Shown one piece after another: positions 1 to 64,000 of a DNA stretch of 64,000 nucleotides. Every line of letters begins with the position of its first letter. The first letter of the stretch is position 1. Both the position numbers and the translations under genes were made by a program. The notes beneath the pieces were generated by a model. It made no database searches. It saw nothing but the letters and a program-made list of their open reading frames with translations, and was not told the origin of the DNA. The stretch is from a bacterium (lineage in GTDB: Bacteria > Patescibacteriota > Microgenomatia > UBA1406 > GWC2-37-13): positions 186,001 through 250,000 of the forward strand of contig JAJYIQ010000001.1 in assembly GCA_021789995.1 (NCBI GenBank). Reading direction: 5' to 3'.

Positions 1-1177
1 CGATCGGGTCAAACGGATCTTTTTGGCTAGCGAGGATCGCGTATTCCAACAAGTGATGGTAATCCTCCGGCAATTGCCGGTCACCGGCCGTGATTTTATG
101 GGAACAATTACCGGTACGCATCATCTGTAATTCCATTTTATTAAGGGTCAGCGTCCCGGTTTTATCGACGCACAAAGCCGTCGCCGCTCCCAGTGTTTCG
201 ATAGCGGCGGATTTGCGCGTCAAGACTTTGCTTTTGGAAATTCGCCAGGCACCAAGAGCCAAAAATACCACTAAGATTACGCCGAACTCCTCCGGCAGGA
301 CAGCCATACTCAAACTTAAACCGGCCAAAAAACCCTGTAACCAATGGCCGCGGGTCAAACCAAAAATAACGACAACAAGGACGGAAACGAATATACCGGC
401 GATGGCAAATTTTTTGACGATCTGGCCGGTTTCTTTTTGCAACAGGGTATCTTCTTCGGTGATCGATTCCAATGAACGGCCGATTTTCCCCATTTCCGTA
501 TGGATACCGGTGGCAAATACTCTGGCGATGCCGTGTCCCTGGGTGATCATTGTGCCGGAGAAAACTTTGAACTCATTATTGATTGTTGTTGCAGGTGTCG
601 CGAGTGAGGTGTCTCTTCGAGAAGCGGATTTCCGGAGTTGCCGGAAGAGCCTCGCAGAAGAGAAGGGATCACGAGCGACAGAATCTGCAACAGCATATTC
701 TCTTTTCATTACCGGCAATGATTCACCCGTCAGTAGCGATTCATCCACCAGAAGATTCGCCGAATAAAGCACTACCGCATCCGCCGGCACCCGGTCGCCT
801 TCCTGCAGAACCAGGATATCATCCCGGACTACTTCCCGGCCGGCGATACGCAACTGCTCCCCGCCACGGATAACAAGCGCCCGCGGGCTGGACAAATCCT
901 TCAGCGCTTCAAGCGCTCTTTCGGTTTTTTGTTCCTGGTAAAAAGTGATGCCGACAACGACGATGACAAAGGATAGTAACATTAAGGCATCCCGCGGTTC
1001 GCCGAGAAACAGGTAGATGATGCCACTGCCGATAATTAGAAGCAGCATCGGCTCGGTGATTACTTCCCATAAGATCACCCAAACACTTTGTTTTTTTTGT
1101 TCTGGCAACTCATTATAACCCTCCGCTTTCAGTTTGTCCGCCGCTTCCTTTTCCGTCAGTCCGGTATATTTTGTCAT
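1..1177 (-). CDS. Cation-transporting P-type ATPase (N-terminal part, runs off window)
   Basis: ATP-driven cation pump of the inner membrane, probably of the Ca2+-type (P2) subfamily. The reading frame is open from ATG at 1177 to the window edge, about 392 residues. It shows an N-terminal cation-ATPase domain, membrane segments near residues 40-80, the actuator motif TGES at 150-153, a PEEF membrane motif near 295 (PEGL in classical Ca2+ pumps) and the phosphorylation motif DKTGTLT with the acceptor Asp at 338. The nucleotide-binding part and C-terminal helices lie beyond the edge. A 34-codon palindromic insert (residues about 163-196) sits just after TGES and keeps the frame. Transported ion cannot be assigned from this part. 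Confidence 0.88.
   Translation of the reverse strand, partial: MTKYTGLTEKEAADKLKAEGYNELPEQKKQSVWVILWEVITEPMLLLIIGSGIIYLFLGEPRDALMLLSFVIVVVGITFYQEQKTERALEALKDLSSPRALVIRGGEQLRIAGREVVRDDILVLQEGDRVPADAVVLYSANLLVDESLLTGESLPVMKREYAVADSVARDPFSSARLFRQLRKSASRRDTSLATPATTINNEFKVFSGTMITQGHGIARVFATGIHTEMGKIGRSLESITEEDTLLQKETGQIVKKFAIAGIFVSVLVVVIFGLTRGHWLQGFLAGLSLSMAVLPEEFGVILVVFLALGAWRISKSKVLTRKSAAIETLGAATALCVDKTGTLTLNKMELQMMRTGNCSHKITAGDRQLPEDYHHLLEYAILASQKDPFDPI
589..690. repeat. In-frame palindromic element inside the ATPase gene
   Basis: A 102-base imperfect palindrome (34 codons). The outer arms are TTGCAGGTGTCGCGAGTGA (589-607) and, at 669-690, its near reverse complement; inner arms TCTCTTC...TTCCGG and CCGGAA...GAAGAGA continue the symmetry to a centre near 640. 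It encodes an Arg/Ser-rich stretch between the TGES motif and the conserved VFSGT segment of the pump, where related pumps have a short loop. This looks like insertion of a mobile palindrome that preserved the frame. Confidence 0.7.
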
Positions 1178-1184
1178 TACTATC

Positions 1185-1190
1185 ATTATA
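1185..1190 (-). promoter_or_regulatory. -10 box of the P-type ATPase gene
   Basis: TATAAT on the minus strand, 7 bases before the ATG at 1177. Transcription would start at or within a base or two of the start codon (leaderless). No convincing -35 box is seen. Confidence 0.55.
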
Positions 1191-1375
1191 CTCGATAAAC
1201 TACTTCTTACGCTCCGCTTACATAATTTTTACATTTCTATTACTGCACTTTTATCACCATCTGATATTTTATTGGAATGTCGCAGTTACGGTCAACACTG
1301 ATCAATCTGATGATTCTTATCCTGCAGTTTGGTCCTCTCCTGATACTGGTGGTCGATATTTTTGTCTGACCGGAG

Positions 1376-2509
1376 TTATTTCTTTCTCAAAAAAGCGGGG
1401 ATATCGAATTCGTTTTTATCGTCAATAAATTCCTCGTCGTCACCTAGCAGTTCCTGATCGTCCGACAACTCCTTTTTTCCTTCAATAGCCGACTTGTTTG
1501 GCGGCGGTTCGAACGTTTTCTTTTCTTCCTTAGTAAAGCGGAAAAACTTTAACTTGCTGTCGTCGAACTTGGTGGCGATAAGCGTCACTTTTATCTGGTC
1601 GACCATTTTATCGTCGATGACGGCACCAAAAATAATATCGGCGTCGGGGTCGACACTTTTGGCAATGATCGAAGCGGCTTCATCAATTTCGTTCATCGTC
1701 AGATCCGGACCTCCGACCACATTGAAAAGGACCCCCTTGGCCCCGTCTATCGACACATCCAGAAGCGGTGACGAAATCGCCTGCTTTATGGCCATCATCG
1801 CCCGTTTGTCGCCGCTTCCCACTCCGATTCCCATGAGAGCGGTACCGGCGTTATTCATTACTGTCTTGACATCAGCAAAATCGACGTTAATTAAACCCGG
1901 CGTCGTAATGAGTTCGGCGATACCCTTAACTCCCTGATGCAAAACCGAATCGATCCGCCTGAAAGCTTCTAATATCGGCGTTTTTTTGTCAATGATCGAT
2001 AAAATCCGCTGATTGGGGACGACTATCAGCGTATCCACTTTTTCCTTCAGTTTCTGCGCGCCGTCATCAGCGACAAACTTCCTTTTACTGCCTTCAAAAT
2101 CAAACGGTTTGGTGACAACGGCCACCGTCAGCGCTCCGGTTTCCCGGGCCACCTCGGCAATGACCGGTGATGCGCCTGTGCCGCTGCCGCCACCCTCACC
2201 GCAGGTAATAAATACCATGTCGGCGCCGCTCAGCTCTTCCTTCAACCGCTCCCGCGATTCCTCCGCTGCCTGGCGACCGACTTCCGGATCGCCACCGCTT
2301 CCTAATCCTTTGGTTAAATTTTCCCCGATCTGAATTTTGACGGTGGCTTTATTATTCAACAGTGCCTGGGCGTCGGTATTAACGGCCACAAATTCGACAC
2401 CGGAGATGCCGCCTTCGGAAATCATTGAACTGATGGCGTTTCCGCCACCGCCGCCAATACCAATCACTTTAATCCTTGCTGCCTGTCCCGCCCGTGGTTT
2501 GACTAACAT
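1376..2509 (-). CDS. ftsZ: Cell division GTPase FtsZ
   Basis: Tubulin-like GTPase that forms the cytokinetic ring. The 377-residue protein has the N-terminal glycine-rich loop (GIGGGGGNA, residues 17-25), the tubulin signature as GGGSGTG (106-112; usually GGGTGTG), the T7 catalytic loop NVDFADVK, and a variable acidic linker ending in the conserved FtsA/anchor-binding tail DIPAFLRKK. It is the last gene of the dcw cluster, 13 bases after ftsA. A TAAAAT box (2517-2522) lies 7 bases before its ATG, so a separate internal promoter is likely. Confidence 0.98.
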   Translation of the reverse strand: MLVKPRAGQAARIKVIGIGGGGGNAISSMISEGGISGVEFVAVNTDAQALLNNKATVKIQIGENLTKGLGSGGDPEVGRQAAEESRERLKEELSGADMVFITCGEGGGSGTGASPVIAEVARETGALTVAVVTKPFDFEGSKRKFVADDGAQKLKEKVDTLIVVPNQRILSIIDKKTPILEAFRRIDSVLHQGVKGIAELITTPGLINVDFADVKTVMNNAGTALMGIGVGSGDKRAMMAIKQAISSPLLDVSIDGAKGVLFNVVGGPDLTMNEIDEAASIIAKSVDPDADIIFGAVIDDKMVDQIKVTLIATKFDDSKLKFFRFTKEEKKTFEPPPNKSAIEGKKELSDDQELLGDDEEFIDDKNEFDIPAFLRKK

Positions 2510-2522
2510 AGGCTATATTTTA

Positions 2523-3779
2523 TCACGGAATAAATTGTTTAACGAAATCTTTGAATTTTCCGACCGAACCGCCTAAGGAAAAATCCTTCCAGATTTTATT
2601 AAAATTTTTTATACCGTTATCGCCGGTTGACAGATGATTCATACCATACATTAATAAGCCGACCGTCGTCGCAAATTGGGGATCGGTGATCTCGTCCACC
2701 AATCCGGTTATTTTGTCCGGTACGCCGACACGGATCGGCAAACCGATTACTTTTTTGCCGGTTTCCAGCATACCGACAGTCAATGCCCCGCCGCCTGTTA
2801 TCACCAATCCCGAAGGAATACTTTGACCAAAATTGCTTTTCTCGATTTCTTCAAAAATCAACTTATAGATCTCTTCCAAACGCGGGGCGATGACTCCATC
2901 AACGACCGATTTAAGGGAAACATCGTTCACATTCTCCGGCAGGCTAAGGCTGCCCAGATCGATTGACTGGCCGGGTTTCTTTTTCGCGTTGACTTTTCCC
3001 AGCATCAGTTTGATTTTTTCCGCCGAATCAAGCGATACTCTCAAACCGACGGCAATATCGTTCGTGATATGCCGGGCGCCGATCGGAATCGAGGACGAAT
3101 GCGACAGCGCTCCTTCGACATAAATGCAGATATCGATTTTTCCACCTCCGATATCAATCAAGACCACACCTAATTCTTTTTCGGTACTGGACAGAACGGC
3201 TTCCGCCGATGCCAGGCCGGCAAAAACAAACCCCTGATTGGCAATTCCCAGATCGTTCAATACCCGGTCGATATTTTTTAAATTGGTATGGGAAGCGGTA
3301 ATAATATGCGTTTCCACTTCGAGCCGGACACCGCTCATGCCGATGGCGTTGCGGATCCCCGACTGGCCGTCGACGATATAATCACGCGGCGACACCTCGA
3401 TCACATGCCGGGTGGAGGAAAGGGAAATGGCGGAGGCGGCGTCGATCACCCGCACCACATCATCTTCGACGATTTCCCCCTGTGGGTTGGATACGGCAAC
3501 AATGCCGTGTGAATTCAAAGAAGCAATATGTGGACCACCGACGGAAACATAAGCACTGTTTAGCTTGTGGCCGGCCATCCGTTCCGCTTTTTCGACACTC
3601 TCCTCGACCGCGGCTGTCACTTCGCCAATATCAACAATCAGCCCTTTTTTTACTCCCCGGGAATTAGTGGTATTAAAACCGATGATTTTCAGTTCGGTAC
3701 TGTCGGCCGGCTGGATGCCGACAACGGTCGCGATTTTCGAACTGCCGATATCGACACCGCAAATCAGTTTGTCAGACAT
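2523..3779 (-). CDS. ftsA: Cell division protein FtsA
   Basis: Actin-like ATPase that tethers FtsZ to the membrane and recruits divisome proteins. The 418 residues start with the phosphate-1 motif VDIGSSKIATVVG, contain the SHS2/1C insertion, the phosphate-2 motif VLIDIGGGKIDI near residue 205 and the adenosine motif VITGGGALTVG near 325. The end, FVKQFIP, resembles the short amphipathic membrane-targeting helix of FtsA. It starts 3 bases after the ftsQ stop and directly precedes ftsZ, the usual pairing. Confidence 0.97.
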   Translation of the reverse strand: MSDKLICGVDIGSSKIATVVGIQPADSTELKIIGFNTTNSRGVKKGLIVDIGEVTAAVEESVEKAERMAGHKLNSAYVSVGGPHIASLNSHGIVAVSNPQGEIVEDDVVRVIDAASAISLSSTRHVIEVSPRDYIVDGQSGIRNAIGMSGVRLEVETHIITASHTNLKNIDRVLNDLGIANQGFVFAGLASAEAVLSSTEKELGVVLIDIGGGKIDICIYVEGALSHSSSIPIGARHITNDIAVGLRVSLDSAEKIKLMLGKVNAKKKPGQSIDLGSLSLPENVNDVSLKSVVDGVIAPRLEEIYKLIFEEIEKSNFGQSIPSGLVITGGGALTVGMLETGKKVIGLPIRVGVPDKITGLVDEITDPQFATTVGLLMYGMNHLSTGDNGIKNFNKIWKDFSLGGSVGKFKDFVKQFIP

Positions 3780-3782
3780 AAT

Positions 3783-4505
3783 TCAAAACTTAACTACCGG
3801 TTTTTCAAATCTTAAATCCAGGCTTTTAAACGCTTTGCCATCGATCTTAAACTGCCTCACGATTTGCTCCAATTCATAATCCTGCAACTGTATACTTTTC
3901 TCAGTAGTAAATACTATCTGCCGGTTATCTAATTTACATAGTATCATATCGGCACCGTTAATATCAACCTGATCAACGATCATATTTAAATCATTCATCG
4001 TTTTGATAAAATGCAGGGCAAAACTCATATCCTGGAAATTGATCCAGTCGCCGACCACAAACATATAACGGTTTAGTTTTTGATAGTAATGGATAATCGG
4101 TAATGATAATGAATTCCGGGACGAACGGGATAAAATCCGGCCGTCTTCCGACAGGAAAAGATAACCGTCACCGTTATCAATGACCGCCAGCGGTTTATAC
4201 AGGCTGATTTTGACAACCACCGTCCGGGGATAAATTTTAGTTACCGTTGCTTCTTTAACTTCCGGATTTTGCTTCTTTAAAGTTTTGGCCATTTCATCCG
4301 TCGAAAGAAGAATCAGGTTTGAATGGCGGTAATCTTCTAAGCCGAAAATTGTTCCCGCTTTATCCGGACTGTCGACGATGATATTGATTACACTGAAATA
4401 TTTATCAGCAAAGATAAGTATCAGGAATAAAATTATCGCCAGAACCACACTTGTTAGATATTTAAGCTTGCGTGAAGATTTCATTGACGATATATTCGGC
4501 CGCAT
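3783..4505 (-). CDS. ftsQ: Cell division protein FtsQ/DivIB
   Basis: Bitopic divisome protein that scaffolds FtsL and the septal synthase. The protein has a short basic N-terminus, one membrane helix (about residues 17-33), then an extracytoplasmic POTRA-like region and beta domain; a phrase typical of the family is NPEVKEATVTKIYPRTVVVKI near residue 80. The 240 residues assume the ATG at 4505, which overlaps murG by 44 bases; an ATG at 4484 (MKSSRKLKYL) gives a neater N-terminus. Sequence conservation in this family is low, so the position between murG and ftsA carries weight. Confidence 0.9.
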   Translation of the reverse strand: MRPNISSMKSSRKLKYLTSVVLAIILFLILIFADKYFSVINIIVDSPDKAGTIFGLEDYRHSNLILLSTDEMAKTLKKQNPEVKEATVTKIYPRTVVVKISLYKPLAVIDNGDGYLFLSEDGRILSRSSRNSLSLPIIHYYQKLNRYMFVVGDWINFQDMSFALHFIKTMNDLNMIVDQVDINGADMILCKLDNRQIVFTTEKSIQLQDYELEQIVRQFKIDGKAFKSLDLRFEKPVVKF

Positions 4506-5571
4506 TTTTTTTATATAATTGGTGTAACGAATGGAAATTTGTTCGGTAACGATTGATATTGGTACTGATTTTATCCACTAATATTAATAGCGTCCTTGAA
4601 TCATCCGTTTGATGAAAAACCTCACCGGTACCCGCCTCGCTAAAAATCCTGGCCTGAAGTTCCTGTTCCCCGTTGGCCGACCACGGTAACGGAATAAAAA
4701 TTGCCGGTTTGTTTAACGCCGTTAATTCAAAAAAAGTGTTAGCGCCCGCCCGGCCGATAACCAAATCGGCTGTATGGAATACATATCCCAATTCATCGTC
4801 GAAGAAATGTTTTACCAGATAATAACGGTTTGCCAATTCCTTTGGCAACCTGTCTTTTATTTTCAATAAATCTTCATAATCATGATATTCTTTTGTTTCC
4901 CCGGTCTGATGAATAACAATATAACGATTCAACAATTTAACAATTATTTCTTTAATAATTTGATTAATGCTGTGTGATCCTAACGATCCGCCGGTAATAT
5001 AAATCACCGGCTGGCTTTTTACGATAGCAAACGGTTTCTTATCGATTTTTAGAACTGCCATTCGTACTGGATTGCCGGTGACGGTTGTTTTACCGGCCGG
5101 GAAAAATTTGGCCGCTTCGTCAAACGATAAGTAAACTTTTCGGGAAAACCGGGCGATAATCCGGTTGGCCAAGCCCGGGCTGATTGTTTGCTCATGGGTA
5201 TAAACGGGAATATGAAACAGATAACTCCAGAAAGCAATCGGCAGTCCGATATAGCCGCCGAAAGTCATGACCGCTTCCGGCTTCTCCCGGGAAACAATCA
5301 GATACGCATTGATAAATCCGCCAGGAATTTTGAGCAGGCTTTTAACCGAGTGCCAATTAAGCAACCGGCTGAACCGGCCGCTTTGCAAAGTGATAAACGG
5401 GATATTTCTTTTGATAATTTCCTTATATTCCAATGATAAAGTTTGCTCCGAATCGATGGCGTATTTGCGTCCGACGAAGATAAGGTCGGGAGTGGCATTT
5501 TTTTGCTTCGCCAATTCCTCGATGATGGCCAACGCCGGCGCCAGATGACCACCGGTCAACATTAATTTCAT
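4462..5571 (-). CDS. murG: MurG, lipid II-forming N-acetylglucosaminyltransferase
   Basis: Membrane-associated GT28 enzyme that adds GlcNAc from UDP-GlcNAc to lipid I, giving lipid II. It shows the N-terminal loop LTGGHLAPALA, the linker ITGGSLGSHSINQ near residue 195 and the donor-binding motif GRAGANTFFELTALNKPAI near 285. I place the start at the ATG at 5571 (369 residues): the frame stays open upstream to 5634, but those codons fall inside a palindromic repeat and precede the conserved first strand. A TATAAT box lies 6 bases before this ATG. Confidence 0.96.
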   Translation of the reverse strand: MKLMLTGGHLAPALAIIEELAKQKNATPDLIFVGRKYAIDSEQTLSLEYKEIIKRNIPFITLQSGRFSRLLNWHSVKSLLKIPGGFINAYLIVSREKPEAVMTFGGYIGLPIAFWSYLFHIPVYTHEQTISPGLANRIIARFSRKVYLSFDEAAKFFPAGKTTVTGNPVRMAVLKIDKKPFAIVKSQPVIYITGGSLGSHSINQIIKEIIVKLLNRYIVIHQTGETKEYHDYEDLLKIKDRLPKELANRYYLVKHFFDDELGYVFHTADLVIGRAGANTFFELTALNKPAIFIPLPWSANGEQELQARIFSEAGTGEVFHQTDDSRTLLILVDKISTNINRYRTNFHSLHQLYKKNAAEYIVNEIFTQA

Positions 5572-5577
5572 ATTGAT

Positions 5578-5583
5578 ATTATA
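5578..5583 (-). promoter_or_regulatory. -10 box of murG
   Basis: TATAAT on the minus strand, exactly 6 bases upstream of the chosen murG ATG. It supports both the internal start and leaderless transcription. It lies just beyond the palindromic element that separates murG from ftsW. Confidence 0.5.
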
Positions 5584-5590
5584 TGCGCCT

Positions 5591-5700
5591 TTGTCATCCC
5601 GAGCAAGCGTAACGCGCCAACGGACTTCTTTCATAAAATGCTGACATTAAGGGATTTCCCGACTCCGTACCGCTTCGCGCGACTTCGCTCGCAATGATAA
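5591..5700. repeat. Palindromic intergenic element (GAGCGAAG family)
   Basis: About 110 bases between ftsW and murG with imperfect terminal inverted arms. TTGTCATCCCGAGCAAGCG at the left matches the reverse complement of the right end (TTATCATTGCGAGCGAAG...). It resembles the dispersed repeats at 35157 and 60464. It may act as a terminator or processing site between ftsW and murG. Confidence 0.65.
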
Positions 5701-5709
5701 AGAAAAGAA

Positions 5710-6807
5710 TTATTTAATTACTTTCACGTTCTTCTCGATACTCATTAAAATCCCGATCATAGCAAAGGAAATAAGTAAATTCGATCCGCCGTACGAAAGG
5801 AAAGGCAGCGGCACGCCGGTCAGAGGAAATAAATTGACAACACCGGCGAGGTTTATTATTATCTGCAGGTTGAAAAAGGCAAAAATCCCGCCGGCCAAAA
5901 GTTTGCCATACCGGTCCGGTGCCAGCCGGACGACATGATACATCTTGTAAATAAGAACCAGATAAAGAATAATCAGAATGCACCCGCCCAAAAATCCAAA
6001 TTCCTCCCCCAGAATGGCAAAGATCGAATCGGTATGGGCTTCCGGCAGAAACAAATACTTTTGCCGGGAAGCGCCGAATCCCTGGCCCAGTATGCCACCG
6101 TTAGATAGCGATATCAATATCTGATTAATGTGATAGGTGATCCCCAGGGGATCAAGTGCCGGATTGAAAAAAGCCAGTAATCGGTTTAAACGGTATGGAG
6201 AAACTTTTATCAGTAAAAAGAAAGCCCCGAACGATACCGGAACCAGTAAAAAAAGATGTAACAAACTGCCCCCGGATAAATAATAAATGATAATGCTCAA
6301 CAAAAAAACAATAATTGCCGTTCCCATATCCGGCTGGAGGATTATCAGTAGAATTAAAAATCCGATCAGTATAAGAAAAGAAAAAAAACGTTTCCGCTCC
6401 TTATGGATGAACCAGGAGGAGAGATAAATAATGACACTGAATTTGGCCAGTTCGGTCGGCTGGATATTGAAAAACCCGAAATCAATCCATCGTCTGGCGC
6501 CCCCGGCCTTGGAGCCAACACCGGGAATAAGGACAACGATAAGAAACATAATCGTCGTCATCATCATGATGAAGGCAAAATAGTAAAGCTTGTGGTAATC
6601 GAAAACGGCAAAAAAAGTCATAATTACCAAGCCCGCTGTCAGCCAGATAATCTGCAAACGCAAATAATGAAAACTGTCGCCGAATTCGGACGCACTGCGG
6701 ACGGCCGATGCTTCGAAAATAAAGAGTAAACCGACCAAAGAAAGAATTATCGGCAACGTCAATAAATGACTAAAAAATTTGTTTTTGACGAACAAACGTT
6801 TAATCAT
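5710..6807 (-). CDS. ftsW: FtsW, SEDS-family lipid II polymerase
   Basis: Polytopic SEDS glycosyltransferase that polymerises lipid II with its partner class B PBP (FtsI here) at the septum. The 365-residue protein has about ten membrane segments, the SEDS phrase GGARRWIDFG followed by IQPTELAK (near residue 110-130), and the C-terminal signature GVPLPFLSYGGSNL near residue 337. RodA is the alternative, but the place between murD and murG and the presence of ftsI in the cluster favour FtsW. Its start overlaps the end of murD by 8 bases. Confidence 0.95.
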   Translation of the reverse strand: MIKRLFVKNKFFSHLLTLPIILSLVGLLFIFEASAVRSASEFGDSFHYLRLQIIWLTAGLVIMTFFAVFDYHKLYYFAFIMMMTTIMFLIVVLIPGVGSKAGGARRWIDFGFFNIQPTELAKFSVIIYLSSWFIHKERKRFFSFLILIGFLILLIILQPDMGTAIIVFLLSIIIYYLSGGSLLHLFLLVPVSFGAFFLLIKVSPYRLNRLLAFFNPALDPLGITYHINQILISLSNGGILGQGFGASRQKYLFLPEAHTDSIFAILGEEFGFLGGCILIILYLVLIYKMYHVVRLAPDRYGKLLAGGIFAFFNLQIIINLAGVVNLFPLTGVPLPFLSYGGSNLLISFAMIGILMSIEKNVKVIK

Positions 6808-8173
6808 TGGACGGATTAGTATTACTGGTATTTATTAAATAATTAACGATTCTGTTGAACTCCCGTCCCCGGTGAAACTCATTGTTATACATGGCAAACG
6901 ACGTCGCGCCGGGGGAAAATAAAACGTAGGCACCGCCGTCTTCGTTTTTCGCCAAACTATACGCTTTGGTCACCGCCTTTTCCAAATCATCGTATACCGG
7001 CGTAATCTTATCGGCAAATTTTTTTTTCAGTAACGGCAGTATTCCATCCGTAAACGACCCTTTAAGCAGAATGATTTTTTTGGCTCCGATTAAATAATCG
7101 ATTAAAGAATCATAAGGCAGGTTTTTTCCCTGACCGCCGAGCATGAGATATACTGGTTTATCGGTAAAAGTATCTAACGCTTTTATGGTCGCGACCGGTG
7201 TCGTTGACGTGGTGTCATTAACGAAAGTAACATTGTTTTTTTGGGCAATTATTTCCTGCCGGAAAGGCAGGCCCTTAAACTGGCATATTATCTTAATGCA
7301 ATTATCCGCATCCAGACCCAATACTTTACCGACGGTAAGGGCCGCCGCCGCATTTTCCCGATTATGTTCGCCCTTTAAAAAAGGCAGCTCCATCGGAAAA
7401 TCGTTTTTGCCGAAATAGACCGCATTTGCAGGAAACGGTTTTAAACCGTTTCCAACGGTTTCGATCAGAGATTTATTCATAATTAAATAATCTCCTTTTT
7501 TTTGGTACATATAAATTGCTCTTTTATCATACAAATAGTCCTCCATACTTTTGTAATAATTCAGGTGGTCGGGATAAAAATTGGTAAAAACGGCGATATG
7601 CGGACTCACTTTTTTCCGCTGAAATCCCGATAATGCCCAGGATGACAGTTCCATCACTACCCAATTGCCAGCGGTTAACATTTTAAGATAATTAATGGTC
7701 GAAATACCGGGTAAACCGCCACCAAGATAAACGGAATAACCGTTTTCCTTCAAGACGGAAAAAATCATTTGTGTCGTCGTCGATTTGCCCCGTGTACCGG
7801 TAATACCGATGATTTTTACCGGACAATTGGCGATAAAAAAAGACAGTTCCATTTCCACCGGAACCCCTTTTTTTTCAGCCGCCGTTATCTCCGGTAAATC
7901 CCAGGGAACCGACGGGCCTTTGAAAATGACATCGGCATTTAAAAAATCATCCAATTGATGTCCGCTTAAATGAAAGGTAATCGGAAACTGTTTGAGCAAA
8001 TTAACTGATGATATTAGTTGCTGATCATTTTTTTTGTCGGTAACGGTCACTTTAGCTCCCAGTTCGGCAAAGAATTTTGCCACCCCAACTCCCCCGCCCT
8101 GAAGGCCGAGGCCGACAACCAGCACTTTTTTGCCGGAATATTGTTTCTTAAGGATCGAAAAAGTATTCTCCAT
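6800..8173 (-). CDS. murD: MurD, UDP-MurNAc-L-alanine:D-glutamate ligase
   Basis: Cytoplasmic ATP-dependent ligase adding D-Glu to UDP-MurNAc-L-Ala. It has an N-terminal Rossmann-like UDP-binding domain (VGLGLQGGGVG), the ATP loop GITGTRGKSTTT near residues 123-134, the central-domain phrase TNFYPDHLNYY and a C-terminal ligase domain. An in-frame TTG one codon earlier is less likely than the ATG at 8173. A TAAAAT box (8181-8186) lies 7 bases upstream of the ATG. A 23-base palindrome lies inside the gene. Confidence 0.96.
   Translation of the reverse strand: MENTFSILKKQYSGKKVLVVGLGLQGGGVGVAKFFAELGAKVTVTDKKNDQQLISSVNLLKQFPITFHLSGHQLDDFLNADVIFKGPSVPWDLPEITAAEKKGVPVEMELSFFIANCPVKIIGITGTRGKSTTTQMIFSVLKENGYSVYLGGGLPGISTINYLKMLTAGNWVVMELSSWALSGFQRKKVSPHIAVFTNFYPDHLNYYKSMEDYLYDKRAIYMYQKKGDYLIMNKSLIETVGNGLKPFPANAVYFGKNDFPMELPFLKGEHNRENAAAALTVGKVLGLDADNCIKIICQFKGLPFRQEIIAQKNNVTFVNDTTSTTPVATIKALDTFTDKPVYLMLGGQGKNLPYDSLIDYLIGAKKIILLKGSFTDGILPLLKKKFADKITPVYDDLEKAVTKAYSLAKNEDGGAYVLFSPGATSFAMYNNEFHRGREFNRIVNYLINTSNTNPSND
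7431..7453. repeat. In-frame palindrome inside murD
   Basis: Perfect 11-base arms GGAAACGGTTT and AAACCGTTTCC around one central T. It encodes a Gly/Asn-Gly-Leu-Lys-Pro-Phe-Pro stretch in the middle of MurD, in a loop region before the conserved KGEHNRENAAAA segment. It is probably a fixed short mobile palindrome. Confidence 0.6.
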
Positions 8174-8272
8174 CAAGTTAATTTTAACAAAATACCTCCC
8201 ATATAGTCGATAGCATAATTTGTGAAAAGTGGGTATTTGAGCGCTCCTTGAATATGCGATCGACTTAGAAAC

Positions 8273-9310
8273 TCACTTCATAAACGCCACCATCAGCCCA
8301 AAAATGACGAGGATCATTGAAATCAGCCAGAAGCGCATGACGATTTTCGGTTCTTCCCAGCCGCGAAGCTGCAGCCATAAATGAAGGGGTGCTACCGGAA
8401 ATACCTTTTTATGGCGGAAACGTTTGCTTAGAAGCTGGATAAACGAGGTGGCAATCTCGACGACGAAGATCGCGCCGATAATAAGAAGCGCAAATACCTT
8501 GCCCTGCACCAATCCGACGACGGCAAAAGTGGCGCCGAAAGACAACGCGCCGGCATCACCCATAATAAGCCGCGCCGGATAAATATTGAAATACAGAAAA
8601 GCGATCAAACCACCGAGCCAGGCAGCAATGAACAGAGAAGTCGGTACGTCAAGGATCGATCGGGAAACCACCCACAACCCCAAAAGGGCAATTGTCAATA
8701 CTCCGCTTGCCAGTCCGTCCAGGCCGTCGGTGATATTGACCGCATTGGCAAAAGCGACGATGACAAATGTCGAAAAAACAATATACAACCAGGAAATCGT
8801 AAAGACGCCAAAGAAAGGAACATAAATGATCTGAATCTTCAGGTCGCTAAACAACCAAAAAGAAACAATTGCTGCCAGGATGATTTCCAAAATTAATTTA
8901 TGCCTGATTCGCAGGCCGAAAAACTGACTATCCCGCCAGAAAAAGATTTTTTTCAGGTCGTCAAAAATTCCCAATATTCCAAATGAAATGAAAGTAAAAA
9001 TAATGATTTTGATTTCGGCGACCAGCGACGGATAATTACTCAGGATTTTTTTATGCAATAAAAAATACATGAACAGGAAGAAAAAGAAGACTCCGGTCGT
9101 CGTGAGCAACGTCAGGATTCCCCCACCGACCGGCGTCCCGCTTTTATGCTGGTGGAATTTATCGAATATCGGCGTTGGGCGGTTAAAAGCATCTTTGGTC
9201 GTCTGATTTTGACGCTGTAATTTCGATTTATACAATAAATTGATAAAAGGTATTATCAGGACAAGATTAAGAATGAACGACACGAATATGGCAAACAAAT
9301 AAGTCGGCAT
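8273..9310 (-). CDS. mraY: MraY, phospho-MurNAc-pentapeptide transferase
   Basis: Integral membrane enzyme that moves phospho-MurNAc-peptide onto undecaprenyl phosphate, forming lipid I. Seen in the 345 residues: SGTPVGGGI near residue 56, the Mg-binding pair FDDLKK near 116, NAVNITDGLDGLASG near 188, and MGDAGALSFGA near 250. The C-terminal loop reads APLHLWLQLRGWEEPK, where most family members have HHH at the first histidine; only the first His remains. It sits 3 bases after dgkA. About 96 bases without a gene separate it from murD. Confidence 0.95.
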   Translation of the reverse strand: MPTYLFAIFVSFILNLVLIIPFINLLYKSKLQRQNQTTKDAFNRPTPIFDKFHQHKSGTPVGGGILTLLTTTGVFFFFLFMYFLLHKKILSNYPSLVAEIKIIIFTFISFGILGIFDDLKKIFFWRDSQFFGLRIRHKLILEIILAAIVSFWLFSDLKIQIIYVPFFGVFTISWLYIVFSTFVIVAFANAVNITDGLDGLASGVLTIALLGLWVVSRSILDVPTSLFIAAWLGGLIAFLYFNIYPARLIMGDAGALSFGATFAVVGLVQGKVFALLIIGAIFVVEIATSFIQLLSKRFRHKKVFPVAPLHLWLQLRGWEEPKIVMRFWLISMILVIFGLMVAFMK

Positions 9311-9313
9311 AGC

Positions 9314-9661
9314 TTATAATTTCGGGACGAAAATAATACAGGCAATAATAAAAGAGGTGACCGCAAAAATCAGCATCGCGGCCGCCGATACGTCTTTGGC
9401 GATTCGGATTTCCTCACGGGGATTTTTATCAAAAGCATCGATCGTTTCCTCAATAGCGGTATTGACCGTTTCGATCACCAGTCCGAGGCCGATAAGCACC
9501 ATAATAATCAAAAATTCTTCATAGGAAATCTGGAAGATAAAACCGCCGAGGATAGCAAGAAGCGACAGGGAAACATGGATTTTGAAATTCGGCTGGGTTT
9601 TCAAAACCCACATCAGTCCATTGAATGCATTTTTGAATGACGCGGCGTGTCGGTTAAGCAT
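9314..9661 (-). CDS. dgkA: Undecaprenol/diacylglycerol kinase (DgkA family)
   Basis: Small integral membrane kinase of 115 residues with three predicted membrane helices. The Gram-positive type of this family phosphorylates undecaprenol, recycling the lipid carrier used by MraY. The diagnostic phrase ETVNTAIEETIDAF is at residues 64-77, followed by AKDVSAAAML. Its end is 3 bases before mraY and its start overlaps yvcK by 8 bases, which places lipid-carrier supply in the same transcript as carrier use. Confidence 0.92.
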   Translation of the reverse strand: MLNRHAASFKNAFNGLMWVLKTQPNFKIHVSLSLLAILGGFIFQISYEEFLIIMVLIGLGLVIETVNTAIEETIDAFDKNPREEIRIAKDVSAAAMLIFAVTSFIIACIIFVPKL

Positions 9662-10622
9662 AGATTATCTTTAATAATATTTTAGCTAATTTCTGCGGAT
9701 TGTGGCGGATAATGCTCCGAACAAGCGGATCGGCAATTTTTTCCCTATTTGACTTCATGAATATTTTCCGGTCAACCATATCCGCCTCGATTGCCTGTGG
9801 CAGATCATTGGCGACAACGTGTTCATGTTGCGATTCATACCAATTGACAACAGATGCCGGGATCCGGCCTTTATTGGCAACAACGATATTAATATCACAT
9901 CCCAGGTATCTTTTCAGATCGTTTACATGGTCACTGGCCCTATAACCGACGGTTTGCCCGGACTTGGTCATAAGATTGAGAATATAGATGATTTTGGCCC
10001 TACTTTTCTTTATCGCATTTTTTATACCGTTAGTCAAGAGGACGGGAATAATACTGGTATAAAGATCGCCCGGACCGACAATGATAAAATCGGATTTCAT
10101 TATCCGCTCGATAGCTTCCGGATTGGCATTTACATCCGGATCAAGATAAGCGTTTTTAATGCGACTGATTTCCAAATGATTTTCGTCGATATTGCCTTCT
10201 CCTTTGAGGAATTTGCCATTCTCGTATTCGACGCACAGGTGTGTTTTTTCAAAAGTCACCGGAATAACCTGTCCTTTGGTTTTCAAAACATAGGCTGCGG
10301 TTTTAACGACTTCACTGTAATTTTTGGATACTTTTTCCAGAGCAGAAATAAAAATATTGCCGAAATTGTGGCCACCGAGGTCGCCGTTTTCGAAACGATA
10401 AAGAAAAAGTTTACGCCAGAGCATCGGCGCTTCGGATAAGGCGACTAAGCATTGGCGCAGGTCGCCCGGCGGCAATACTCCAAGCTGGTCGCGCAGTTTG
10501 CCAGTCGAACCGCCCGAATCCATCATGCTGACGATGACGCCCAAATCAAGCGGATATTTTTTTAAACCGGAGAGGACCACAAATGTTCCCGTCCCGCCGC
10601 CAATAACCGTTACTTTTTTCAC
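9654..10622 (-). CDS. yvcK: YvcK/CofD-like protein (gluconeogenesis and cell-wall factor)
   Basis: CofD-superfamily nucleotide-sugar-binding protein. In Bacillus YvcK binds UDP-sugars and is needed for normal cell-wall synthesis on gluconeogenic carbon. The protein shows VIGGGTGTFVVLSGLK at its N-terminus, then MMDSGGSTGKLR and LPPGDLRQCLVALS. I choose the GTG at 10622 (322 residues): it begins immediately before the conserved first strand, and a TATAAT box sits 6 bases upstream. The longer frame to 10679 would run through the promoters. Its presence inside the mur cluster fits a role in precursor control. Confidence 0.9.
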   Translation of the reverse strand: MKKVTVIGGGTGTFVVLSGLKKYPLDLGVIVSMMDSGGSTGKLRDQLGVLPPGDLRQCLVALSEAPMLWRKLFLYRFENGDLGGHNFGNIFISALEKVSKNYSEVVKTAAYVLKTKGQVIPVTFEKTHLCVEYENGKFLKGEGNIDENHLEISRIKNAYLDPDVNANPEAIERIMKSDFIIVGPGDLYTSIIPVLLTNGIKNAIKKSRAKIIYILNLMTKSGQTVGYRASDHVNDLKRYLGCDINIVVANKGRIPASVVNWYESQHEHVVANDLPQAIEADMVDRKIFMKSNREKIADPLVRSIIRHNPQKLAKILLKIIYA

Positions 10623-10628
10623 TCCTCT

Positions 10629-10638
10629 ATTATATACT
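10629..10638. promoter_or_regulatory. Overlapping divergent -10 boxes (yvcK / acetyltransferase)
   Basis: TATAAT on the minus strand (10629-10634) is 6 bases before the yvcK GTG. TATACT on the plus strand (10633-10638) is 7 bases before the ATG at 10646. Only 23 bases separate the two start codons and the two boxes overlap, so RNA polymerase can occupy one direction at a time. Confidence 0.6.
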
Positions 10639-10645
10639 AAGAAGT

Positions 10646-11080
10646 ATGCCAGCGCACTACCGGATTGAGTTACTGACAAACATCACCATTCAAACCAGTG
10701 CCAATATTGCTTTTCTTTTAAAGCAATTTGGCGAAGAATTGTCACCCGATTATTTGCAAAAATTGGTTGATAATCCGCTCACCGCTTTGTTTGTCGCTCT
10801 AGATATTAACGGCCGTATTATCGGAATGGCGACGATGATCACGTTTCATAAATTGGATAAATATAAAGCGTTGGTCGAGGACGTTGTGGTAGACGAGCGA
10901 CACCGCCGCCTAGGAATAGGCAAAGAATTAATGAAAGCGATAATTAACAAGGCAAAAGAACTGAATTTGGATACAATCCATCTCACCTCTCGTCCGGAAC
11001 GGGTGGCCGCCAATATTCTTTATCAAAAAATGGGATTCAAGAAATACGAAACAAATTATTATAAATACGATTTGCACTAG
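10646..11080 (+). CDS. GNAT-family N-acetyltransferase
   Basis: Acetyl-CoA-dependent acyltransferase, 144 residues. The GNAT core is clear: strand 4 VEDVVVDERHRRLGIGKELM (acetyl-CoA loop R-R-L-G-I-G-K) near residues 83-100, then the C-terminal YQKMGFKKYETNYYKY typical of RimI-like and YhbS-like members. The substrate is unknown. It is the only plus-strand gene within the dcw cluster, divergent from yvcK and overlapping murA tail-to-tail by 4 bases. Confidence 0.85.
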   Translation: MPAHYRIELLTNITIQTSANIAFLLKQFGEELSPDYLQKLVDNPLTALFVALDINGRIIGMATMITFHKLDKYKALVEDVVVDERHRRLGIGKELMKAIINKAKELNLDTIHLTSRPERVAANILYQKMGFKKYETNYYKYDLH

Positions 11081-12405
11081 ATCTTCACGATATTTCCACC
11101 AAGGCTTCTGACTTTTTCGTCAAAATTTTCATAGCCCCGTTCGAGGATACTGGCGCCGTTGACCACCGATTCCCCTTCGGCCATTAGTGCACCGATTGCC
11201 AGGGTCGCCCCCGCCCGTAAATCGGCGATAGTGAGCGCCCCGCCGTGCAGTTTGACCGGTCCCTTAATTTTGATTGCCTGGTTATATTTTTTGACCGGGT
11301 CAAAGTTGAAAAAAAAATATTCGGCCGGATTGGAAACTGGCGGTTTTATAAATTCTATTTCCGCTCCCAGTTTGCGCAGTTCCTCGACATAGGAAAAACG
11401 GTTTTCGAAAACCCGCTCCGTAATGAGAGATATCCCTTTTGCCTGGGTCATGAGAACCGCCCAATTCGGCTGCCAGTCGGTCATGAACCCGGGATGCGGC
11501 TCTGTTTCGATATTGGTCGCCTTTAATTCGCCTTTATAAAAGAACCGGAAAGTCGTGTCGTTTATTTTTTCATAACCGCCGTTCGCTGCCTGCAGGTGGA
11601 CGATAAACGAATCGATCATTTTTTCGGGAATTGACGAAATGATTGCTTCCCCTTTGGTCGCAATGGCTAGCGAGGCATAAGTAACCGCTTCGTTGCGGTC
11701 GGCAGTAATCGCAAATGGTTGACTGCGATGTAAAGTGGCAACGCCGGTGATTTCGATTACCGCCCCGTTTTGTTTGATCTTTGCACCGCTGGTATTCAGA
11801 AAATCAATCATATCTTTTATTTCCGGTTCCCGGGCACAATTTTCCAGCAGGATTGTCCCCTCGCCAAAAATCGACATTAATATCAGTAATTCCGTGCCCG
11901 TATGCGACGGTTTACCGAAAATAAATTTTCCCTGCGGCTTGCCTTTCATTTCCGCCTGGTAATAACCGGTGTCATGTTCATAGCGAACGGCAACTCCCAG
12001 TGCTTTCATTCCGTCAACGATCCGGTCAATCGGCCGGGCACCGATCCGGCAGCCGCCCGGATTGGGAATCCGGCACCTGCCAAATTTTTTTAAAAGTGGT
12101 GCAAACAACATGAATGATACGCGGATCTTGGAAGCGAATAAAAGATCAACTTCATTTTTATTGATGTTGTCACCGTCAATCACCACCGTATTTTTCTCTT
12201 TATCAAATTCTGCCCGGCCGCCTAATGCTTTAATAAGGTTCAGTAACTCAAAAACGTCATTAATTCGGGGAATATTGTGGAGCACCGCTCCCCCCTCAAC
12301 CATTAGCGAAGCAATAATCACCTTCAAGGCTACATTTTTTGCCCCGGATAATTTTATCTGGCCGTGTAACGGCTTACCGCCATTAATGATATATGCGTCT
12401 TCCAT
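11077..12405 (-). CDS. murA: MurA, UDP-GlcNAc enolpyruvyl transferase
   Basis: First committed step of peptidoglycan synthesis: transfer of enolpyruvate from PEP to UDP-GlcNAc. The 442 residues have the EPSP-synthase-like inverted alpha/beta barrel, the N-terminal SGAKNVAL motif (20-27; Lys23 equivalent of the active-site Lys) and the flexible catalytic loop PGGCRIGARPID with the catalytic Cys at 119. Cys rather than Asp predicts a fosfomycin-sensitive type. It lies between murB (109 bases upstream, with hairpin repeats) and yvcK. Confidence 0.97.
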   Translation of the reverse strand: MEDAYIINGGKPLHGQIKLSGAKNVALKVIIASLMVEGGAVLHNIPRINDVFELLNLIKALGGRAEFDKEKNTVVIDGDNINKNEVDLLFASKIRVSFMLFAPLLKKFGRCRIPNPGGCRIGARPIDRIVDGMKALGVAVRYEHDTGYYQAEMKGKPQGKFIFGKPSHTGTELLILMSIFGEGTILLENCAREPEIKDMIDFLNTSGAKIKQNGAVIEITGVATLHRSQPFAITADRNEAVTYASLAIATKGEAIISSIPEKMIDSFIVHLQAANGGYEKINDTTFRFFYKGELKATNIETEPHPGFMTDWQPNWAVLMTQAKGISLITERVFENRFSYVEELRKLGAEIEFIKPPVSNPAEYFFFNFDPVKKYNQAIKIKGPVKLHGGALTIADLRAGATLAIGALMAEGESVVNGASILERGYENFDEKVRSLGGNIVKI

Positions 12406-12421
12406 AAAAATGAAAAATTAA

Positions 12422-12500
12422 GGAACGACCTGCCTGCCGGCAGGCAGGTAAATCGTTCCACTACATTATTTAATATTGTAGTGGTGCAATTTATTGCACC
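12422..12500. repeat. Nested hairpin element between murB and murA
   Basis: Three adjacent palindromes. GGAACGA...TCGTTCC encloses a perfect 22-base palindrome (12428-12449, core CTGCCTGCCGGCAGGCAG). CCACTACA...TTGTAGTGG follows, then GGTGCAATTTATTGCACC. The last two match the element at 42045-42114 in a rearranged order, so this is a dispersed repeat rather than a simple terminator. Confidence 0.65.
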
Positions 12501-12514
12501 TAAATTTTCAAAAA

Positions 12515-13375
12515 CTAAATAACAACAACCTCCTCTTTCAATTCTACCCCAAATTTTTCTTTAACTTTGGATTTTATGATCGCTACTAACTTCGCCAAAT
12601 CCTCCGCTTTTCCGTTGCCTTTATTGATGATAAAGTTGGCGTGTTTATCGCTGACATAAAAATCGCCGATTGAATAACCCTTCAAGCCGGCTTTATCGAT
12701 CAGGTAGCCGGCGGATTTCCCGTCAATATTTTGAAAAAAACAGCCGCTTGTCGCCACCCCCATTGGTTGTGTCACCTGTCGATAAGCAAGGGCTTCCTCG
12801 GCCCGTTTTTTGAGAACGGCGGAATTTTCTTTTGGTAAACGGAAAACGGCCTCAAGCAGGATTTCCTTGGTTTTTTGCAGGATGCTGAAATCGTAAGCGA
12901 ACTGGAAATATTTTCTATCGACTGTAATAACTTGGCAACGATCGTTGATAAGATACGCATGCAATAGATTATCGCCAAAATAGCTGACCGGCCGGGTCCA
13001 TTTGGCGTTCATATAGATGGCGCCGCCGACTGTTCCCGGCAATCCTTTGTGATATTCGAATCCCGACCAGCCGGCCTCCACGGTTTCATTGACTAATAAG
13101 CCGACCGGATAACCGGAAGAAACCGATAAATCAACGTGATCCGCTGTCTCGGCCACCACTTTTTTCTCAATATACGCATTTTTGACGACGATCCCTTTTA
13201 TTTCCGCCGTAGTGATGGCCAAATTGGAGCCGCTACCGACAATAAGGATGGGTAATTTTTTTTCGAGAGATATTTTTTTGGCCCGGATCAGATCTTCGGC
13301 CGCTTTGGCTTCGATATAAAATTCCGCCCGGCTATTGGTCCTTAACGTAGTTTGCACTACACCCGTCTTGAGCAT
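12515..13375 (-). CDS. murB: MurB, UDP-N-acetylenolpyruvylglucosamine reductase
   Basis: FAD- and NADPH-dependent reductase producing UDP-MurNAc from the MurA product. It has the FAD-binding phrase ILIVGSGSNLAI near residue 45, GLPGTVGGAIYMNA near residue 116 and the C-terminal substrate segment with TSGCFFQN, in which Cys stands at the usual proton-donor Ser position, followed by SDKHANFIINKG. Length 286 with no extra loop is consistent with the shorter type II/III enzymes. Its start overlaps the end of murC by 19 bases. Confidence 0.95.
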   Translation of the reverse strand: MLKTGVVQTTLRTNSRAEFYIEAKAAEDLIRAKKISLEKKLPILIVGSGSNLAITTAEIKGIVVKNAYIEKKVVAETADHVDLSVSSGYPVGLLVNETVEAGWSGFEYHKGLPGTVGGAIYMNAKWTRPVSYFGDNLLHAYLINDRCQVITVDRKYFQFAYDFSILQKTKEILLEAVFRLPKENSAVLKKRAEEALAYRQVTQPMGVATSGCFFQNIDGKSAGYLIDKAGLKGYSIGDFYVSDKHANFIINKGNGKAEDLAKLVAIIKSKVKEKFGVELKEEVVVI

Positions 13376-14781
13376 GCTTCAATTATAGCATTTTTCAGTT
13401 TATATACGTCACCGGCGCCCATCGTAAATAAGATGTCCTGATCAAGGATGATAGATGATAGATGTTTAACCAATTCGGCTTTTGAAGAAACATTTACTAA
13501 TTTGTTGGGGTTTAATTTAACAATATCGTTTGAGCTGACAGAAAATTGGCCGGACCTCTCCCGCGCCGAGGGGAAAATCGGCAGGATATACGCCAAATCG
13601 GCCTGCGATAAGCTTTCGGCAAAATCCGGCAATAAAGCCTGGGTCCGGGAATAAGTATGCGGTTGGAAAATTACGATTATCCGTTTACCGGGAAAGCGCA
13701 TTTTGGCCGCCTTGATCGTCGTTTCAATTTCTTTCGGGTGATGGGCATAGTCGTCGAACAACTTTACTTGACCGTTATAAACTAATTCAAACCGCCTTTT
13801 AGCGCCGGCAAACCCGACTAAACTTTTTTGGATTTGATCGGCAGAAAAACCCAGTTTCAACAATAAAACAATGACTCCCACAGTGTCAGAAACGTTTTCC
13901 AGACCGAATAAAGCGATTCTAAATGCCATTCTGGCAAGCGAAACGTGCCGAGAATCTATCAAATCAAACGAGCTGCCTTTCTGATCAGTTATGACGTTTT
14001 CGATCCGATAATCACTTTTTATATCGAACCCAAAAGTGATGTATTTCTCTTTTGGCAGCCTGCAAACGACGTCCATCAAATTTTTATCGTCCTGACAAAC
14101 AAATAGCTCTTGAACGATCGTTGAAGAGCTATTTCCGGCAAAGAATTTACCAAAGGCCGCTTTCGTTTCTTTGATGCCGACATACACATCGGGATGGTCG
14201 AAATCGATGTTCGGACAAATAATGTAATCGGGATTTAAGAAATGGAATTTCGGCGTTTTATCGAGTGGCGGATTGACGCCATATTCATCGGCTTCGGCGA
14301 CAAAATAGTCGCCGCCCAAATAATTACTGCCTTGATAATCGGTGAAGAACGGCGTACCGACAATATAGTTTGGCTTAGCTCCTAGTTTAATCAGCGCATA
14401 CGACAACAATGACGAAATGGTGGTTTTCCCATGACAGCCGGCAACGGCGATTTTCACTTTTGATTGGCTCATCAGCTGACCAATCGCTTCTGCCTGGCTG
14501 ATTACTATCAGCTTCCGTTTTTTTCCTTCAATAGCAACAGGGTTATCTATTCCTCCATGTGCCGCCGAATAAATAATCATTTCCGTTTCCGGCGGTAACT
14601 TTGCCGGATCAAAACCGATCTGGTAAGAAATATTATTATCCTTAAGCAGTTTGTCGGTAATGAATTCGTCAGCAACATCGGCGCCGGCAACATTTTTACC
14701 CAGTTTCTTATAAATGACCGCCAGATTGGCCATTGCCACTCCCTTAATACCGACAATATAAATATTGCTGTATTGTTCCAT
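13357..14781 (-). CDS. murC: MurC-type UDP-MurNAc:L-alanine ligase (Mpl-like features)
   Basis: ATP-dependent Mur ligase, 474 residues, probably adding L-Ala to UDP-MurNAc. It shows VGIKGVAMANLA at the N-terminus, the ATP loop AGCHGKTTISS near residue 113 and the MurC/Mpl C-terminal signature DDYAHHPKEIETTI followed by FQPHTYSRT. The central part reads EADEY...LDKTPKF...DFDHPDVY, which is closer to Mpl (murein peptide ligase) than to classical MurC. As the only such ligase next to murB, MurC is the simplest call. The start codon region overlaps a CAATA-rich simple repeat. Confidence 0.88.
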   Translation of the reverse strand: MEQYSNIYIVGIKGVAMANLAVIYKKLGKNVAGADVADEFITDKLLKDNNISYQIGFDPAKLPPETEMIIYSAAHGGIDNPVAIEGKKRKLIVISQAEAIGQLMSQSKVKIAVAGCHGKTTISSLLSYALIKLGAKPNYIVGTPFFTDYQGSNYLGGDYFVAEADEYGVNPPLDKTPKFHFLNPDYIICPNIDFDHPDVYVGIKETKAAFGKFFAGNSSSTIVQELFVCQDDKNLMDVVCRLPKEKYITFGFDIKSDYRIENVITDQKGSSFDLIDSRHVSLARMAFRIALFGLENVSDTVGVIVLLLKLGFSADQIQKSLVGFAGAKRRFELVYNGQVKLFDDYAHHPKEIETTIKAAKMRFPGKRIIVIFQPHTYSRTQALLPDFAESLSQADLAYILPIFPSARERSGQFSVSSNDIVKLNPNKLVNVSSKAELVKHLSSIILDQDILFTMGAGDVYKLKNAIIEACSRRV

Positions 14782-14938
14782 TGTTATATTGTTATTAAGT
14801 AAACTGTTAAAGCGTAAAATACTGATTTTTTCTGCCGATCACTTGCGCTCGTAAATTCCGCATACATTACTTTTACGCGTTTCGCATTGAGAGGCAGCAA
14901 ATAAGACGTATTCGAGCTTTGATAATTATACAAAAATA
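14782..14938. other. Gene-free spacer between pgeF and murC
   Basis: 157 bases with no convincing reading frame. An 8-base inverted repeat, GCGTAAAA (14812-14819) and TTTTACGC (14871-14878), is separated by about 50 bases. The murC side carries repeated AACAATA units. No clear promoter is seen. Confidence 0.4.
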
Positions 14939-15673
14939 TTAATATTGAACCACATAGCTCAACATTTCCTGCAGATTCTTTTTGCCGTCGCGCCTCAAGG
15001 AAAAGAAACGTTCGCTGTCACAATTCGTGCAGAAGGGGAAAAAGTCGATATTCTCTTTAGAAATACCCGCTTCCAGCAATAATAAATAGTTTAAAAGCGG
15101 TAAATCAAGATACCGCTTCCCGTGCCGCATGACAAATATTTTTTTCGAATAACCGTTTAACTCTTCCATGAAATTAATATAGCGATCATCGTCAACATCA
15201 TAACAACATTGTCCAATCGATGGTCCCATAGCGACAACAATATCTTCTTTCCGGCTACCGACATCTGTCATTTTTTCAACCATGATTTTGACCATTTTTT
15301 TCAGGCTCCCCCGCCAGCCCTGGTGAGAAATGCCGATTACGCCGCTTTGCTTATCACAAAAAACCACCGGGAGGCAATCGGCAGTTCGGACAGTCAGGAC
15401 GACATTGCTTTCCCGCGTAATGATACCGTCGGTATCGGCAATATTTTCAATATTGGCCGGGTTACTGGCGATGATATAAGCAACATTAACCGAGTGGATC
15501 TGTTCGGGTACAATAATCTTTTTATGATTAATTTGCATTTCGTTCAGATAGTCGATCACTACCTCCGGTCTCAATGCATCGCCGGCTTCACGAGTACAGA
15601 ATCCAGAAACCACATTATCATCGTTGATTTTAGTGGAGTAGAAAGATTTGAGATCGGGATTGAAAATTATCAT
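14939..15673 (-). CDS. pgeF: Peptidoglycan editing factor PgeF / YlmD (laccase-like family)
   Basis: Family formerly called multicopper polyphenol oxidase (YfiH/YlmD). Characterised members remove wrongly added amino acids from UDP-MurNAc peptides or act on purine nucleosides. The 244 residues contain the metal-site phrases RTADCLPVVF near residue 96, GISHQGWRGSLKK near 113 and GPSIGQCCYDVD near 150. The start overlaps the murE stop as ATGA, so it is translationally coupled to murE. This supports a role in proofreading the MurE product. Confidence 0.92.
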   Translation of the reverse strand: MIIFNPDLKSFYSTKINDDNVVSGFCTREAGDALRPEVVIDYLNEMQINHKKIIVPEQIHSVNVAYIIASNPANIENIADTDGIITRESNVVLTVRTADCLPVVFCDKQSGVIGISHQGWRGSLKKMVKIMVEKMTDVGSRKEDIVVAMGPSIGQCCYDVDDDRYINFMEELNGYSKKIFVMRHGKRYLDLPLLNYLLLLEAGISKENIDFFPFCTNCDSERFFSLRRDGKKNLQEMLSYVVQY

Positions 15674-16845
15674 TTGTTTCGAATTTGCAAGGCTGTTTTC
15701 ACTGCCTTGAATTCATCCCAAGGGTACTCTTTTTTTCCGCGGCAGAGACTTTTTTCATGAGCCTTGCCCGTAAGCATAACAACGTCATTTTTGCGTGCCA
15801 TTCCTATCGCTTGAACAATCGCCTCTTGCCGATCGGGAACAACGACAAACGATTTATTCTTTATCCCCTCGGCGATTTGAGCACAGATGTTCTCCAGTTT
15901 TTCCGTCCGATGGTCTTCCTCAGTCAGGATTATCTGGTCGGCGTAGCGGCTGCTCGCTTTTCCCATCAGTGGCCGTTTGGTTTTATCCCGTAAACCGGCC
16001 GAACCAAAGACATGGATTAATTTTGCCCCGTTATGGACATAGTGTTTTTTTATTTCCGGCAAAACTCTTTCAAAAGCATTGGGCGTATGAGCAAAGTCGA
16101 TAATGACCGTCGGTCCTATACTGTAAACGACTTCCAGCCGGCCCGGCGGTAACTGGAAAGTGTCCATCGCTTTTATAATAATTTTTTCATCTATCCCCAT
16201 GATTGAAGCGACACTGTAAGCCGCTAGATAATTGTAGCGGTTATACTGTGTCAGCGGTTTTTTGTAGGGCAGCCGGAAATGGGTTTTGTGTTTGAAACCG
16301 TAATGGTAAACTTTTTTTTCGCTGTCTTTCAAAATTTTATCCAACCGGGCAAATGAATGATCATCGCTGTTAATAACAGCAATATTTGATTGCTTTAGTA
16401 ATTTCGCTTTTGTATCAACATATTTTTCGTAAGTCTGATGGTAGTCCAGATGCTCATGGGTGACATTCGTCAGCACGCCAATGAAATATTTTACTCCGAA
16501 AACCCGGTTCTGGTCCAAAGCATGCGAAGTCGTTTCCAGGATGAAAAATTCGTCGCCGTTTTTTACTGCTTTTTTCAGCAGTTTTTGCACCAGAAATGAA
16601 CTGGGAGTAGTGGTATGCAGTCCGGTATCGAATTCCTCGGTACCAACTTTGGCGTATACCGTGGACACCATCGATACTTTTTTTCCGGCGGTTTTTAGGA
16701 TGTGATAGATTAAGTGGGTAGTTGTCGTCTTGCCATCGGTTCCTGTCACCCCAATTACTTTTAACTTTCTGCTTGGGAAACGATAAATAATGTTGGCGAC
16801 AACGGCTTGGATTAAATGATAAACGTTTTTTATTTTTTGAAACAT
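15670..16845 (-). CDS. murE: MurE-type UDP-MurNAc-tripeptide ligase lacking the N-terminal domain
   Basis: ATP-dependent ligase adding the third residue (meso-DAP or L-Lys) to UDP-MurNAc-dipeptide. At 391 residues it is about 100 shorter than usual. The uridine-binding N-terminal domain is absent and the protein begins almost directly at the ATP loop VTGTDGKTTTTH (near residue 34). Kept motifs are TTSHALDQNRVFG, TNVTHEHLDYH and IDFAHTPNAFE. The specificity motif DNPR of DAP-adding enzymes appears as EDHR, with the Arg retained. It lies 15 bases after ftsI. Confidence 0.9.
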   Translation of the reverse strand: MFQKIKNVYHLIQAVVANIIYRFPSRKLKVIGVTGTDGKTTTTHLIYHILKTAGKKVSMVSTVYAKVGTEEFDTGLHTTTPSSFLVQKLLKKAVKNGDEFFILETTSHALDQNRVFGVKYFIGVLTNVTHEHLDYHQTYEKYVDTKAKLLKQSNIAVINSDDHSFARLDKILKDSEKKVYHYGFKHKTHFRLPYKKPLTQYNRYNYLAAYSVASIMGIDEKIIIKAMDTFQLPPGRLEVVYSIGPTVIIDFAHTPNAFERVLPEIKKHYVHNGAKLIHVFGSAGLRDKTKRPLMGKASSRYADQIILTEEDHRTEKLENICAQIAEGIKNKSFVVVPDRQEAIVQAIGMARKNDVVMLTGKAHEKSLCRGKKEYPWDEFKAVKTALQIRNK

Positions 16846-16860
16846 AATTTAATTGAAAAT

Positions 16861-18519
16861 TTATTGGTCTGGTGCGATATTATAGTATACTATAAGTTCT
16901 TTGGCGATATTAAAAAATATTGGCGCGGCCGTTTCCGATCCCCATTGTGATGCCTTCGGTTCGCGCAACATCACCATGGTAAGAAACTTTGGCTGGTCCA
17001 CCGGTGCAAAGCCGATAAAGGAGGCGATTGTTTTTGTCGGATCATAGTGTCCCTGAATCGGCACCTGGGCAGTCCCGGTTTTACCGCCGATTGAATAACC
17101 GGCCGGTCTTGTCCAATGGACTTCGCCGTGTTCAACGACCGATTGCAGCATTTTGCGGATGACTGCCGATGTCCAATCGCTTACCACTCGTCCTTCGACT
17201 TTTGGTGAAATGACGTTGGTTTTATCCGGCGAAACTATTTTTTCCACCACATACGGCTTCAATAACTGACCACCGTTAATTATGCTCGCAAACGCCCGGA
17301 CCATCTGAATCGGCGTAACGGCAATCCCCTGGCCAAAAGTGACCGTCGCATAATCGATCGGGTACCAACTCGATTGCGGCGGGATGTAACCACCGGCTTC
17401 TCCTTGCAGATCAATACCCGTTTGTTGACCAAATCCGTATTTTTTAATATATGAATAAGTAAGATTGTTTCCAAGTTTGCTACCGACGTAAACCATTCCG
17501 ACATTGGACGATTTTTCCAGAATCTGCGTCATTGTAATCCATCCTTTATAAGTATTGTCCCACGTCTGAATATTGTAACCGCTGACGTTGACCGGGCCGG
17601 TTTCATTGTAGGTATCGTCCGGTTTGATCTTTTTTTCCTGCAAAGCCGCCGCCATGATGAGCGGTTTGAAAATCGACCCCGGCTCAAATAAATTGGAAAT
17701 GGCCGGATTTTTGAAATCGGTCTCGGAATATAAAAAATATTGGCTGGCGTCATAATCGGGCAAACAAACCAAAGCAAGAATCTGCATTGTCATCGGATCG
17801 GCGGTAATGGCGCAACCCTGCTTGGCTTTATACAAATCCATTCCTTCCTTTAGATTCCGTTTGTTGATTTCCTGAACAGTTTTATCGACTGTCAAAATCA
17901 GATTCCGGCCGTTTTCCGGCGCCACCCGCTGTTGGGTACCGATTAGGATAGGCCGGCCGGCCAGATCGCGTTCCGACTCCATAAGTCCCGGTAATCCTTT
18001 CAAATCGTCGTTGTAATACCCCTCCAGGCCGGAATACCCAACATCTTCACCGGCAGTATTTTTTCCGACGAAACCCAATAAATGCGCTGATAATGATGCT
18101 TCTGGATAATAGCGTTTCATCTGGTAATCGAAACCTACGCCGGGCAGATGCAGGGCGTCAATCGCTTTTTTCTTGTCTTCATCGATCCCCGACTGGATCG
18201 CTACCCAGACTTTTGTATCGTCGATTCGCGCGGCAATCGACGCCTCCGGCTCGCCCAAAATCGCGCCGATTTTCTGGGCCAGTTCGAATTTGTTACTGAT
18301 ATTTTTCGGCTCGACATAAAGCTGGTAGCTATTCTGGTTTAAGGCCAGCGGGGCGTTATTACGATCCATTATCAATCCTCTTTCCGGATAAATCTTATTA
18401 GTATGCAAGTAGGCATCGGCCGAAGAAACCGGATGGACTATCTGGATGATGAATAATTTGACGATTATTGCGCCGAAAAAAATTAGGAAAGTCAGAAACA
18501 ACAGTTTAATCTTCGTCAT
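16861..18519 (-). CDS. ftsI: FtsI-type class B penicillin-binding protein
   Basis: Septal transpeptidase (PBP2/PBP3 class), anchored by one N-terminal membrane helix (residues 5-27). A dimerisation/pedestal region carries RGLIMDRN (47-54). The transpeptidase domain has the catalytic SIFK at 282-285, SSN at 337-339 and KTG at 480-482. There are no PASTA repeats. It follows ftsL and precedes murE, the canonical order. It is the expected partner of FtsW encoded further along the cluster. Confidence 0.96.
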   Translation of the reverse strand: MTKIKLLFLTFLIFFGAIIVKLFIIQIVHPVSSADAYLHTNKIYPERGLIMDRNNAPLALNQNSYQLYVEPKNISNKFELAQKIGAILGEPEASIAARIDDTKVWVAIQSGIDEDKKKAIDALHLPGVGFDYQMKRYYPEASLSAHLLGFVGKNTAGEDVGYSGLEGYYNDDLKGLPGLMESERDLAGRPILIGTQQRVAPENGRNLILTVDKTVQEINKRNLKEGMDLYKAKQGCAITADPMTMQILALVCLPDYDASQYFLYSETDFKNPAISNLFEPGSIFKPLIMAAALQEKKIKPDDTYNETGPVNVSGYNIQTWDNTYKGWITMTQILEKSSNVGMVYVGSKLGNNLTYSYIKKYGFGQQTGIDLQGEAGGYIPPQSSWYPIDYATVTFGQGIAVTPIQMVRAFASIINGGQLLKPYVVEKIVSPDKTNVISPKVEGRVVSDWTSAVIRKMLQSVVEHGEVHWTRPAGYSIGGKTGTAQVPIQGHYDPTKTIASFIGFAPVDQPKFLTMVMLREPKASQWGSETAAPIFFNIAKELIVYYNIAPDQ

Positions 18520-18547
18520 ACTAAATAATTAAACGCAGCCTGCACTC

Positions 18548-18811
18548 TCATTTTCTCGCAAACTCCATGTTACCCACATATACCGGCGCTGATTGCTGGA
18601 CGAAATTCAGGGCGGCCGCCTCGGATGCGGCATATTGGAAGGAGTCAAAGCGGGCCACTTCCTTTTGTAATTCCAAATTTTGTTCGTGGATTTTTTCCGT
18701 CGTCTGTTCGTACATGGCAATATCATCTCCTAATTTAATACTGGAGACAAATAAGGCAATATTAACAATAATTAAACCCAGAAAAACCAATCCGATAATT
18801 TTTTTAATCAT
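18548..18811 (-). CDS. ftsL: FtsL-like small bitopic division protein
   Basis: 87 residues: a short basic start, one membrane helix (residues 4-24), then an acidic helical stretch (about 30-60) with a heptad-like pattern, ending in a short polar tail. This matches FtsL/DivIC topology, although sequence identity in that family is too low for recognition alone. Position between rsmH (8-base overlap) and ftsI is exactly that of ftsL in other bacteria. Confidence 0.75.
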   Translation of the reverse strand: MIKKIIGLVFLGLIIVNIALFVSSIKLGDDIAMYEQTTEKIHEQNLELQKEVARFDSFQYAASEAAALNFVQQSAPVYVGNMEFARK

Positions 18812-19601
18812 GTCTGATTACTCTCAACTTGGCCGAACGCTCAAATTGTAAATTCCGGTCGCCTTTCACAAGCTGGCCACCGCCATATTTTTTCACAATC
18901 CGGTCTTCCAGCGAATGGAAGGTAACGACCACTATTCGTCCTTCCACACCAATTAAATTCAACGCTCCTGACAGTCCCTGACGCAAATTATCGAGTTCGT
19001 GATTCACGGCAATTCGTAACGCCTGAAAAATCCGGCGATATGTCCCCTGATCTTTCCGGCCGATTGCTTTGTCGATAACCGCAATCAAATCACCAACTGT
19101 TTTAATCCGCCGCCTGATTCTTGATTCAACAATTTTTTCCGCAATAATCCGTGAATTCAGATCTTCGGAATACGAGGCAAATAATTCATATAATCCGTCT
19201 TTATTCAAACCATTAACCAAGTCGGCCGCCGTTTCTTCTTCATCTGTATTCATCCGCATGTCGAGAGGTTCATGGATTTTCTTAAAGGAAAATCCCCGTC
19301 CCGACTCGTTTAGCTGTCTCATCGACAATCCCAAGTCAAAAACGATTCCGTCGACGGGATAAAAATCATTTTCTTTGGCGATTTTTTCAATATCTTTAAA
19401 ATTATCTTGAACACAAATCGCATTTTTATTTTTGAATTTTGCTATTTGATTTTCGTCCATATCTATGGCTAAGACATTCCCACCATGTTCCAAAATCGCC
19501 ATAGTATCGCCCCCTTCTCCTAAAGTCGCGTCTATATATTTTCCGCCGGGTTTGACGTTCAGGTTGTCAAGAACTGCTTGTAAAAGTACTGGATGATGCA
19601 T
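18804..19601 (-). CDS. rsmH: RsmH (MraW), 16S rRNA m4C1402 methyltransferase
   Basis: SAM-dependent methyltransferase that N4-methylates C1402 in the 16S rRNA decoding site. It begins with MHHPVLLQAVLDNL and then the SAM loop YIDATLGEGGD. Further motifs are VFDLGLSMRQLN, RGFSF near residue 107 and the C-terminal VVVTFHSLEDRIVK. I use the ATG at 19601 (265 residues); the frame is open further upstream, but those residues precede the conserved start. It overlaps mraZ by 35 bases. Confidence 0.95.
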   Translation of the reverse strand: MHHPVLLQAVLDNLNVKPGGKYIDATLGEGGDTMAILEHGGNVLAIDMDENQIAKFKNKNAICVQDNFKDIEKIAKENDFYPVDGIVFDLGLSMRQLNESGRGFSFKKIHEPLDMRMNTDEEETAADLVNGLNKDGLYELFASYSEDLNSRIIAEKIVESRIRRRIKTVGDLIAVIDKAIGRKDQGTYRRIFQALRIAVNHELDNLRQGLSGALNLIGVEGRIVVVTFHSLEDRIVKKYGGGQLVKGDRNLQFERSAKLRVIRHD

Positions 19602-19974
19602 ATTCTTTCCATTTCTTCGCCTCCCAAATTTCAAAATGATCGCCGACACCAATAATAACGACTACATCTTTTAATCCGGCATACTGCAATAAACTTTTGG
19701 GGATGACAAACCGTCCCTGATCGTCGATTTCCGGATAAGTCACTGATGAAAACACGAACCGCCTTTTTTCCAAGTTTTCTTGCTCCAGCAATGACACCTG
19801 CATCAAGTTACCGGCCCGACTTTCCCAATCTTTCTTATCGAAACCGGCCAGGCAGTCGTTAAAACCTTTTGTTAAAATAAACGCATTGCCTTTTAAAAGA
19901 TCTCTGATCTTTTTTGGGAGTAGCAGACGTCCCGGAGATGAAAACGATTGCTGATATTCACCAAAAAAAACCAT
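19567..19974 (-). CDS. mraZ: MraZ, transcriptional regulator of the dcw cluster
   Basis: 135-residue protein with two AbrB-like SpoVT/MraZ domains: FGEYQQSFSSPGRLLLPKK at the start, and a second copy beginning with the phrase YPEIDDQGRFVIPKSL near residue 80. MraZ forms rings and binds direct repeats upstream of its own operon. It is the first gene of the dcw cluster, directly behind a good promoter. Clear spaced MraZ-box repeats were not identified by eye. Confidence 0.95.
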   Translation of the reverse strand: MVFFGEYQQSFSSPGRLLLPKKIRDLLKGNAFILTKGFNDCLAGFDKKDWESRAGNLMQVSLLEQENLEKRRFVFSSVTYPEIDDQGRFVIPKSLLQYAGLKDVVVIIGVGDHFEIWEAKKWKEYASSSTFTSSS

Positions 19975-19982
19975 ATTCTTCC

Positions 19983-20011
19983 ATTTAACACAATTTTTAT
20001 AGCGCTGTCAA
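19983..20011 (-). promoter_or_regulatory. Sigma-70-type promoter of the dcw cluster
   Basis: TTGACA (20006-20011), a 17-base spacer and TTAAAT (19983-19988), 8 bases before the mraZ ATG. This is among the best -35/-10 pairs in the window. The predicted transcript starts within a base or two of the start codon, so mraZ is probably translated from a leaderless mRNA. Confidence 0.8.
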
Positions 20012-20192
20012 GGGCAAAATATGTAATAATCGCGTAATAAAAATCTGCCTAAAGTAATTTTTAAATAAGATTAAGATAAACGTATAACAAAACCGGTAGA
20101 TCTTAAGACATTGATGATGTATGCGACGATTGTTCCATAAATTTTACATATCTTTTCACATTCCTTCTCTTTATTTTTCTCTCCAGCCACCG

Positions 20193-20198
20193 TATAAT
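20193..20198 (+). promoter_or_regulatory. -10 box of murJ
   Basis: TATAAT 11 bases before the murJ ATG, in the 235-base divergent region between mraZ and murJ. Besides this and the mraZ promoter I see nothing definite in that region. Confidence 0.5.
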
Positions 20199-20209
20199 AA
20201 ATACAATTC

Positions 20210-21838
20210 ATGGATAAATTCATTAACCGGACGAAAGAGTTCATTTTTTCCCGCCAAAGCAGCATTGTCTCTTCGGCAATGCTTATATCGGTAATGATTA
20301 TTGCCTCAAGTTTTTTCGGCTTCCTGCGCTACCGGATTCTTGCCAGCTATTTTACCGCCAACGATTTGGATATATTTTTTGCGTCTTTTAAACTGCCTGA
20401 TATTATTTACGAAATCCTGATTACCGGAGCGTTGACCGCCACTTTCATTCCGATTTTCATCAAATACCAAAGCAATAAGCAGGACCTCGACGACCACATT
20501 TCCGCCATCATCAACTTCATTTCCCTGCTTTTGGCTCTCTTTATTATCATTCTCCTTATTTTCATGGACCGGCTGGTACCGATTATCGCTCCCGGCTATA
20601 CCCATGCAAAAGTGGAAAAAATCATCTATTTTTCCCGGTTGCTTCTTCTTGGTCAATTACCGTTTATGGTCCTTGGTAATTTTTTGACCGGTATCGGTCA
20701 GGCTAATAAAACTTTCCTTTTGTCGGCGATCGCTCCCGTCATCTACAATGTTTCAATTATTGTCGTCACCGTTCTTTTTGCCAATCAGTTCGCGCTATTG
20801 GCGCCCGTCATGGGAGTGATCGCCGGCGCCGCCCTTTTTTTTCTGATTCAGTTGCCGCTTCTTTCCGATTCCGGTTATACCTATCGGCTTTTCATCAAAA
20901 AAACGGCCGGACTGGTGGATTTTATCCGGATGGTAATTCCGCGTACCTTTACCGTTATTGTCGCCCAGATTGATGCCACAATCGATCTGACGTTGACGAC
21001 TTTTTTGGGCGGTGGCGCCTACACCTTTTTTTATCTGGCCCAGCACCTGCAACTTCTGCCGGTCTCCGTCATCGGTATTGCTTTCAGCCAAGCCTCCCTA
21101 CCGTATCTGTCGGAGATCTATCAGTCGCAGCGGATGGAAGAGTTCAAAAAAATCGTCGTTAACTCGATTTTAAATCTCTTTTTCCTGACAATCCCCATCA
21201 TGTGTTTTTTTGCTTTTGCCCGGACGCCGCTTATCCGGCTCTTTTTCGGCGGCCAAAAATTTGATTGGAATGCTACCGTCACGACAGCCATCACTCTTTC
21301 TTATTTTTCCATTGCCTTGCCGCTTCACTCTATCTACTATTTCCTTACCCGCTGTTTTTACGCCATCCTGGACAGCCGGACGCCTTTCTATATTAGTGTT
21401 GTCTCAATTCTCATCAATACCGCGCTTAGTCTGTTATTTGTCTTTGTGTTAAAACTGCCGGTCTGGGCCCTGGCGATTTCTTTTTCCGTCTCAATGATTA
21501 TCAATTCCACAACCTTATTTATCATTCTGGCCAGGAGATTGTCCGGGCTGGATATCAGTCTACTGATCGGCGAGACGGTCAAAATACTTGTTGCCGCCAC
21601 TGTCTCTTCCGTCGGTACTTATTATCTGATGAAGATTTTGGACACGCTTGTTTTTGATACTTCGCGGACTATCAATATTTTCTTTCTGCTGATTACGATC
21701 CTGATTTTCTATTCTTCCGTTTATCTCTTATTATCCTGGATTCTGGAAATAAAAGAAATTTATCTTATCGGCCGGTTGCTTATCAAAGCGCGAAATTATC
21801 AGAAAAGAATTGTTGAAATTTACACGAGTTATGAATGA
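20210..21838 (+). CDS. murJ: MurJ/MviN lipid II flippase
   Basis: MOP-superfamily membrane transporter, 542 residues with about 14 helices, that moves lipid II to the outer face of the membrane. Recognisable phrases are SFFGFLRYRILASYFTANDLDIFFASFKLPD near the N-terminus (read in two parts: GFLRYRILASYF and FKLPDIIYEI), GNFLTGIGQANKTF near residue 161, and TRCFYAILDSRTPFYISV near 383. The gene points away from the dcw cluster from the shared spacer, fitting its place in the same pathway. Its stop overlaps the next ATG (ATGAATGA). Confidence 0.94.
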   Translation: MDKFINRTKEFIFSRQSSIVSSAMLISVMIIASSFFGFLRYRILASYFTANDLDIFFASFKLPDIIYEILITGALTATFIPIFIKYQSNKQDLDDHISAIINFISLLLALFIIILLIFMDRLVPIIAPGYTHAKVEKIIYFSRLLLLGQLPFMVLGNFLTGIGQANKTFLLSAIAPVIYNVSIIVVTVLFANQFALLAPVMGVIAGAALFFLIQLPLLSDSGYTYRLFIKKTAGLVDFIRMVIPRTFTVIVAQIDATIDLTLTTFLGGGAYTFFYLAQHLQLLPVSVIGIAFSQASLPYLSEIYQSQRMEEFKKIVVNSILNLFFLTIPIMCFFAFARTPLIRLFFGGQKFDWNATVTTAITLSYFSIALPLHSIYYFLTRCFYAILDSRTPFYISVVSILINTALSLLFVFVLKLPVWALAISFSVSMIINSTTLFIILARRLSGLDISLLIGETVKILVAATVSSVGTYYLMKILDTLVFDTSRTINIFFLLITILIFYSSVYLLLSWILEIKEIYLIGRLLIKARNYQKRIVEIYTSYE

Positions 21839-23105
21839 CGATGATCGGGAAAAAATCCTGGCGATAAAAGCCATCCAAAAAAAGCTACTGGGAAAACGCC
21901 TTAGCTACCGCGAGGTCTATGCCATCATGGATGAGATCGCTCATGAACGCTTGAGCAAGGTGCTGACAACATACTTTGTTGCCTCATCTTTTAAGGAAGG
22001 TTATTCTGCCGGAGAACTTTATCAGTTCACCAAGGCGATGGTGGAAACCGGCAACCGGCTTAACTTCACAGGGATCGTCGCCGACAAACATTCGACCGGC
22101 GGGGTGGCCGGTACCCGGACGACAATGATTATTGTTCCGATTATTGCCGCGGCTGGTTTCAAGATCCCCAAGATTTCCTCACGGGCAATTACCACTCCGG
22201 CCGGTACAGCCGATGTCATGGAGGTACTGGCCAAAGTCAACTTCACTCCCAATCAAATTGAGAAGATCGTTAACGAAGCCGGCGGCTGCGTCGCCTGGAA
22301 TGGCCATTTGGGGATCGCCCCTGCCGACGACATCATCATCAGAGTCGAAGAACCGCTTTCTTTCGAATCGTTCGATAAAGTTATTATCTCCATTATGGCC
22401 AAAAAAGTAGCTGCGTCGACCAACCATCTGATCCTCGATATTCCCGTCGGCAAAACGATGAAAATCCGTCATTTTTCCGACGCCGAAAAAGTGGCCGACA
22501 AATTCCGGATGCTTGGCCAAAGATTCAACATGCGCGTCATTGCCGATATTAATGAGACGCTGGAGCCGGCCGGACGGGGCGTCGGTCCGACTCTGGAAGC
22601 CCGCGATGTCCTTTATGTACTGGAGCAAAAAAAAGACCGGCCGCTTAAGCTTGAAGCCAAAGCCCTGCGCCTGGCAGGCAAATTGCTTGATATTTGTTAT
22701 AAAGACGCCAAAATAACCAATCTGCCGGCCGGCGGCGGTGAGGAAGAAGCCAAAAAAATCCTTAGCGACGGCCGGGCCTTAAGAAAATTCCGGGAAATAA
22801 TTAAATTGCAAAAAGGCAATGATCAGATTTCGTCGGACAAAATTCATATCACATCAATTCACGCCGAAGTCTGTTCTTCACGATCTGGTAAAATTAAAGA
22901 TATAAACAATTACAACCTGAATTCCATTGCCAAAATTTTAGGCGCCCCAGCCGACAAGCAGGGAGGAATTTACCTGTTGAAAAAATTGGACGAAACCGTC
23001 GGTAAAAAAGAACCGGATATGATTCTCTACTCGAGCGACAAATACCGCCTTAAGGAAGCCGAGCTATCGCTTAAAAATTTACCGATTTACGATATCGAGT
23101 CATGA
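21831..23105 (+). CDS. AMP/thymidine phosphorylase family enzyme
   Basis: Nucleoside phosphorylase II family (DeoA, Pdp, AMP phosphorylase). The phosphate/substrate phrase DKHSTGGVAGTRTTMI, then SSRAITTPAGTADVMEVL and the Lys-rich IMAKKVAAST are diagnostic. The ITTPAGTAD and DDIIIRVEEPL wording is closest to archaeal and CPR AMP phosphorylases, which turn AMP plus phosphate into ribose 1,5-bisphosphate. Those usually carry an extra N-terminal domain of about 80 residues that is missing here (424 residues from ATG 21831). Thymidine phosphorylase remains possible. The gene is coupled to murJ and mltG by short overlaps. Confidence 0.85.
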   Translation: MNDDDREKILAIKAIQKKLLGKRLSYREVYAIMDEIAHERLSKVLTTYFVASSFKEGYSAGELYQFTKAMVETGNRLNFTGIVADKHSTGGVAGTRTTMIIVPIIAAAGFKIPKISSRAITTPAGTADVMEVLAKVNFTPNQIEKIVNEAGGCVAWNGHLGIAPADDIIIRVEEPLSFESFDKVIISIMAKKVAASTNHLILDIPVGKTMKIRHFSDAEKVADKFRMLGQRFNMRVIADINETLEPAGRGVGPTLEARDVLYVLEQKKDRPLKLEAKALRLAGKLLDICYKDAKITNLPAGGGEEEAKKILSDGRALRKFREIIKLQKGNDQISSDKIHITSIHAEVCSSRSGKIKDINNYNLNSIAKILGAPADKQGGIYLLKKLDETVGKKEPDMILYSSDKYRLKEAELSLKNLPIYDIES

Positions 23106-24064
23106 ATAAATCCACTTTTCTGGTGCTGTTATTCACCGTATTCATAATCGGCGGATATTTATATTATAAGGAAGGGACGCTGCCGATGGATAAGGCCGAT
23201 AAAAGCAGCAAAATCTTTATCGTTAAATCCGGCGAACCGTTAAGTACGGTCGCCAAAAATTTATCCAATGACGGCCTGATCCGCAATAAAATTATTTTTT
23301 ATTTCGTCACCAAGCAGCTTGGGATCGATAAAGAAGTTCAGGCCGGTGACTTCCGCCTTTCTCCGTCAATGGATGTATATCAGATTGCCAAAGCGCTAAC
23401 CCACGGCACCAAAGACATCTGGGTAACCCTGATCGAAGGCACCCGCAAGGAAGAAATGGCCCAGGTCATTGCTCAAAATATGGATATTCCGGAAACGGAA
23501 TTTATCAAGGAAGCAACTGAAGGCTATCTGTTTCCGGACACTTATCTGTTGCCCCGCGATGCGACAGTGGGCGCCATCATCAAAATTCTTAAAAACAATT
23601 TTGACCAAAAGTTCTCCGCCAACTTAAAACAGAAAGCCGCCGCTCTCGGTTTAAGCCCGCGGGAGGTCATTATCCTTGCCTCCTTGGTGGAAAAAGAAGC
23701 GCGAGCCAGCCAGGACCGGCCGGAGGTGGCCGGCATTTTACTAAAAAGGCTGAAGGCAGGTTGGCCGCTTCAGATTGATGCAACTGTACAGTACGCGCTC
23801 GGATATCAGCCGAATGAAAAAACATGGTGGAAAAAGGATTTGACGACTGATGACTTAAAAATCGATTCGCCGTATAATACTTATATAAATGATGGCTTGC
23901 CGCCCGGTCCGATTTGCAATCCCGGCCTGGCATCAATCGATGCCGTCATCAACGCCAACGTCAATACGCCTTATTGGTATTATATTTCCGACAAATCCGG
24001 CCGGATGCATTATGCCGTAACGCTAGAACAACAAAATACTAATGCAAAAAAATACCTTCAATAA
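23102..24064 (+). CDS. mltG: MltG (YceG), endolytic murein transglycosylase
   Basis: Membrane-anchored lytic transglycosylase that cuts nascent glycan strands and so sets their length. It has one N-terminal membrane helix (5-22), a LysM-like region (KSGEPLSTVAKNLSNDGLI) and the catalytic YceG domain. Glu197 in LASLVEKEA corresponds to the catalytic Glu of Escherichia coli MltG, followed by RPEVAGILLKRL and the phrase PLQIDATVQYALG. It starts by ATGA overlap with the phosphorylase. It ends 58 bases from convergent ftsK, with no strong terminator seen. Confidence 0.95.
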   Translation: MNKSTFLVLLFTVFIIGGYLYYKEGTLPMDKADKSSKIFIVKSGEPLSTVAKNLSNDGLIRNKIIFYFVTKQLGIDKEVQAGDFRLSPSMDVYQIAKALTHGTKDIWVTLIEGTRKEEMAQVIAQNMDIPETEFIKEATEGYLFPDTYLLPRDATVGAIIKILKNNFDQKFSANLKQKAAALGLSPREVIILASLVEKEARASQDRPEVAGILLKRLKAGWPLQIDATVQYALGYQPNEKTWWKKDLTTDDLKIDSPYNTYINDGLPPGPICNPGLASIDAVINANVNTPYWYYISDKSGRMHYAVTLEQQNTNAKKYLQ

Positions 24065-24122
24065 ATTCCAAGTTATAAGCACAAACAATGATCAAGTATT
24101 CCAAACATTTGTTTATTGGAGC

Positions 24123-26276
24123 TTACGATACGATATCTTCTTGTGCTGACGGCCTTTTTATCACCTCTCTCGGTTTTGATCCTTCGGCCGGCCCGACATA
24201 TCCCGCCGCCTCCAGCTGGTCCAACAACCGGGCCGCCCGGGCATAACCGACCGATAATCGCCGCTGCAGTAATGATGCCGACGCTTTATCATGCTGCATG
24301 ATAATCTCGATTGCCTGTTCGAAAAGCGGATCGTTTTCACCGCCATTGATGGGAATCGTCCCGCCGCGGCCGGTAACGGTAACTTCCTGCGTCGTTACTT
24401 CCTCCGTGTAATGCACTTCCGGCACTTGAGTCCGGAGGAATTTCACCAGGTTGGCTGTTTCTTTCTCCGTCAAAAACGGCCCCTGAATACGGATTGGTTT
24501 AGCTTTGTCGGGCGGCAGAAACAACATATCTCCCCGTCCCAGCAATTTTTCCGCGCCCGGCATATCGATAATTACCCGGGAATCGATCATTGACGAGACA
24601 TTAAAAGCGACACGGGTCGGGATATTGGCTTTCATCAGGCCGGTAATGACATCGACGGAAGGCCGCTGAGTAGCCAAAATCAGATGAATACCGGTCGCCC
24701 GCGCCATCTGGGCAATCCGCGTAATCAAATCTTCGACGTCACCCGGCGCAAACATCATCAGATCGGCCAATTCGTCGATAATAAATAAAACATACGGCTT
24801 TTTCTCCACGCCTTCGGTCACGTTATAACCCTCAAGGTTACGGGCGCCGACTCTGGCAAAATCTTTGTAGCGGGTTTCCATTTCGCCGACCGTCCATTTC
24901 AGAGCGGAAATAATTTTTTCCGATTCGACGATTACTTCGGTCATCAGATGGGGAATGCCGTTGTAAATGGAAAGCTCCACCCGCTTCGGATCGACGAGAA
25001 TCATCCGTAGATCTTCCGGTTTGGTACGGAACAAAAAGCTGCAGATCCAGCTATTGAGAAGAACCGACTTACCCGACCCGGTCGTACCGGCGATCAGAAC
25101 ATGAGGCATTTTTTCGATGGTGGCCGCCTGCGGCTGGCCGGAAACATCCAGTCCTAAAGGTACCAATAGCGGATCATTGCTGGCGGTAAAAAGAGGCGAG
25201 CCAAGCATTTTTTTCAGGGTAACGATTTCCGGCCGGCGGTTGGGAATTTCGATACCGACCAAGCTACGGCCGGGAATCGGCGCTTCGATTCTCACCTGCC
25301 CGGTAGATGCCGCCAGTGCTAATGCTAAATCATTGGACAGAGCGGTAATCCGGGATAATTTTGTCCCCATCGTGATCTGCAACGCGTATTGGGTGACGGC
25401 CGGACCGAAATTCACTTCCGCCACTTTGGCGCGGATGCCAAAACTGTCCAGAGTATTTTCGATTTTGCTGGCATTATCGTTGACATCGCCGCGGTCGGCT
25501 TCCTTTTGGGCGATTTCGGCCAAAAGCGACATCGGTGGATAAATCCAGGTCGATTTGGCACTTTGCGGCAAAGGCTTAATCACAAAATCCGATGCTGCCG
25601 GTACTTTCGGTGGAGCGGCCGGAACCACCGACGCCGGCGCAAACGGCAGTTTTGCCTTTTCCCCAACTTTTTTATCGGGAATAAACTGTGTATCGGCTTT
25701 TTTTTCCTTTTTATTTTCCGGTGGAATCATTCCCGGATCCAATCCGCGAAATAAATATGATTTGATAAATAAGAAACCTGATTTGAAGACATCGAAGATA
25801 AAAAGAATAAATAAGTCGATTGAAGTATCCAAAAATAGCACTAAACCGATGACGAAAACGACGCTCAAAATAATTAACGCGCCCATCAAAGAAAAATCCA
25901 GACTTAAATTATCGATAATGAGATTGCCATAACCGCCGGTTTTCAATATTCCCAGAAGCGAGATAAATACCAGAATGATTCCGCCGGTGATATTCGGCTT
26001 GACGAATTTTAATCTCTTGGTATTAAAAAAGTGGCCGGCGGCGATAAATAATATAAAAGGAATAAAAATTGCCAGGAAACCGAAACGGGAAACTAATGCG
26101 TCGTTGATTTTATTCAGATACACACCGCTGCCGTCCGCGGAAAAACCTTTGACGTATGATAACAGCATCACCAACGCGCACCCAATCAACAGGAAGCCGA
26201 TAATATTAAAAATCGTCTGCCTGTTGATTTTGAATTTGATAAACGGCAGTTTTATGATCGATTTTCTTCTGGCCAT
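24123..26276 (-). CDS. ftsK: FtsK/SpoIIIE DNA translocase
   Basis: Hexameric ATP-driven motor that pumps the chromosome terminus through the closing septum. The 717 residues show four to five N-terminal membrane helices (20-170), a Pro/Lys-rich linker, the alpha/beta motor with Walker A GTTGSGKS (Lys403) and Walker B VLFIIDELADLM, the phrase RPSVDVITGLMKANIPTR and a C-terminal winged-helix gamma domain (ASASLLQRRLSVGYARAARLLD). The gamma domain means it should read oriented KOPS/SRS-like sequences. A TAAAAT lies 8 bases before the ATG. Confidence 0.97.
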   Translation of the reverse strand: MARRKSIIKLPFIKFKINRQTIFNIIGFLLIGCALVMLLSYVKGFSADGSGVYLNKINDALVSRFGFLAIFIPFILFIAAGHFFNTKRLKFVKPNITGGIILVFISLLGILKTGGYGNLIIDNLSLDFSLMGALIILSVVFVIGLVLFLDTSIDLFILFIFDVFKSGFLFIKSYLFRGLDPGMIPPENKKEKKADTQFIPDKKVGEKAKLPFAPASVVPAAPPKVPAASDFVIKPLPQSAKSTWIYPPMSLLAEIAQKEADRGDVNDNASKIENTLDSFGIRAKVAEVNFGPAVTQYALQITMGTKLSRITALSNDLALALAASTGQVRIEAPIPGRSLVGIEIPNRRPEIVTLKKMLGSPLFTASNDPLLVPLGLDVSGQPQAATIEKMPHVLIAGTTGSGKSVLLNSWICSFLFRTKPEDLRMILVDPKRVELSIYNGIPHLMTEVIVESEKIISALKWTVGEMETRYKDFARVGARNLEGYNVTEGVEKKPYVLFIIDELADLMMFAPGDVEDLITRIAQMARATGIHLILATQRPSVDVITGLMKANIPTRVAFNVSSMIDSRVIIDMPGAEKLLGRGDMLFLPPDKAKPIRIQGPFLTEKETANLVKFLRTQVPEVHYTEEVTTQEVTVTGRGGTIPINGGENDPLFEQAIEIIMQHDKASASLLQRRLSVGYARAARLLDQLEAAGYVGPAEGSKPREVIKRPSAQEDIVS

Positions 26277-26325
26277 ATTAAATCATTTTAATGAAGCTGG
26301 CCGATAAAATCAACGGAACATACGA

Positions 26326-28410
26326 TTATCCGATTTTCTGAAGATTGACTCTCCCCTGCTGGTCGATCTGGATGACTTTTACTTTAATTTTATCGCCGAT
26401 AGCGACGACGTCGTGAGGATTTTTAATGAATTTGTTGGATAATTTCGATACGTGGACCATTCCTTCTTTGCCGGGTAAAAGCTCGATGAAAGCGCCGAAT
26501 GGCAAAATTCTTTTAACCGTTCCTTCGAATTCTTCCCCGACCTGGATCTCGCGCGTAATATTGTTGATCGCCTGAACCGCTTCCTCGACTTTATTCTTGT
26601 CAATCCCGGTAATCGTCACTGTTCCGTCGTCGGCGACATTGATGTCGGTATCGGTGCGGGCAATCAGCGTACGGATGTTTTTGCCACCCGGCCCGATAAT
26701 TTCGCCGATTTTATCCTGTGGCGGTTTGAGAACAACCACTTTCGGCGCGAACTGGGATATCTCTCCCCGCGATTTATCAATCGCTTTATTCATGATACTT
26801 AAAATATAAAGACGGGCTTTCTTCGCTTTTGCTAAAGTTTCGCTAATTATTTTATCGGTCAGGCCGTTATTTTTAACATCCAGTTGAATGGCGGTAATGC
26901 CGGTCGCGGTCCCGGCCACTTTGAAATCCATTTCTCCGGAGAAATCCTCGATTCCCATAATGTCAGTCAGGACCAGATAATCATTATCGGATTTTGTCAG
27001 AAGCCCCATGGCAATGCCGGCGACCGGCGCCGCAATCGGCACACCCGCATCCATAAGCGCCAGGGATGAACCGCAGGTCGAGGCCATCGAAGTCGAACCG
27101 TTTGATGACATCACTTCGGAAACGACGCGAATGGTATACGGAAAATCCATTTGGCCGGGCAAAACCGGTTCAATCGCTTTTTCCGCCAGGGCGCCATGGC
27201 CGATTTCCCGACGGGAAGGAAAACCGATCCGGCCGGTTTCCCCGACCGAGTATGGCGGCATATAATAATGATGAATATATCTTTTTGCTTCTTCGCCTTC
27301 CGGGCTTTCGATCAATTGCTCCAAGCTCGGTGCTCCCAAAGTAACGATCGACATGACTTGGGTATCGCCGCGATGGAAAAGAGCTGACCCGTGGGTACGC
27401 GGGAGCACGGACACTTCCGCCCCGATTTCCCGAATATCGTCCGGTCCGCGGCCATCGATCCGTTTTTTTGTTTTTAGGATCTTTTCGCGAATCAATTGCT
27501 TGGTAAGATAATCGATTACTTTTGTCACCATTTTCCGTTCGAATTCATCCTTGTATTTTTCCAGGACGGCTTCGACTACCACCTGCAGTGCTTCTTCATC
27601 ATCGAATTCCTTTTCCGCTTTTTTCAAAATCAATTCATCCAAATTTTTTTTGAAGTCTTCTTTGATTATCTTTACCAATTTTTCGTCATAGAGCGGTTCG
27701 TCGTTGACGTTTTTCGGCCGGCCCGCTTTTTTTTGCAATTTTTCGATGAAATCGATCACTTTGTCGTTTTCTGCTTTAGCCAACCGGATACCTTCCTCGA
27801 CGACATCTTCACTTAACTCTTCCGCTTTTGTTTCGATCATGACTACTTTTTCCTTATTCGAAGATACAATTAAATCAAGGACGGAATATTGCTGCACTTC
27901 CGTGGTCGGATTGACGGTAAAAGTCCCTTTATTTTCGTCTTTAATGTAGGCCACGCGCATTGTACTGATTGGCCCGTTCCAGGGAATGGATGATAGATGC
28001 AGCGCCGCGGAAACGGCCATCGCCGCCAGGATTTCCGGCGAATTTTCGCCATCGACGGACAGTAATGTAATAATAATCTGGATATCACGGCGTAAATTTT
28101 TCGGAAAAAGCGGACGGATGGAGCGGTCGATCAAACGCGCTTTCAGGATAGCTTCGTCGGATGGCCGGCCTTCCCGTTTTACCCAACGCGAGCCTTTGAT
28201 CCGACCGCCGGCATAAAGTTTTTCGACATATTCCACCGACAGCGGGAGATAATCAATATCTTCGTGATTACGGCCGACAGTGACGGTCACCAATACACAA
28301 GTATCGCCCAAACGGGCAAAAATCGATTGTGTCGCCGCATTCGCCAGCTTTCCGGTCTGGAAGGTTAACTTTTGACCATTAATCTCAATTGAATCTTCAA
28401 GCACACTCAT
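26326..28410 (-). CDS. pnp: Polynucleotide phosphorylase
   Basis: 3'-5' phosphorolytic exoribonuclease of mRNA decay. The 694 residues contain two RNase PH-like domains (the second with GRGPDDIREIG and RGDTQVMS), an alpha-helical linker, then KH (GEIIGPGGKNIRTLIA near residue 567) and S1 (GTVKRILPFGAFIELLPGKEG) domains. It lies 77 bases behind rpsO, the classic rpsO-pnp operon. The spacer contains TAGGAAAATTCCTA (28459-28472), a small inverted repeat that could be a processing hairpin. Confidence 0.97.
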   Translation of the reverse strand: MSVLEDSIEINGQKLTFQTGKLANAATQSIFARLGDTCVLVTVTVGRNHEDIDYLPLSVEYVEKLYAGGRIKGSRWVKREGRPSDEAILKARLIDRSIRPLFPKNLRRDIQIIITLLSVDGENSPEILAAMAVSAALHLSSIPWNGPISTMRVAYIKDENKGTFTVNPTTEVQQYSVLDLIVSSNKEKVVMIETKAEELSEDVVEEGIRLAKAENDKVIDFIEKLQKKAGRPKNVNDEPLYDEKLVKIIKEDFKKNLDELILKKAEKEFDDEEALQVVVEAVLEKYKDEFERKMVTKVIDYLTKQLIREKILKTKKRIDGRGPDDIREIGAEVSVLPRTHGSALFHRGDTQVMSIVTLGAPSLEQLIESPEGEEAKRYIHHYYMPPYSVGETGRIGFPSRREIGHGALAEKAIEPVLPGQMDFPYTIRVVSEVMSSNGSTSMASTCGSSLALMDAGVPIAAPVAGIAMGLLTKSDNDYLVLTDIMGIEDFSGEMDFKVAGTATGITAIQLDVKNNGLTDKIISETLAKAKKARLYILSIMNKAIDKSRGEISQFAPKVVVLKPPQDKIGEIIGPGGKNIRTLIARTDTDINVADDGTVTITGIDKNKVEEAVQAINNITREIQVGEEFEGTVKRILPFGAFIELLPGKEGMVHVSKLSNKFIKNPHDVVAIGDKIKVKVIQIDQQGRVNLQKIG

Positions 28411-28487
28411 AAAATTTTATTAAGTTATTAAGGTAGTTAGTGATCAGCAGTTAATAGTTAGGAAAATTCCTATCTACCAACTACTCC

Positions 28488-28757
28488 CTATTTCTTTAAT
28501 GCTAATTCCTTAATTAATTTTTTATACCGTTTGTCGTCTAATTTCTGAAGATAATTCAAAATCCGGCGCCTTTTGGCGATTACTTTAAGTAAACCCCGGC
28601 GGGAATGATTGTCTTTTTTGTTGATATCAAGATGTTCCGCCAACCGGTCGATTTTCTGGGTTAGAAGAGCAATCTGGACTTCCGGCGAACCGGTATCACC
28701 CTTTCTCTGGGCGAATTTTTCGATAATTTTTTGCTTCTCATCAGGTAATTTAACCAT
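28488..28757 (-). CDS. rpsO: 30S ribosomal protein S15
   Basis: 89 residues, the normal length. It has the signature HSRRGLLKVIAKRRRILNYL and the central QIALLTQKIDRLAEHL helix. S15 binds the 16S central domain early in 30S assembly. It is transcribed ahead of pnp and divergently from the small membrane protein gene at 28782, from -10 boxes that overlap. Confidence 0.97.
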   Translation of the reverse strand: MVKLPDEKQKIIEKFAQRKGDTGSPEVQIALLTQKIDRLAEHLDINKKDNHSRRGLLKVIAKRRRILNYLQKLDDKRYKKLIKELALKK

Positions 28758-28765
28758 AGTTTTAC

Positions 28766-28773
28766 ATTATAAT
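28766..28773. promoter_or_regulatory. Palindromic shared -10 (rpsO / small membrane gene)
   Basis: ATTATAAT is its own reverse complement, so it offers TATAAT on both strands. It is exactly 8 bases from the rpsO ATG on one side and 8 bases from the ATG at 28782 on the other. Both transcripts would be leaderless and mutually exclusive. Confidence 0.65.
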
Positions 28774-28781
28774 GGATAAGT

Positions 28782-29045
28782 ATGATACTTGCAAGTGAAC
28801 TGATCGTCATGATGCTGATTATCCTTTTCGTTCCACCCGGAACGATAACAATTATACTGTTGATCGCCCTTGCCGCCGCCGCCGTGTATGCTCTTTGCCG
28901 GCTGAAACTGCCCAAAAGATTTTCCTTTTTGGCGTCATTCCTGGTTGGCGCGCTGCTGTCCATCCTTGCTTTAGGCGTTTTTGATATAATCAATGCTGCT
29001 CTCCTGGCCAGCCTATTTGTTGGCTTGACGATTTTGCTAAAATAA
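28782..29045 (+). CDS. Small hydrophobic membrane protein, unknown function
   Basis: 87 residues, almost entirely hydrophobic, with three predicted membrane helices (about 5-22, 24-41 and 47-84 as one or two helices) and a short basic loop RLKLPKR. I do not recognise a family. A well-placed promoter and a stop codon overlapping the -10 box of metG support it as real. It may be cotranscribed with metG. Confidence 0.6.
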   Translation: MILASELIVMMLIILFVPPGTITIILLIALAAAAVYALCRLKLPKRFSFLASFLVGALLSILALGVFDIINAALLASLFVGLTILLK

Positions 29046-29049
29046 TACT

Positions 29050-30471
29050 ATGAACAAAAAATATTTTTATATCACAACCACCGCCCCTTATGTCAACGCT
29101 GATCCGCATATCGGTTTCGCTTTGGAAATAATCCAAGCCGATGCTATTGCGCGATTTAAACGGCAGCGGGGATATGATGTCGTTTTTGGATTCGGTACCG
29201 ACGAACACGGGCAAAAAATTTATCAGAAAGCATTGGATCAAAAAATCGATCCCCAGACATATTGCGACGAATATGCCCTAAAATTCGATAGCCTGAAATC
29301 GCTTCTTAATTTAAGTTACGACCATTTTATTCGGACGACCGATGACAACCATGTCAAAGCAGCCCAGGAATTCTGGCGGATTTGTGATAAAAACGGTTAT
29401 ATTTACAAAAAAAATTACAAAATAAAATATTGTATCGGTTGTGAATTGGAAAAAACCGATTCGGAGCTGGTCGGCGGCCGTTGTCCGCTTCATCCCAATC
29501 TGCAATTGGAGACAATTGAGGAAGAAAATTATTTTTTCAAATTTTCCGCCTTCCAAAAAAAACTGCTCGATTTTTACGAACTAAATCCCGGTTTTGTTAT
29601 CCCCGATTTCCGGTTTAACGAAATCAAAACTTTCGTCAAAAAAGGCTTAGAAGACTTCAGTATTTCGCGGCTGAAAAGTAAAATGCCCTGGGGGGTGGAT
29701 GTCCCCGGCGATGCGGAACACGTGATATATGTTTGGTTCGACGCCCTAATTTTTTATATCTCCACTCTCGGCTGGCCGGGAAAAAATACCGAATACGACC
29801 GATATTGGCCGGGAATTCAGGTGGCCGGCAAGGACAATTTGCGCCAACAAACTGCTATCTGGCAGGCGATGCTCATGGCGGCCGGCCTGCCAAATACCAA
29901 ACAGGTTTTCATCCACGGTTTCATCACCTCCGACGGCCAGAAAATGAGCAAAAGCCTCGGCAATGTCATCAATCCGTTTGACCTGGTTAAAATATATGGC
30001 ATCGATGCCGTCCGCTATTATTTATTGAAGGAAATTCCTCCGGCTGACGATGGCGATTTTTCCCATCGCCGGATGAAAGAAATTTATGATGCCGATCTGG
30101 CTAACGAACTGGGTAATCTTGTTTCCCGGCTGACAACGATAGCCGCCACCGATAATTTAACCGTTGATGACACAACAATACAGCAATACAACAATTCAAC
30201 AATAGAATTATTCGACTCATATCAATTTACCATACTGCTGGAAAATATCTGGAAAGAGATCAAAGAATTGAATAAAACCGTTGATGATTTTGCCCCCTGG
30301 AAAAAAAACCCATCGGAAAGAAAAGATTTCCTACTTCAATGTTTTAAAACATTGAAGTCAATCGGATTCCGGCTGCAACCGTTCCTGCCGACAACCGCCC
30401 AAAAAATTCTTAACCTTACTTCTGGTAAAATTAGGAAAGCGCCCGCTCTATTTCCCAGATTGTCCATATGA
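29050..30471 (+). CDS. metG: Methionyl-tRNA synthetase
   Basis: Class I synthetase charging tRNA-Met. It has HIGF at 20-23, a single zinc knuckle (CIGCELEK ... CPLH), the phrase FIHGFITSDGQKMSKSLGN with KMSKS at 298-302, and an anticodon-binding domain. There is no C-terminal EMAP/Trbp111 domain (473 residues). Near residues 374-385 a Gln/Asn-rich stretch is encoded by CAATA-type simple repeats. A TAAAAT box lies 6 bases before the ATG. Confidence 0.97.
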   Translation: MNKKYFYITTTAPYVNADPHIGFALEIIQADAIARFKRQRGYDVVFGFGTDEHGQKIYQKALDQKIDPQTYCDEYALKFDSLKSLLNLSYDHFIRTTDDNHVKAAQEFWRICDKNGYIYKKNYKIKYCIGCELEKTDSELVGGRCPLHPNLQLETIEEENYFFKFSAFQKKLLDFYELNPGFVIPDFRFNEIKTFVKKGLEDFSISRLKSKMPWGVDVPGDAEHVIYVWFDALIFYISTLGWPGKNTEYDRYWPGIQVAGKDNLRQQTAIWQAMLMAAGLPNTKQVFIHGFITSDGQKMSKSLGNVINPFDLVKIYGIDAVRYYLLKEIPPADDGDFSHRRMKEIYDADLANELGNLVSRLTTIAATDNLTVDDTTIQQYNNSTIELFDSYQFTILLENIWKEIKELNKTVDDFAPWKKNPSERKDFLLQCFKTLKSIGFRLQPFLPTTAQKILNLTSGKIRKAPALFPRLSI

Positions 30472-32723
30472 AAAAAAAAGACCCCAATTTTACGCCAATA
30501 AAAATACTTCAGCACCGGACGCGGTTGTGGAAAAACAAGCAGGTTATCGGTTTGACCGTTGCATTCATTATCGCTTTTTCTTTGGCTTTTTATATCTTTA
30601 TATTTTATAAATTACCGTCGCCCTATAGCCTGAAAAATTATAAAATTTTTCCCCTTTCCACTCATATTTACGACCGAAACGGCAAGCTGCTCTATGAAAT
30701 TTATCGTGACCAGAACCGGACACCGGTTACCCTTAACCAACTGCCATCCTATGTTGGTCAGGCGACAATTGCTATCGAAGACAAGGATTTCTATCATCAC
30801 GGCGGCATCTCGATTGTTTCCGGCATCTTGCGGGCGATCAAAGATACGATTCTCCGCCATAATTTGCAAGGTGGCTCCACTCTCACTCAACAGCTTGTCA
30901 AAGGTGCTCTTTTGACACCGGAAAGAACCGTTCAGCGAAAACTGAAAGAAATTATTTTGGCTTTATGGACGGAAAAAGTTTTTACCAAAAATCAAATCCT
31001 CGAAATGTATCTTAATCAGGTGCCGTATGGGGGAGCATCTTACGGGATAGAGGAAGCAGCCAAACTGTATTTCGACAAAGACGCCAAGGATCTGACGCTG
31101 GTGGAAGCGGCAACACTCGCCGGATTACCGCAGGCGCCTTCGCTTTATTCCCCATACAACGATCCCGACCTGACAGTCACCCGCCGCAACGAAGTCCTCA
31201 AGGCGATGTATGATCAAAAATATATTAACAAGGAAACGTATGAAAAGGCCATCAATACACCCCTGGGTTTTACGCCTTTGGCCACCGCCATTCATGCTCC
31301 TCACTTTGTTTTTTACGTCAAATCAATACTGGACAATATGTATGGCATAAATCAGGTGGAAGAGGGAGGACTAAAAGTAACAACCACTCTGGATCTGGAT
31401 ATTCAGGAAAAGGCAGAAAAAATCGTCAAGGAAGAATTGAATAAAATCAAATACTTGAATGTAGGCAATGGCGCTGTCCTGGTTACCCGGCCGTCAACCG
31501 GAGAAATTCTGGCCATGGTCGGAAGCGCCGACTACTTTGCCACCCCTTCGGGAGCTTTTAATGTCACGACTGCCTTAAGACAGCCGGGCAGTTCGATAAA
31601 GCCGATAAATTATGCGATCGGTTTGGACCGGAAATTAGTTTCGCCATCTACTGTTTTTCTTGACGAGCCAACCTGTTTTTCTCCGGCCGGCCAGCCGAAA
31701 CCGTATTGTCCCGTTAACTACGACGGAAAATTCCACGGCCCGGTCCAGCTACGGTTCGCTTTAGGCAATTCTTTCAATATACCGGCCGTCAAAATGCTGG
31801 CATTAAACGGAGTGGAAAATTTTGTCGCTTCAGCATCCGCCTTTGGCATCACCACTTTTAAAGATGCATCCAATTACGGTTTATCACTAACTCTTGGCGG
31901 CGGTGAAATACGGATGACGGAAATGGCTAAAGCCTATTCCACTTTTGCCAATCGCGGCATTCCCAAACCGCTTGACTCCATCCTGAAAGTCGAGGATAAA
32001 TACGGCAAAATTTTATACCAATATAAAGATCCCAATTTCATCCGGAATATTCACCAGCCGCTACAATATCCCAGCTTCCTTGCCATTACCGGTAAGAAAA
32101 TTATTTCCGATGGCGCCGCTTTCCTGATTTCCCATATTTTGCTTGATAATAACGCCCGGTTGACCGAATTTGGACCATCATCGTCTCTGGTTGTCTCCGG
32201 TCATGCCGTCTCCGTCAAAACCGGCACGACCGACGATAAACGTGATAATTGGACAATCGGCTATACGCCTAACTTCATGGTCTTGACATGGGTAGGCAAT
32301 AACGACAATACGCCGATGAATCAGGCGCTAGCATCAGGCATTACCGGTGCTGCCCCCATATGGAATCGGGTAATGACGTACGTTTTGAAAGAACAACCGG
32401 ATTTATGGCCAATAAAACCCGATGATATTGTCGGTGCCCAAGTGTGTACTGATACGGGCATTGTCGTTGGCAAAAATCCCGATGGGTCTCCTAACCAAAG
32501 CTGTCCGACACGGTTTGAATATTTCCTGAAAGGGGCCGAAGGAAAACAAATCGTCTCGATAAAACAGGAAACCGTTCCTGTTTCTAAAGATACCGGCAAA
32601 ATGGCTAAGCCGACTGACCCAAATATCGATATGCAGCAAAAAACAGTCATGACCGATGGTTTCTCCACTTACTGTGTCGACTGCGCCCACGACACCCCGA
32701 CCCCGACCCCGACGCCGCATTAA
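30468..32723 (+). CDS. Bifunctional class A penicillin-binding protein (PBP1A-like)
   Basis: Peptidoglycan glycosyltransferase-transpeptidase, 751 residues. It has one membrane helix (about 24-46), a GT51 domain (catalytic Glu104 in AIEDKDFYHH, GGSTLTQQLVKG, LNQVPYGGASYGIEEAA) and a transpeptidase domain with SSIK (catalytic Ser375), SFN in GNSFNIPAVK and KTGTTDDKRDNW. The tail after about residue 690 has several Cys residues and ends in a Thr-Pro repeat. It overlaps the metG stop by 4 bases. Confidence 0.96.
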   Translation: MKKKDPNFTPIKILQHRTRLWKNKQVIGLTVAFIIAFSLAFYIFIFYKLPSPYSLKNYKIFPLSTHIYDRNGKLLYEIYRDQNRTPVTLNQLPSYVGQATIAIEDKDFYHHGGISIVSGILRAIKDTILRHNLQGGSTLTQQLVKGALLTPERTVQRKLKEIILALWTEKVFTKNQILEMYLNQVPYGGASYGIEEAAKLYFDKDAKDLTLVEAATLAGLPQAPSLYSPYNDPDLTVTRRNEVLKAMYDQKYINKETYEKAINTPLGFTPLATAIHAPHFVFYVKSILDNMYGINQVEEGGLKVTTTLDLDIQEKAEKIVKEELNKIKYLNVGNGAVLVTRPSTGEILAMVGSADYFATPSGAFNVTTALRQPGSSIKPINYAIGLDRKLVSPSTVFLDEPTCFSPAGQPKPYCPVNYDGKFHGPVQLRFALGNSFNIPAVKMLALNGVENFVASASAFGITTFKDASNYGLSLTLGGGEIRMTEMAKAYSTFANRGIPKPLDSILKVEDKYGKILYQYKDPNFIRNIHQPLQYPSFLAITGKKIISDGAAFLISHILLDNNARLTEFGPSSSLVVSGHAVSVKTGTTDDKRDNWTIGYTPNFMVLTWVGNNDNTPMNQALASGITGAAPIWNRVMTYVLKEQPDLWPIKPDDIVGAQVCTDTGIVVGKNPDGSPNQSCPTRFEYFLKGAEGKQIVSIKQETVPVSKDTGKMAKPTDPNIDMQQKTVMTDGFSTYCVDCAHDTPTPTPTPH

Positions 32724-32890
32724 CGCCCTTTTATTTGGTTCGCCAACTTCATCTGCAGCGTATAAATTTCGGTGAATCCGGCGCTGGCATTGACGTTGAA
32801 TTCATAGACGCAGTCAATAACGGATTGAATCCCGTCAGAATCATAATGATGCTCTTGAAAATATAATCCGCCGGCCGGAATATTAACAAT
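32720..32890 (-). CDS. Candidate small protein of about 56 residues with a non-standard start
   Basis: An open minus-strand frame of 57 codons fills the gap between the PBP gene and trpS. It has codon use like its neighbours and an ordinary soluble-protein composition (central segment DCVYEFNVNASAGFTEIY). No ATG, GTG or TTG opens it. An ATT at 32890 lies 5 bases after a TATAAT box, in the leaderless spacing used by other genes here. I recognise no family. Alternatives are a pseudogene tail or chance; its stop overlaps the PBP stop codon tail-to-tail. Confidence 0.35.
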   Translation of the reverse strand: MVNIPAGGLYFQEHHYDSDGIQSVIDCVYEFNVNASAGFTEIYTLQMKLANQIKGR

Positions 32891-32916
32891 ATGTTATTAT
32901 AAATTAATAAACATTT

Positions 32917-33891
32917 ATGAAAAAAAGAGTTCTGGCCGGGATTCGGGCAACCGGGCGGTTGCATCTCGGTAATTATTTGGGCGCCGTCAAAGGCATGCTT
33001 CAATTGCAGGACGACCCGCAATACGAAACGCTTTACATGGTCGCCGACGCCCATACCATTACCACTCCTTTTGATGTGAACGAATTAAGGAAAAACCGCC
33101 GTGAGGTAATTATTGATTATCTCGCTGCCGGTCTTGACCCTGATAAAAGCATTATTTTCCAGCAATCACAGGTGTCCGAACATTTCGAATTGGCCTATTA
33201 TTTTTCTTCAGTGACGACTATCGCCCGTATGCAGCATTTGCCGACATTTAAAGACAAGGTTAAACAATACCCCCATCATACGACAATGGCTCTTCTTAAT
33301 TACCCAGTCCTGATGGCGGCCGATATCCTTGTCTACAAAGCCGGTCTGGTCCCCGCCGGTCTCGACCAGGAGCCGCACCTCGAAGTCTCGCGCGAAGTCG
33401 CCCGCAAAATGAATCAGCAATACGGCATGGATTTTCCCGAACCGGTAAGATTAACGACAAAAGGTGATTACATACCTTCTTTAACTGGAGAAGGTAAAAT
33501 GAGTAAATCGGTACAGGGAAGCTATATTAATTTAACAGATTCCGTCGAAACAATTCGCAAGAAAATCCGTTCAATCCCGACGGCGACGACTGCCGGCGGA
33601 GAGATGAATCCCGGGGTGAAATCATTATTCACTTTCGCTGAATTATTTATTCCGAACAATGTGGAACAGTATAAAAAAGAATTCAGTAACGGGACACTGC
33701 AATTTGTCACCGTGAAAGATGCAGTTGCCGGGGCGATTTACAAACAGCTGGAACCATTGCAATTAAAACGCCAACAAATCGAAAAAGATCAGGCTTACGT
33801 CGATAAAGTCATCAAAGAAGGCGCCGAAAAAGCACGGACCATTGCATCCCAAACACTTAAGGAAGTCAAAGAAAAAATGGGACTGTCATGA
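32917..33891 (+). CDS. trpS: Tryptophanyl-tRNA synthetase
   Basis: Class Ic synthetase charging tRNA-Trp, 324 residues. It starts with GIRATGRLHLGNYLGAVKG (the HIGH-equivalent is HLGN), has LNYPVLMAADILVYKAGLVP near residue 127 and GEGKMSKSVQG with KMSKS at 194-198. It follows the PBP gene after 193 bases and no T-box-like leader is seen. An AT-rich TTATAAATTAATA stretch precedes the ATG and may hold its -10. Confidence 0.96.
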   Translation: MKKRVLAGIRATGRLHLGNYLGAVKGMLQLQDDPQYETLYMVADAHTITTPFDVNELRKNRREVIIDYLAAGLDPDKSIIFQQSQVSEHFELAYYFSSVTTIARMQHLPTFKDKVKQYPHHTTMALLNYPVLMAADILVYKAGLVPAGLDQEPHLEVSREVARKMNQQYGMDFPEPVRLTTKGDYIPSLTGEGKMSKSVQGSYINLTDSVETIRKKIRSIPTATTAGGEMNPGVKSLFTFAELFIPNNVEQYKKEFSNGTLQFVTVKDAVAGAIYKQLEPLQLKRQQIEKDQAYVDKVIKEGAEKARTIASQTLKEVKEKMGLS

Positions 33892-33945
33892 CAGGAAAAT
33901 ATACCCCTTGAATTTCGGTGAACAATCGTTTATCATAAATCCATC

Positions 33946-35151
33946 ATGGACATCCCTCTCGCCGAACGCATGCGGCCGAAAACGCTCGATGAATTTGTCG
34001 GACAGGAACATTTGGTAGGAAAAGGGCGGTTTATCAGACGGATGCTCGAGTCCGGCCAGATCACTTCCATGGTTTTGTGGGGCCCGCCGGGCTGCGGCAA
34101 AACTACATTGGCCAGATTAATCGCCCATTATGTCGATGCCGATTTTGTCCCCTTCTCCGCGGTAACATCAGGAATTAATGATGTTCGCAAAGTCATCGCC
34201 AAAGTCAAGGAAGATAAAACAATGTTCAAAAAGAAAACAATTTTATTCGTCGACGAAATCCACCGTTTCAGCAAATCCCAGCAGGATGCATTTCTTCCCC
34301 ATGTCGAAGACGGAACGATAATTTTAATTGGAGCAACGACGGAAAATCCCGGTTTCGAAGTCATCGCTCCTTTGGTCTCCCGCAGCCAAGTCTATATTTT
34401 ATATGCCTTAAACGATCAGGAAATCGAAACAATAGTCAACCGTGCCGTCAAATATTATCCATCTCACAAATGGGATAAAGAAGCGCTGGAGCATATTGTC
34501 AAACACGCAAACGGTGACGGCCGTACCGCCATTAACGCCGTCGAACTGGCGGCATCGTTAAATAAAAAAGTGACTCTGAAAGTAGCCGAGGAAGCCGTCC
34601 AGCAAAAAGCGATATACTACGATAAAAAAGGCGACTGGCATTATGATACGATTTCCGCCTTTATCAAAAGCATGCGCGGCAGCAATCCCGACGCCACTCT
34701 CCATTATCTGGCGAGGATGATTAAAGCCGGCGAAGACCCGGTATTTATCGCCCGCAGAATGGTGATATTCGCCTCGGAAGATATCGGCAATGCGTTGCCG
34801 ACTGCCTTAGTCGTAGCAACGAGCTGTATGCAGGCGGTTCACATGGTCGGCTGGCCGGAAGCGGGATTGATATTGGCACAGACGGCAACCTATTTAGCCA
34901 CAGCGAGAAAATCAATCGCGTCAACGGCCGGATTGCAGCAAGCCTTAAACGATATCGACGAAAACCACCTCGATCCGATTCCTCTGCACTTGAGAAACCC
35001 GTCCAACAAAGTGATGAAATCGGCCGGATATGGCCACGGCCACATTCGCTACCCATGGCTAGCGGAAAAAGAAACGGGAAAGAAAGTAATTCAAGAATAT
35101 ATGCCGAAGAATTTAAAAGGAAAAAAATATTATGTGCCGGACTGGAAGTAA
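33946..35151 (+). CDS. rarA: RarA/MgsA, replication-associated AAA+ ATPase
   Basis: Homologue of the clamp-loader-like ATPase RarA (MgsA, Mgs1/WRNIP1), which acts at stalled replication forks. The 401 residues show PLAERMRPKTLDEFVGQEHL, Walker A GPPGCGKT (46-53), Walker B ILFVDEIHRF, sensor I IGATTENPGFEV and the C-terminal tetramerisation region ending GYGHGHIRYPW. A plausible promoter TTGAAT, 17 bases, TATCAT ends 9 bases before the ATG. Confidence 0.94.
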   Translation: MDIPLAERMRPKTLDEFVGQEHLVGKGRFIRRMLESGQITSMVLWGPPGCGKTTLARLIAHYVDADFVPFSAVTSGINDVRKVIAKVKEDKTMFKKKTILFVDEIHRFSKSQQDAFLPHVEDGTIILIGATTENPGFEVIAPLVSRSQVYILYALNDQEIETIVNRAVKYYPSHKWDKEALEHIVKHANGDGRTAINAVELAASLNKKVTLKVAEEAVQQKAIYYDKKGDWHYDTISAFIKSMRGSNPDATLHYLARMIKAGEDPVFIARRMVIFASEDIGNALPTALVVATSCMQAVHMVGWPEAGLILAQTATYLATARKSIASTAGLQQALNDIDENHLDPIPLHLRNPSNKVMKSAGYGHGHIRYPWLAEKETGKKVIQEYMPKNLKGKKYYVPDWK

Positions 35152-35156
35152 ATCTG

Positions 35157-35240
35157 TGTCATCCTGGAGGAGCGAAGCGACGATAGGATCTCGATAAACA
35201 GATGCTATCGCCCCGATTTAATCGGGGCTCCAGCATGACA
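35157..35240. repeat. Palindromic intergenic element (GAGCGAAGCGACG family)
   Basis: 84 bases with terminal arms TGTCATCCTGGAG and CTCCAGCATGACA and an inner hairpin GCCCCGATT-TA-ATCGGGGC (35212-35227 region). The left arm continues as GAGCGAAGCGACGATAGGAT. It follows rarA directly and could also serve as its terminator. Confidence 0.7.
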
Positions 35241-35289
35241 AATTAACATTAAACACGAATAGACTGGAGGTGAATAAGAAACGAACGAG

Positions 35290-35493
35290 ATGAAAACGAA
35301 TGGCATGACTTTAAAATGCGGCAAAAGAACATTCTTCTTTGATGTCAAACAGGCGAGAAACGGCAGCAATTATCTGCGCATAACCGAATCGCTTTTCATG
35401 GGCGAGGGCCAGGAACACAAAAAAAGCGCAATCGTCCTTTTCAAGGAAGATATCGACGTCTTTGCCGAAATGATGAAGCGGGTTAGTTTATAA
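35290..35493 (+). CDS. PUR-domain (DUF3276-like) nucleic-acid-binding protein
   Basis: 67 residues resembling bacterial PUR-alpha repeats, which bind single-stranded DNA or RNA: the phrases RTFFFDVKQARNGSNYLRITES and, after a loop, a strand-helix unit VLFKEDIDVFAEMM. Only one PUR repeat is present, so dimerisation would be needed. GGAGGTG lies about 19 bases before the ATG, farther than an ideal ribosome binding site. It is followed by yraN 7 bases later. Confidence 0.7.
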   Translation: MKTNGMTLKCGKRTFFFDVKQARNGSNYLRITESLFMGEGQEHKKSAIVLFKEDIDVFAEMMKRVSL

Positions 35494-35494
35494 T
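35489..35494 (+). promoter_or_regulatory. -10 box of yraN
   Basis: TATAAT overlapping the stop codon of the preceding gene and 6 bases before the yraN GTG. It supports the GTG start and a leaderless transcript. Confidence 0.5.
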
Positions 35495-35500
35495 TGAAAT

Positions 35501-35869
35501 GTGACCCTTTACAAAAAACGGTTCGGAAAAAAGGGGGAAGGAATCGCCGCCGATTATTTGATCGATCGCGGCTTTGACATCATCGAGGAAAACTTCCGGT
35601 CGAAATTCGGCGAGATTGATATTGTCGCCCGGAAAGGAAACAAACTCTATTTCGTCGAGGTGAAGACGCGGGCAAACCGGAAACGGGGTATGCCGTATGA
35701 AGCCGTCAATAAACGAAAAATTCATCAGATCAAAAAAGCCGCTACCTATTATTTGCTGGAAAATGATAAGTATAAGGATTTTAAATATGCAATCAGCGTT
35801 ATTTCGATTCTCATGAAAGACGGGGCAGTCGACAAACTGCAATTTTTCGAAAATATTGACTTGTGGTAA
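35501..35869 (+). CDS. yraN: YraN (UPF0102) nuclease-like protein
   Basis: 122-residue member of the restriction-endonuclease-like fold family UPF0102, probably acting in DNA processing or repair. It has GKKGEGIAADYLIDRGFDII, then the PD-(D/E)XK-type core GEIDIVARKGNKLYFVEVKTR with the D, E and K residues kept, and the final KKAATYYL helix. The start is GTG at 35501, 6 bases after a TATAAT. It ends just before a tRNA gene on the other strand. Confidence 0.93.
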   Translation: MTLYKKRFGKKGEGIAADYLIDRGFDIIEENFRSKFGEIDIVARKGNKLYFVEVKTRANRKRGMPYEAVNKRKIHQIKKAATYYLLENDKYKDFKYAISVISILMKDGAVDKLQFFENIDLW

Positions 35870-35875
35870 ATTATG

Positions 35876-35947
35876 TGTCAGCAGCAGGATTCGAACCTGC
35901 GACCACTCGCTTATGAAACGAATGCTCTACCGCTGAGCTATGCTGAC
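35876..35947 (-). tRNA. tRNA with anticodon CAT (elongator Met, or Ile2)
   Basis: A complete cloverleaf can be drawn on the minus strand. The acceptor stem is GTCAGCA/TGCTGAC, the D-arm GCTC...GAGC has a short loop, the anticodon loop is TTCATAA (anticodon CAT), and the T-arm is GCAGG TTCGAAT CCTGC, with discriminator A. CCA is not encoded. The G1-C72 pair argues against initiator tRNA. Elongator Met and lysidine-modified Ile2 cannot be separated by eye. Confidence 0.93.
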
Positions 35948-35951
35948 TTGT

Positions 35952-35961
35952 TATAATTATA
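35952..35961. promoter_or_regulatory. Overlapping divergent -10 boxes (tRNA / glycosyltransferase)
   Basis: TATAAT on the plus strand (35952-35957) is 6 bases before the ATG at 35964. TATAAT on the minus strand (35956-35961) is 8 bases before the 5' end of the tRNA. The boxes overlap by two bases. Confidence 0.6.
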
Positions 35962-35963
35962 CT

Positions 35964-36872
35964 ATGAGCGACGGCAAAATTGAACTATCAATAATCATTA
36001 TTTCCTACAATACCGCTCCCATTACCAAAAATTGCCTCGATTCGATTAAAAAATCACTCACTGGCGCAAAAATCGGCTATGAAATCATTGTCGTCGATAA
36101 CGCTTCCACCGACCAGTCGATCCAATCCCTTCAGACGCTGAAACGGTCGCAACTGACGGCTTTGCAACTTATTATTAACAATAAAAACGTCGGCTTTGCC
36201 CGGGCCAACAATCAGGCGGTCCAGATCGCTCAGGGAAAATATCTGCTGTTTTTGAATTCTGATACCGTCGTTCTTGATAACGCGATCGAAACTTTACTCA
36301 AGGTTTATAAACGAAACGAAAAAGATATTCAATTTTTGGGCGGCAAGCTGTTAAACAAAGATAAAACATCTCAACCATCGGCCGGACCATTCTATACCCT
36401 GCCGGTTATCTTCGGCGCCCTGTTCCTGCGCGGCGATTATTGGGGGCTGACCCGTTATTCGCCGGATAAACTGACCGAAGTCGATTGGGTTTCCGGTGCC
36501 TGCATCTTGACCAAAAAAGATTTTTTCCAAAAGATCGGCGGGTTCGACGAGGATATTTTCATGTATATGGACGAGGTCGATTTGCTTTATCGGGCTAAAA
36601 AAGCCGGTTATCGCGTCTGGTTTACTCCGGCGGCCCGTTTTATCCATCTGGGAAGCGCTTCAAGCGGCGGCCGGACTTATCCCATCCTGCAGGTCTATAA
36701 AGGCTTTACCTATTTTTACCGGAAACACTATAACCGTCCCCTGATTATGTTTTTACTCAAATTTATGCTACAATTGAAAGCGGAAATCGCATTATTAATT
36801 GGTAAAATCACCCATAATCATTACCTGACCACGACTTATGAAAAAGCTGTCGAAATCATTAAAATGGCTTGA
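35964..36872 (+). CDS. Family 2 glycosyltransferase (rhamnosyltransferase-like)
   Basis: GT-A fold glycosyltransferase, 302 residues from the ATG at 35964 (chosen because a -10 box is 6 bases upstream; the frame opens earlier inside the tRNA). It has SIIIISYNTAPITKNCLDSI, IIVVDNASTDQS, the metal-binding FLNSDTVV, and the acceptor-site phrase VDWVSGACILTKKDFF then FDEDIFMYMDEVDLLYR. The wording is typical of WbbL/RgpF-like rhamnosyl or related transferases acting on surface polysaccharide. It overlaps the next gene by 35 bases. Confidence 0.9.
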   Translation: MSDGKIELSIIIISYNTAPITKNCLDSIKKSLTGAKIGYEIIVVDNASTDQSIQSLQTLKRSQLTALQLIINNKNVGFARANNQAVQIAQGKYLLFLNSDTVVLDNAIETLLKVYKRNEKDIQFLGGKLLNKDKTSQPSAGPFYTLPVIFGALFLRGDYWGLTRYSPDKLTEVDWVSGACILTKKDFFQKIGGFDEDIFMYMDEVDLLYRAKKAGYRVWFTPAARFIHLGSASSGGRTYPILQVYKGFTYFYRKHYNRPLIMFLLKFMLQLKAEIALLIGKITHNHYLTTTYEKAVEIIKMA

Positions 36873-38340
36873 TGGTAATATTCTTGGCATCCTGGTCGGT
36901 ATTTATATTTTCTTTATTCCCCTTTACCCCAAACTGCCTCTTCACATGATCAACTACACTTATATCGCTTTTCGTCTGGAAGACGTCTATGCTGCCCTAA
37001 TGTTTGCCGTTTTTTCGATTCAGTTTTTGCGGAAAAAAGTGACCCTCAACCGCCGCTATATCATTCTCTTCAGCTTGTTCTGGGGAGCGGTTTTTCTTTC
37101 GACCTTGTGGGGATTGTATATTGCCAAAAATATCGTCATCAGCCATCTCGGCTACTTAAACGCTTTGCGCCGGGTGGAATACATGTTTGTTTTTTTTGTT
37201 GCCATATCGGTAATAAAAAGCAAAAAGGACTTCTTCCGTTATATGGGGCTGGTGCTCTTGGCTTTTCTGTTGGTAAACATCTACGGACTGGGACAGAAGT
37301 TTTTAGGCTGGCCCGCTGTCCAAACGATGAATCCGGAATATGCCAAAGGCTATCTCCTTTTTTTGACGCCGGATGCCCGGATTTCCTCGACATTTGCCGG
37401 CCATTATGATCTGGCCGGTTATCTGGTATTGCTTCTACCGATTGTCTGGGCTTTTTATTTCGCCAGGAAAAAAATATATTATATTATCCTTTTTATCCTG
37501 GGAGTGCTTATCCTGATTTTTACCGCATCGCGGATTTCCTACGGCGCCTATATTGTTTCTACTTTTCCGTTCCTGTTCATCTTCCGCAAATTCAAGCCGT
37601 TGGCTATCGCTTTAGTTTTTACCCTGCTTTTTACTTTCACTTCCAACAGCCTCACTTCCCGCTTCCAGCGGACTTTTCAGGTAAAACAGATTTTTGTCGA
37701 TCAGAAAACCGGCAATGTCGTCGTCCCCCAAAAACTGTCAGCCAAGACTCTGCCGGCCGGCTCGTTTTATATTCCTCTCCAGAAACAGGGAGGAGCCGTT
37801 TCCACCAATGAAGAAAACCTGCTTCAACAAAGATTGCTTGACCAGGTTCACGAGCAGGAAAAAAGCACCGGTCAAAAATTATCCAGTGAGCAGGAACAAC
37901 AAATGATCGCTTCCTTATCGGCGAATCTCAAACCGGTCAATACCGTCGTTTCCGATATCTCTTTTGCCACCAGACTGCAGGTCGAATGGCCGCGGGCAAT
38001 CAACGCCTTTTTGACCAATCCGATTCTGGGTACCGGCCCTTCGTCTATTACCGAAGCAACAGACAACGATTACCTCAGGTCATTCGGGGAAGTCGGACTG
38101 CTGGGGTCAGCATTATTTGCCCTGATTCTTTTTTTCCTGGCCAAAGACATGTTGCAATTTGCTAATAAGCAAAAAACCAATGATAAGTACATTTATTACG
38201 CTTTCCTGTTTGGATTGGGCGGATTACTCATTAACGCCAGTTATATTGATGTTTTCGAAGCGTCGAAAATCGCCTTCCAGTTCTGGCTTATTGCCGGACT
38301 CTTAATTGGCTCAATATTGTATGAAAAAAGAGCAGCCTAA
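36838..38340 (+). CDS. O-antigen ligase/polymerase-like membrane protein
   Basis: 500-residue polytopic protein with roughly ten to twelve membrane segments and one large extracytoplasmic loop (about residues 280-380), which is the Wzy/WaaL/PglL layout. The short phrase ASRISYGAY and the RxxxW-like area in the loop are compatible with Wzy_C members. In this setting it may polymerise or transfer lipid-linked glycans made by the adjacent transferases. It overlaps the next gene by 20 bases. Confidence 0.75.
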   Translation: MKKLSKSLKWLDGNILGILVGIYIFFIPLYPKLPLHMINYTYIAFRLEDVYAALMFAVFSIQFLRKKVTLNRRYIILFSLFWGAVFLSTLWGLYIAKNIVISHLGYLNALRRVEYMFVFFVAISVIKSKKDFFRYMGLVLLAFLLVNIYGLGQKFLGWPAVQTMNPEYAKGYLLFLTPDARISSTFAGHYDLAGYLVLLLPIVWAFYFARKKIYYIILFILGVLILIFTASRISYGAYIVSTFPFLFIFRKFKPLAIALVFTLLFTFTSNSLTSRFQRTFQVKQIFVDQKTGNVVVPQKLSAKTLPAGSFYIPLQKQGGAVSTNEENLLQQRLLDQVHEQEKSTGQKLSSEQEQQMIASLSANLKPVNTVVSDISFATRLQVEWPRAINAFLTNPILGTGPSSITEATDNDYLRSFGEVGLLGSALFALILFFLAKDMLQFANKQKTNDKYIYYAFLFGLGGLLINASYIDVFEASKIAFQFWLIAGLLIGSILYEKRAA

Positions 38341-39787
38341 TCCGTTTACCAAACTCGATTGCCTGATTTTGACAGTCATTATCGTTGTGGCAATAGCTGC
38401 CCGCTTATACAAAATCAATACCCCGCTGGCCGATTTGCATTCCTGGCGCCAGGCCGATACGGCTGCTGTTGGCCGCAATTTCGTCCGTTGGGGTTTTGAT
38501 TTTCTTCATCCGCGGTACGATGATTTGTCAAGCAATCAATCGGCGGCCGGACTGGATAATCCTCAAGGATTGCGTTTCGTGGAATTCCCGATTTACAATG
38601 CGATATTCGCATTTGCTTATAAACTTTTACCCGTGTTGCCAATTGAAGTTTACGGCCGGTTAACAACGGCTTTTTTCTCGCTTATCATCATTGCCGTAAT
38701 TTATTATCTGGCGCTGAAAGAAAGCAGCCGGCTGGCGGCATTTTTTACCGCTGCCACATATGCCGTTTTTCCCTTTTTTGTCTTTTTCTCCCGGGTCGTT
38801 TTACCGGAAACGACGGCCACCGCTTTTTCCCTGATGGCAATTTTTTTCCTTTATCTATATTCCGACCGGAAAGGTTTTACCGCCGGTCTTTTTTTCCTCA
38901 TATCCATCATCAGTTTTGCCGCCGCTGTTTTAATCATGCCAACTGCCGGCTTTTACGGACTGGTTCTGCTTTTTATTTTTTTCAAAAAATTCCGTTTTCA
39001 CTTCATCAAAAAATGGCCGGTTTATTTATTTTTTATTATCGCCCTGGTTCCTTTTGCCTGGTGGCGCCTTTATATCCGCCAGTTTCCCGAAGGCATTCCG
39101 CCAAGTGAATGGCTGTTAACCAGTGTCAATACATACCAGGGTTTACAGAATATTTTTTTCCGGCCGGCGTTTTTCCGCTGGATATTTTTTGAGCGGATCA
39201 ATAACCTGATACTTGGCGGTTATCTCACGTTCTTTTTAATACTCGGTGCCCTGGTCAGACCGAAAAGATGGATTCTTCATAGCATGCTTTTTTCCGCCTT
39301 GATTTATCTTTTTACTTTCCAGGGCGGCAATGTCCAACACGAATATTATCAAACGATCGCCCTGCCGGCGATAGCCTTGTTTGTCGGTTTGGGAGCTTCT
39401 TATTTGTTCACGGTCCGTAAATTATTCGTTCATCCGGCCATTAATGTTTTGGTAGTCATGTTCGTTTTCGCCATCAGCTTATTTTTCTCGTTTTACAACG
39501 TAAGGGGTTTTTATGATTATCCGGCCGAACTGCCGCAAATCGCCAAAATAATCAATACCTTGACCGCCCCGACCGACAAAATCGTCACCGACCGGCTTGG
39601 CGACACCACTTTACTTTATCTGGCCGACCGCCGGGGGGCGCCATCCATTTATAAAGATCCGGCCGTCCTGGCAAAAATGGGTTATTCGTATCTGGCCACT
39701 CTCAACCAGGGTGAAATCGACACGCTCAAAAAGCAAAAATACCCTGTTGTCTTCGAAAACGATAAATTTGCCTTGTTCAAACTTTAA
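38321..39787 (+). CDS. GT39/ArnT-like membrane glycosyltransferase
   Basis: Polytopic GT-C protein, 488 residues from the ATG at 38321 (a TTG at 38306 is possible). The first extracytoplasmic loop has LHSWRQADTAAVGRNF, with the acidic/Arg pattern of PMT and ArnT enzymes, which use polyprenyl-phosphate sugars. About eleven helices follow. Acceptor unknown; surface protein or polysaccharide is likely. Confidence 0.85.
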   Translation: MKKEQPNPFTKLDCLILTVIIVVAIAARLYKINTPLADLHSWRQADTAAVGRNFVRWGFDFLHPRYDDLSSNQSAAGLDNPQGLRFVEFPIYNAIFAFAYKLLPVLPIEVYGRLTTAFFSLIIIAVIYYLALKESSRLAAFFTAATYAVFPFFVFFSRVVLPETTATAFSLMAIFFLYLYSDRKGFTAGLFFLISIISFAAAVLIMPTAGFYGLVLLFIFFKKFRFHFIKKWPVYLFFIIALVPFAWWRLYIRQFPEGIPPSEWLLTSVNTYQGLQNIFFRPAFFRWIFFERINNLILGGYLTFFLILGALVRPKRWILHSMLFSALIYLFTFQGGNVQHEYYQTIALPAIALFVGLGASYLFTVRKLFVHPAINVLVVMFVFAISLFFSFYNVRGFYDYPAELPQIAKIINTLTAPTDKIVTDRLGDTTLLYLADRRGAPSIYKDPAVLAKMGYSYLATLNQGEIDTLKKQKYPVVFENDKFALFKL

Positions 39788-39789
39788 TC

Positions 39790-40980
39790 ATGAAAATTCT
39801 GATGCTGACTCCATATGTTCCCTACCCACCCTCCTCCGGTGGACAAATCAGAACGTTAAACCTGCTTAAATATTTGAGCAAACGGCATCAAATCACCCTC
39901 GTTGCTCTTTATAAAAATGACGACGAAAAAAAATATCTCAATCATCTCCGACACTATTGTCGGAAAATTTATCTTTGCCGGCGGCCACAAAAACCTTGGC
40001 AACTATCTAATATTACTAAAGCTATTTTTTCTCTTCTGCCCTTTTTGATTGTTCGCAATTATTCCAGTGAAGCCAAACAGGTTGTTTCCAATCTGTTGAT
40101 AAAGGAAAGATTCGATGTCATCCATGCCGAAACATTTTATATCATGCCGCATATTCCCAATACGAAAATTCCGATTGTTCTGGTTGAGCAAACAATCGAA
40201 TACGAAGTCTACCAGCATTTTATCAATTCCCTGCCGCTGCCGTTCCGGCTGCTCTTGTCGATCGACATACTCAAATTAAAATATTGGGAAAGGTACTACT
40301 GGCGAAAAGCGAATATTGTCGCCGCCGTTTCGGCCACCGACGAAAAACTGATCAAAAAACTGGAAAATTCGATTGCCACGGCGATCGTCCCCAACGGCGC
40401 CGGTGATGAGATGATTGCCAAAAAACTGAATGCGATTGATCTGAAACATCCAGTTGTTCTTTTCCAGGGAAATTTTAACTGGTTACAAAATATCGAAGCC
40501 GCCAAATTTTTGGTGAATGAAATTTATCCGCACATATACGATCTGATACCGGCAGTAAAAGTCATTATTTCCGGCCAGAATGCCGATAAAATCCGGTCAC
40601 TGGCAAAACCTGGAATCAACATTATTAATAACCGGCCCGAGGACGGCCAGACCATAAAATCGGTTTTTCAAAACGCTACTTTTTTCATCGCGCCGATTTT
40701 CGGTCCCGGCGGCACGCGGCTGAAGATATTGGCCGCTATGGCGGCCGGCGTTCCCGTTGTCGCCACCAAAACCGGGGTGGAAGGACTGGAGGTCATAACC
40801 GGCCGGGATGTCGTTATTGCCAGCACCGCGCCCGATTTTGCCAAGCAAATCCTTTCTCTTATCGAACATCCGCGGCGATATGAATCAATAAGATCCAATG
40901 CTTACTCTTTGGTCAAAGAAAAATATAACTGGCAAATGATCGCCAAAAAATTGGAACTGCTTTATGAAAATAGGAATTGA
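39790..40980 (+). CDS. Family 4 glycosyltransferase
   Basis: GT-B fold, 396 residues. The N-terminal acceptor domain starts MKILMLTPYVPYPPSSGGQ; the C-terminal donor domain has VVLFQGNFNWLQNIEAAKFL and FIAPIFGPGGTRLKILAAMAAGVPVVAT, where the E of the usual EX7E is partly replaced. It sits 2 bases after the GT39 gene and overlaps the following gene by 17 bases. Sugar and acceptor are not predictable. Confidence 0.9.
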   Translation: MKILMLTPYVPYPPSSGGQIRTLNLLKYLSKRHQITLVALYKNDDEKKYLNHLRHYCRKIYLCRRPQKPWQLSNITKAIFSLLPFLIVRNYSSEAKQVVSNLLIKERFDVIHAETFYIMPHIPNTKIPIVLVEQTIEYEVYQHFINSLPLPFRLLLSIDILKLKYWERYYWRKANIVAAVSATDEKLIKKLENSIATAIVPNGAGDEMIAKKLNAIDLKHPVVLFQGNFNWLQNIEAAKFLVNEIYPHIYDLIPAVKVIISGQNADKIRSLAKPGINIINNRPEDGQTIKSVFQNATFFIAPIFGPGGTRLKILAAMAAGVPVVATKTGVEGLEVITGRDVVIASTAPDFAKQILSLIEHPRRYESIRSNAYSLVKEKYNWQMIAKKLELLYENRN

Positions 40981-42049
40981 CATTTCCCAGATCGTTTATA
41001 ACGGCACCGGAGTTGCCCGCTTTACCGACGGTTTGGTTAACGCGGTTTTGGAATATGATAAAAATAATGATTGGCTATTCTTTTTTTCCGGTTTAAGACG
41101 ACAGCTGAGTAAAGAGTTGGAAAAAAGAATCGTCGACCGCGGTTTCAAACTATTGAAATGGAAACTCCCGCCATCGGTATTGTCGTTGTTATGGAACGAT
41201 TTCCATCAGATCAAAATCGGTGAATCGTTCGACTGGTTCATCACTTCCGATTGGGCGGAGCCGGCAGTCAGCCGGACAAAGAAAGCGACGGTAGTTCACG
41301 ACCTTGTTTTCAAACGTTACCCGGAAACCGTCAATACCAGAATCAGGCAGACGCAAATCAAACGTCTCGAGTGGGTGAAAAAGGAATCGGACATAATCTT
41401 TACCGATTCGGAAGCGACTAAAAAAGATGTTATTGATATGTTCGGCATTGCCACCGATAAAATCGTTGTCAATTATCCGGGAGTAACGGTAACGAAACCG
41501 GCACAGACGGCTATCAAAGAAACTCTCAAAAAATATAACCTGACAAAACCTTTTATTCTGGCGGTCGGCAAACTCGAACCGCGCAAAAATATTGAGCGTC
41601 TTCTCGAAGCCATGAAACAATGGAACAATGAAGCAATAGATTTGGTAATTGCCGGTCCTGAAGGTTGGGGCAATACTAATTTCAAGTTTAAAATTTCTAA
41701 TTTAAAATTATTGGGTTACGTTCCCGATTCCGATCTCTATTCTCTATACTCTTCTTCTCTGTTCTTTGTCTATCCCTCCATCTGGGAAGGTTTCGGTTAC
41801 CCGATTATTGAAGCGATGAAGTTGGAAACGCCGGTTGCCTGTTCCGATACTTCCTCCATTGCCGAAATCGCCGGCGACGCTGCCCTAACATTTGACCCAA
41901 ACGATGTAAACGCCATGACTCATTGTATTAATAAAATGAGTCGGGATAAAAAATTAAGAAATGAATTGATAACAAAGGGATTGATGAGAAGCAGAACATT
42001 TACGTGGGAAAGGTATTATAATAAATTAATTAATTCACTAAATATGTAG
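40964..42049 (+). CDS. Family 4 glycosyltransferase
   Basis: GT-B transferase of 361 residues. It has ILAVGKLEPRKNIERLLEA in the linker and the donor signature YPSIWEGFGYPIIEAMKLETPVACS (with the GFGYPIIEAM core). In the middle, residues around 239-249 are encoded by an AT-rich TTTAAAATTT-type simple repeat that looks inserted in frame. The TAG stop belongs to a palindromic repeat that follows. Confidence 0.92.
   Translation: MKIGIDISQIVYNGTGVARFTDGLVNAVLEYDKNNDWLFFFSGLRRQLSKELEKRIVDRGFKLLKWKLPPSVLSLLWNDFHQIKIGESFDWFITSDWAEPAVSRTKKATVVHDLVFKRYPETVNTRIRQTQIKRLEWVKKESDIIFTDSEATKKDVIDMFGIATDKIVVNYPGVTVTKPAQTAIKETLKKYNLTKPFILAVGKLEPRKNIERLLEAMKQWNNEAIDLVIAGPEGWGNTNFKFKISNLKLLGYVPDSDLYSLYSSSLFFVYPSIWEGFGYPIIEAMKLETPVACSDTSSIAEIAGDAALTFDPNDVNAMTHCINKMSRDKKLRNELITKGLMRSRTFTWERYYNKLINSLNM
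41678..41710. repeat. In-frame AT-rich simple repeat in a glycosyltransferase gene
   Basis: TTTCAAGTTTAAAATTTC and then a near copy make an 11-codon Lys/Phe/Ile/Leu/Asn stretch (NFKFKISNLKL). It falls in a surface-loop position of the GT4 fold between conserved strands, so it is probably a tolerated insertion. Confidence 0.45.
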
Positions 42050-42114
42050 CGGAGCAATTCATTGCTCCTCAATATTCATTTGATAATTTAGGAGTGATAA
42101 ATCACTCCACTACA
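42045..42114. repeat. Dispersed hairpin pair (related to 12422-12500)
   Basis: GGAGCAATTCATTGCTCC and GGAGTGATAAATCACTCC, with outer TGTAG...CTACA arms. The same blocks occur in permuted order between murB and murA. The left arm supplies the TAG stop of the upstream glycosyltransferase. Confidence 0.65.
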
Positions 42115-42126
42115 AATTAAACCAAT

Positions 42127-43236
42127 ATGATTATTGGAATCGACGGCAATGAAGCCAATGTGATGAAACGGGTTGGCGTTTCCGTCTATACACTTAATTT
42201 ATTGCGTTATTTTCAAAAACATGCCGATTCCGGCACCGGCTTTACCGTTTATCTCCGCCATTCTCCCCTGCCCGATCTGCCAAAAACCAGTCGCTACTTC
42301 CGTTATGAAGTCGTACCGGGAAAATGGCTGTGGTCTCAATTATTTTTACCGTTGCGTCTTTACCAAAAGCGGAAAATTGACGTCTTTTTTTCGCCGGCGC
42401 ATTACATTCCGCGTTTCAGTCCGGTACCTTGTGTCGTCACCATCCATGATCTGTCGTATCTGTATTACCCGGACGATTTTCTTAAATCGGATTTATATAA
42501 ACTGACAAACTGGACGAAATACTCCGTCAATCATGCTAAAAAAATTGTTGCCGTATCCAAAACCACTAAAAAAGACATTGTTAAATCATATTACTTACCG
42601 GAAGATAAGATCGAAGTTATTTATAATGGTTACGAAAAAAAAGCCGTCAAACACAGCCGGTTTGCCGATGAAAAAATCGACGATGCCGTCGACAAACCGT
42701 TCATCCTTTATGTCGGCACTTTACAGCCGAGAAAAAATATTGATACCCTGATTGAGGCCTTCGCCAAATTAAAACAGCTCTATCCCCAGTTTTCCCTGAT
42801 TATCGCCGGTAAAAAAGGCTGGTTGTTTGATCAAATATTTGACAAGGTTTCGAACCTTGGATTGAATGATGACGTTTTTTTCACCGATTATGTTACCGAC
42901 AACCAATTGCTGCTTTTGTACAAGGAGGCTTTTTGTTTTGTCATGCCGTCATTTTACGAAGGATTCGGCATTCCGATATTGGAAGCGATGAATCATGATT
43001 GTCCGGTCGTGAGTTCGTTTGCCTCCAGCCTGCCGGAGGTCGGCGGTGATGCCTGTCTCTATTTCGATCCGCACAACATTTACGACCTGGTCGAGAAACT
43101 GAAAATACTGAAAGAGGATAAAAACTTACGGGCTGAATTGATCAAAAAAGGCAAGGAAAGAATCAAAACGTTCTCCTGGAACCGCTGCGGTGAAGAAACT
43201 CTGAAAGTCATTAAAGATGCTGCTAAAAATGGATAA
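42127..43236 (+). CDS. Family 4 glycosyltransferase
   Basis: GT-B transferase of 369 residues, similar in build to the preceding one (MIIGIDGNEANVMKRVGVSVY at the N-terminus, in two parts). It has FILYVGTLQPRKNIDTLIEAF, then the donor motif MPSFYEGFGIPILEAMNHDCPVV with the E-x7-E glutamates present. Probably mannosyl- or rhamnosyltransferase-like. Overlaps the hydrolase gene by 8 bases. Confidence 0.92.
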   Translation: MIIGIDGNEANVMKRVGVSVYTLNLLRYFQKHADSGTGFTVYLRHSPLPDLPKTSRYFRYEVVPGKWLWSQLFLPLRLYQKRKIDVFFSPAHYIPRFSPVPCVVTIHDLSYLYYPDDFLKSDLYKLTNWTKYSVNHAKKIVAVSKTTKKDIVKSYYLPEDKIEVIYNGYEKKAVKHSRFADEKIDDAVDKPFILYVGTLQPRKNIDTLIEAFAKLKQLYPQFSLIIAGKKGWLFDQIFDKVSNLGLNDDVFFTDYVTDNQLLLLYKEAFCFVMPSFYEGFGIPILEAMNHDCPVVSSFASSLPEVGGDACLYFDPHNIYDLVEKLKILKEDKNLRAELIKKGKERIKTFSWNRCGEETLKVIKDAAKNG

Positions 43237-44002
43237 AATTACTTTTCAGTCAAAAGACGGCACCAAATTAGCCGGTGTTTGGCATCTTCCCGGTCAGCAT
43301 ACCGACAAAGCCATCATATTGGTCCACGGAATTACGGTTGATAAGGATGAGAGCGGCGTATTTGTCAGATTGGCGGATACATTATCCGATATGGGGTACG
43401 CCGTTTTTCGTTTTGATTTCCGCGGTCACGGTGAAAGCGAAGGCAGATCAGTCGATATGACTATTGAAAATGAACTGATAGATCTTTATGCTGCTTACCG
43501 ACTGGTTTCAACCAAAGGTTACAAACACATTGGATTAATGGGTGCCAGTTTCGGCGGCGGAATAACTGCTTTATTTACCGGTCAGAATCAGGACAAGCTG
43601 GTTTGCGCCTGTCTCTGGAATCCTGTCTTGAATTATGATCATTGCTTTCTCAACCCCACAGTTCCCTGGATCCAATCCCGCAAAGACCATATGAAAACCG
43701 ATATTGCTCAAAAAGGCTGGACAACGCTTGGGAGTAAAAATTTTATTATTGGTAAAAATTTATTTAATGATATGTCTAAACTGTTTCCGTATAAGACGAT
43801 ACAAACTCTTACTATTCCCTTATTAATCATTCATGGAAATAAAGACACAAAAGTTCCTTTCGAAGATTCGCAAACATATGCCGCAAATTTGAAACAGGGA
43901 CAATTTGCCGCCATAGAAGGGGCCGAACACGGTTTTCACGAAGAACCATTCGAAACCCAAGCGATTAATATCACCGCCGATTTCTTCAAAAAGAATTTAT
44001 AA
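43229..44002 (+). CDS. Alpha/beta hydrolase (serine aminopeptidase S33 / esterase-like)
   Basis: 257 residues from ATG 43229. Oxyanion phrase VHGITVDKDE, FDFRGHGESEG, nucleophile elbow GASFGG near residue 110, Asp in HGNKDTKVPFED and His in GAEHGFHEE complete the triad. There is no signal peptide, so it is probably cytoplasmic. Substrate is unknown; it could deacylate a lipid or sugar intermediate of the glycan locus. Confidence 0.88.
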   Translation: MDKITFQSKDGTKLAGVWHLPGQHTDKAIILVHGITVDKDESGVFVRLADTLSDMGYAVFRFDFRGHGESEGRSVDMTIENELIDLYAAYRLVSTKGYKHIGLMGASFGGGITALFTGQNQDKLVCACLWNPVLNYDHCFLNPTVPWIQSRKDHMKTDIAQKGWTTLGSKNFIIGKNLFNDMSKLFPYKTIQTLTIPLLIIHGNKDTKVPFEDSQTYAANLKQGQFAAIEGAEHGFHEEPFETQAINITADFFKKNL

Positions 44003-44003
44003 T
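43998..44003 (+). promoter_or_regulatory. -10 box of the FemX-like gene
   Basis: TATAAT that includes the stop codon of the preceding gene, 8 bases before the ATG at 44012. Confidence 0.45.
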
Positions 44004-44011
44004 TCAATTAC

Positions 44012-44989
44012 ATGGCTATCAATATCATTAAAGACGATTTTGATTGTGAAAAGTATAACCGGCTCGCCAACCACCCCCTACAATCCTGGCAATGGGGGGA
44101 AGCGCGGAAAAAAATGGGCATCGAAGTCTTGCGCTTAAGCGACGAAAAACACGTTTACCAGCTAACATTCCATAAACTGCCCTACACGAATTATAAAATC
44201 GGCTATCTCCCCCGCTCCGCCACGCCGACAAAAGAAGTGCTGGAATTCCTGACGGATTACGGGAAAAAACACAATATTATTTTTATTAAAATCGAGCCTG
44301 ATCAACAATGGAACAATAAAGCAGTGAAGCAATATAGCAATCTTGTCAAATCTTCCCATCCCCTCTTTCCTGACTGGACAATCATTCTCGATCTCGACAA
44401 ATCCGAAGACGAACTCCTAAGGCAGATGAAACCAAAGACACGCTACAACATCCGGCTCGCCCAGAAAAAAGGCGTCACCGTCCGGGAAATGTCCGATGAC
44501 GCCGGCTACAAAATTTTCGAAAAGCTTTATTTCGATACCTGCCGCCGGCAAAAATACCATGGTCATACGCCTCGCTATCACCGGATAATCTGGGACAGCC
44601 TGAAAAACGGCATTGCCCATATTTTAATCGCTTTTTACAAAGACACGCCTCTGGCTGCTTATGAGCTTTTTTATTTCAACAAAGCATTTTATTATCCCTA
44701 CGGGGGAACGTCTTTGGAATACCGTAACCTGATGGGTGCGAATTTGCTGATGTGGGAAGCAATCAGGCTGGGCAAGAAACTGGGAGCGGAAAAATTTGAT
44801 ATGTGGGGATCACTCGCCCCTGGCTATAACCAGAATCATGATTGGTCCGGCTTTACCCGCTTCAAGGAAGGCTATAACGGAAAATCCACTCAAATGATCG
44901 GTAGCTGTGACTTGGTGATCAATACTTTTATCTACAGATTATATAATTTCGCTTATTGGGTAAGACGTCAATTAGTCTTTTCTTCGTGA
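44012..44989 (+). CDS. FemX/FemAB-like aminoacyltransferase
   Basis: Member of the Fem family, which uses aminoacyl-tRNA to add residues to the peptide stem of lipid II, or of close GNAT-fold relatives. The 325 residues contain HPLQSWQWGEARKKMG, the phrase MKPKTRYNIRLAQKKGV typical of the family, and the second GNAT half LMWEAIRLGKKLGAEKFDMWG. No coiled-coil arm as in FemA is seen. It may make the interpeptide bridge or cap the third residue. It overlaps lon tail-to-tail by 22 bases. Confidence 0.88.
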   Translation: MAINIIKDDFDCEKYNRLANHPLQSWQWGEARKKMGIEVLRLSDEKHVYQLTFHKLPYTNYKIGYLPRSATPTKEVLEFLTDYGKKHNIIFIKIEPDQQWNNKAVKQYSNLVKSSHPLFPDWTIILDLDKSEDELLRQMKPKTRYNIRLAQKKGVTVREMSDDAGYKIFEKLYFDTCRRQKYHGHTPRYHRIIWDSLKNGIAHILIAFYKDTPLAAYELFYFNKAFYYPYGGTSLEYRNLMGANLLMWEAIRLGKKLGAEKFDMWGSLAPGYNQNHDWSGFTRFKEGYNGKSTQMIGSCDLVINTFIYRLYNFAYWVRRQLVFSS

Positions 44990-47406
44990 TTGCTTTCCTT
45001 TTTCAACTGGGCGTACATTTTGGGAGAAACCAGCGGAAACTGCGGTTTGTTTTTGGGATAAGCTAAGGCAACCTTCAGGACTTCATCCATGTGATCGACG
45101 AAGACAAAGTTCAAATCGTCAAGGACGTATTTCGGAATGTCCTCCAAATCTTTCTTGTTGTCTTTCGGCATGATCACTGTTTTAATATCGGCCCGGTGGG
45201 CAGCAATTACTTTCTCTTTAACGCCGCCTATTTCCAGCACCCGGCCGCGCAAAGTAATTTCACCAGTCATCCCAACCGTCCGTTTGACCGGAATTTTGGT
45301 CAACGCCGACACCATCGCTGTCGTAATCGCCGTCCCGGCCGATGGACCGTCTTTCGGCACGGCTCCCTCGGGGACGTGAACATGGATATCGACCGAATGG
45401 AAGAATTCTTTTTTCAGTCCGAACATATTCCAGCGGGAACGGATGTAGGACAATGCCGCCTGGCAGGATTCTTTCATCACTTCGCCCAGATGGCCGGTTA
45501 GCGTCAGACCGCCCTTACCCGGCATGACGGCCACTTCGATAAAGAGAATGTCTCCGCCCGCCTGAGTCCAGGCCAGACCGGTCGAGATACCAATAGTATC
45601 TTTTTCCTCGATCATCTGGTCGGAATACTTATACGGGCCGAGGTATTTAGACAGGTCGGCATTTTTTATCGTTTTTCCCTTAATATGGTTTTCGACAATT
45701 TCCCGGGCGATTTTCCGGAAAATGGTCGCGATCTGCCGTTCAAGTTCGCGGACTCCGGCCTCACGGGTATACCGGCGGATCATCGTCTTTAGCGCCTCGC
45801 CGGTCATGACGATTTTTTCATCATTCAGGCTGTGCGCCTCAATCTGCTTTGGAATGAGATGTTTCTCGGCAATATTGAATTTTTCGTCTTCGGTATAGCC
45901 GGGAAAATTAATGACCTCCAACCGGTCAAGCAGCGCTTCCGGTATGGTATCGAGAATATTGGCTGTCGTAATAAAAAATACATCTGATAAATTGTAAGGA
46001 ACTTCCAGATAATGATCGGAAAAAGAATGGTTTTGTTCCGGATCCAAAGCTTCGAGCAGGGCCGATGACGGATCGCCGCGGTAATCCCGGCCGATCTTAT
46101 CAATTTCATCGAGCATGAAAACCGGATTTTTAGTGCCGGCCTGTTTGATCCCCTGGATGATTCTTCCCGGCAGGGCGCCGACATATGTCCGGCGGTGGCC
46201 GCGGATCTCCGCTTCATCGCGGATACCTCCCAGTGATATCTTTACGAACTTCCGCCCCAGTGAGCGGGCGATGGATTTTCCAAGAGATGTTTTTCCGACA
46301 CCGGGCGGGCCGACGAAACAAAGGATTGTCGGCTGTCTTTCTTTTTTGTCGTTTTGTTTTTTCTTATTGATAAGTTCGATGACCGCCAGATATTCAAGAA
46401 TTCTTTCTTTGATCTTTTTCAGACCGTAATGATCTACATTCAAAATTTTTTCCGCGGCCCGGATATTGACTTCGTCCGCCGCAGCCAAAACGCTCCACGG
46501 CAGTTCCACCAACCAGTCAAGATAAGTGCGGATATAAGAAGACTCCGGATTAAACTGTGACATCTGGATCAGGCGCTTAAGTTCTTTCTGCGCCTTTTCC
46601 TCGACGTCTTTTGGCATATTGGCTTTCCGGATTTTTTCTTTGTATTCCAGAATGTCTTTATCCTCACCTTTTTCGCCCAACTCCTCTTCAATAGTCTTCA
46701 TCTTTTCCCGCAGGAAACTTTCCTTCATTCCCTGCTCAAATTTCTTCTGGGTCTTGGATGAAAGATTGTATTCGATTTCCAGAATTTTTATTTCCCGGTT
46801 GATATAGTCGACTTCTTTTTTTAAACGGGTCTTAAGATCGGTCTCTTCCAAAAGCCCCTGACGCTCTTCCGGCTTGAGGTCCAAAACAACGGCAATCTGA
46901 TTGGAGAAATTGGCCGGATTGGTAACATTAAGAATATTCATCAGGAAGACAAAATCAACGGTTTTGCCGAGATTGATGGCCTTTTTCACCTGCGCGGAAA
47001 TCAGCTTGACCATCGCCTGGATTTCATTGTCGTCGACTACCGCCTCCTTTATCGGATGGACCTTGGCTTCGAAGTAGGCGGTATTGGGAGTATAATCGAC
47101 GATCTGGACTTTTTCCTTGCCGTGAACCAAAGCATTGATTTCCCCTTTCTCGCCGATGACCGTCTTTTCAATTATTGCCAAAACACCAACTTTGTACAAG
47201 TCACTGACCCCCGGATCATCCTGGGATGGCTTTTTCTGCATTATCAAAACGATTTTCTTATCTTTAGTATTGGCGGCATTAATGGCGGCAATGCTTTTGG
47301 GACGACCAAAAACCAAAACATTCTCTGTACTGGGAAAAACGATGCCGTCGCGGACGGCGGTAACAGGGTAAACGGATTGTTCTGACGCTCCAATTAAAAA
47401 TGACAT
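44968..47406 (-). CDS. lon: ATP-dependent protease Lon
   Basis: Cytosolic AAA+ serine protease for misfolded and regulatory proteins. The 812 residues have an N-terminal LON substrate domain, coiled coil (about 195-275), Walker A GPPGVGKT (366-373), Walker B VFMLDEIDKIG, and the C-terminal protease with Ser689 (PKDGPSAGTA) and Lys732 (GGVKEKVIAAH) as the catalytic dyad. It has its own strong promoter. Confidence 0.98.
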   Translation of the reverse strand: MSFLIGASEQSVYPVTAVRDGIVFPSTENVLVFGRPKSIAAINAANTKDKKIVLIMQKKPSQDDPGVSDLYKVGVLAIIEKTVIGEKGEINALVHGKEKVQIVDYTPNTAYFEAKVHPIKEAVVDDNEIQAMVKLISAQVKKAINLGKTVDFVFLMNILNVTNPANFSNQIAVVLDLKPEERQGLLEETDLKTRLKKEVDYINREIKILEIEYNLSSKTQKKFEQGMKESFLREKMKTIEEELGEKGEDKDILEYKEKIRKANMPKDVEEKAQKELKRLIQMSQFNPESSYIRTYLDWLVELPWSVLAAADEVNIRAAEKILNVDHYGLKKIKERILEYLAVIELINKKKQNDKKERQPTILCFVGPPGVGKTSLGKSIARSLGRKFVKISLGGIRDEAEIRGHRRTYVGALPGRIIQGIKQAGTKNPVFMLDEIDKIGRDYRGDPSSALLEALDPEQNHSFSDHYLEVPYNLSDVFFITTANILDTIPEALLDRLEVINFPGYTEDEKFNIAEKHLIPKQIEAHSLNDEKIVMTGEALKTMIRRYTREAGVRELERQIATIFRKIAREIVENHIKGKTIKNADLSKYLGPYKYSDQMIEEKDTIGISTGLAWTQAGGDILFIEVAVMPGKGGLTLTGHLGEVMKESCQAALSYIRSRWNMFGLKKEFFHSVDIHVHVPEGAVPKDGPSAGTAITTAMVSALTKIPVKRTVGMTGEITLRGRVLEIGGVKEKVIAAHRADIKTVIMPKDNKKDLEDIPKYVLDDLNFVFVDHMDEVLKVALAYPKNKPQFPLVSPKMYAQLKKESNHEEKTN

Positions 47407-47416
47407 ATCTTTTAGC

Positions 47417-47445
47417 AGTATAACAACTTAATTGCTAATTGTCAA
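47417..47445 (-). promoter_or_regulatory. Promoter of lon
   Basis: TTGACA (47440-47445), 17-base spacer, TATACT (47417-47422), then 10 bases to the lon ATG. No CIRCE or other heat-shock operator is visible. Confidence 0.8.
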
Positions 47446-47512
47446 GAGTGATTATTTTGTCTTAATCCTATAATGATCTGATACTCTAAACTCCTCAAAT
47501 CGTTCAAATTCC

Positions 47513-48364
47513 TTATATAAAATCGGGGACCAGTTTTTCAAAATCGGTGAATCTTTGCTTGCCGATAAGCGGCTTTTCTGCTACCTGCGGCAGTTCGCCG
47601 GTATAGGTTGACCGTTTGGTTTGATACAGGATACCGACGGGAAATTTTTCCTGGTTTATACCCAACGCTTCCGTCAGTGCCGCTTGCAAATTATCAGCCC
47701 GATAACCGTCCCCCAGCTTATGAATGTGCTCCCGGTAATATTGATAGGTATTTATTTTATTAAATGTGACGCATGGTTGCAAGACATTTATGAGCGAAAA
47801 TCCTTCGTGCTTAATCCCTTCTTTGATCATCGAAATGACCTGCGGCGTATCGCCGGCAAAAGCCTGGGCGACAAAAGTGGCGCCTGCCGTCAGAGCCAGC
47901 GCCGTGGGATTTATGGGGACCTCAATGATCCCCGCCGGCGTCGATTTGGATTTGAACCCTTTTTGGGCAGTCGGTGCTACTTGGCCGGTCGTCAGCCCGT
48001 ATACACAGTTATCGTGGATAATGACGGTGATATCGTGATTACCGCGGCAGGCATGCAGGAAATGGTTACCGCCTTCGCCGTAACAGTCACCGTCGCCGGC
48101 AACTACAATCACCGGCAACTTATGGTTCGCCAGTTTTATTCCGATCGCATTCGGGATCGCCCGGCCATGCAAACTATGAATGGCATAGGCGTTCAGGAAA
48201 TCATTCATGTTACCCGAACAGCCGATACCGAAAACGGCGGCGACCTGCGACGGGTCGTAGTTCAATTGAACAAGGGCCGATTTAATAGCAATCCCAATCC
48301 CATAATCGCCACAGCCCGGACACCATGTTGGTGTGTATCCGGAAAAATCCTGAATTGTTGACAT
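47513..48364 (-). CDS. 2-oxoacid:ferredoxin oxidoreductase, beta subunit
   Basis: Thiamine-diphosphate-binding subunit of an oxidoreductase of the pyruvate/2-oxoglutarate family. It has TWCPGCGDYGIGIAIKSA with the first Cys pair, GIGCSGNMNDFL, and the TPP/Mg phrase GDGDCYGEGGNHFLHACRGN followed by DNCVYGLTTGQ. The 283 residues match KorB/PorB in alpha2beta2 enzymes. It starts 1 base after the alpha-subunit stop. Oxidative decarboxylation gives acyl-CoA and reduced ferredoxin; the ferredoxin gene upstream is the likely partner. Confidence 0.93.
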   Translation of the reverse strand: MSTIQDFSGYTPTWCPGCGDYGIGIAIKSALVQLNYDPSQVAAVFGIGCSGNMNDFLNAYAIHSLHGRAIPNAIGIKLANHKLPVIVVAGDGDCYGEGGNHFLHACRGNHDITVIIHDNCVYGLTTGQVAPTAQKGFKSKSTPAGIIEVPINPTALALTAGATFVAQAFAGDTPQVISMIKEGIKHEGFSLINVLQPCVTFNKINTYQYYREHIHKLGDGYRADNLQAALTEALGINQEKFPVGILYQTKRSTYTGELPQVAEKPLIGKQRFTDFEKLVPDFI

Positions 48365-48365
48365 A

Positions 48366-50114
48366 TTAAACTCGTGAACTTGTTAACCCGTTTACCCGCG
48401 AAACTATTTCTTCTGGTGTCACCATCCTGCCATCATATCTCAATATATTTTCATTGACGCTTATTCCCGTTTCTGCCCGCAATAATTTCCCAAACTGCCC
48501 TTGTGAATTGTTTTCCACCAAGACATATCTTTTACCGGCGGGAAAAAACGGCTGGACCAGTTCTTTAGACAGCGGATAAACATGAGTGAAGTGGACAAAC
48601 GCCGTTTCCTTTCCCTGATTTTTCAGTTGTTTCTGCGCTTCCAGAATCGGCCACTTGGTGCTTCCCCAACCGACAAAAACCGTATCGCTTTTTCCAAGGT
48701 CGCCAAACACTGCCGGCGACTGAAAGTGGTTTTTAAAATACGTATCTATTTTTCGACTTCGTTTGTGAACCTGATCAATCCGTGGCTTAGCCTCTTCCGT
48801 CGTATGGCCGTCTTCCAGATGTTCGTAGGAATTGGCCTGGTAATATATTCCCGGTGCGCCCGGAATCAGTCGGGGCGATATTCCATCATCAGTAATTTTA
48901 TATCTTAAATACTTTGAACTTTGATCCTTGAACTTTGAACTTTCTTCCGTTTTCCCTCTCTCTATCTTATACCCGGTAATCAGTGAATCAAGAAAACTTT
49001 TGGTAAGAGTTCGGTGAGATTCGGACAGATACATATCGGATAGGATTATCACCGGTAGCTGGTAAATATCGGCTAAATTATAGGCTTTGGCCGTCAGCTC
49101 CAGCATCTCATATACATCACCGGGGGCGAGTACGATTTTAGGAAATTCACCGTGGCCGGCATGGACAGCAAAGAGCAGATCACCCTGTTCGGTCCAGGTC
49201 GGCATGCCGGTCGCCGGGCCCGGCCGGGAAGCGATAAAAATGACGACGGGCATTTCCGTCACTCCGGCCAGCGAAACCGATTCCACCATTAGGGCAAAAC
49301 CACCTCCGGACGTTCCGGTTGATGATCGGGCGCCGGCAAAAGAGGCGCCGATTACCGTATTTATGGCGGCAATCTCGTCTTCCGAGTGGCGGACGATGAT
49401 ACCCGTTTTTTCCTGCCAGGCGGCCATTGTAGTCAGGACTGTCGATGCCGGCGTCATCGGATAGGCGGCATAAAGCCGGCAATCAGCAATGATCGACCCC
49501 AGGGAAAATGCCTCGTTGCCGGAAATAACCAGTTTTGTTTCCGCCGGTTTCCCGGCCAATAAATTCTTCACTAATAACGGATAATTGGTTTCGACATGGT
49601 TAAAGCCCATTTCGGCGAATTTTTTATTGAAGTTGATTATTTCCTCGCCTTTTTTTGCAAACTGTTTCTCCAGAATCGTGTTCAAACGGGATAAATCAGT
49701 CCCGGTCGCCGCCAGGGCGGCACCGATGGCAATTGTATTTTTCATCACCGCCTGACCCTTCAATTCCTGCAAGATTTTTTTGAAAGGAACGGCGATTCTC
49801 TGGCAGTCGTCACTGATCGTAAATTCTTCATTATCATAAATAACCACACTATCCGGATGCAATTTGCTTTTGTGCCTGACGTAAGTATCTTCGTTCAGAC
49901 AAACGAGCAAATCGACGGTTGGACACAGTGTTCCGACTTCCTCTTCGGCAATTCGCGCTTCATAAGCATTGTGGCCGCCGCGGATAAGCGACGGGTATTC
50001 AACGTAATCGAAAACATGATAGCCTGATTGGCTGGCGATCCGGGAAAAAATTGCGCCGGTTGTCATGATACCCATACCGGCCTCCCCGCCGATTACAATT
50101 GAGAAATCTGTCAT
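48366..50114 (-). CDS. 2-oxoacid:ferredoxin oxidoreductase, fused gamma-alpha subunit
   Basis: 582 residues. The N-terminal gamma domain (GGEAGMGIMTTGAIFSR, then YVEYPSLIRGGHNAY) is fused to the alpha domain (SLGSIIADCRLYAAYPMTPAS, GTSGGGFALMVE). This is the layout of KorA-type 2-oxoglutarate/2-oxoacid enzymes. The substrate cannot be fixed by eye. Residues near 391-402 are coded by a CTTTGAA-type repeat that appears inserted. It is preceded by a small hairpin after the ferredoxin gene. Confidence 0.93.
   Translation of the reverse strand: MTDFSIVIGGEAGMGIMTTGAIFSRIASQSGYHVFDYVEYPSLIRGGHNAYEARIAEEEVGTLCPTVDLLVCLNEDTYVRHKSKLHPDSVVIYDNEEFTISDDCQRIAVPFKKILQELKGQAVMKNTIAIGAALAATGTDLSRLNTILEKQFAKKGEEIINFNKKFAEMGFNHVETNYPLLVKNLLAGKPAETKLVISGNEAFSLGSIIADCRLYAAYPMTPASTVLTTMAAWQEKTGIIVRHSEDEIAAINTVIGASFAGARSSTGTSGGGFALMVESVSLAGVTEMPVVIFIASRPGPATGMPTWTEQGDLLFAVHAGHGEFPKIVLAPGDVYEMLELTAKAYNLADIYQLPVIILSDMYLSESHRTLTKSFLDSLITGYKIERGKTEESSKFKDQSSKYLRYKITDDGISPRLIPGAPGIYYQANSYEHLEDGHTTEEAKPRIDQVHKRSRKIDTYFKNHFQSPAVFGDLGKSDTVFVGWGSTKWPILEAQKQLKNQGKETAFVHFTHVYPLSKELVQPFFPAGKRYVLVENNSQGQFGKLLRAETGISVNENILRYDGRMVTPEEIVSRVNGLTSSRV
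48911..48944. repeat. In-frame simple repeat in the oxidoreductase alpha subunit
   Basis: Repeats of ACTTTGAACTTTGA type (read on the plus strand) give a Ser-Ser-Lys-Phe-Lys/Gln stretch in the protein. The segment falls between the alpha domain III region and the C-terminal swivel domain, a linker likely to tolerate it. Confidence 0.5.
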
Positions 50115-50135
50115 AAAATTTAATATTCAAATAAA

Positions 50136-50167
50136 CCAATAAATAATCTGATTAATGCATTTATTGG
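50136..50167 (-). terminator. Hairpin after the ferredoxin gene
   Basis: On the minus strand CCAATAAAT, a 14-base loop, ATTTATTGG, then T-rich sequence, starting 1 base after the ferredoxin stop. It is AT-rich and weak. It may be an attenuator or a stability hairpin between ferredoxin and the oxidoreductase. Confidence 0.35.
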
Positions 50168-50168
50168 A

Positions 50169-50444
50169 TTATTTAGGAAATATCCGATTTCCCTGCTCGT
50201 CTTCAATGATAATTGCCGCAACCGGACAACCTTTGGCGGCATCAATAATCGTTTCGTCGTTATCTTCGGCGGTAGTATTCAGATAAACCGCTTTCGCTTC
50301 GGAATCGAGGACGAAAGTTTTGGGAGCAATGGCGACACAAGTGGCGGCACCAATGCATAGATCACGGTCAACCCAGGTTTTTAACTTGCGAACAGCTACC
50401 GGGCCGGATGGATGAGTGGGATCTAAAAGATTTTGATCTGCCAT
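50169..50444 (-). CDS. Single-cluster ferredoxin, probably [3Fe-4S]
   Basis: 91-residue electron carrier. Cluster ligands are Cys30, Cys36 and Cys73 in DLCIGAATCVAIAP and KGCPVAAI. The position of the second ligand in the usual CxxCxxC motif is Ala33, so a [3Fe-4S] cluster, as in P450-linked actinobacterial ferredoxins, is more likely than [4Fe-4S]. An extra 25-residue N-terminal segment precedes the fold. It sits between sufU and the oxidoreductase genes, the likely electron donor to it. Confidence 0.88.
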   Translation of the reverse strand: MADQNLLDPTHPSGPVAVRKLKTWVDRDLCIGAATCVAIAPKTFVLDSEAKAVYLNTTAEDNDETIIDAAKGCPVAAIIIEDEQGNRIFPK

Positions 50445-50449
50445 AGTGA

Positions 50450-50809
50450 TTAAATTAATAATTTTTGTAATGCTTCAAGCGGGAGCATCGCACATTTGAT
50501 TCGGTTGACACCAAGCTCGATGCCCAATAATTTAATGATAAAGGCCCGGTCAAGCTTTAGCAACTCCTTTTGCGATTTGTTTTTGGCATATTCCGTCAAA
50601 AGCGATCCCGACGCCCGTGAAATAACGCAGCCATGACCGGAAAATTTGATTTCCTTTACTTTTCCGTCGGCGACAATGACATCCATCGTAATTACATCAC
50701 CGCATAATGGATTGGCAACGGTTATTGTCTTGCCCGGATGAATAATCCGGCCAAAATTCTTGGGATTTTGATAATGCGCCAACAGTAATTCTTGATAAAT
50801 GGTGGTCAT
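50450..50809 (-). CDS. sufU: SufU/IscU-like Fe-S scaffold or sulfur-relay protein
   Basis: 119 residues with the three family cysteines: Cys36 in NPLCGD (Asp38 kept), Cys61 in GHGCVISRASGS and Cys106 in RIKCAMLP. The GHGC-IS-AS wording is SufU-like, although the usual SufU insert between the second and third Cys is short here. SufU takes sulfur from SufS with Zn help. It overlaps sufS by 4 bases. Confidence 0.92.
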   Translation of the reverse strand: MTTIYQELLLAHYQNPKNFGRIIHPGKTITVANPLCGDVITMDVIVADGKVKEIKFSGHGCVISRASGSLLTEYAKNKSQKELLKLDRAFIIKLLGIELGVNRIKCAMLPLEALQKLLI

Positions 50810-52038
50810 TTCAATATTTTCTTGACTTTCTTTAACCCATCAATCAGTTTATCGATGTCATAATAGTCGTTATACAAATACAAACTCATTCGTGCCGACG
50901 CCGCCAAACCGAAGCGATTGTGCACCGGCATGGCGCAGTGATGTCCCGCCCGGATACAGATATTTTCTTCACCCAGGATATGGGCAATATCGTGCGGATG
51001 GTAATTTTTAAACGCAAACGTCAAAACACCCACCCGGTTGTCTGCAGTTTTCGGTCCAAGAACTCTAATATCGGCTCCAAATGATTCGATTAAATGTTTA
51101 ATTGCATACGCAGTTAATTTTTTTTCATAAGCGGCAATTTTATCCATGCCGGTCGTTTGCAGGTATTTGATTGCTTCTCCCAGACCGATCGCTTCGGCGA
51201 TCGCCGGTGTCCCCGCTTCGAATCTGGCCGGTGGTGGCGGAAATTCGGTTTTTTCAATGGTTACTTCCTTGATCATTCCGCCGCCGAAATTGAATGGAAA
51301 CATGCTGTTTAGCAGGTCATACCGGCCGTATAATACGCCGATACCGGTCGGCCCCAACATTTTATGGCCGGAAAAAGCGAGAAAATCACAGCCGAGATCC
51401 CGGACGTCAACCGGCATATGCGGCACTGCCTGGGCGGCGTCAACGACGGTAATAATTTTTGGATTGATCTTTTTAGCCGCACGAATGATTTTCTTAACCG
51501 GATTAACCGTGCCTAAAACATTGGAAACATATGCTAATGCCAGTATTTTTGTTCTTTTGGTAATAATTCCGGCTAGATTGCTGGTATTCACATCCAAACA
51601 ACCGTCACCGTTAATATCGACGACTTTAAATACCGCTCCGGCTTCATCGGCCAATACCTGCCACGGCACAAAATTCGAGTGGTGCTCCATGACCGTCGTT
51701 ACGATTTCGTCGTCGGCGCCGACGATCTGCCGCCCCAACGAGTAAGCAATAAGATTGATTGATTCTGTCGTATTCCGGGTAAAAATTATCTCCTCAAACC
51801 GGCGTGCATTAACAAATTCCATGACGGCGATCCGGCTTTTTTCATATTCTTCCGTCGCTTTTTCCGAAATCCGGTAAATGCCACGGTGAATATTGGCCGG
51901 GTATTTAGTGTAATATTCCGCTAGTTTATCGATCACGGACTGTGGCTTTAATGATGTCGCGGCGGAATCGAGATAAACCAGTCCCGGATTATGGATAAAA
52001 ACGGGGAAATCCCGTTTGATTTTTCTAATATCCGTCAT
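50806..52038 (-). CDS. sufS: SufS cysteine desulfurase
   Basis: PLP enzyme (class V aminotransferase fold) that releases sulfur from cysteine as an enzyme persulfide. The 410 residues contain ATSLKPQSVID, the aromatic-site TTVMEHHSNFVPW, VDAAQAVPHM, the PLP Lys in FLAFSGHKMLGPTG and the persulfide Cys in IRAGHHCAMPVH of the type II (SufS) sequence. It lies directly behind sufB. Confidence 0.95.
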   Translation of the reverse strand: MTDIRKIKRDFPVFIHNPGLVYLDSAATSLKPQSVIDKLAEYYTKYPANIHRGIYRISEKATEEYEKSRIAVMEFVNARRFEEIIFTRNTTESINLIAYSLGRQIVGADDEIVTTVMEHHSNFVPWQVLADEAGAVFKVVDINGDGCLDVNTSNLAGIITKRTKILALAYVSNVLGTVNPVKKIIRAAKKINPKIITVVDAAQAVPHMPVDVRDLGCDFLAFSGHKMLGPTGIGVLYGRYDLLNSMFPFNFGGGMIKEVTIEKTEFPPPPARFEAGTPAIAEAIGLGEAIKYLQTTGMDKIAAYEKKLTAYAIKHLIESFGADIRVLGPKTADNRVGVLTFAFKNYHPHDIAHILGEENICIRAGHHCAMPVHNRFGLAASARMSLYLYNDYYDIDKLIDGLKKVKKILK

Positions 52039-52039
52039 T

Positions 52040-53386
52040 TTATCCTCCTTTAATTTCCATCTCTGTTAATTTTCGCAACTCGACGATATAGTCCGGCGGC
52101 ATATCCTTGATAACCGGAGCAATATAACCGTTTATAAGTAACGCTGTTGCTTCTTCTTCGGTTAGGCCACGAGACTTTAAGTAAAACAGCTGTTCTTCCG
52201 ACAAACCGCCGAATGTCGCCTCATGGCCGATTTGCGCCTGATTATTTTCGATCGTTAACGACGGAAACGACAAGCTGGCTGACTGATTGTCAAGAATTAA
52301 TGAATGGCATTGCATAAATGATTTTGTCCCGCTGATTTCCTTGGGAACCCTGATATTACCCGTGAAAATGGATTTACCTCCCTTGAGTGATAAACTTTTG
52401 GAAACAATATTGCTTGAGGTTCGCAAAGCAGCATGAATTACCCTGGCGCCGGAATTCAATACCTGGCCAGCCGTTGCGACGGTCAAGCCGGTGTGGCTGG
52501 ATCTGGCTCCCTCACCTTTAAGGATGCTCGTCGGATAACTGATAGTCATTTTCGATCCGATGCTCGCCACTGTCCAATCTATCGTACCGTTTTCCTCAAC
52601 GACTGCCCGTTTGATCGAAATGTTGTATATATTTTTACTCCAATTCTGGACGGTGATATAACGGACTTTTGCCCTTTTTTTGACGATAATCTCCACCAAC
52701 CCGGCATGCAGGGAATATGAGGAATAGACCGGCGCGCTGCAGCCTTCAAGATAAGTAACTTCGCTGCCTTCGTCGGCCAGGATCAGCGTCCTCTCAAACT
52801 GGCCGAACTGGTTACGGCTGATATAAAAATATGACTGCAGCGGCAAGCTTACTTTGACGTTTTTCGGCACGTAGATAAAAACTCCGCCGGACCAAAAGGC
52901 AGAATTGAGGGCCGTAAAAATATTTTCGTCCGCTGCGACGACTGAGCCGAATAACGTCTGAAGTTTGTCACCGTACTGTCGTACCGCCGTATCCATGTCA
53001 ACAAAAATCACCCCTTGCCGCCGCAATTCCTCTTTCGTTTTTTCATACACTACCATGCTTTCATATTGAGCGGAAACGCCGGCAAAATATTTTCTCTCCC
53101 AGACCGGGATATTTAATTTTTCATAAGTAGCTTTAATATCGGCCGGTAACTTTTCCCATTGATCAACCTGTTTTTCGATTGGCTTGAGAAACGAATAAAT
53201 TTCGTTGAAATTTATTTCCGACAGGTCAATGCCTTTAATAACCGGCAATTTTGATTTGCAAAAAAAACGGTAGCCTTTTTTCCGGAAATCCTTCATCCAG
53301 TCCGGCTCATTCTTTGCCCGTATCAATTGATCAATTGACTGATCGGACAAACCCTGTTTTGATTCAAAAAAATATGACTGTTTCAT
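52040..53386 (-). CDS. sufB: SufB, Fe-S cluster assembly scaffold
   Basis: Scaffold subunit of the SUF complex, 448 residues. It has the N-terminal region EPDWMKDFRKKGY, the beta-helix core, LEGCSAPVYSSYSLHAG, VQNWSKNIYN, and the C-terminal SHEA-like phrase QIGHEATFGGLSEEQLFYLKSRG (QIGHEATF). No SufD gene accompanies it, so a SufB2C2 complex is likely. Overlaps sufC by 4 bases. Confidence 0.95.
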   Translation of the reverse strand: MKQSYFFESKQGLSDQSIDQLIRAKNEPDWMKDFRKKGYRFFCKSKLPVIKGIDLSEINFNEIYSFLKPIEKQVDQWEKLPADIKATYEKLNIPVWERKYFAGVSAQYESMVVYEKTKEELRRQGVIFVDMDTAVRQYGDKLQTLFGSVVAADENIFTALNSAFWSGGVFIYVPKNVKVSLPLQSYFYISRNQFGQFERTLILADEGSEVTYLEGCSAPVYSSYSLHAGLVEIIVKKRAKVRYITVQNWSKNIYNISIKRAVVEENGTIDWTVASIGSKMTISYPTSILKGEGARSSHTGLTVATAGQVLNSGARVIHAALRTSSNIVSKSLSLKGGKSIFTGNIRVPKEISGTKSFMQCHSLILDNQSASLSFPSLTIENNQAQIGHEATFGGLSEEQLFYLKSRGLTEEEATALLINGYIAPVIKDMPPDYIVELRKLTEMEIKGG

Positions 53387-54036
53387 CGTGTGATAACACC
53401 ATTTTTAATTGTTAGAATAACGTCCGGCTGCAAATAATCGAAAATTTTTTCGTAATGGGTAATAAAAATAAAAGTTTTGTCCTTTGTCTGAAATTTTTTA
53501 AGATTGGTAAAAATGAGTTTAAGCGATTCGGCATCAACGCCGCTGTCGATCTCGTCGAAAATAATCAGTTTGGGATTGATTAATAATGCCTGAAGCACTT
53601 CCAGTTTCTTTTTCTCGCCGCCGGAAAACTTGACATTCATCGGCCGGTCTAAAAGTTCCTGTTTAATCGCCAGAGCATTTGCAATTCTGTCGATTTTATC
53701 TTTTGTTTCCAAAATATCATACTTGGCGCCAAAAAAGCTGAAAAAAAACTGGTAAATCGTCACCCCGTCAATCGCCGGCGGGTTCTGAAAGGAAGCATAA
53801 ATGCCCAATGCCGCGACCTTCTCCGGCGGTAGGTGACTGATGTTTTTACTGGCAAACAAAATTTTACCCTGTATTGATAGTGACCGGTCGCCGATGATCG
53901 CCCGGATCAGGGTAGACTTGCCCGAACCGTTCGGACCCATGATGACATAAACTTTCCCTTTCTCGAAATGGAAATTCAGATTTTTAAGGATGGTTTTATC
54001 ACCGGCCTTGACGGTCAGGTTTTTAAGCGTGAGCAT
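53383..54036 (-). CDS. sufC: SufC, SUF-system ATPase
   Basis: ABC-type ATPase that drives the SufB complex. It has Walker A GPNGSGKS (34-41), signature FSGGEKKKLEVLQAL and Walker B LIIFDEIDSGVD. The ATG at 54036 (217 residues) places the conserved first strand at the start; the longer frame overlaps the regulator gene. It overlaps the rrf2 3' end by 14 bases, so the regulator and sufCB are one transcript. Confidence 0.96.
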   Translation of the reverse strand: MLTLKNLTVKAGDKTILKNLNFHFEKGKVYVIMGPNGSGKSTLIRAIIGDRSLSIQGKILFASKNISHLPPEKVAALGIYASFQNPPAIDGVTIYQFFFSFFGAKYDILETKDKIDRIANALAIKQELLDRPMNVKFSGGEKKKLEVLQALLINPKLIIFDEIDSGVDAESLKLIFTNLKKFQTKDKTFIFITHYEKIFDYLQPDVILTIKNGVITR

Positions 54037-54430
54037 AAAGTAGTTCGTTGAACTTTCGCTTTCGCAGTTCACCAACGACGATACTGCTCACGGTCTGGGA
54101 TAGAAAATCGCGATGCTGGCAAAACTTATCCCATGGACATTGATACTGCGGATCGCTACATTTAACCATGTTTAAATCCTTTTCAAATATTTTTAAATAA
54201 TCGTATAGAGAAATACTGTTAACCTTGCGTGACAGTTTATAACCACCGGCTTTCCCCTCGCGGCTAACGACTAACCCGTGCTTCACCAATTCGGCGGCAA
54301 TCCGGGCAAGAAAACGGCGCGGCAGTTTGGTTTCGGTTACCAGTTGTGAAAGAGGAACATAATCGGTTTTATTGATAAGCGAAGTAATGAATAAAATTCC
54401 ATAATCCGACTGATTACTGAGATTTAACAT
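54023..54430 (-). CDS. Rrf2-family Fe-S-responsive regulator (IscR/SufR-like)
   Basis: 135 residues with an N-terminal winged helix (SDYGILFITSLINKTDYVPL, recognition region KLPRRFLARIAAELVKHG) and three cysteines at 91, 98 and 104 in the spacing of IscR-like [2Fe-2S] ligands. As the first gene of the suf transcript it is expected to repress the operon when clusters are plentiful. A small palindrome, ATACGTAT, lies just upstream of the ATG and could be part of its operator. Confidence 0.9.
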   Translation of the reverse strand: MLNLSNQSDYGILFITSLINKTDYVPLSQLVTETKLPRRFLARIAAELVKHGLVVSREGKAGGYKLSRKVNSISLYDYLKIFEKDLNMVKCSDPQYQCPWDKFCQHRDFLSQTVSSIVVGELRKRKFNELLYAHA

Positions 54431-54476
54431 ATACGTATTAAGTAATAGTTTAACAGAAAGACGGATTTTGTCAATG

Positions 54477-55487
54477 CTATAAACCTAAACGCGGCACCCG
54501 ATCCAGCCCGACAATATCGAAAACAAATTGACCTTTTTGCGCCTTGTAATACGCGACGACACCGATCATGGCGGCATTGTCGCCGGTCAGATGTTTATAA
54601 GAGGGAAATAATACGCTCCCTTGATGTTTTTTCGCCAGCTGACGGAATTTTGTCCGCAAATACTGGTTGGCGATTACACCGCCACCGACTAATAAGTTGG
54701 TAATTCCGGTTTGATTGATAGCTTTTTCCGTCTTGGCAATCAATGTATCAAATACCGCTTCCTGGAACGAACTTGCCAGTTCCTTAATTTTTTTTTGTTC
54801 TTCCGGATGGCGTTGTAAAAAATAATAAAAAGACGTTTTTAACCCGGAAAAGGAAAAATTAAGATTGTTTGAGCGCAACATCGGTCGGGGGAAATGATAA
54901 AAATCTTTATTCTCCGCTTCTTTCGCCAGCCGCTCGATCACCGGTCCGGCCGGATAACCCAGTCCCAATAATTTTCCTGCTTTATCAAGCGCCTCGCCGG
55001 CGGCGTCATCAACCGTCTGGCCGATGACTTCATATTGCAGATGGTTTTTGAAAATAACCAGTTCCGTATGGCCGCCGGAAACAATTAGCGCGAGGTAGGG
55101 AAAACGGAATTCTATCGGTGGATTGCCCTGACTGTTTTGAACAAAACAGGAATAGACGTGTCCTTCCAAGTGGTTAACGGCGATCAATTTTTTGCCGTAT
55201 TTTTGCGCCAGTTCTTTGGCTTTTTTGATACCGACTTCAAGCGCCACTGCCAAACCGGGGCCTTGGGTGACGGCAACAGCGTCAAAATTCGCTGCCTTCT
55301 TCAGCGCGTCACCAACGACAAAATCGATCCGATCTTCATGAGCCCGTTTGGCTAAAGAAGGCACTACCCCTCCCCATTTCTTATGGATAAGGATTTGCGA
55401 GTAAATGATATTTGATAAAACCCGCCGGCCGTCAGTCACGGCGACCGCCGTTTCATCACAGGAAGTATCAATCGCTAAAATTTTCAT
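54477..55487 (-). CDS. tsaD: TsaD, t6A tRNA modification threonylcarbamoyltransferase
   Basis: Kae1/TsaD family protein, 336 residues, that transfers the threonylcarbamoyl group to A37 of ANN-decoding tRNAs. It has DTSCDETAVAV, GGVVPSLAKRAHED, the metal-binding HLEGH near residue 105, VSGGHTELV and the phrase GYPAGPVIERLA. It overlaps the tsaC-tsaE gene by 4 bases. Confidence 0.96.
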   Translation of the reverse strand: MKILAIDTSCDETAVAVTDGRRVLSNIIYSQILIHKKWGGVVPSLAKRAHEDRIDFVVGDALKKAANFDAVAVTQGPGLAVALEVGIKKAKELAQKYGKKLIAVNHLEGHVYSCFVQNSQGNPPIEFRFPYLALIVSGGHTELVIFKNHLQYEVIGQTVDDAAGEALDKAGKLLGLGYPAGPVIERLAKEAENKDFYHFPRPMLRSNNLNFSFSGLKTSFYYFLQRHPEEQKKIKELASSFQEAVFDTLIAKTEKAINQTGITNLLVGGGVIANQYLRTKFRQLAKKHQGSVLFPSYKHLTGDNAAMIGVVAYYKAQKGQFVFDIVGLDRVPRLGL

Positions 55488-56530
55488 GATTTTATAATTA
55501 CCTCCCTTTCCTTCTCGCTTACATATCTCATCCTTATATATACTACATTGCCTTTTTCCTTTAATTTATCAATGATGTTGCCGCTTTTTTCACCCCATTC
55601 GAATGCTAAAATATTACCCGGTTTCAATAATTTGTCGATTCCCAAATGACCGAATTCCTCATGTTCCTGCACATTATAAAGGTCAAAATGATAAAAATTA
55701 CCGTATTCGTAATAAATGACATATGACGGTGAAATGATATTGTCAATTCCCATCGCTTCCCCCATACCTTTAATGAGTACTGTCTTCCCGACACCCAATT
55801 CGCCTTCGATAATAAATATTAACGGCTTGGTCGACGACAGTTCCCGATATTTTTCAAAAATATAGCGGCCGATTTTTTGTGTCTGAGAAGCGGACTTCGA
55901 CAGAAAATTTTTGCTGCTCTTAAACGTGATGTCGCCCTGTCGGACGATTTTCAGGTCGCTTCCGGTCAGATCGACAACGGTCGACGGCTCATTGTGCGGC
56001 AGCTGCCCGGCGTCGACAATCAGGTCTACCAGCCCTTTTTTTGCCTTCGGCAATTCGTTTAGCAGTGTAGAAATCCGGTAATGGGGCGACCGGCCGCTGA
56101 CATTAGCGGACGTAGCAGTCAATGGTTTGCCGAACTCCCGCACCAGCCGATTGATGAACGGATAGTCGGGAATGCGCAAGCCCAATGTGCCTTTTTCCGA
56201 CTCCAGCATGGGTGCAACCTTATGTCTTGACGGCAAAATGACGGTAAACGGACCGGGCAGGAGTTCACGGACGATTTTTGACTGATAACCGTTTAGCCCG
56301 GCATTATCCTCCAGTTCTTTGAAACCGGTGACAAATACGGAGATCGGTTTCCCCGCTGGCCTGCTTTTAAATTCTATCAGTTTTTTTACCGAATTTGCAC
56401 TTGCAGCATTAACAATCAAAGCGTATACTGTGTCCGACGGGGCAACAACCAACCCGTTACGTTTTAAAACATCAGCAGTCTTGGCGACCGCTTCATCAAA
56501 ATTTTTTTTCGTTAAAAAAAGAGTGTTCAT
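55484..56530 (-). CDS. TsaC-TsaE fusion (t6A synthesis)
   Basis: 348 residues from ATG 56530 (chosen over an earlier frame start because the conserved fold begins here). Residues about 1-205 are TsaC/Sua5-like (VVAPSDTVYALIVNA, FKSRPAGKPISVF, LTATSANVSG, STVVDLTG), which make threonylcarbamoyl-AMP. Residues about 220-345 are TsaE (Walker-type GELGVGKTVLIKG, YHFDLYNVQEHEEFGHLG, EWGEK), the ATPase that turns over the TsaBD complex. The gene is coupled to tsaD. TsaB is not in the window. Confidence 0.92.
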   Translation of the reverse strand: MNTLFLTKKNFDEAVAKTADVLKRNGLVVAPSDTVYALIVNAASANSVKKLIEFKSRPAGKPISVFVTGFKELEDNAGLNGYQSKIVRELLPGPFTVILPSRHKVAPMLESEKGTLGLRIPDYPFINRLVREFGKPLTATSANVSGRSPHYRISTLLNELPKAKKGLVDLIVDAGQLPHNEPSTVVDLTGSDLKIVRQGDITFKSSKNFLSKSASQTQKIGRYIFEKYRELSSTKPLIFIIEGELGVGKTVLIKGMGEAMGIDNIISPSYVIYYEYGNFYHFDLYNVQEHEEFGHLGIDKLLKPGNILAFEWGEKSGNIIDKLKEKGNVVYIRMRYVSEKEREVIIKS

Positions 56531-56544
56531 GAGGTTGATATGCC

Positions 56545-56627
56545 CCTTCGCTGTCAAACTGCGAAGGAATACCCAACGGAGCTTTGACAGCTACGGTGGG
56601 CATGCCACGAGTCAAAGCGGAGTGGCA
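56545..56627. repeat. Palindromic repeats between tsaC-tsaE and ftsH
   Basis: Two hairpins: CCTTCGC (56545-56551) with GCGAAGG (56561-56567), and TGCCAC (56603-56608) with GTGGCA (56622-56627). The phrase GTCAAAGC/GCTTTGAC recurs between them. It looks like another dispersed palindromic element in the 136-base divergent spacer. Confidence 0.55.
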
Positions 56628-56654
56628 TAGTTACCAATTCTATCAAATATCTGC

Positions 56655-56660
56655 TAAAAT
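56655..56660 (+). promoter_or_regulatory. -10 box of ftsH
   Basis: TAAAAT 6 bases before the ftsH ATG. No good -35. Confidence 0.45.
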
Positions 56661-56666
56661 TGTCAT

Positions 56667-58535
56667 ATGGCAAACGGTAAAAAAACATCGGAATTCCAGT
56701 TCCATTTCGACCTGAAAAATGTTTTTATTGTGTTTTTTCTAATCATTTTTCTTTTTTACGCCTATAGTTCTATTTCCAAGGGCATCTCCCAACAAACGCC
56801 GGAAAAATCGATTACCTCTGTCGTCCAGGACATAAAAAGCAATAAGGTTTCACGGGTGAATATTGCCGATAATATCGTCACCGTTTATTATAAAAACGGT
56901 AGCGAGGCGCAAACGATTCTCGAATCCAACGAAAGTTTCGTCACCACGCTAAAAGATTATGGCGTCAATCCGGGAAATGTCAATATCACCGTCCAAAATA
57001 CGCAAGGATCTACCGGACTGATAAATTTTTTGAGTAACATTATCCCGACGATTCTGATGGTCGCTTTTTTTGTTTTTCTTTTCCGCCAAGCCAAAGGTGC
57101 GCAGGATTCCGTTTTTTCTTTCGGCCAGTCGCGGGCCAAACGTTTTTCCAAAGACATGCCGAAAGTGACGTTTAATGATGTCGCCGGTGTTGATGAAGCC
57201 AAAAAAGAACTGGAAGAAATTGTTGACTTTTTGAAACATCCGGAAAAATATAAAAAACTTGGTGCCCGGACGCCAAAAGGTGTCATTCTCATCGGACCTT
57301 CCGGCGTCGGAAAAACGCTTCTGGCAAAAGCGGTCGCCGGCGAAGCCAATGTACCTTTCTTTTCTATCGCCGGTTCGGAATTCATGGAAATGCTTGTCGG
57401 TATCGGCGCCGCCCGTGTCCGCGACCTTTTCGTCAATGCCAAAAAAAGCGCACCGTCAATTATATTCATTGATGAAATCGACGCCATCGGTCGGGCGAGA
57501 AGTGTCGGTGCCATGCCTTCACACGATGAACGGGAACAGACATTGAATCAGATATTGGTAGAAATGGACGGATTTTCACCCAATGAACAGGTAGTGGTCA
57601 TTGCCGCCACCAACCGCGGCGATCTTTTAGACTCGGCCCTATTGCGTCCCGGCCGGTTCGATCGACACATTATGGTCGATTATCCTGATGTCGATGGTCG
57701 AAAATCAATTATGAAAATTTATGCCAAGGGCAAACCGTTTACCGATTCGGTCGATTGGGAAAAAGTGGCCAAACGGACAGTCGGTTTCTCCGGTGCCGAC
57801 TTGGAAAATATGCTTAACGAAGCCGCTATTTATGCCGCCCGTCAGGGCCGCGACAAAATCAATATGGACGATTTGGAGGAAGCGGCTACCAAAGTTAAGC
57901 TTGGACCGGAAAAGAAACGGTTGCAATCCGACGTCGACAAACAGCTGACAGCCTATCACGAAGCCGGCCATGCCATCGTTTCCCATTTCCTCGCCCATAC
58001 CGATCCGGTTCATCGTATTTCCATCGTTTCCCGCGGCATGGCATTGGGATATACCCTGATTCCGCCGGCCAAAGATAAACTCCATGAAACCAAAACCCAT
58101 TTGGTCGAGGAAATTGCCGTCATGATGGGCGGACGGGTAGCCGAACAGCTGATTTTTAACGAAGTGACGACCGGCGGCGCCAATGATTTTGACCAGGCAA
58201 CCAAAATCGCCCGGGCCATGGTCATCGAATACGGCATGAGCGATCTCGGACCGATCAATTTCGGTCCGAACATGGATATTACCGAATGGGGCAAATCCTA
58301 TTATGAGCAAAACAGCATCTCGCAGGGTATGCTCGCGAAGATCGACGAACAGATCAACGAAATTATCGGTAAATGCTACGCCGTCGCCGTCGACATCGTC
58401 AAGAAAAATAAAAATTCTTTGGATAAAGTCGCCGCTGCTTTGATCAAAAATGAAAGCCTCGATCAGGATGAGTTCGAAAAAATAGTCGGCGCTAAAAAAA
58501 AGGTCGACATTTTAGTCAATCCGACGTTGAAATGA
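56667..58535 (+). CDS. ftsH: FtsH, membrane AAA+ metalloprotease
   Basis: Zn-dependent membrane protease, 622 residues. Two membrane helices (18-34 and 122-140) flank an extracytoplasmic domain. The AAA domain has an unusual Walker A, GPSGVGKT (210-217; usually GPPGTGKT), Walker [12 protein letters not shown] and SRH with RPGRFDR. The pore loop reads EMLVGIGA, with Leu243 where an aromatic Phe is usual. The zinc site is HEAGH at 431-435. It is followed by the exonuclease gene with a 4-base overlap. Confidence 0.97.
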
Positions 58536-59452
58536 CAACCGCTTTACTTATCGATGGCAATGCCATCATGCACCGGGCTTACCATGCCCTCCCTCCGTTT
58601 AAAACCAAGGAAGGAGTTCCTACTAATGCATTGTACGGTTTCCTGACGATTCTGAAAAAAGCCGTTGCCGATTTCCAACCCCATTATCTGATTGTCTGTT
58701 TTGATACACCCGTTCCCACTTTCCGGAAAAAATTATATAAGGAATACCAATCCCACCGGCCGAAAATGGAAGACGATTTGTCCTGCCAGTTTCCGGCCGT
58801 CAAGGAAGCACTTGATAAAGCGGGAATCATCCATGTTGAAAAAGCCGGTTTTGAAGCCGATGACGTCATCGGTACGATCACCAAAAAACTGGAAAAACAG
58901 GGAGAACGGGTGCTGATTTTGACCGGTGACCGGGATATCATGCAGTTGGTCGGCAATAATGTTTTTGTCGTCACGCCGCAGATCGGTTTCGCCCAGACGA
59001 AAATTTATGACCCGGCCGCGGTCAAGGAAAAAATGGGCATTGAGCCGGAACAGATCCCTGACCTGAAAGCATTAATGGGCGACGCATCCGATAACTATAA
59101 AGGCGCCAAAGGCATCGGCCCGAAAACCGCCGCCAAATTATTGAACGAATATAAAACGGTGAAGAACGTTTTGAAAAATCTGGATAAAATCGACGACAAA
59201 CCCCAGCAATTACTGCAGGATCATAAAGAAAACGTTTTACTCGCCCACCAGCTGGCGACAATCAAAAGCGACGTTGATTTGGATATTGATCTTAATAAAA
59301 CGGTTTTTAACGGTTTTAACGACGGATTAAAAGAAATTCTTCAAAAATACCAAATGCCTTCCTTGATAAAAAGATTTTTTGAAGACAAAAAACCGCCCGC
59401 CAAACCGGCCGGGAAAAAGGAAGAAAATAAAGACCAGATCGGATTGTTTTAA
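58532..59452 (+). CDS. Stand-alone 5'-3' exonuclease (Pol I N-terminal type)
   Basis: FEN-like nuclease of 306 residues matching the N-terminal domain of DNA polymerase I: LLIDGNAIMHRAYHAL, ALYGFLTILKKA, FEADDVIGT, LTGDRDIMQLV, LMGDASDNYKGAKGIGPKTAAKLL (GDASDN metal site and helix-hairpin-helix). There is no polymerase domain. It removes RNA primers or flaps. The final residues QIGLF fit a C-terminal sliding-clamp-binding motif, preceded by a Lys-rich flexible linker. Confidence 0.94.
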   Translation: MTTALLIDGNAIMHRAYHALPPFKTKEGVPTNALYGFLTILKKAVADFQPHYLIVCFDTPVPTFRKKLYKEYQSHRPKMEDDLSCQFPAVKEALDKAGIIHVEKAGFEADDVIGTITKKLEKQGERVLILTGDRDIMQLVGNNVFVVTPQIGFAQTKIYDPAAVKEKMGIEPEQIPDLKALMGDASDNYKGAKGIGPKTAAKLLNEYKTVKNVLKNLDKIDDKPQQLLQDHKENVLLAHQLATIKSDVDLDIDLNKTVFNGFNDGLKEILQKYQMPSLIKRFFEDKKPPAKPAGKKEENKDQIGLF

Positions 59453-59520
59453 CTTCACACAAACTCATTGATAAGATTGTTGTGATATCCCGTTTACATT
59501 AATTTGTAGATTATAATCCA

Positions 59521-59566
59521 TTGACATATGGATAATTGAAAAAGTACAATCGATTAATCGATTGTA
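59521..59566 (+). promoter_or_regulatory. Promoter plus palindromic operator of the TrpR-like gene
   Basis: TTGACA (59521-59526), 18-base spacer, TACAAT (59545-59550). The -10 hexamer is the first arm of a perfect 22-base palindrome (59545-59566) with core CAATCGATTAATCGATTG. The symmetric centre CGA-TTAA-TCG resembles the TTAA centre of the E. coli trp operator. A repressor bound here would block its own promoter. Confidence 0.65.
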
Positions 59567-59568
59567 TT

Positions 59569-60012
59569 ATGGTTCATATTTCTAAACATCCGTTAAAACA
59601 AGACGTTTTCACAAAAATGTATCAATTATTTTTTGAAATTATTAACCGCACTTACGATAAAGACAGCTTTTTATTAATTATGAAAGATATTCTTTCACCT
59701 CCCGAACAAATAATGGTGGCCAAACGAATAGCGATTATTTATTTGATTACAAAAGGCGCTAACACTCAAACAATTTCCGGTTATTTAAAGGTTTCAAAGT
59801 CGACGGTTTCAAAATACGCTTTGCTGTTTTATAAGAAAGAAACTAAAACTATAGAAATAATCAAATCTCTTCTTGGCAAAGAGAAAGTGATAAATTTATT
59901 AGAAGATACCTTTACTGACATTTTTATTCAGCCCGGAATTAAAATCGGCCACTGGGATTCATATTGGCGTCATAAAAAGAAGCAAAAAGAAAGAAAAATG
60001 CTTAACGTTTAA
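59569..60012 (+). CDS. TrpR-superfamily transcriptional repressor
   Basis: 147-residue helical DNA-binding protein from the ATG at 59569; a TTG further up would put coding sequence through the operator. The TrpR/YerC-type layout is present: helices around FTKMYQLFFEII and ILSPPEQIMVAKRIAIIYLI, then a helix-turn-helix at about 66-84 (TQTISGYLKVSKSTVSKYA). A C-terminal tail of about 55 residues is extra. The gene looks more A/T-rich than its neighbours. Effector (tryptophan or another small molecule) is unknown. Perfect palindromes flank the gene at both ends. Confidence 0.75.
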   Translation: MVHISKHPLKQDVFTKMYQLFFEIINRTYDKDSFLLIMKDILSPPEQIMVAKRIAIIYLITKGANTQTISGYLKVSKSTVSKYALLFYKKETKTIEIIKSLLGKEKVINLLEDTFTDIFIQPGIKIGHWDSYWRHKKKQKERKMLNV

Positions 60013-60045
60013 TAAGTCCAATCGATTAATCGATTGGACTTATTA
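60010..60045. promoter_or_regulatory. 36-bp perfect palindrome, second copy of the operator core
   Basis: A perfect palindrome whose centre repeats CAATCGATTAATCGATTG exactly as in the operator at 59545. It begins with the TAA stop of the TrpR-like gene and ends with the stop of ridA on the other strand. It can also form a 16-bp hairpin followed by T-rich sequence, so it may be a two-way terminator and a repressor site. Confidence 0.65.
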
Positions 60046-60417
60046 TTTTATCGCTACCATACTTATTTCTATGTTTGCCCCTAAAGGCAGCGCTTTCACG
60101 CAAACAACTTCCCGTCCCGGATACGGATCCGTCATATAACTTTGATAAACTTCATTGATTTTTCCGTATACTACCATATCGGTAATGTAAATAGTTGTTT
60201 TTACCACCTCTTTAAAACTAACGCCGGCGGCGGCCAAAACATTTTGCAGATTTTTCATTACCTGATGAGTCTGTTCTTCAATTGATCCTGCCAGCAACTT
60301 TCCGTCAGGAGTTAAATGGATCTGCCCGGAAGTATAGACGAAACCGTTATTAACAACTGCCTGTGAATAAGGTCCCACCGCTTTCGGTGCTTTGTCGGTC
60401 TCCACTTTTGTTTTCAT
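60043..60417 (-). CDS. ridA: RidA family (enamine/imine deaminase)
   Basis: 124-residue YjgF/YER057c/UK114 trimeric protein that hydrolyses reactive 2-aminoacrylate-type imines. It has APKAVGPYSQAVVNNGFVYTSGQI, the active-site Arg region in VVCVKALPLGANIEISMVA (Glu kept, VKALP), and KNLQNVLAAAGVSFKEVVKTTIY. It converges on the TrpR-like gene with stops in the shared palindrome. Confidence 0.95.
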   Translation of the reverse strand: MKTKVETDKAPKAVGPYSQAVVNNGFVYTSGQIHLTPDGKLLAGSIEEQTHQVMKNLQNVLAAAGVSFKEVVKTTIYITDMVVYGKINEVYQSYMTDPYPGREVVCVKALPLGANIEISMVAIK

Positions 60418-60463
60418 ATATATAATGAATTGTTAACTGTCAATATTATAACAATAGTTAGTG

Positions 60464-60553
60464 TGTCATTGCGAGGAGGAGGAACGACGACGAAGCAATC
60501 TAACCCCATTAATGATCGTAACGGATTGTTTCATCGCTACGCTCCTCGCAATA
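60464..60553. repeat. Palindromic intergenic element (GAGCGAAGCGACG family)
   Basis: Left arm TGTCATTGCGAGGAGGAGGA, continuing ACGACGACGAAGCAATC. The right arm is its near complement, GATTGTTTCATCGCTACG and CTCCTCGCAAT. It lies between ridA and the CvpA-CAP gene. Confidence 0.75.
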
Positions 60554-60561
60554 ATACCATA

Positions 60562-61557
60562 TTAATTCGTAAACTCCTGCACAAACATCCGGCCGTAGAT
60601 TCCCCCGTTGATGACACCGATACCGATATGGCCGTAATCGGGCGAAAGGATATTGGCGCGGTGGCCGGGCGAATTCATCAGACCCTGGTGGGCGACATAG
60701 ACGTCGGGCGCAAACGCCAAGTTTTCGCCAATCACCGTATAGACAATGCCGGCACGGTTGGCGCGATCGGCCGGACTGCTGCCGTCAATCGCCGACGTAT
60801 GGGAAAAAAATCCGTCTTCAAACATTTGTTCGCCGTAATTGCGGGCTAAAGTCCGCAATGCCGGATCCAGGCGCAAAGCGTTCAATCCGCGGCTGGTTCT
60901 TTCCTGATTGACCAGATTTAACATAATATTTTCCGACGCGGCATCAACCGATAATTGTTGGGCAGTCAGTTTAAAGCCGAGGTTTACACTGCCTTCAGTA
61001 TTCTGTTGGACGGTTATGAAATTCAATGATTCGGATACCGCCTGGCCGAAAATATTTTTTATTCCTTTTTCAAACGATTGGGACAGGTCGACGAAGAACG
61101 GACCGGTTCGTGAATCAAGAATCGCCTGCTTTATCTGTCCTCGGACCGGTAGGGCGAATATCAGGCTGATAAAAAACAGATAAATAAAAAGTGCCTGAAT
61201 TCCACTGACAATATATCCCAGGTATACATTCAGCGGATTTTTTTGGATATGGCGGAGGAATTTCGCCGATAAGAGCGAAATCAACAGATATAAAATAATT
61301 TCGGCCACCGCCCAGGCAATAAAAAAACCGATCGCATTAGCCAAACCGTGAGGAAAGGAAAAGTTTGCGATCAATAGCGTGCCGAAGAAAGCATAGAATT
61401 TATAAGAAAATATTAAGGCGAAGACAAAACCGGCCAAATCCAGAAACGCGTCAATAAAACCATTTGACGTCGCCACAAAATAAATTACCAGCAAAATCAA
61501 AATAAGATCAACCCAGTTGCCGTGAAGCGAAAAGTTATTAATAACGCTGTCCAACAT
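60562..61557 (-). CDS. CvpA-like membrane domain fused to a CAP (SCP) domain
   Basis: 331 residues. Four membrane helices in residues about 15-140 match colicin V production protein CvpA. After a linker (140-205) comes a CAP/SCP domain with FFSHTS, GENLAFA, NSPGHRANIL and YGHIGIGV, which place the conserved His/Glu cleft. CAP domains of this bacterial type are extracytoplasmic and bind wall, lipids or act as proteases; the activity here is unknown. It runs divergently from glmS. Confidence 0.9.
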   Translation of the reverse strand: MLDSVINNFSLHGNWVDLILILLVIYFVATSNGFIDAFLDLAGFVFALIFSYKFYAFFGTLLIANFSFPHGLANAIGFFIAWAVAEIILYLLISLLSAKFLRHIQKNPLNVYLGYIVSGIQALFIYLFFISLIFALPVRGQIKQAILDSRTGPFFVDLSQSFEKGIKNIFGQAVSESLNFITVQQNTEGSVNLGFKLTAQQLSVDAASENIMLNLVNQERTSRGLNALRLDPALRTLARNYGEQMFEDGFFSHTSAIDGSSPADRANRAGIVYTVIGENLAFAPDVYVAHQGLMNSPGHRANILSPDYGHIGIGVINGGIYGRMFVQEFTN

Positions 61558-61607
61558 GATTGTATTCTATTGTACCAAAGTAAGACTACTGTAAGAGAAC
61601 TTTATGC

Positions 61608-61858
61608 TATACTGGAGATAGCTCGAGGTAGTTGTTATAAACAATTAGCGTGTGGCCCTTCGACTCACTTTTGTTCGCTCAGGGTAAACCCCTTGGTTTA
61701 CACTGAGGAGCAAAGCGACGAAGTGGATACGAGGAGAAGGTTAATCGAATTATCTGCGGGTACCTTCAAGTCGCGGTGGCCGCCTTCAATATTTCCTTGA
61801 AAAAGGGAATAAGCCGCCAGCTACTTCAAAGAGCCTCATTACTAATGACATTTCTATT
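61608..61858 (+). ncRNA. Long structured leader of glmS, possible ribozyme or riboswitch
   Basis: TATACT at 61608 may start a transcript about 240 bases before glmS, unlike most genes here, which look leaderless. GAGGTAGTT (61625-61633) can pair with AGCTACTTC (61819-61827), closing the region. Inside, ACGAGG (61729), GAAGG (61736-61740) pairing with CCTTC (61763-61767), ATCGAAT and CTGCGGGT appear in the order of the conserved glmS ribozyme core, but with several changes. GGTGGC (61775) pairs with GCCGCC (61813). A putative cleavage point would be A61647/G61648. The ribozyme's usual GCGCC start is not matched, so this is tentative. Confidence 0.3.
61659..61722. repeat. Palindrome in the glmS leader
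   Basis: CTTCGACTCA...GTTCGCTCAG...GTAAACC and the inverted GGTTTACACTGAG...AGCGACGAAG form a 64-base imperfect hairpin of the GAGCAAAGCGACGAAG repeat type. It lies inside the predicted glmS leader and would extend one of its helices. Confidence 0.65.
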
Positions 61859-63637
61859 ATGTGTGGTATTTTTGCCGTTATAAACGACAAATCAAACAAT
61901 GCCGGACAAACCATTCGCCAGGGACTGAAACGACTCGAGTATCGCGGTTACGACTCATGGGGTATTGCCGTTCAATCAGATAATAAGATCGATTTAATTA
62001 AGTATGTGGGAGAAGTTGATAAAACCGCTGATAATATTAAGAAATTGCCGAAAAGTATCGTCGGAATCGGTCATACCCGCTGGGCGACAACCGGCGCGGT
62101 GACAAAAATTAATGCCCATCCCCATTATTCCACTGATCGTTCTTTTGTTTTGGCCCAAAATGGGATTGTCGAGAATTACGAAGAATTAAAAAAAGATTTG
62201 ACGCAAAAAAAATATCGGTTCGTTACCCAAACCGATACGGAAGTTATTACCCGGCTTATTGAGGAAGAATTAACAAAAAACAATGACTTATTCTCTGCTG
62301 TCCGACAAGCATTTTTGCAACTAAAAGGCCGCAATACGATCATCATCCTCACCAAAACCGGACAGGTGATTGCCGCCCGCAATGGCTCCCCACTTGTTAT
62401 CGGCTTGAATCCAGAGTCAAACGAAATCTTCATTTCTTCCGACGTTTTGTCTTTTGCCCCTTTTGCCGATAAAATGATCATTATCGACAATAATCAATTA
62501 GTCAACTGTATAAATGGAAAAATTAAAATTTTCGATATCAGATCCGGTCAGGAAAATAAGTACGGGATCGAGAACATCGACATAAAAAATGATAGAGTCG
62601 ACAAACAGGGTTATGCCCATTTCATGTTGAAAGAGATAAATGAAGCACCTTATGTCATTAACCAATTATTAAAACAGGATATCGGCGCTTATAATGAATT
62701 GGCGGCGGCAATTAAAAAAGCCAGAAGTGTGTATACCATTGGTTCAGGGACAGCCGGCGTAGCGGCAGCACAAACGGCTTTCTATCTTCGCGAATATGCC
62801 GGTATAAATGCTATTTACTTAGTCGGCGCCGACGCCAGAGAATATTATGAGTTAATTGATAAAGACGACTTATTTCTTGCCCCTTCCCAGAGCGGTGAGA
62901 CTGCCGACGTATTAGAAGTGCTGGAAGTTGTCAAAAAAAAAGGAGCAAAGATTGCGTCATTTGTTAATATGTCCGGCTCGATGATGACACGGTTATCCGA
63001 CTATAAATTTATGGCCCAATCGGGCCCGGAAATTTGTGTCTTATCAACAAAAGTCTTTGACGCCCAAATCGCCTGGGGTTATCTGGTAGCAAAAATCACA
63101 GCCGGTAAAACCCGGGAAGCTAAAGAAAATCTACGGAATCTTTCCGTCCAGATTGGTAACTATTTGGGAAATAATAAAACAAAAATTCAGGAGCTCGCTA
63201 AATATTTATTAAACGCACACGATATATTTTTGCTGGGTAAGTATCAGAATTTTCAAATTGTTCGAGAGGGAATGATAAAATTGGTGGAGGCGACTTATAA
63301 ACACGCTCATGCCATTCCGGCCGGCGATTTGAAACATTACGCGATTACATTGATGGAACCTGGTGTGCCGGTAATTGTTGTTTCCTCCAACGATAAAGTC
63401 AAATCCGATATTCTTAATACTGTCTATGAGGTCAAAGCGCGGGGAGCACGGGTAATCGGAATTTCCCCGGAATTTGATGAGAGTTTTGATTTTCATCTGG
63501 AAGTACCCGATAGCGGCGAAACCAGTGCCATTTTGAATATTATTCCGTTACAACTCCTGGCGTATTATATTGCTTTAATGTTGGGCAATAATATTGATAA
63601 ACCGCGCAATATCGCTAAAAGCGTGACGGTGAAGTAA
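61859..63637 (+). CDS. glmS: GlmS, glutamine:fructose-6-phosphate aminotransferase
   Basis: Makes glucosamine 6-phosphate from fructose 6-phosphate and glutamine, feeding UDP-GlcNAc for MurA and MurG. The Ntn-type glutaminase starts with the nucleophile Cys2 (MCGIFAVI), with RLEYRGYDSWGIA and GHTRWATTGAV. Two SIS sugar-isomerase domains follow (TIGSGTAGVAA and PSQSGETADVLE), then LLGKYQNFQIVREG and AGDLKHYAITLMEPG. Length 592 is normal. It converges on secA with 2 bases between stops. Confidence 0.97.
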   Translation: MCGIFAVINDKSNNAGQTIRQGLKRLEYRGYDSWGIAVQSDNKIDLIKYVGEVDKTADNIKKLPKSIVGIGHTRWATTGAVTKINAHPHYSTDRSFVLAQNGIVENYEELKKDLTQKKYRFVTQTDTEVITRLIEEELTKNNDLFSAVRQAFLQLKGRNTIIILTKTGQVIAARNGSPLVIGLNPESNEIFISSDVLSFAPFADKMIIIDNNQLVNCINGKIKIFDIRSGQENKYGIENIDIKNDRVDKQGYAHFMLKEINEAPYVINQLLKQDIGAYNELAAAIKKARSVYTIGSGTAGVAAAQTAFYLREYAGINAIYLVGADAREYYELIDKDDLFLAPSQSGETADVLEVLEVVKKKGAKIASFVNMSGSMMTRLSDYKFMAQSGPEICVLSTKVFDAQIAWGYLVAKITAGKTREAKENLRNLSVQIGNYLGNNKTKIQELAKYLLNAHDIFLLGKYQNFQIVREGMIKLVEATYKHAHAIPAGDLKHYAITLMEPGVPVIVVSSNDKVKSDILNTVYEVKARGARVIGISPEFDESFDFHLEVPDSGETSAILNIIPLQLLAYYIALMLGNNIDKPRNIAKSVTVK

Positions 63638-63639
63638 TG

Positions 63640-64000
63640 TTAATTCGGATAATGACATTTTTTGTACTTCTTGCCGCTGCCGCACCAGCAGGGATTGTTG
63701 CGGCCGGGTTTTTTGTCCGTTTTTGTTCCCGAAGGAATGAATTTTATGCCGCCGAATTCCTGTGGCGCCGGAGGCGGATTTTTGGTATTCTGGACTTTGC
63801 GAACGGTGATTTTTGCCGGCTCATCGCTGACAGGAACGGTTTTTCTGGCTTCGGCGACGGTATCGACGGCCGATGCCGATTTGTAAACCATTTCTTTCGG
63901 CTTTTCCTGGGAAATAAGTGGCGTCGGTGATCCGATATTTATTTCCATCTTAAACAGCCGTCTGGTGACTTCGAAATTGATATCGCCAACCAGTCGCTCA
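63640..64000 (-). CDS. secA: SecA preprotein translocase ATPase (C-terminal end only)
   Basis: The frame is open to the right edge of the window and gives 119 C-terminal residues of SecA. It contains the end of the helical scaffold (RLVGDINFEVTRRLF), a variable linker and the zinc-binding SEC-C tail GRNNPCWCGSGKKYKKCH with Cys-x-Cys-x8-Cys-His. This tail binds SecB or ribosomes in other bacteria. The motor domains lie outside the window. Confidence 0.92.
   Translation of the reverse strand, partial: ERLVGDINFEVTRRLFKMEINIGSPTPLISQEKPKEMVYKSASAVDTVAEARKTVPVSDEPAKITVRKVQNTKNPPPAPQEFGGIKFIPSGTKTDKKPGRNNPCWCGSGKKYKKCHYPN

Follow-up and report, generated by a model that had tools for sequence, protein, structure and literature searches.

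In-frame palindromic inserts have so far been seen mainly as a peculiarity of Rickettsia and Wolbachia, with scattered REP cases elsewhere. The Rickettsia palindromic elements (RPE) are short palindromes that lie in frame within unrelated genes (PMC10969869, PMC3733652), and the RPE sequences of R. conorii carry the tetranucleotide CGTC at one end (PMC3733652). Bacterial MITEs and enterobacterial repeat units such as ERIC, RU-1, RU-2 and RU-3 are about 100–170 bp long, with inverted repeats, open frames and some intragenic fusions (PMC2759123, PMC10969869), and in the palindromic amphipathic repeat coding elements (PARCEL) segments of protein are encoded by palindromic DNA (PMC2996958).

The window analysed here, a stretch of 64,000 nucleotides, comes from a genome of 0.9 Mb and holds, among others, ftsZ, ftsA, ftsW and murG-like genes. 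It also has a match to the glmS ribozyme (Rfam RF00234, 41.3 bits, cut-off 37) at 61636–61820, directly upstream of glmS (61859–63637); the P1 loop of this ribozyme contains an additional hairpin, about 50 nt long, and its host is a genome of the Candidate Phyla Radiation (CPR). In the first gene of the window, an initial annotation had described a palindrome at 589–690, inserted in frame in a P-type ATPase directly after the catalytic TGES loop, and had likened it to RPE. The features of this locus, with boundaries between 7-bp arms and a 92-nt core set by eye within 587–692, are the following.

587 to 692, no strand: inserted palindrome of 106 bp, arms plus core, recognised by its hairpin fold and its absence from orthologues.
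587 to 593, plus strand: left outer arm TGTTGCA, copy-specific (read from the sequence; arm statistics over 49 copies).
594 to 685, plus strand: conserved 92-nt core of type A, GGTGTCGCGAGTGAGG...CGAGAAGCGGATT-hairpin-AGAGCCTCGCAG...CACGAGCGACAGAATC (31-copy alignment, covariation).
686 to 692, plus strand: right outer arm TGCAACA, complementing the left arm (sequence; arm statistics over 49 copies).
2 to 1186, minus strand: host gene, a P-type cation-transporting ATPase, which runs past the window start and contains the element in frame at about residues 167–200.

The palindrome is real by fold statistics: 589–690 forms a single imperfect hairpin of -46.8 kcal/mol, against -30.4 (s.d. 3.5) for shuffled sequences (z = -4.7), and with the full arms of the wider 587–692 the fold reached z = -6.7. 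A general repeat finder returned no long exact inverted arms at 589–690, because conserved bulges and mismatches make the palindrome imperfect. Its insertion in frame was likewise confirmed, since the minus-strand open reading frame 2–1186 stays open across the insert as far as the DKTGTLT motif, and the complete pump gene is intact in the genome (859 aa). The insert does lie near TGES, but it begins about 10 residues past that motif, in a variable surface loop of the A domain, rather than directly after it.

As the initial annotation had supposed, the pump has orthologues without the insert. In the same genus, the pump of G001 (85% identical) has the sequence LPVVKNENESSVFSGT at this place, and the orthologues of G019 and G027 (64–65% identical) also lack the segment, while the alignment with the calcium ATPase lmo0841 in the PDB (9euq) is interrupted exactly between pump residues 170 and 207. 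The loop from LPV to VFSGT counts 48 aa in the window pump, compared with 8 aa for G001 and about 22 aa for both G019 and G027; subtracting the 34-aa insert thus brings the 48 aa down to a normal 14 aa. In the structure model of the pump (mean pLDDT 79) the fold is predicted to be intact, and the low values at residues 167–202 (pLDDT <50) would fit, as expected, a disordered loop.

The element is a dispersed repeat confined to a narrow lineage. The home genome holds four copies, three clear and one shortened, which answers the search for further copies that the initial annotation had suggested; BLAST found the element in 12 of 96 relatives, and a covariance model built from 31 copies found it in 30 of the 72 genomes of the family (Ca. 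Roizmanbacteria), all genomes compared being draft MAGs. A class-wide covariance search matched 15 of 373 genomes, 14 within the family and one, weakly, in the same order, and a phylum-wide search matched one of 380, namely the home genome. The exact core pattern occurred in 21 stretches among 84,980 species genomes, all of them from Ca. Roizmanbacteria or the same-family MAG DBS2-5.bin32, and the viral contigs searched for the element gave no match. Moreover, the same segment as a conserved domain in distant relatives, the observation that the initial annotation had named as contradicting an insertion, was not found. Among the papers listed by searches of an open-licence library, none was found to describe in-frame palindromes in CPR or Roizmanbacteria.

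Aligned copies have conserved ends and a modular interior. The ends GGTGTCRCGAG and GAGYGACAGAATC are common to all forms, which differ in what lies between them.

Type A: the interior of the window copy.
Type B: AGGGATCCC..CAGCGCGCAG..GAGCACTGGCGGGAA.
Type C: a module of greater length, containing AGCGAAGG.
Short forms: little interior.

Conserved bulges and tandem G-A mismatches recur in the stem of the aligned copies, and its pairing is upheld by covariation: 96% of cells were paired, with 170 two-sided changes, and the covariation score was 0.477 versus 0.167 in shuffled alignments and at most 0.119 with the partner slid, a comparison somewhat biased towards the structure because this was derived from the same alignment. 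The outer arms are mutually complementary, vary in sequence from copy to copy and measure 3 to 12 bp, the minimum of 3 bp being set by construction, as the copy catalogue demanded at least three paired arm bases. Among 49 copies there are 34 different 8-base left arms, and pairing beyond the first two bases amounts to a mean of 5.8 further pairs, versus 0.4 at random places; some arms (AAAAAGTA, TTTTTATA) recur within a lineage. The joint change of the two arms could come from selection for the hairpin, as DNA or RNA, or from a repair process in which one arm serves as the template for the other.

Two sister species differ at a shared locus (L313 and L133) that lies upstream of a transporter gene: G051 has a type C copy there and G043 a type B copy, with differing arms. 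This suggests either a hot spot or an exchange of interiors while the conserved ends stay in place. Two further dispersed repeats of the g20 genus were found as multi-hit flanks (L168 and L174); one has GGGATCCCTCCCCTTTTCGGGGACTCCC and the other resembles the type B interior with different ends.

An open reading frame scan placed 20 of the 49 catalogued copies within long open frames, a count made partly by eye from a script that lists open frames only, and one that includes gene duplicates, copies common to sister species and L067, which probably lies only upstream of its gene, the 5' extension of the frame there being likely false. These approximately 20 in-gene copies are all open and all in frame, and by eye no gene-breaking copy was seen in the neighbour lists. 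Besides the P-type ATPase, the hosts include peptide deformylase, tyrS, fmt, miaB, acs (acetyl-CoA synthetase), transketolase, asparagine synthetase, glycosyltransferases, membrane glycosyltransferases and a methyltransferase, named from sequence motifs and orthologue alignments rather than by per-gene database assignment. In the peptide deformylase of G011, the copy lies between GVGLAAPQVG and EGCLSIP/QHEVDH with every motif intact.

The core lengths of the in-gene copies are evenly spread modulo 3 (7, 7 and 6), yet the reading frame is restored in every case; the insertion taken as a whole must therefore make up for the core length, which fits selection for frame. Phase 0 of the plus strand was open in 95% of the in-gene copies, 62% of the other copies and 37% of shuffles; on the minus strand the values were 85%, 90% and 48%, respectively. 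The fold z was about -5.6 for in-gene and intergenic copies alike, and both orientations relative to genes occur. The asparagine synthetase of G054 (L388) has an in-frame stub coding only for approximately SIDSVTRDTS, at the position occupied in G006 by a type B copy of full length; this stub is perhaps a decay intermediate.

Empty sites were found for several copies. The acs of G051 is without the element and without both arms, and similar empty sites emerged when the methyltransferase copy of G048 was compared with G007 and an intergenic copy of G020 with G106; thus, at these sites at least, the arms arrive with the insertion. Derivation of the arms from pre-existing palindromes serving as the target was rejected for acs and one intergenic copy, where the empty sites have no arms. 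A clean target-site duplication was not seen and the junction could not be placed, because the closest empty sites, about 70–80% identical, are too diverged.

The loops of MiaB, acs, TyrS and a GT1 glycosyltransferase carry other, sequence-unrelated palindromes in sister species (TyrS: G107, z -8.3, G048, z -6.4, and G007, z -3.6; acs: G016, z -6.3 and -7.3; GT1: G006, z -5.2, and G097, z -3.7), and the same loops are short in other species. These loops are therefore permissive and used by several palindrome families. The acs copy of G017 is still in frame although its hairpin has largely decayed (z -1.6). In several species, the MiaB loop (L211, L213, L214, L216, L217) contains the peptide SVIPNEVRDL, coded by a repeat of the GTCATCCCGAACGAAGTGAGGGATCT type, which looks like another dispersed palindrome family, presumably translated in frame.

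The search for a mobilising enzyme centred on Y1-type transposases, whose co-occurrence with the element is weakly informative because their genes are present in 52 of the 72 family genomes. Many Roizmanbacteria have several RAYT-like Y1 transposases per genome, each about 215 aa long (L365, L367, L373, L376, L379, L381, L383, L384) and flanked on one side or on both by hairpins of the CTAACC-TCGTA-GGTTAG form or a similar one. The element gave no match around 20 such genes, so that RAYT as its mobiliser was rejected as far as adjacency goes; the genes inspected are flanked by their own, different hairpins (CTAACCTCGTAGGTTAG and similar). The TyrS of G107 has an in-frame hairpin of this RAYT-flanking kind, and a RAYT-like role in palindrome movement is therefore plausible in general. 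Among about half a dozen unpaired ends examined in the 72 genomes, none was part of a longer, autonomous element sharing these ends.

Compared with the known systems, the element comes closest to RPE: both are short palindromes of a reduced-genome lineage, inserted in frame in unrelated housekeeping genes with a preferred open phase, in proteins that are otherwise intact. However, the Roizmanbacteria element has no sequence kinship with RPE, its core pattern being confined to Roizmanbacteria and the one same-family MAG; it lacks the CGTC tag, the aligned copies ending in arm-AGGTG... and ...AATCT-arm; and it belongs to another phylum and combines a modular interior between conserved ends with copy-specific complementary arms. 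The parallel drawn by the initial annotation thus holds for the mode of working, with about 20 open in-frame copies in unrelated genes, and not for shared sequence or the tag, and the element is best read as a new family, RPE-like in how it works without being an RPE member. With the GTAG REP/RAYT system it shares dispersed hairpins, some of them intragenic, in genomes where RAYT-like Y1 genes are common, but it measures about 106 bp against 20–40 bp for REP, has GTAGG in only part of the copies (others have GCAGG, GATAGG or ATAGG) and does not adjoin the RAYT-like genes, which have other hairpins. Like MITEs, ERIC and RU, it appears non-autonomous, falls within about 100–170 bp and is built on inverted repeats, with open frames and some intragenic copies; among the ends and the diverged empty sites examined, neither a parent transposon with the same ends nor a target-site duplication was found for it, and its in-frame use in core enzymes is far stronger. 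PARCELs share the coding of protein segments by palindromic DNA, but are tandem 25-residue amphipathic repeats of membrane or surface proteins, in contrast to the single inserts in diverse enzymes described here.

We regard the insert in the pump as probably one copy of a mobile palindromic element that is lineage-specific and non-autonomous, that survives within a gene only where it keeps the frame and brings no stops, and that would be translated. A different origin, in which an ordinary loop became hypervariable by drift and the palindrome is a chance product of local composition, could appeal to the widely varying loop lengths of the orthologues, but is hardly credible: in many genomes this sequence turns up again, both within genes of unrelated kinds and between genes, with similar fold z in both settings, and the exact end motif had at least 60 matches in the 72 family genomes versus none for the reversed control. 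For the element as a whole, a chance or drifted loop is refuted by these dispersed copies.

It could also be proposed that the element is mainly a structured RNA that persists because of its fold, be it a terminator, a processing site or a regulatory hairpin, with the in-gene copies as by-products. The strong covariation, with its high share of paired cells and two-sided changes, agrees with such a role, as do the conserved bulges and tandem G-A mismatches, needless in a simple DNA palindrome, and the A-run/T-run arms of some intergenic copies, which resemble terminators. We nevertheless consider it unlikely, since Rfam gave no match at the gathering cut-off nor at E up to 1, the position relative to neighbouring genes is inconsistent and both gene orientations are found, the copies are few and patchily distributed among genomes, and a DNA hairpin intermediate explains the pairing equally well. 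Much less probable still is the loss of the segment before or during translation, by intron-like excision or ribosome bypassing, so that the enzymes are made without it. Essential enzymes are among the hosts and a strong hairpin delimits the segment, which might lend this some appeal; however, such a process does not require every in-gene copy to be open in frame, with core lengths spread evenly modulo 3, and the decayed acs copy of G017 has lost its hairpin and kept the frame.

If the insert is a mobile palindromic element, as we favour, it would insert at many places and, within genes, persist only when in frame and stop-free, mostly in exposed loops, frame-breaking copies presumably being removed by purifying selection. 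The element may move as a hairpin, either single-stranded DNA or a cruciform, recognised by a transposase acting in trans, perhaps of the Y1/RAYT type. The insert would then be translated as an extra, probably disordered segment, which may affect enzyme function. After insertion the palindrome may decay with the frame kept, as the acs copy of G017 suggests, so that what began as a DNA parasite ends up as ordinary protein sequence. A broader picture, in which several unrelated mobile palindrome families re-enter the same core-enzyme loops, are translated, are remodelled by interior swaps and upkeep of arm complementarity, and form an ongoing source of new segments under a mobilisation system other than the known REP/RAYT pair, is offered only tentatively and seems to us rather doubtful.

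That an independent family occurs in bacteria of the Candidate Phyla Radiation, where it lies within essential enzymes and returns to the same loops, suggests that small genomes can adopt mobile hairpins time after time as parts of their proteins. Comparison of sister species that have the insert with others that lack it makes two questions testable: whether the segment alters the enzyme, and how a palindrome holds its two arms complementary as their sequence changes.

Follow-up and report, generated by a model that had tools for sequence, protein, structure and literature searches.

A likely bidirectional promoter on a self-complementary -10 element between rpsO and a divergent membrane gene in a patescibacterial family

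Layout of the divergent intergenic region at rpsO

How can two divergent genes be transcribed when their start codons lie only 24 bp apart? This question is raised by rpsO and a small membrane gene with metG behind it, in a stretch of 64,000 nucleotides from a patescibacterial genome that we refer to as the window. The gap (28758-28781) is made up of 8 nt, ATTATAAT and another 8 nt, and along the forward strand the locus reads CAT (28755-28757), AGTTTTAC, ATTATAAT (28766-28773), GGATAAGT and ATG (28782-28784). ATTATAAT is its own reverse complement and presents TATAAT on both strands, with the two hexamers overlapping at 4 of 6 positions. An earlier note on this DNA had described the box as self-complementary, readable as TATAAT on either strand and placed 8 nt from each start codon, and this description is exact. 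The features of the locus are the following.

28766..28773, no strand: ATTATAAT, self-complementary and the putative common -10; intact at rpsO in 24 of 31 family promoters
28766..28771, minus strand: -10 hexamer TATAAT towards rpsO, from the sequence and the family loci
28768..28773, plus strand: TATAAT again, the mirrored -10 facing the membrane gene and metG, without a -35-like hexamer at 16-18 nt (best 2/6)
28789..28794, minus strand: -35 hexamer TTGCAA of the rpsO promoter, within codons 3-5 of the membrane ORF (10/12 together with the -10)
28758..28765, minus strand: 8-nt gap from the -10 to the rpsO start codon, without a Shine-Dalgarno sequence
28774..28781, plus strand: 8-nt gap from the mirrored -10 to the membrane-gene start codon, without a Shine-Dalgarno sequence
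28488..28757, minus strand: rpsO, ribosomal protein S15, 89 aa, start 28757 (PF00312, E 3e-32)
26326..28410, minus strand: pnp, polynucleotide phosphorylase, downstream of rpsO (PF01138, PF00575, PF00013)
28782..29045, plus strand: small membrane protein, 87 aa, F(V/I)PP-like motif family (family profile matches in 30 of 35 family loci)
29050..30471, plus strand: metG, methionyl-tRNA synthetase, start 4 nt past the membrane ORF (PF09334, E 1.4e-96)

The 24-bp gap is likely to act as a promoter in both directions, with a single palindromic -10 at its core. As judged from the sequence, this -10 probably serves both directions, strongly towards rpsO, where a conserved -35 is found, and weakly towards the membrane gene and metG, where none is found. 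The two directions are unequal in that the -35 lies on the rpsO side only. The 8-mer ATTATAAT alone is at chance level in the window (3 copies vs 3.20 expected). The combination TTGCAA-N17-TATAAT towards rpsO occurs once vs 0.01 expected, a pattern that was picked after seeing the site. The membrane ORF at 28782-29045 gave no Pfam match above the cut-off. A further TATAAT inside this ORF (28985-28990) is a possible candidate for a promoter of metG.

Conservation of the box and of its neighbours

We searched 57 genomes, found rpsO in 53 and examined these 53 loci, 35 of which are from the same family (f1); the family loci are related to each other and counts over them are not independent. An in-frame TATAAT-N5..12-ATG was present at rpsO in 31 of the 35 family loci, with a -35 at 17 nt in 24 of the 31 (TTGCAA in 16, TTGAAA in 8). 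The palindrome, that is, AT before TATAAT, was intact in 24 of these 31 promoters, representing 22 genera. It was also intact in 5 of 5 further loci (L098, L100, L101, L102 and L105; L101 and L102 are from one bin, and the other 6 of the 11 rpsO loci there are apparent repeats of genomes already used). At the control genes pheS, glyS and thrS such a promoter was present in 53 of 90 loci, and AT preceded it in only 3 of the 53 (Fisher p 8e-12 for rpsO vs control promoters, relatedness ignored). Over the 36 family genomes, AT preceded TATAAT at 580 of 7115 TATAATN{5,10}ATG places, chance places included. The proposal of the earlier note that one -10 is shared by the two divergent genes is supported by this retention of AT. 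Alignment of 26 loci showed that the bases completing the palindrome were kept about as well as the -35 (A in 25/26, T in 23/26). Most spacer columns were not conserved, and four others were conserved to some degree, including a T in 22/25, a T in 24/26 and a C or T in 25/26.

The gene opposite rpsO is also retained. Profile searches revealed the membrane protein in 30 of the 35 family loci, and 27 of the 35 have metG on the membrane-gene side, as far as the retrieved flanking sequence extends. In the 18 loci from the wider order and class, no member of the membrane family was detected at E values up to 1e-3. AT was present in 23 of the 26 loci with both the membrane gene and the promoter, vs 1 of the 5 without the gene (p 0.005, relatedness ignored). 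This correlation is weak, because all 5 loci that lack the membrane gene still have a T five bases ahead of the -10, and the promoters there differ elsewhere too. For the same reason, some of the additional conservation is attributable to rpsO, and a membrane-side discriminator (bases 2-3 past the mirrored -10), which we had considered, was dropped and is not claimed. Membrane gene and palindrome also part company in L009, L012 and L016, where the gene is present and the palindrome missing, and L018, L021, L030 and L032 carry the membrane gene with no such promoter at all.

The spacing is less constant than the box. The earlier note had asked whether the arrangement is kept in relatives, and this holds for the palindrome but not for the 8/8 spacing: the rpsO-side gap is 8 nt in 19 of the 31 family promoters, and the membrane ATG lies 8 nt past the mirrored -10 in 5 of 26 loci (L001, L002, L004, L020 and L027), as well as in 3 of the 5 further loci (L098, L101 and L102). 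In L009 the membrane-side gap is 7 nt and the palindrome is broken. The membrane ATG is 27-43 nt from the mirrored -10 in 18 of the 26, three of which additionally carry an ATG in frame at -2 or +2, and there is no candidate ATG in the remaining 2. The 8/8 layout therefore recurs in a subset of relatives only. Exact 8/8 symmetry as a conserved feature is ruled out; the gaps of other two-sided pairs in this genome are 9/7, 6/8 and 10/6, and the membrane-side gap varies within the family.

The metG gene itself has its best match at 82% identity, followed by Candidatus Roizmanbacteria at up to 74% and then by other Patescibacteria. The metG beside rpsO is 41-49% identical to that of the window in six loci (L011, L014, L016, L018, L029 and L030) and 57-86% identical in the other 20 relatives, a split that could reflect either two metG lineages or in-place replacement. 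In 13 order- and class-level relatives the rpsO open frame is 134-183 aa long, compared with 89 aa here, and has a Lys/Ala-rich stretch far upstream of the S15 domain.

Leaderless genes and bidirectional promoters

We analysed the whole host genome (898,136 bases in 4 contigs) for the arrangement of TATAAT shortly before a start codon. TATAATN{4,12}ATG occurs 289 times vs 151 times for the reversed control, with a gap of 6 in 31 of the 100 places listed, and TATAATN{5,10}ATG exceeds its reversed control in 54 of 54 genomes. Genes were called with a hexamer-based caller that is blind to promoters and was the same for both genomes compared. An exact TATAAT lies 6-9 nt before the start of 55 of 386 genes here (404 kb) vs 0 of 160 in E. 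coli K-12 (200 kb); the gap is 6 in 26 of the 55, 7 in 9, 8 in 12 and 9 in 8, which places the peak among called genes at 6 and the second at 8. Shine-Dalgarno-like sites were present at 16 of the 386 genes and at 37 of the 160 E. coli genes in the stretches examined. The 16S tail (C4:221985-222001) still ends GGATCACCTCCTT and keeps CCTCCTT, though such sites are rare.

This signature resembles that of the TA-led (leaderless) genes of Zheng 2011 (PMC3160421), in which, according to the available parts of that paper, TANNNT stands ~10-12 bp before the start codon, no Shine-Dalgarno sequence is present and TA-like signals at such positions are taken as the mark of a leaderless gene. Both genes at the present locus have these traits, with TATAAT ending 8 nt before each ATG and no Shine-Dalgarno sequence in either 8-nt gap. 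They differ from the TA-led genes in that two such genes point apart here and have one signal in common. The groups named as rich in TA-led genes in the available parts are Actinobacteria and Deinococcus-Thermus, and the terms 'divergent' and 'candidate division' are absent from those parts (PMC3160421). In the accessible portions of PMC6851277 and PMC12641178, a remark on YchF is all that bears on leaderless genes in these bacteria. Read from the sequence, the 8-nt gaps would make an mRNA with a 2-nt leader as possible as a 5' end at the start codon itself.

In other bacteria, rpsO can be autoregulated by S15 through its leader, which requires a structured 5' leader. The present locus shares with that system the control of rpsO and differs from it in that, if rpsO is transcribed from the promoter as we read it, there is no room for leader-based S15 autoregulation. 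An Rfam search of 27900-29400 gave no match up to E 1. Bacterial bidirectional promoters were reportedly described in a paper of 2021. The promoters of Grainger and co-workers (PMC10268837, PMC12825309) resemble the present box, as far as the available text describes them, in having a near-symmetric -10 that works on either strand, divergent RNAs and mutually exclusive polymerase binding; how far each direction is favoured depends on additional elements. Such promoters carry opposite-strand -10s with common bases, and 4 of 6 positions are common here. Among the start-to-start registers given in the available part of PMC12825309, 18 bp is the most frequent, 10 and 23 bp are frequent too, and small variations occur; these registers are favoured rather than obligatory. 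At our locus 21 bp would be predicted with starts 7 nt past each hexamer, and the two hexamers are perfect. The word 'leaderless' appears in the accessible text of neither PMC10268837 nor PMC12825309. Our literature search found no report of bacterial promoters that are both leaderless and bidirectional, and no promoter map for this uncultured family. Bidirectional promoters and leaderless genes are each known; their proposed fusion in a 24-bp gap would be new.

In the mechanism that we propose, a sigma-70-type RNA polymerase would bind the box in either orientation, one at a time. The rpsO-facing polymerase would use the -35 and the -10 and produce an rpsO mRNA with no leader or one of ~2 nt, and this direction should be the stronger because of its -35. 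The opposite-facing polymerase would use the mirrored -10 without a -35 and give a weaker membrane-metG mRNA, nearly leaderless in this genome. With initiation 7 nt past each hexamer, the starts would fall at 28759 and 28780, 21 bp apart. The arrangement may mainly reflect genome compaction, permitted by leaderless translation, and competition between the two directions is possible.

Rival readings and other compact divergent pairs

We asked how common such compact pairs are in this genome. Among 49 divergent pairs in the 404 kb, the starts are at most 24 bp apart in 9 and at most 45 bp apart in 14, vs 0 and 1 of 28 in E. coli (p 0.022 and 0.007, respectively). The corresponding counts are 2 and 3 of 33 divergent pairs in G026, from the same family, and 1 and 5 of 27 in G053, from the same class. 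Two of the nine, C3:274527 and C3:21192, have starts 6 and 8 bp apart, too close for a -10 to fit in between, and are not counted as examples. The pattern ATTATAATN{5,10}ATG matches 26 times in the genome vs 4 for the control, and 12 of the 26 matches come from six palindromes with ATG on both sides. At four of these six two-sided ATTATAAT places, the rpsO site included, ORFs of at least 80 aa open on both sides.

C3:153750: two-sided ATTATAAT pair, 643/335 aa
C3:155545: two-sided ATTATAAT pair, 262/458 aa
C3:214766: two-sided ATTATAAT pair, rpsO/membrane gene, 89/87 aa
C4:192426: two-sided ATTATAAT pair, 102/557 aa

Of the five places other than rpsO with ATG 5-10 nt off on both sides, three thus open long ORFs both ways and two do not. 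At C3:391939 one ATG opens a single codon, and at window position 59510-59517, a candidate second symmetric pair (10/10), the frames that follow the two ATGs are just 1 and 3 codons long; both were rejected. Among the seven one-sided ATTATAAT places, only two open ORFs over 80 aa from the tested ATG, and the motif count alone therefore overstates the class. Counted once per promoter over the host genome, G026 and G053, AT precedes TATAAT in 5 of 15 elements of compact pairs vs 5 of 73 others (p 0.011), a modest excess in compact divergent pairs. A second element, ATTATATACT, with a 23-bp register, is used by two more pairs, at C2:92966 and at window 10622/10646. In the latter (C3:196622/196646), a CofD-like gene with a GTG start and a GNAT gene are 23 bp apart and their -10s overlap in ATTATATACT. 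Divergent genes with starts separated by 22-31 bp, and with -10s on the two strands that are shared or directly adjoining, are also seen at C3:153740-153765, C3:155538-155561, C4:192415-192440, C2:92966-92991 and C2:63813-63845.

It is unlikely, if well short of negligible, that the promoter serves rpsO alone, with AT being a preference of a strong promoter and the membrane gene and metG being transcribed from another promoter or by read-through. The -35 in the rpsO direction only and the T that persists in all five loci without the membrane gene would fit that reading, as would the L006 locus, which retains ATTATAAT although its membrane gene is missing. However, outside compact divergent pairs AT occurs at just 2 of 45 other near-start TATAATs in this genome, and it is also scarce at the control promoters (3/53). 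Moreover, in 23 of the 24 loci with an in-frame membrane ATG, there is no other -10 (at most one mismatch) 5-10 nt before that ATG. That the palindrome is a chance product of an AT-rich gap, with a functionless membrane side, is very improbable. The window has as many copies of the 8-mer as chance predicts, and the copy at 59510 has ATG on both sides with neither opening a gene, yet conservation over 22 family genera, all five further loci and the contrast with the control promoters speak against chance.

A stronger form of the bidirectional reading, in line with the coupling of ribosomal protein output to the membrane gene and metG put forward in the earlier note, is that the box is a regulatory switch in which polymerase competition couples S15 to the supply of the membrane protein and MetRS. 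Occupancy should be exclusive because the hexamers share 4 of 6 bases, and the note's statement that the two transcripts cannot initiate together is expected to hold on steric grounds, as the available text of PMC12825309 says likewise. The retention of the membrane gene (30/35) and of metG on its side (27/35) would also suit a switch, and competition was shown when one direction was strongly activated, according to the same portions of PMC12825309. An effect on output, however, does not follow from exclusivity, since in those portions basal transcription was too low for competition at 5 of the 5 promoters tested (PMC12825309). The other compact pairs join varied genes (YqeY/unknown, GNAT/CofD, TPR/type IV-like ATPase and polysaccharide export/epimerase), and similar layouts around such varied genes suggest compaction rather than a single dedicated rpsO-metG circuit. 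We consider the switch rather improbable.

The reading that we favour, a bidirectional promoter on one palindromic -10, joins two known phenomena, the bidirectional -10 and leaderless genes, in a very small unit kept in 22 genera, and a small genome may spend just 22-24 bp on two promoters. A broader view, which we advance only tentatively and doubt more than we believe, is that the locus belongs to a recurrent class in Patescibacteria, in which the intergenic region would consist of a palindromic -10 and two 6-10-nt gaps, both mRNAs would be leaderless and any -35 would lie inside the coding sequence of the opposite gene. The rpsO/membrane/metG locus would then be an old member, kept through most of the family, with the box fixing the ratio of ribosomal protein to MetRS. 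The reading that we favour also makes a prediction for several gene pairs in the genome; among the compact pairs, polysaccharide export and epimerase may be functionally linked.
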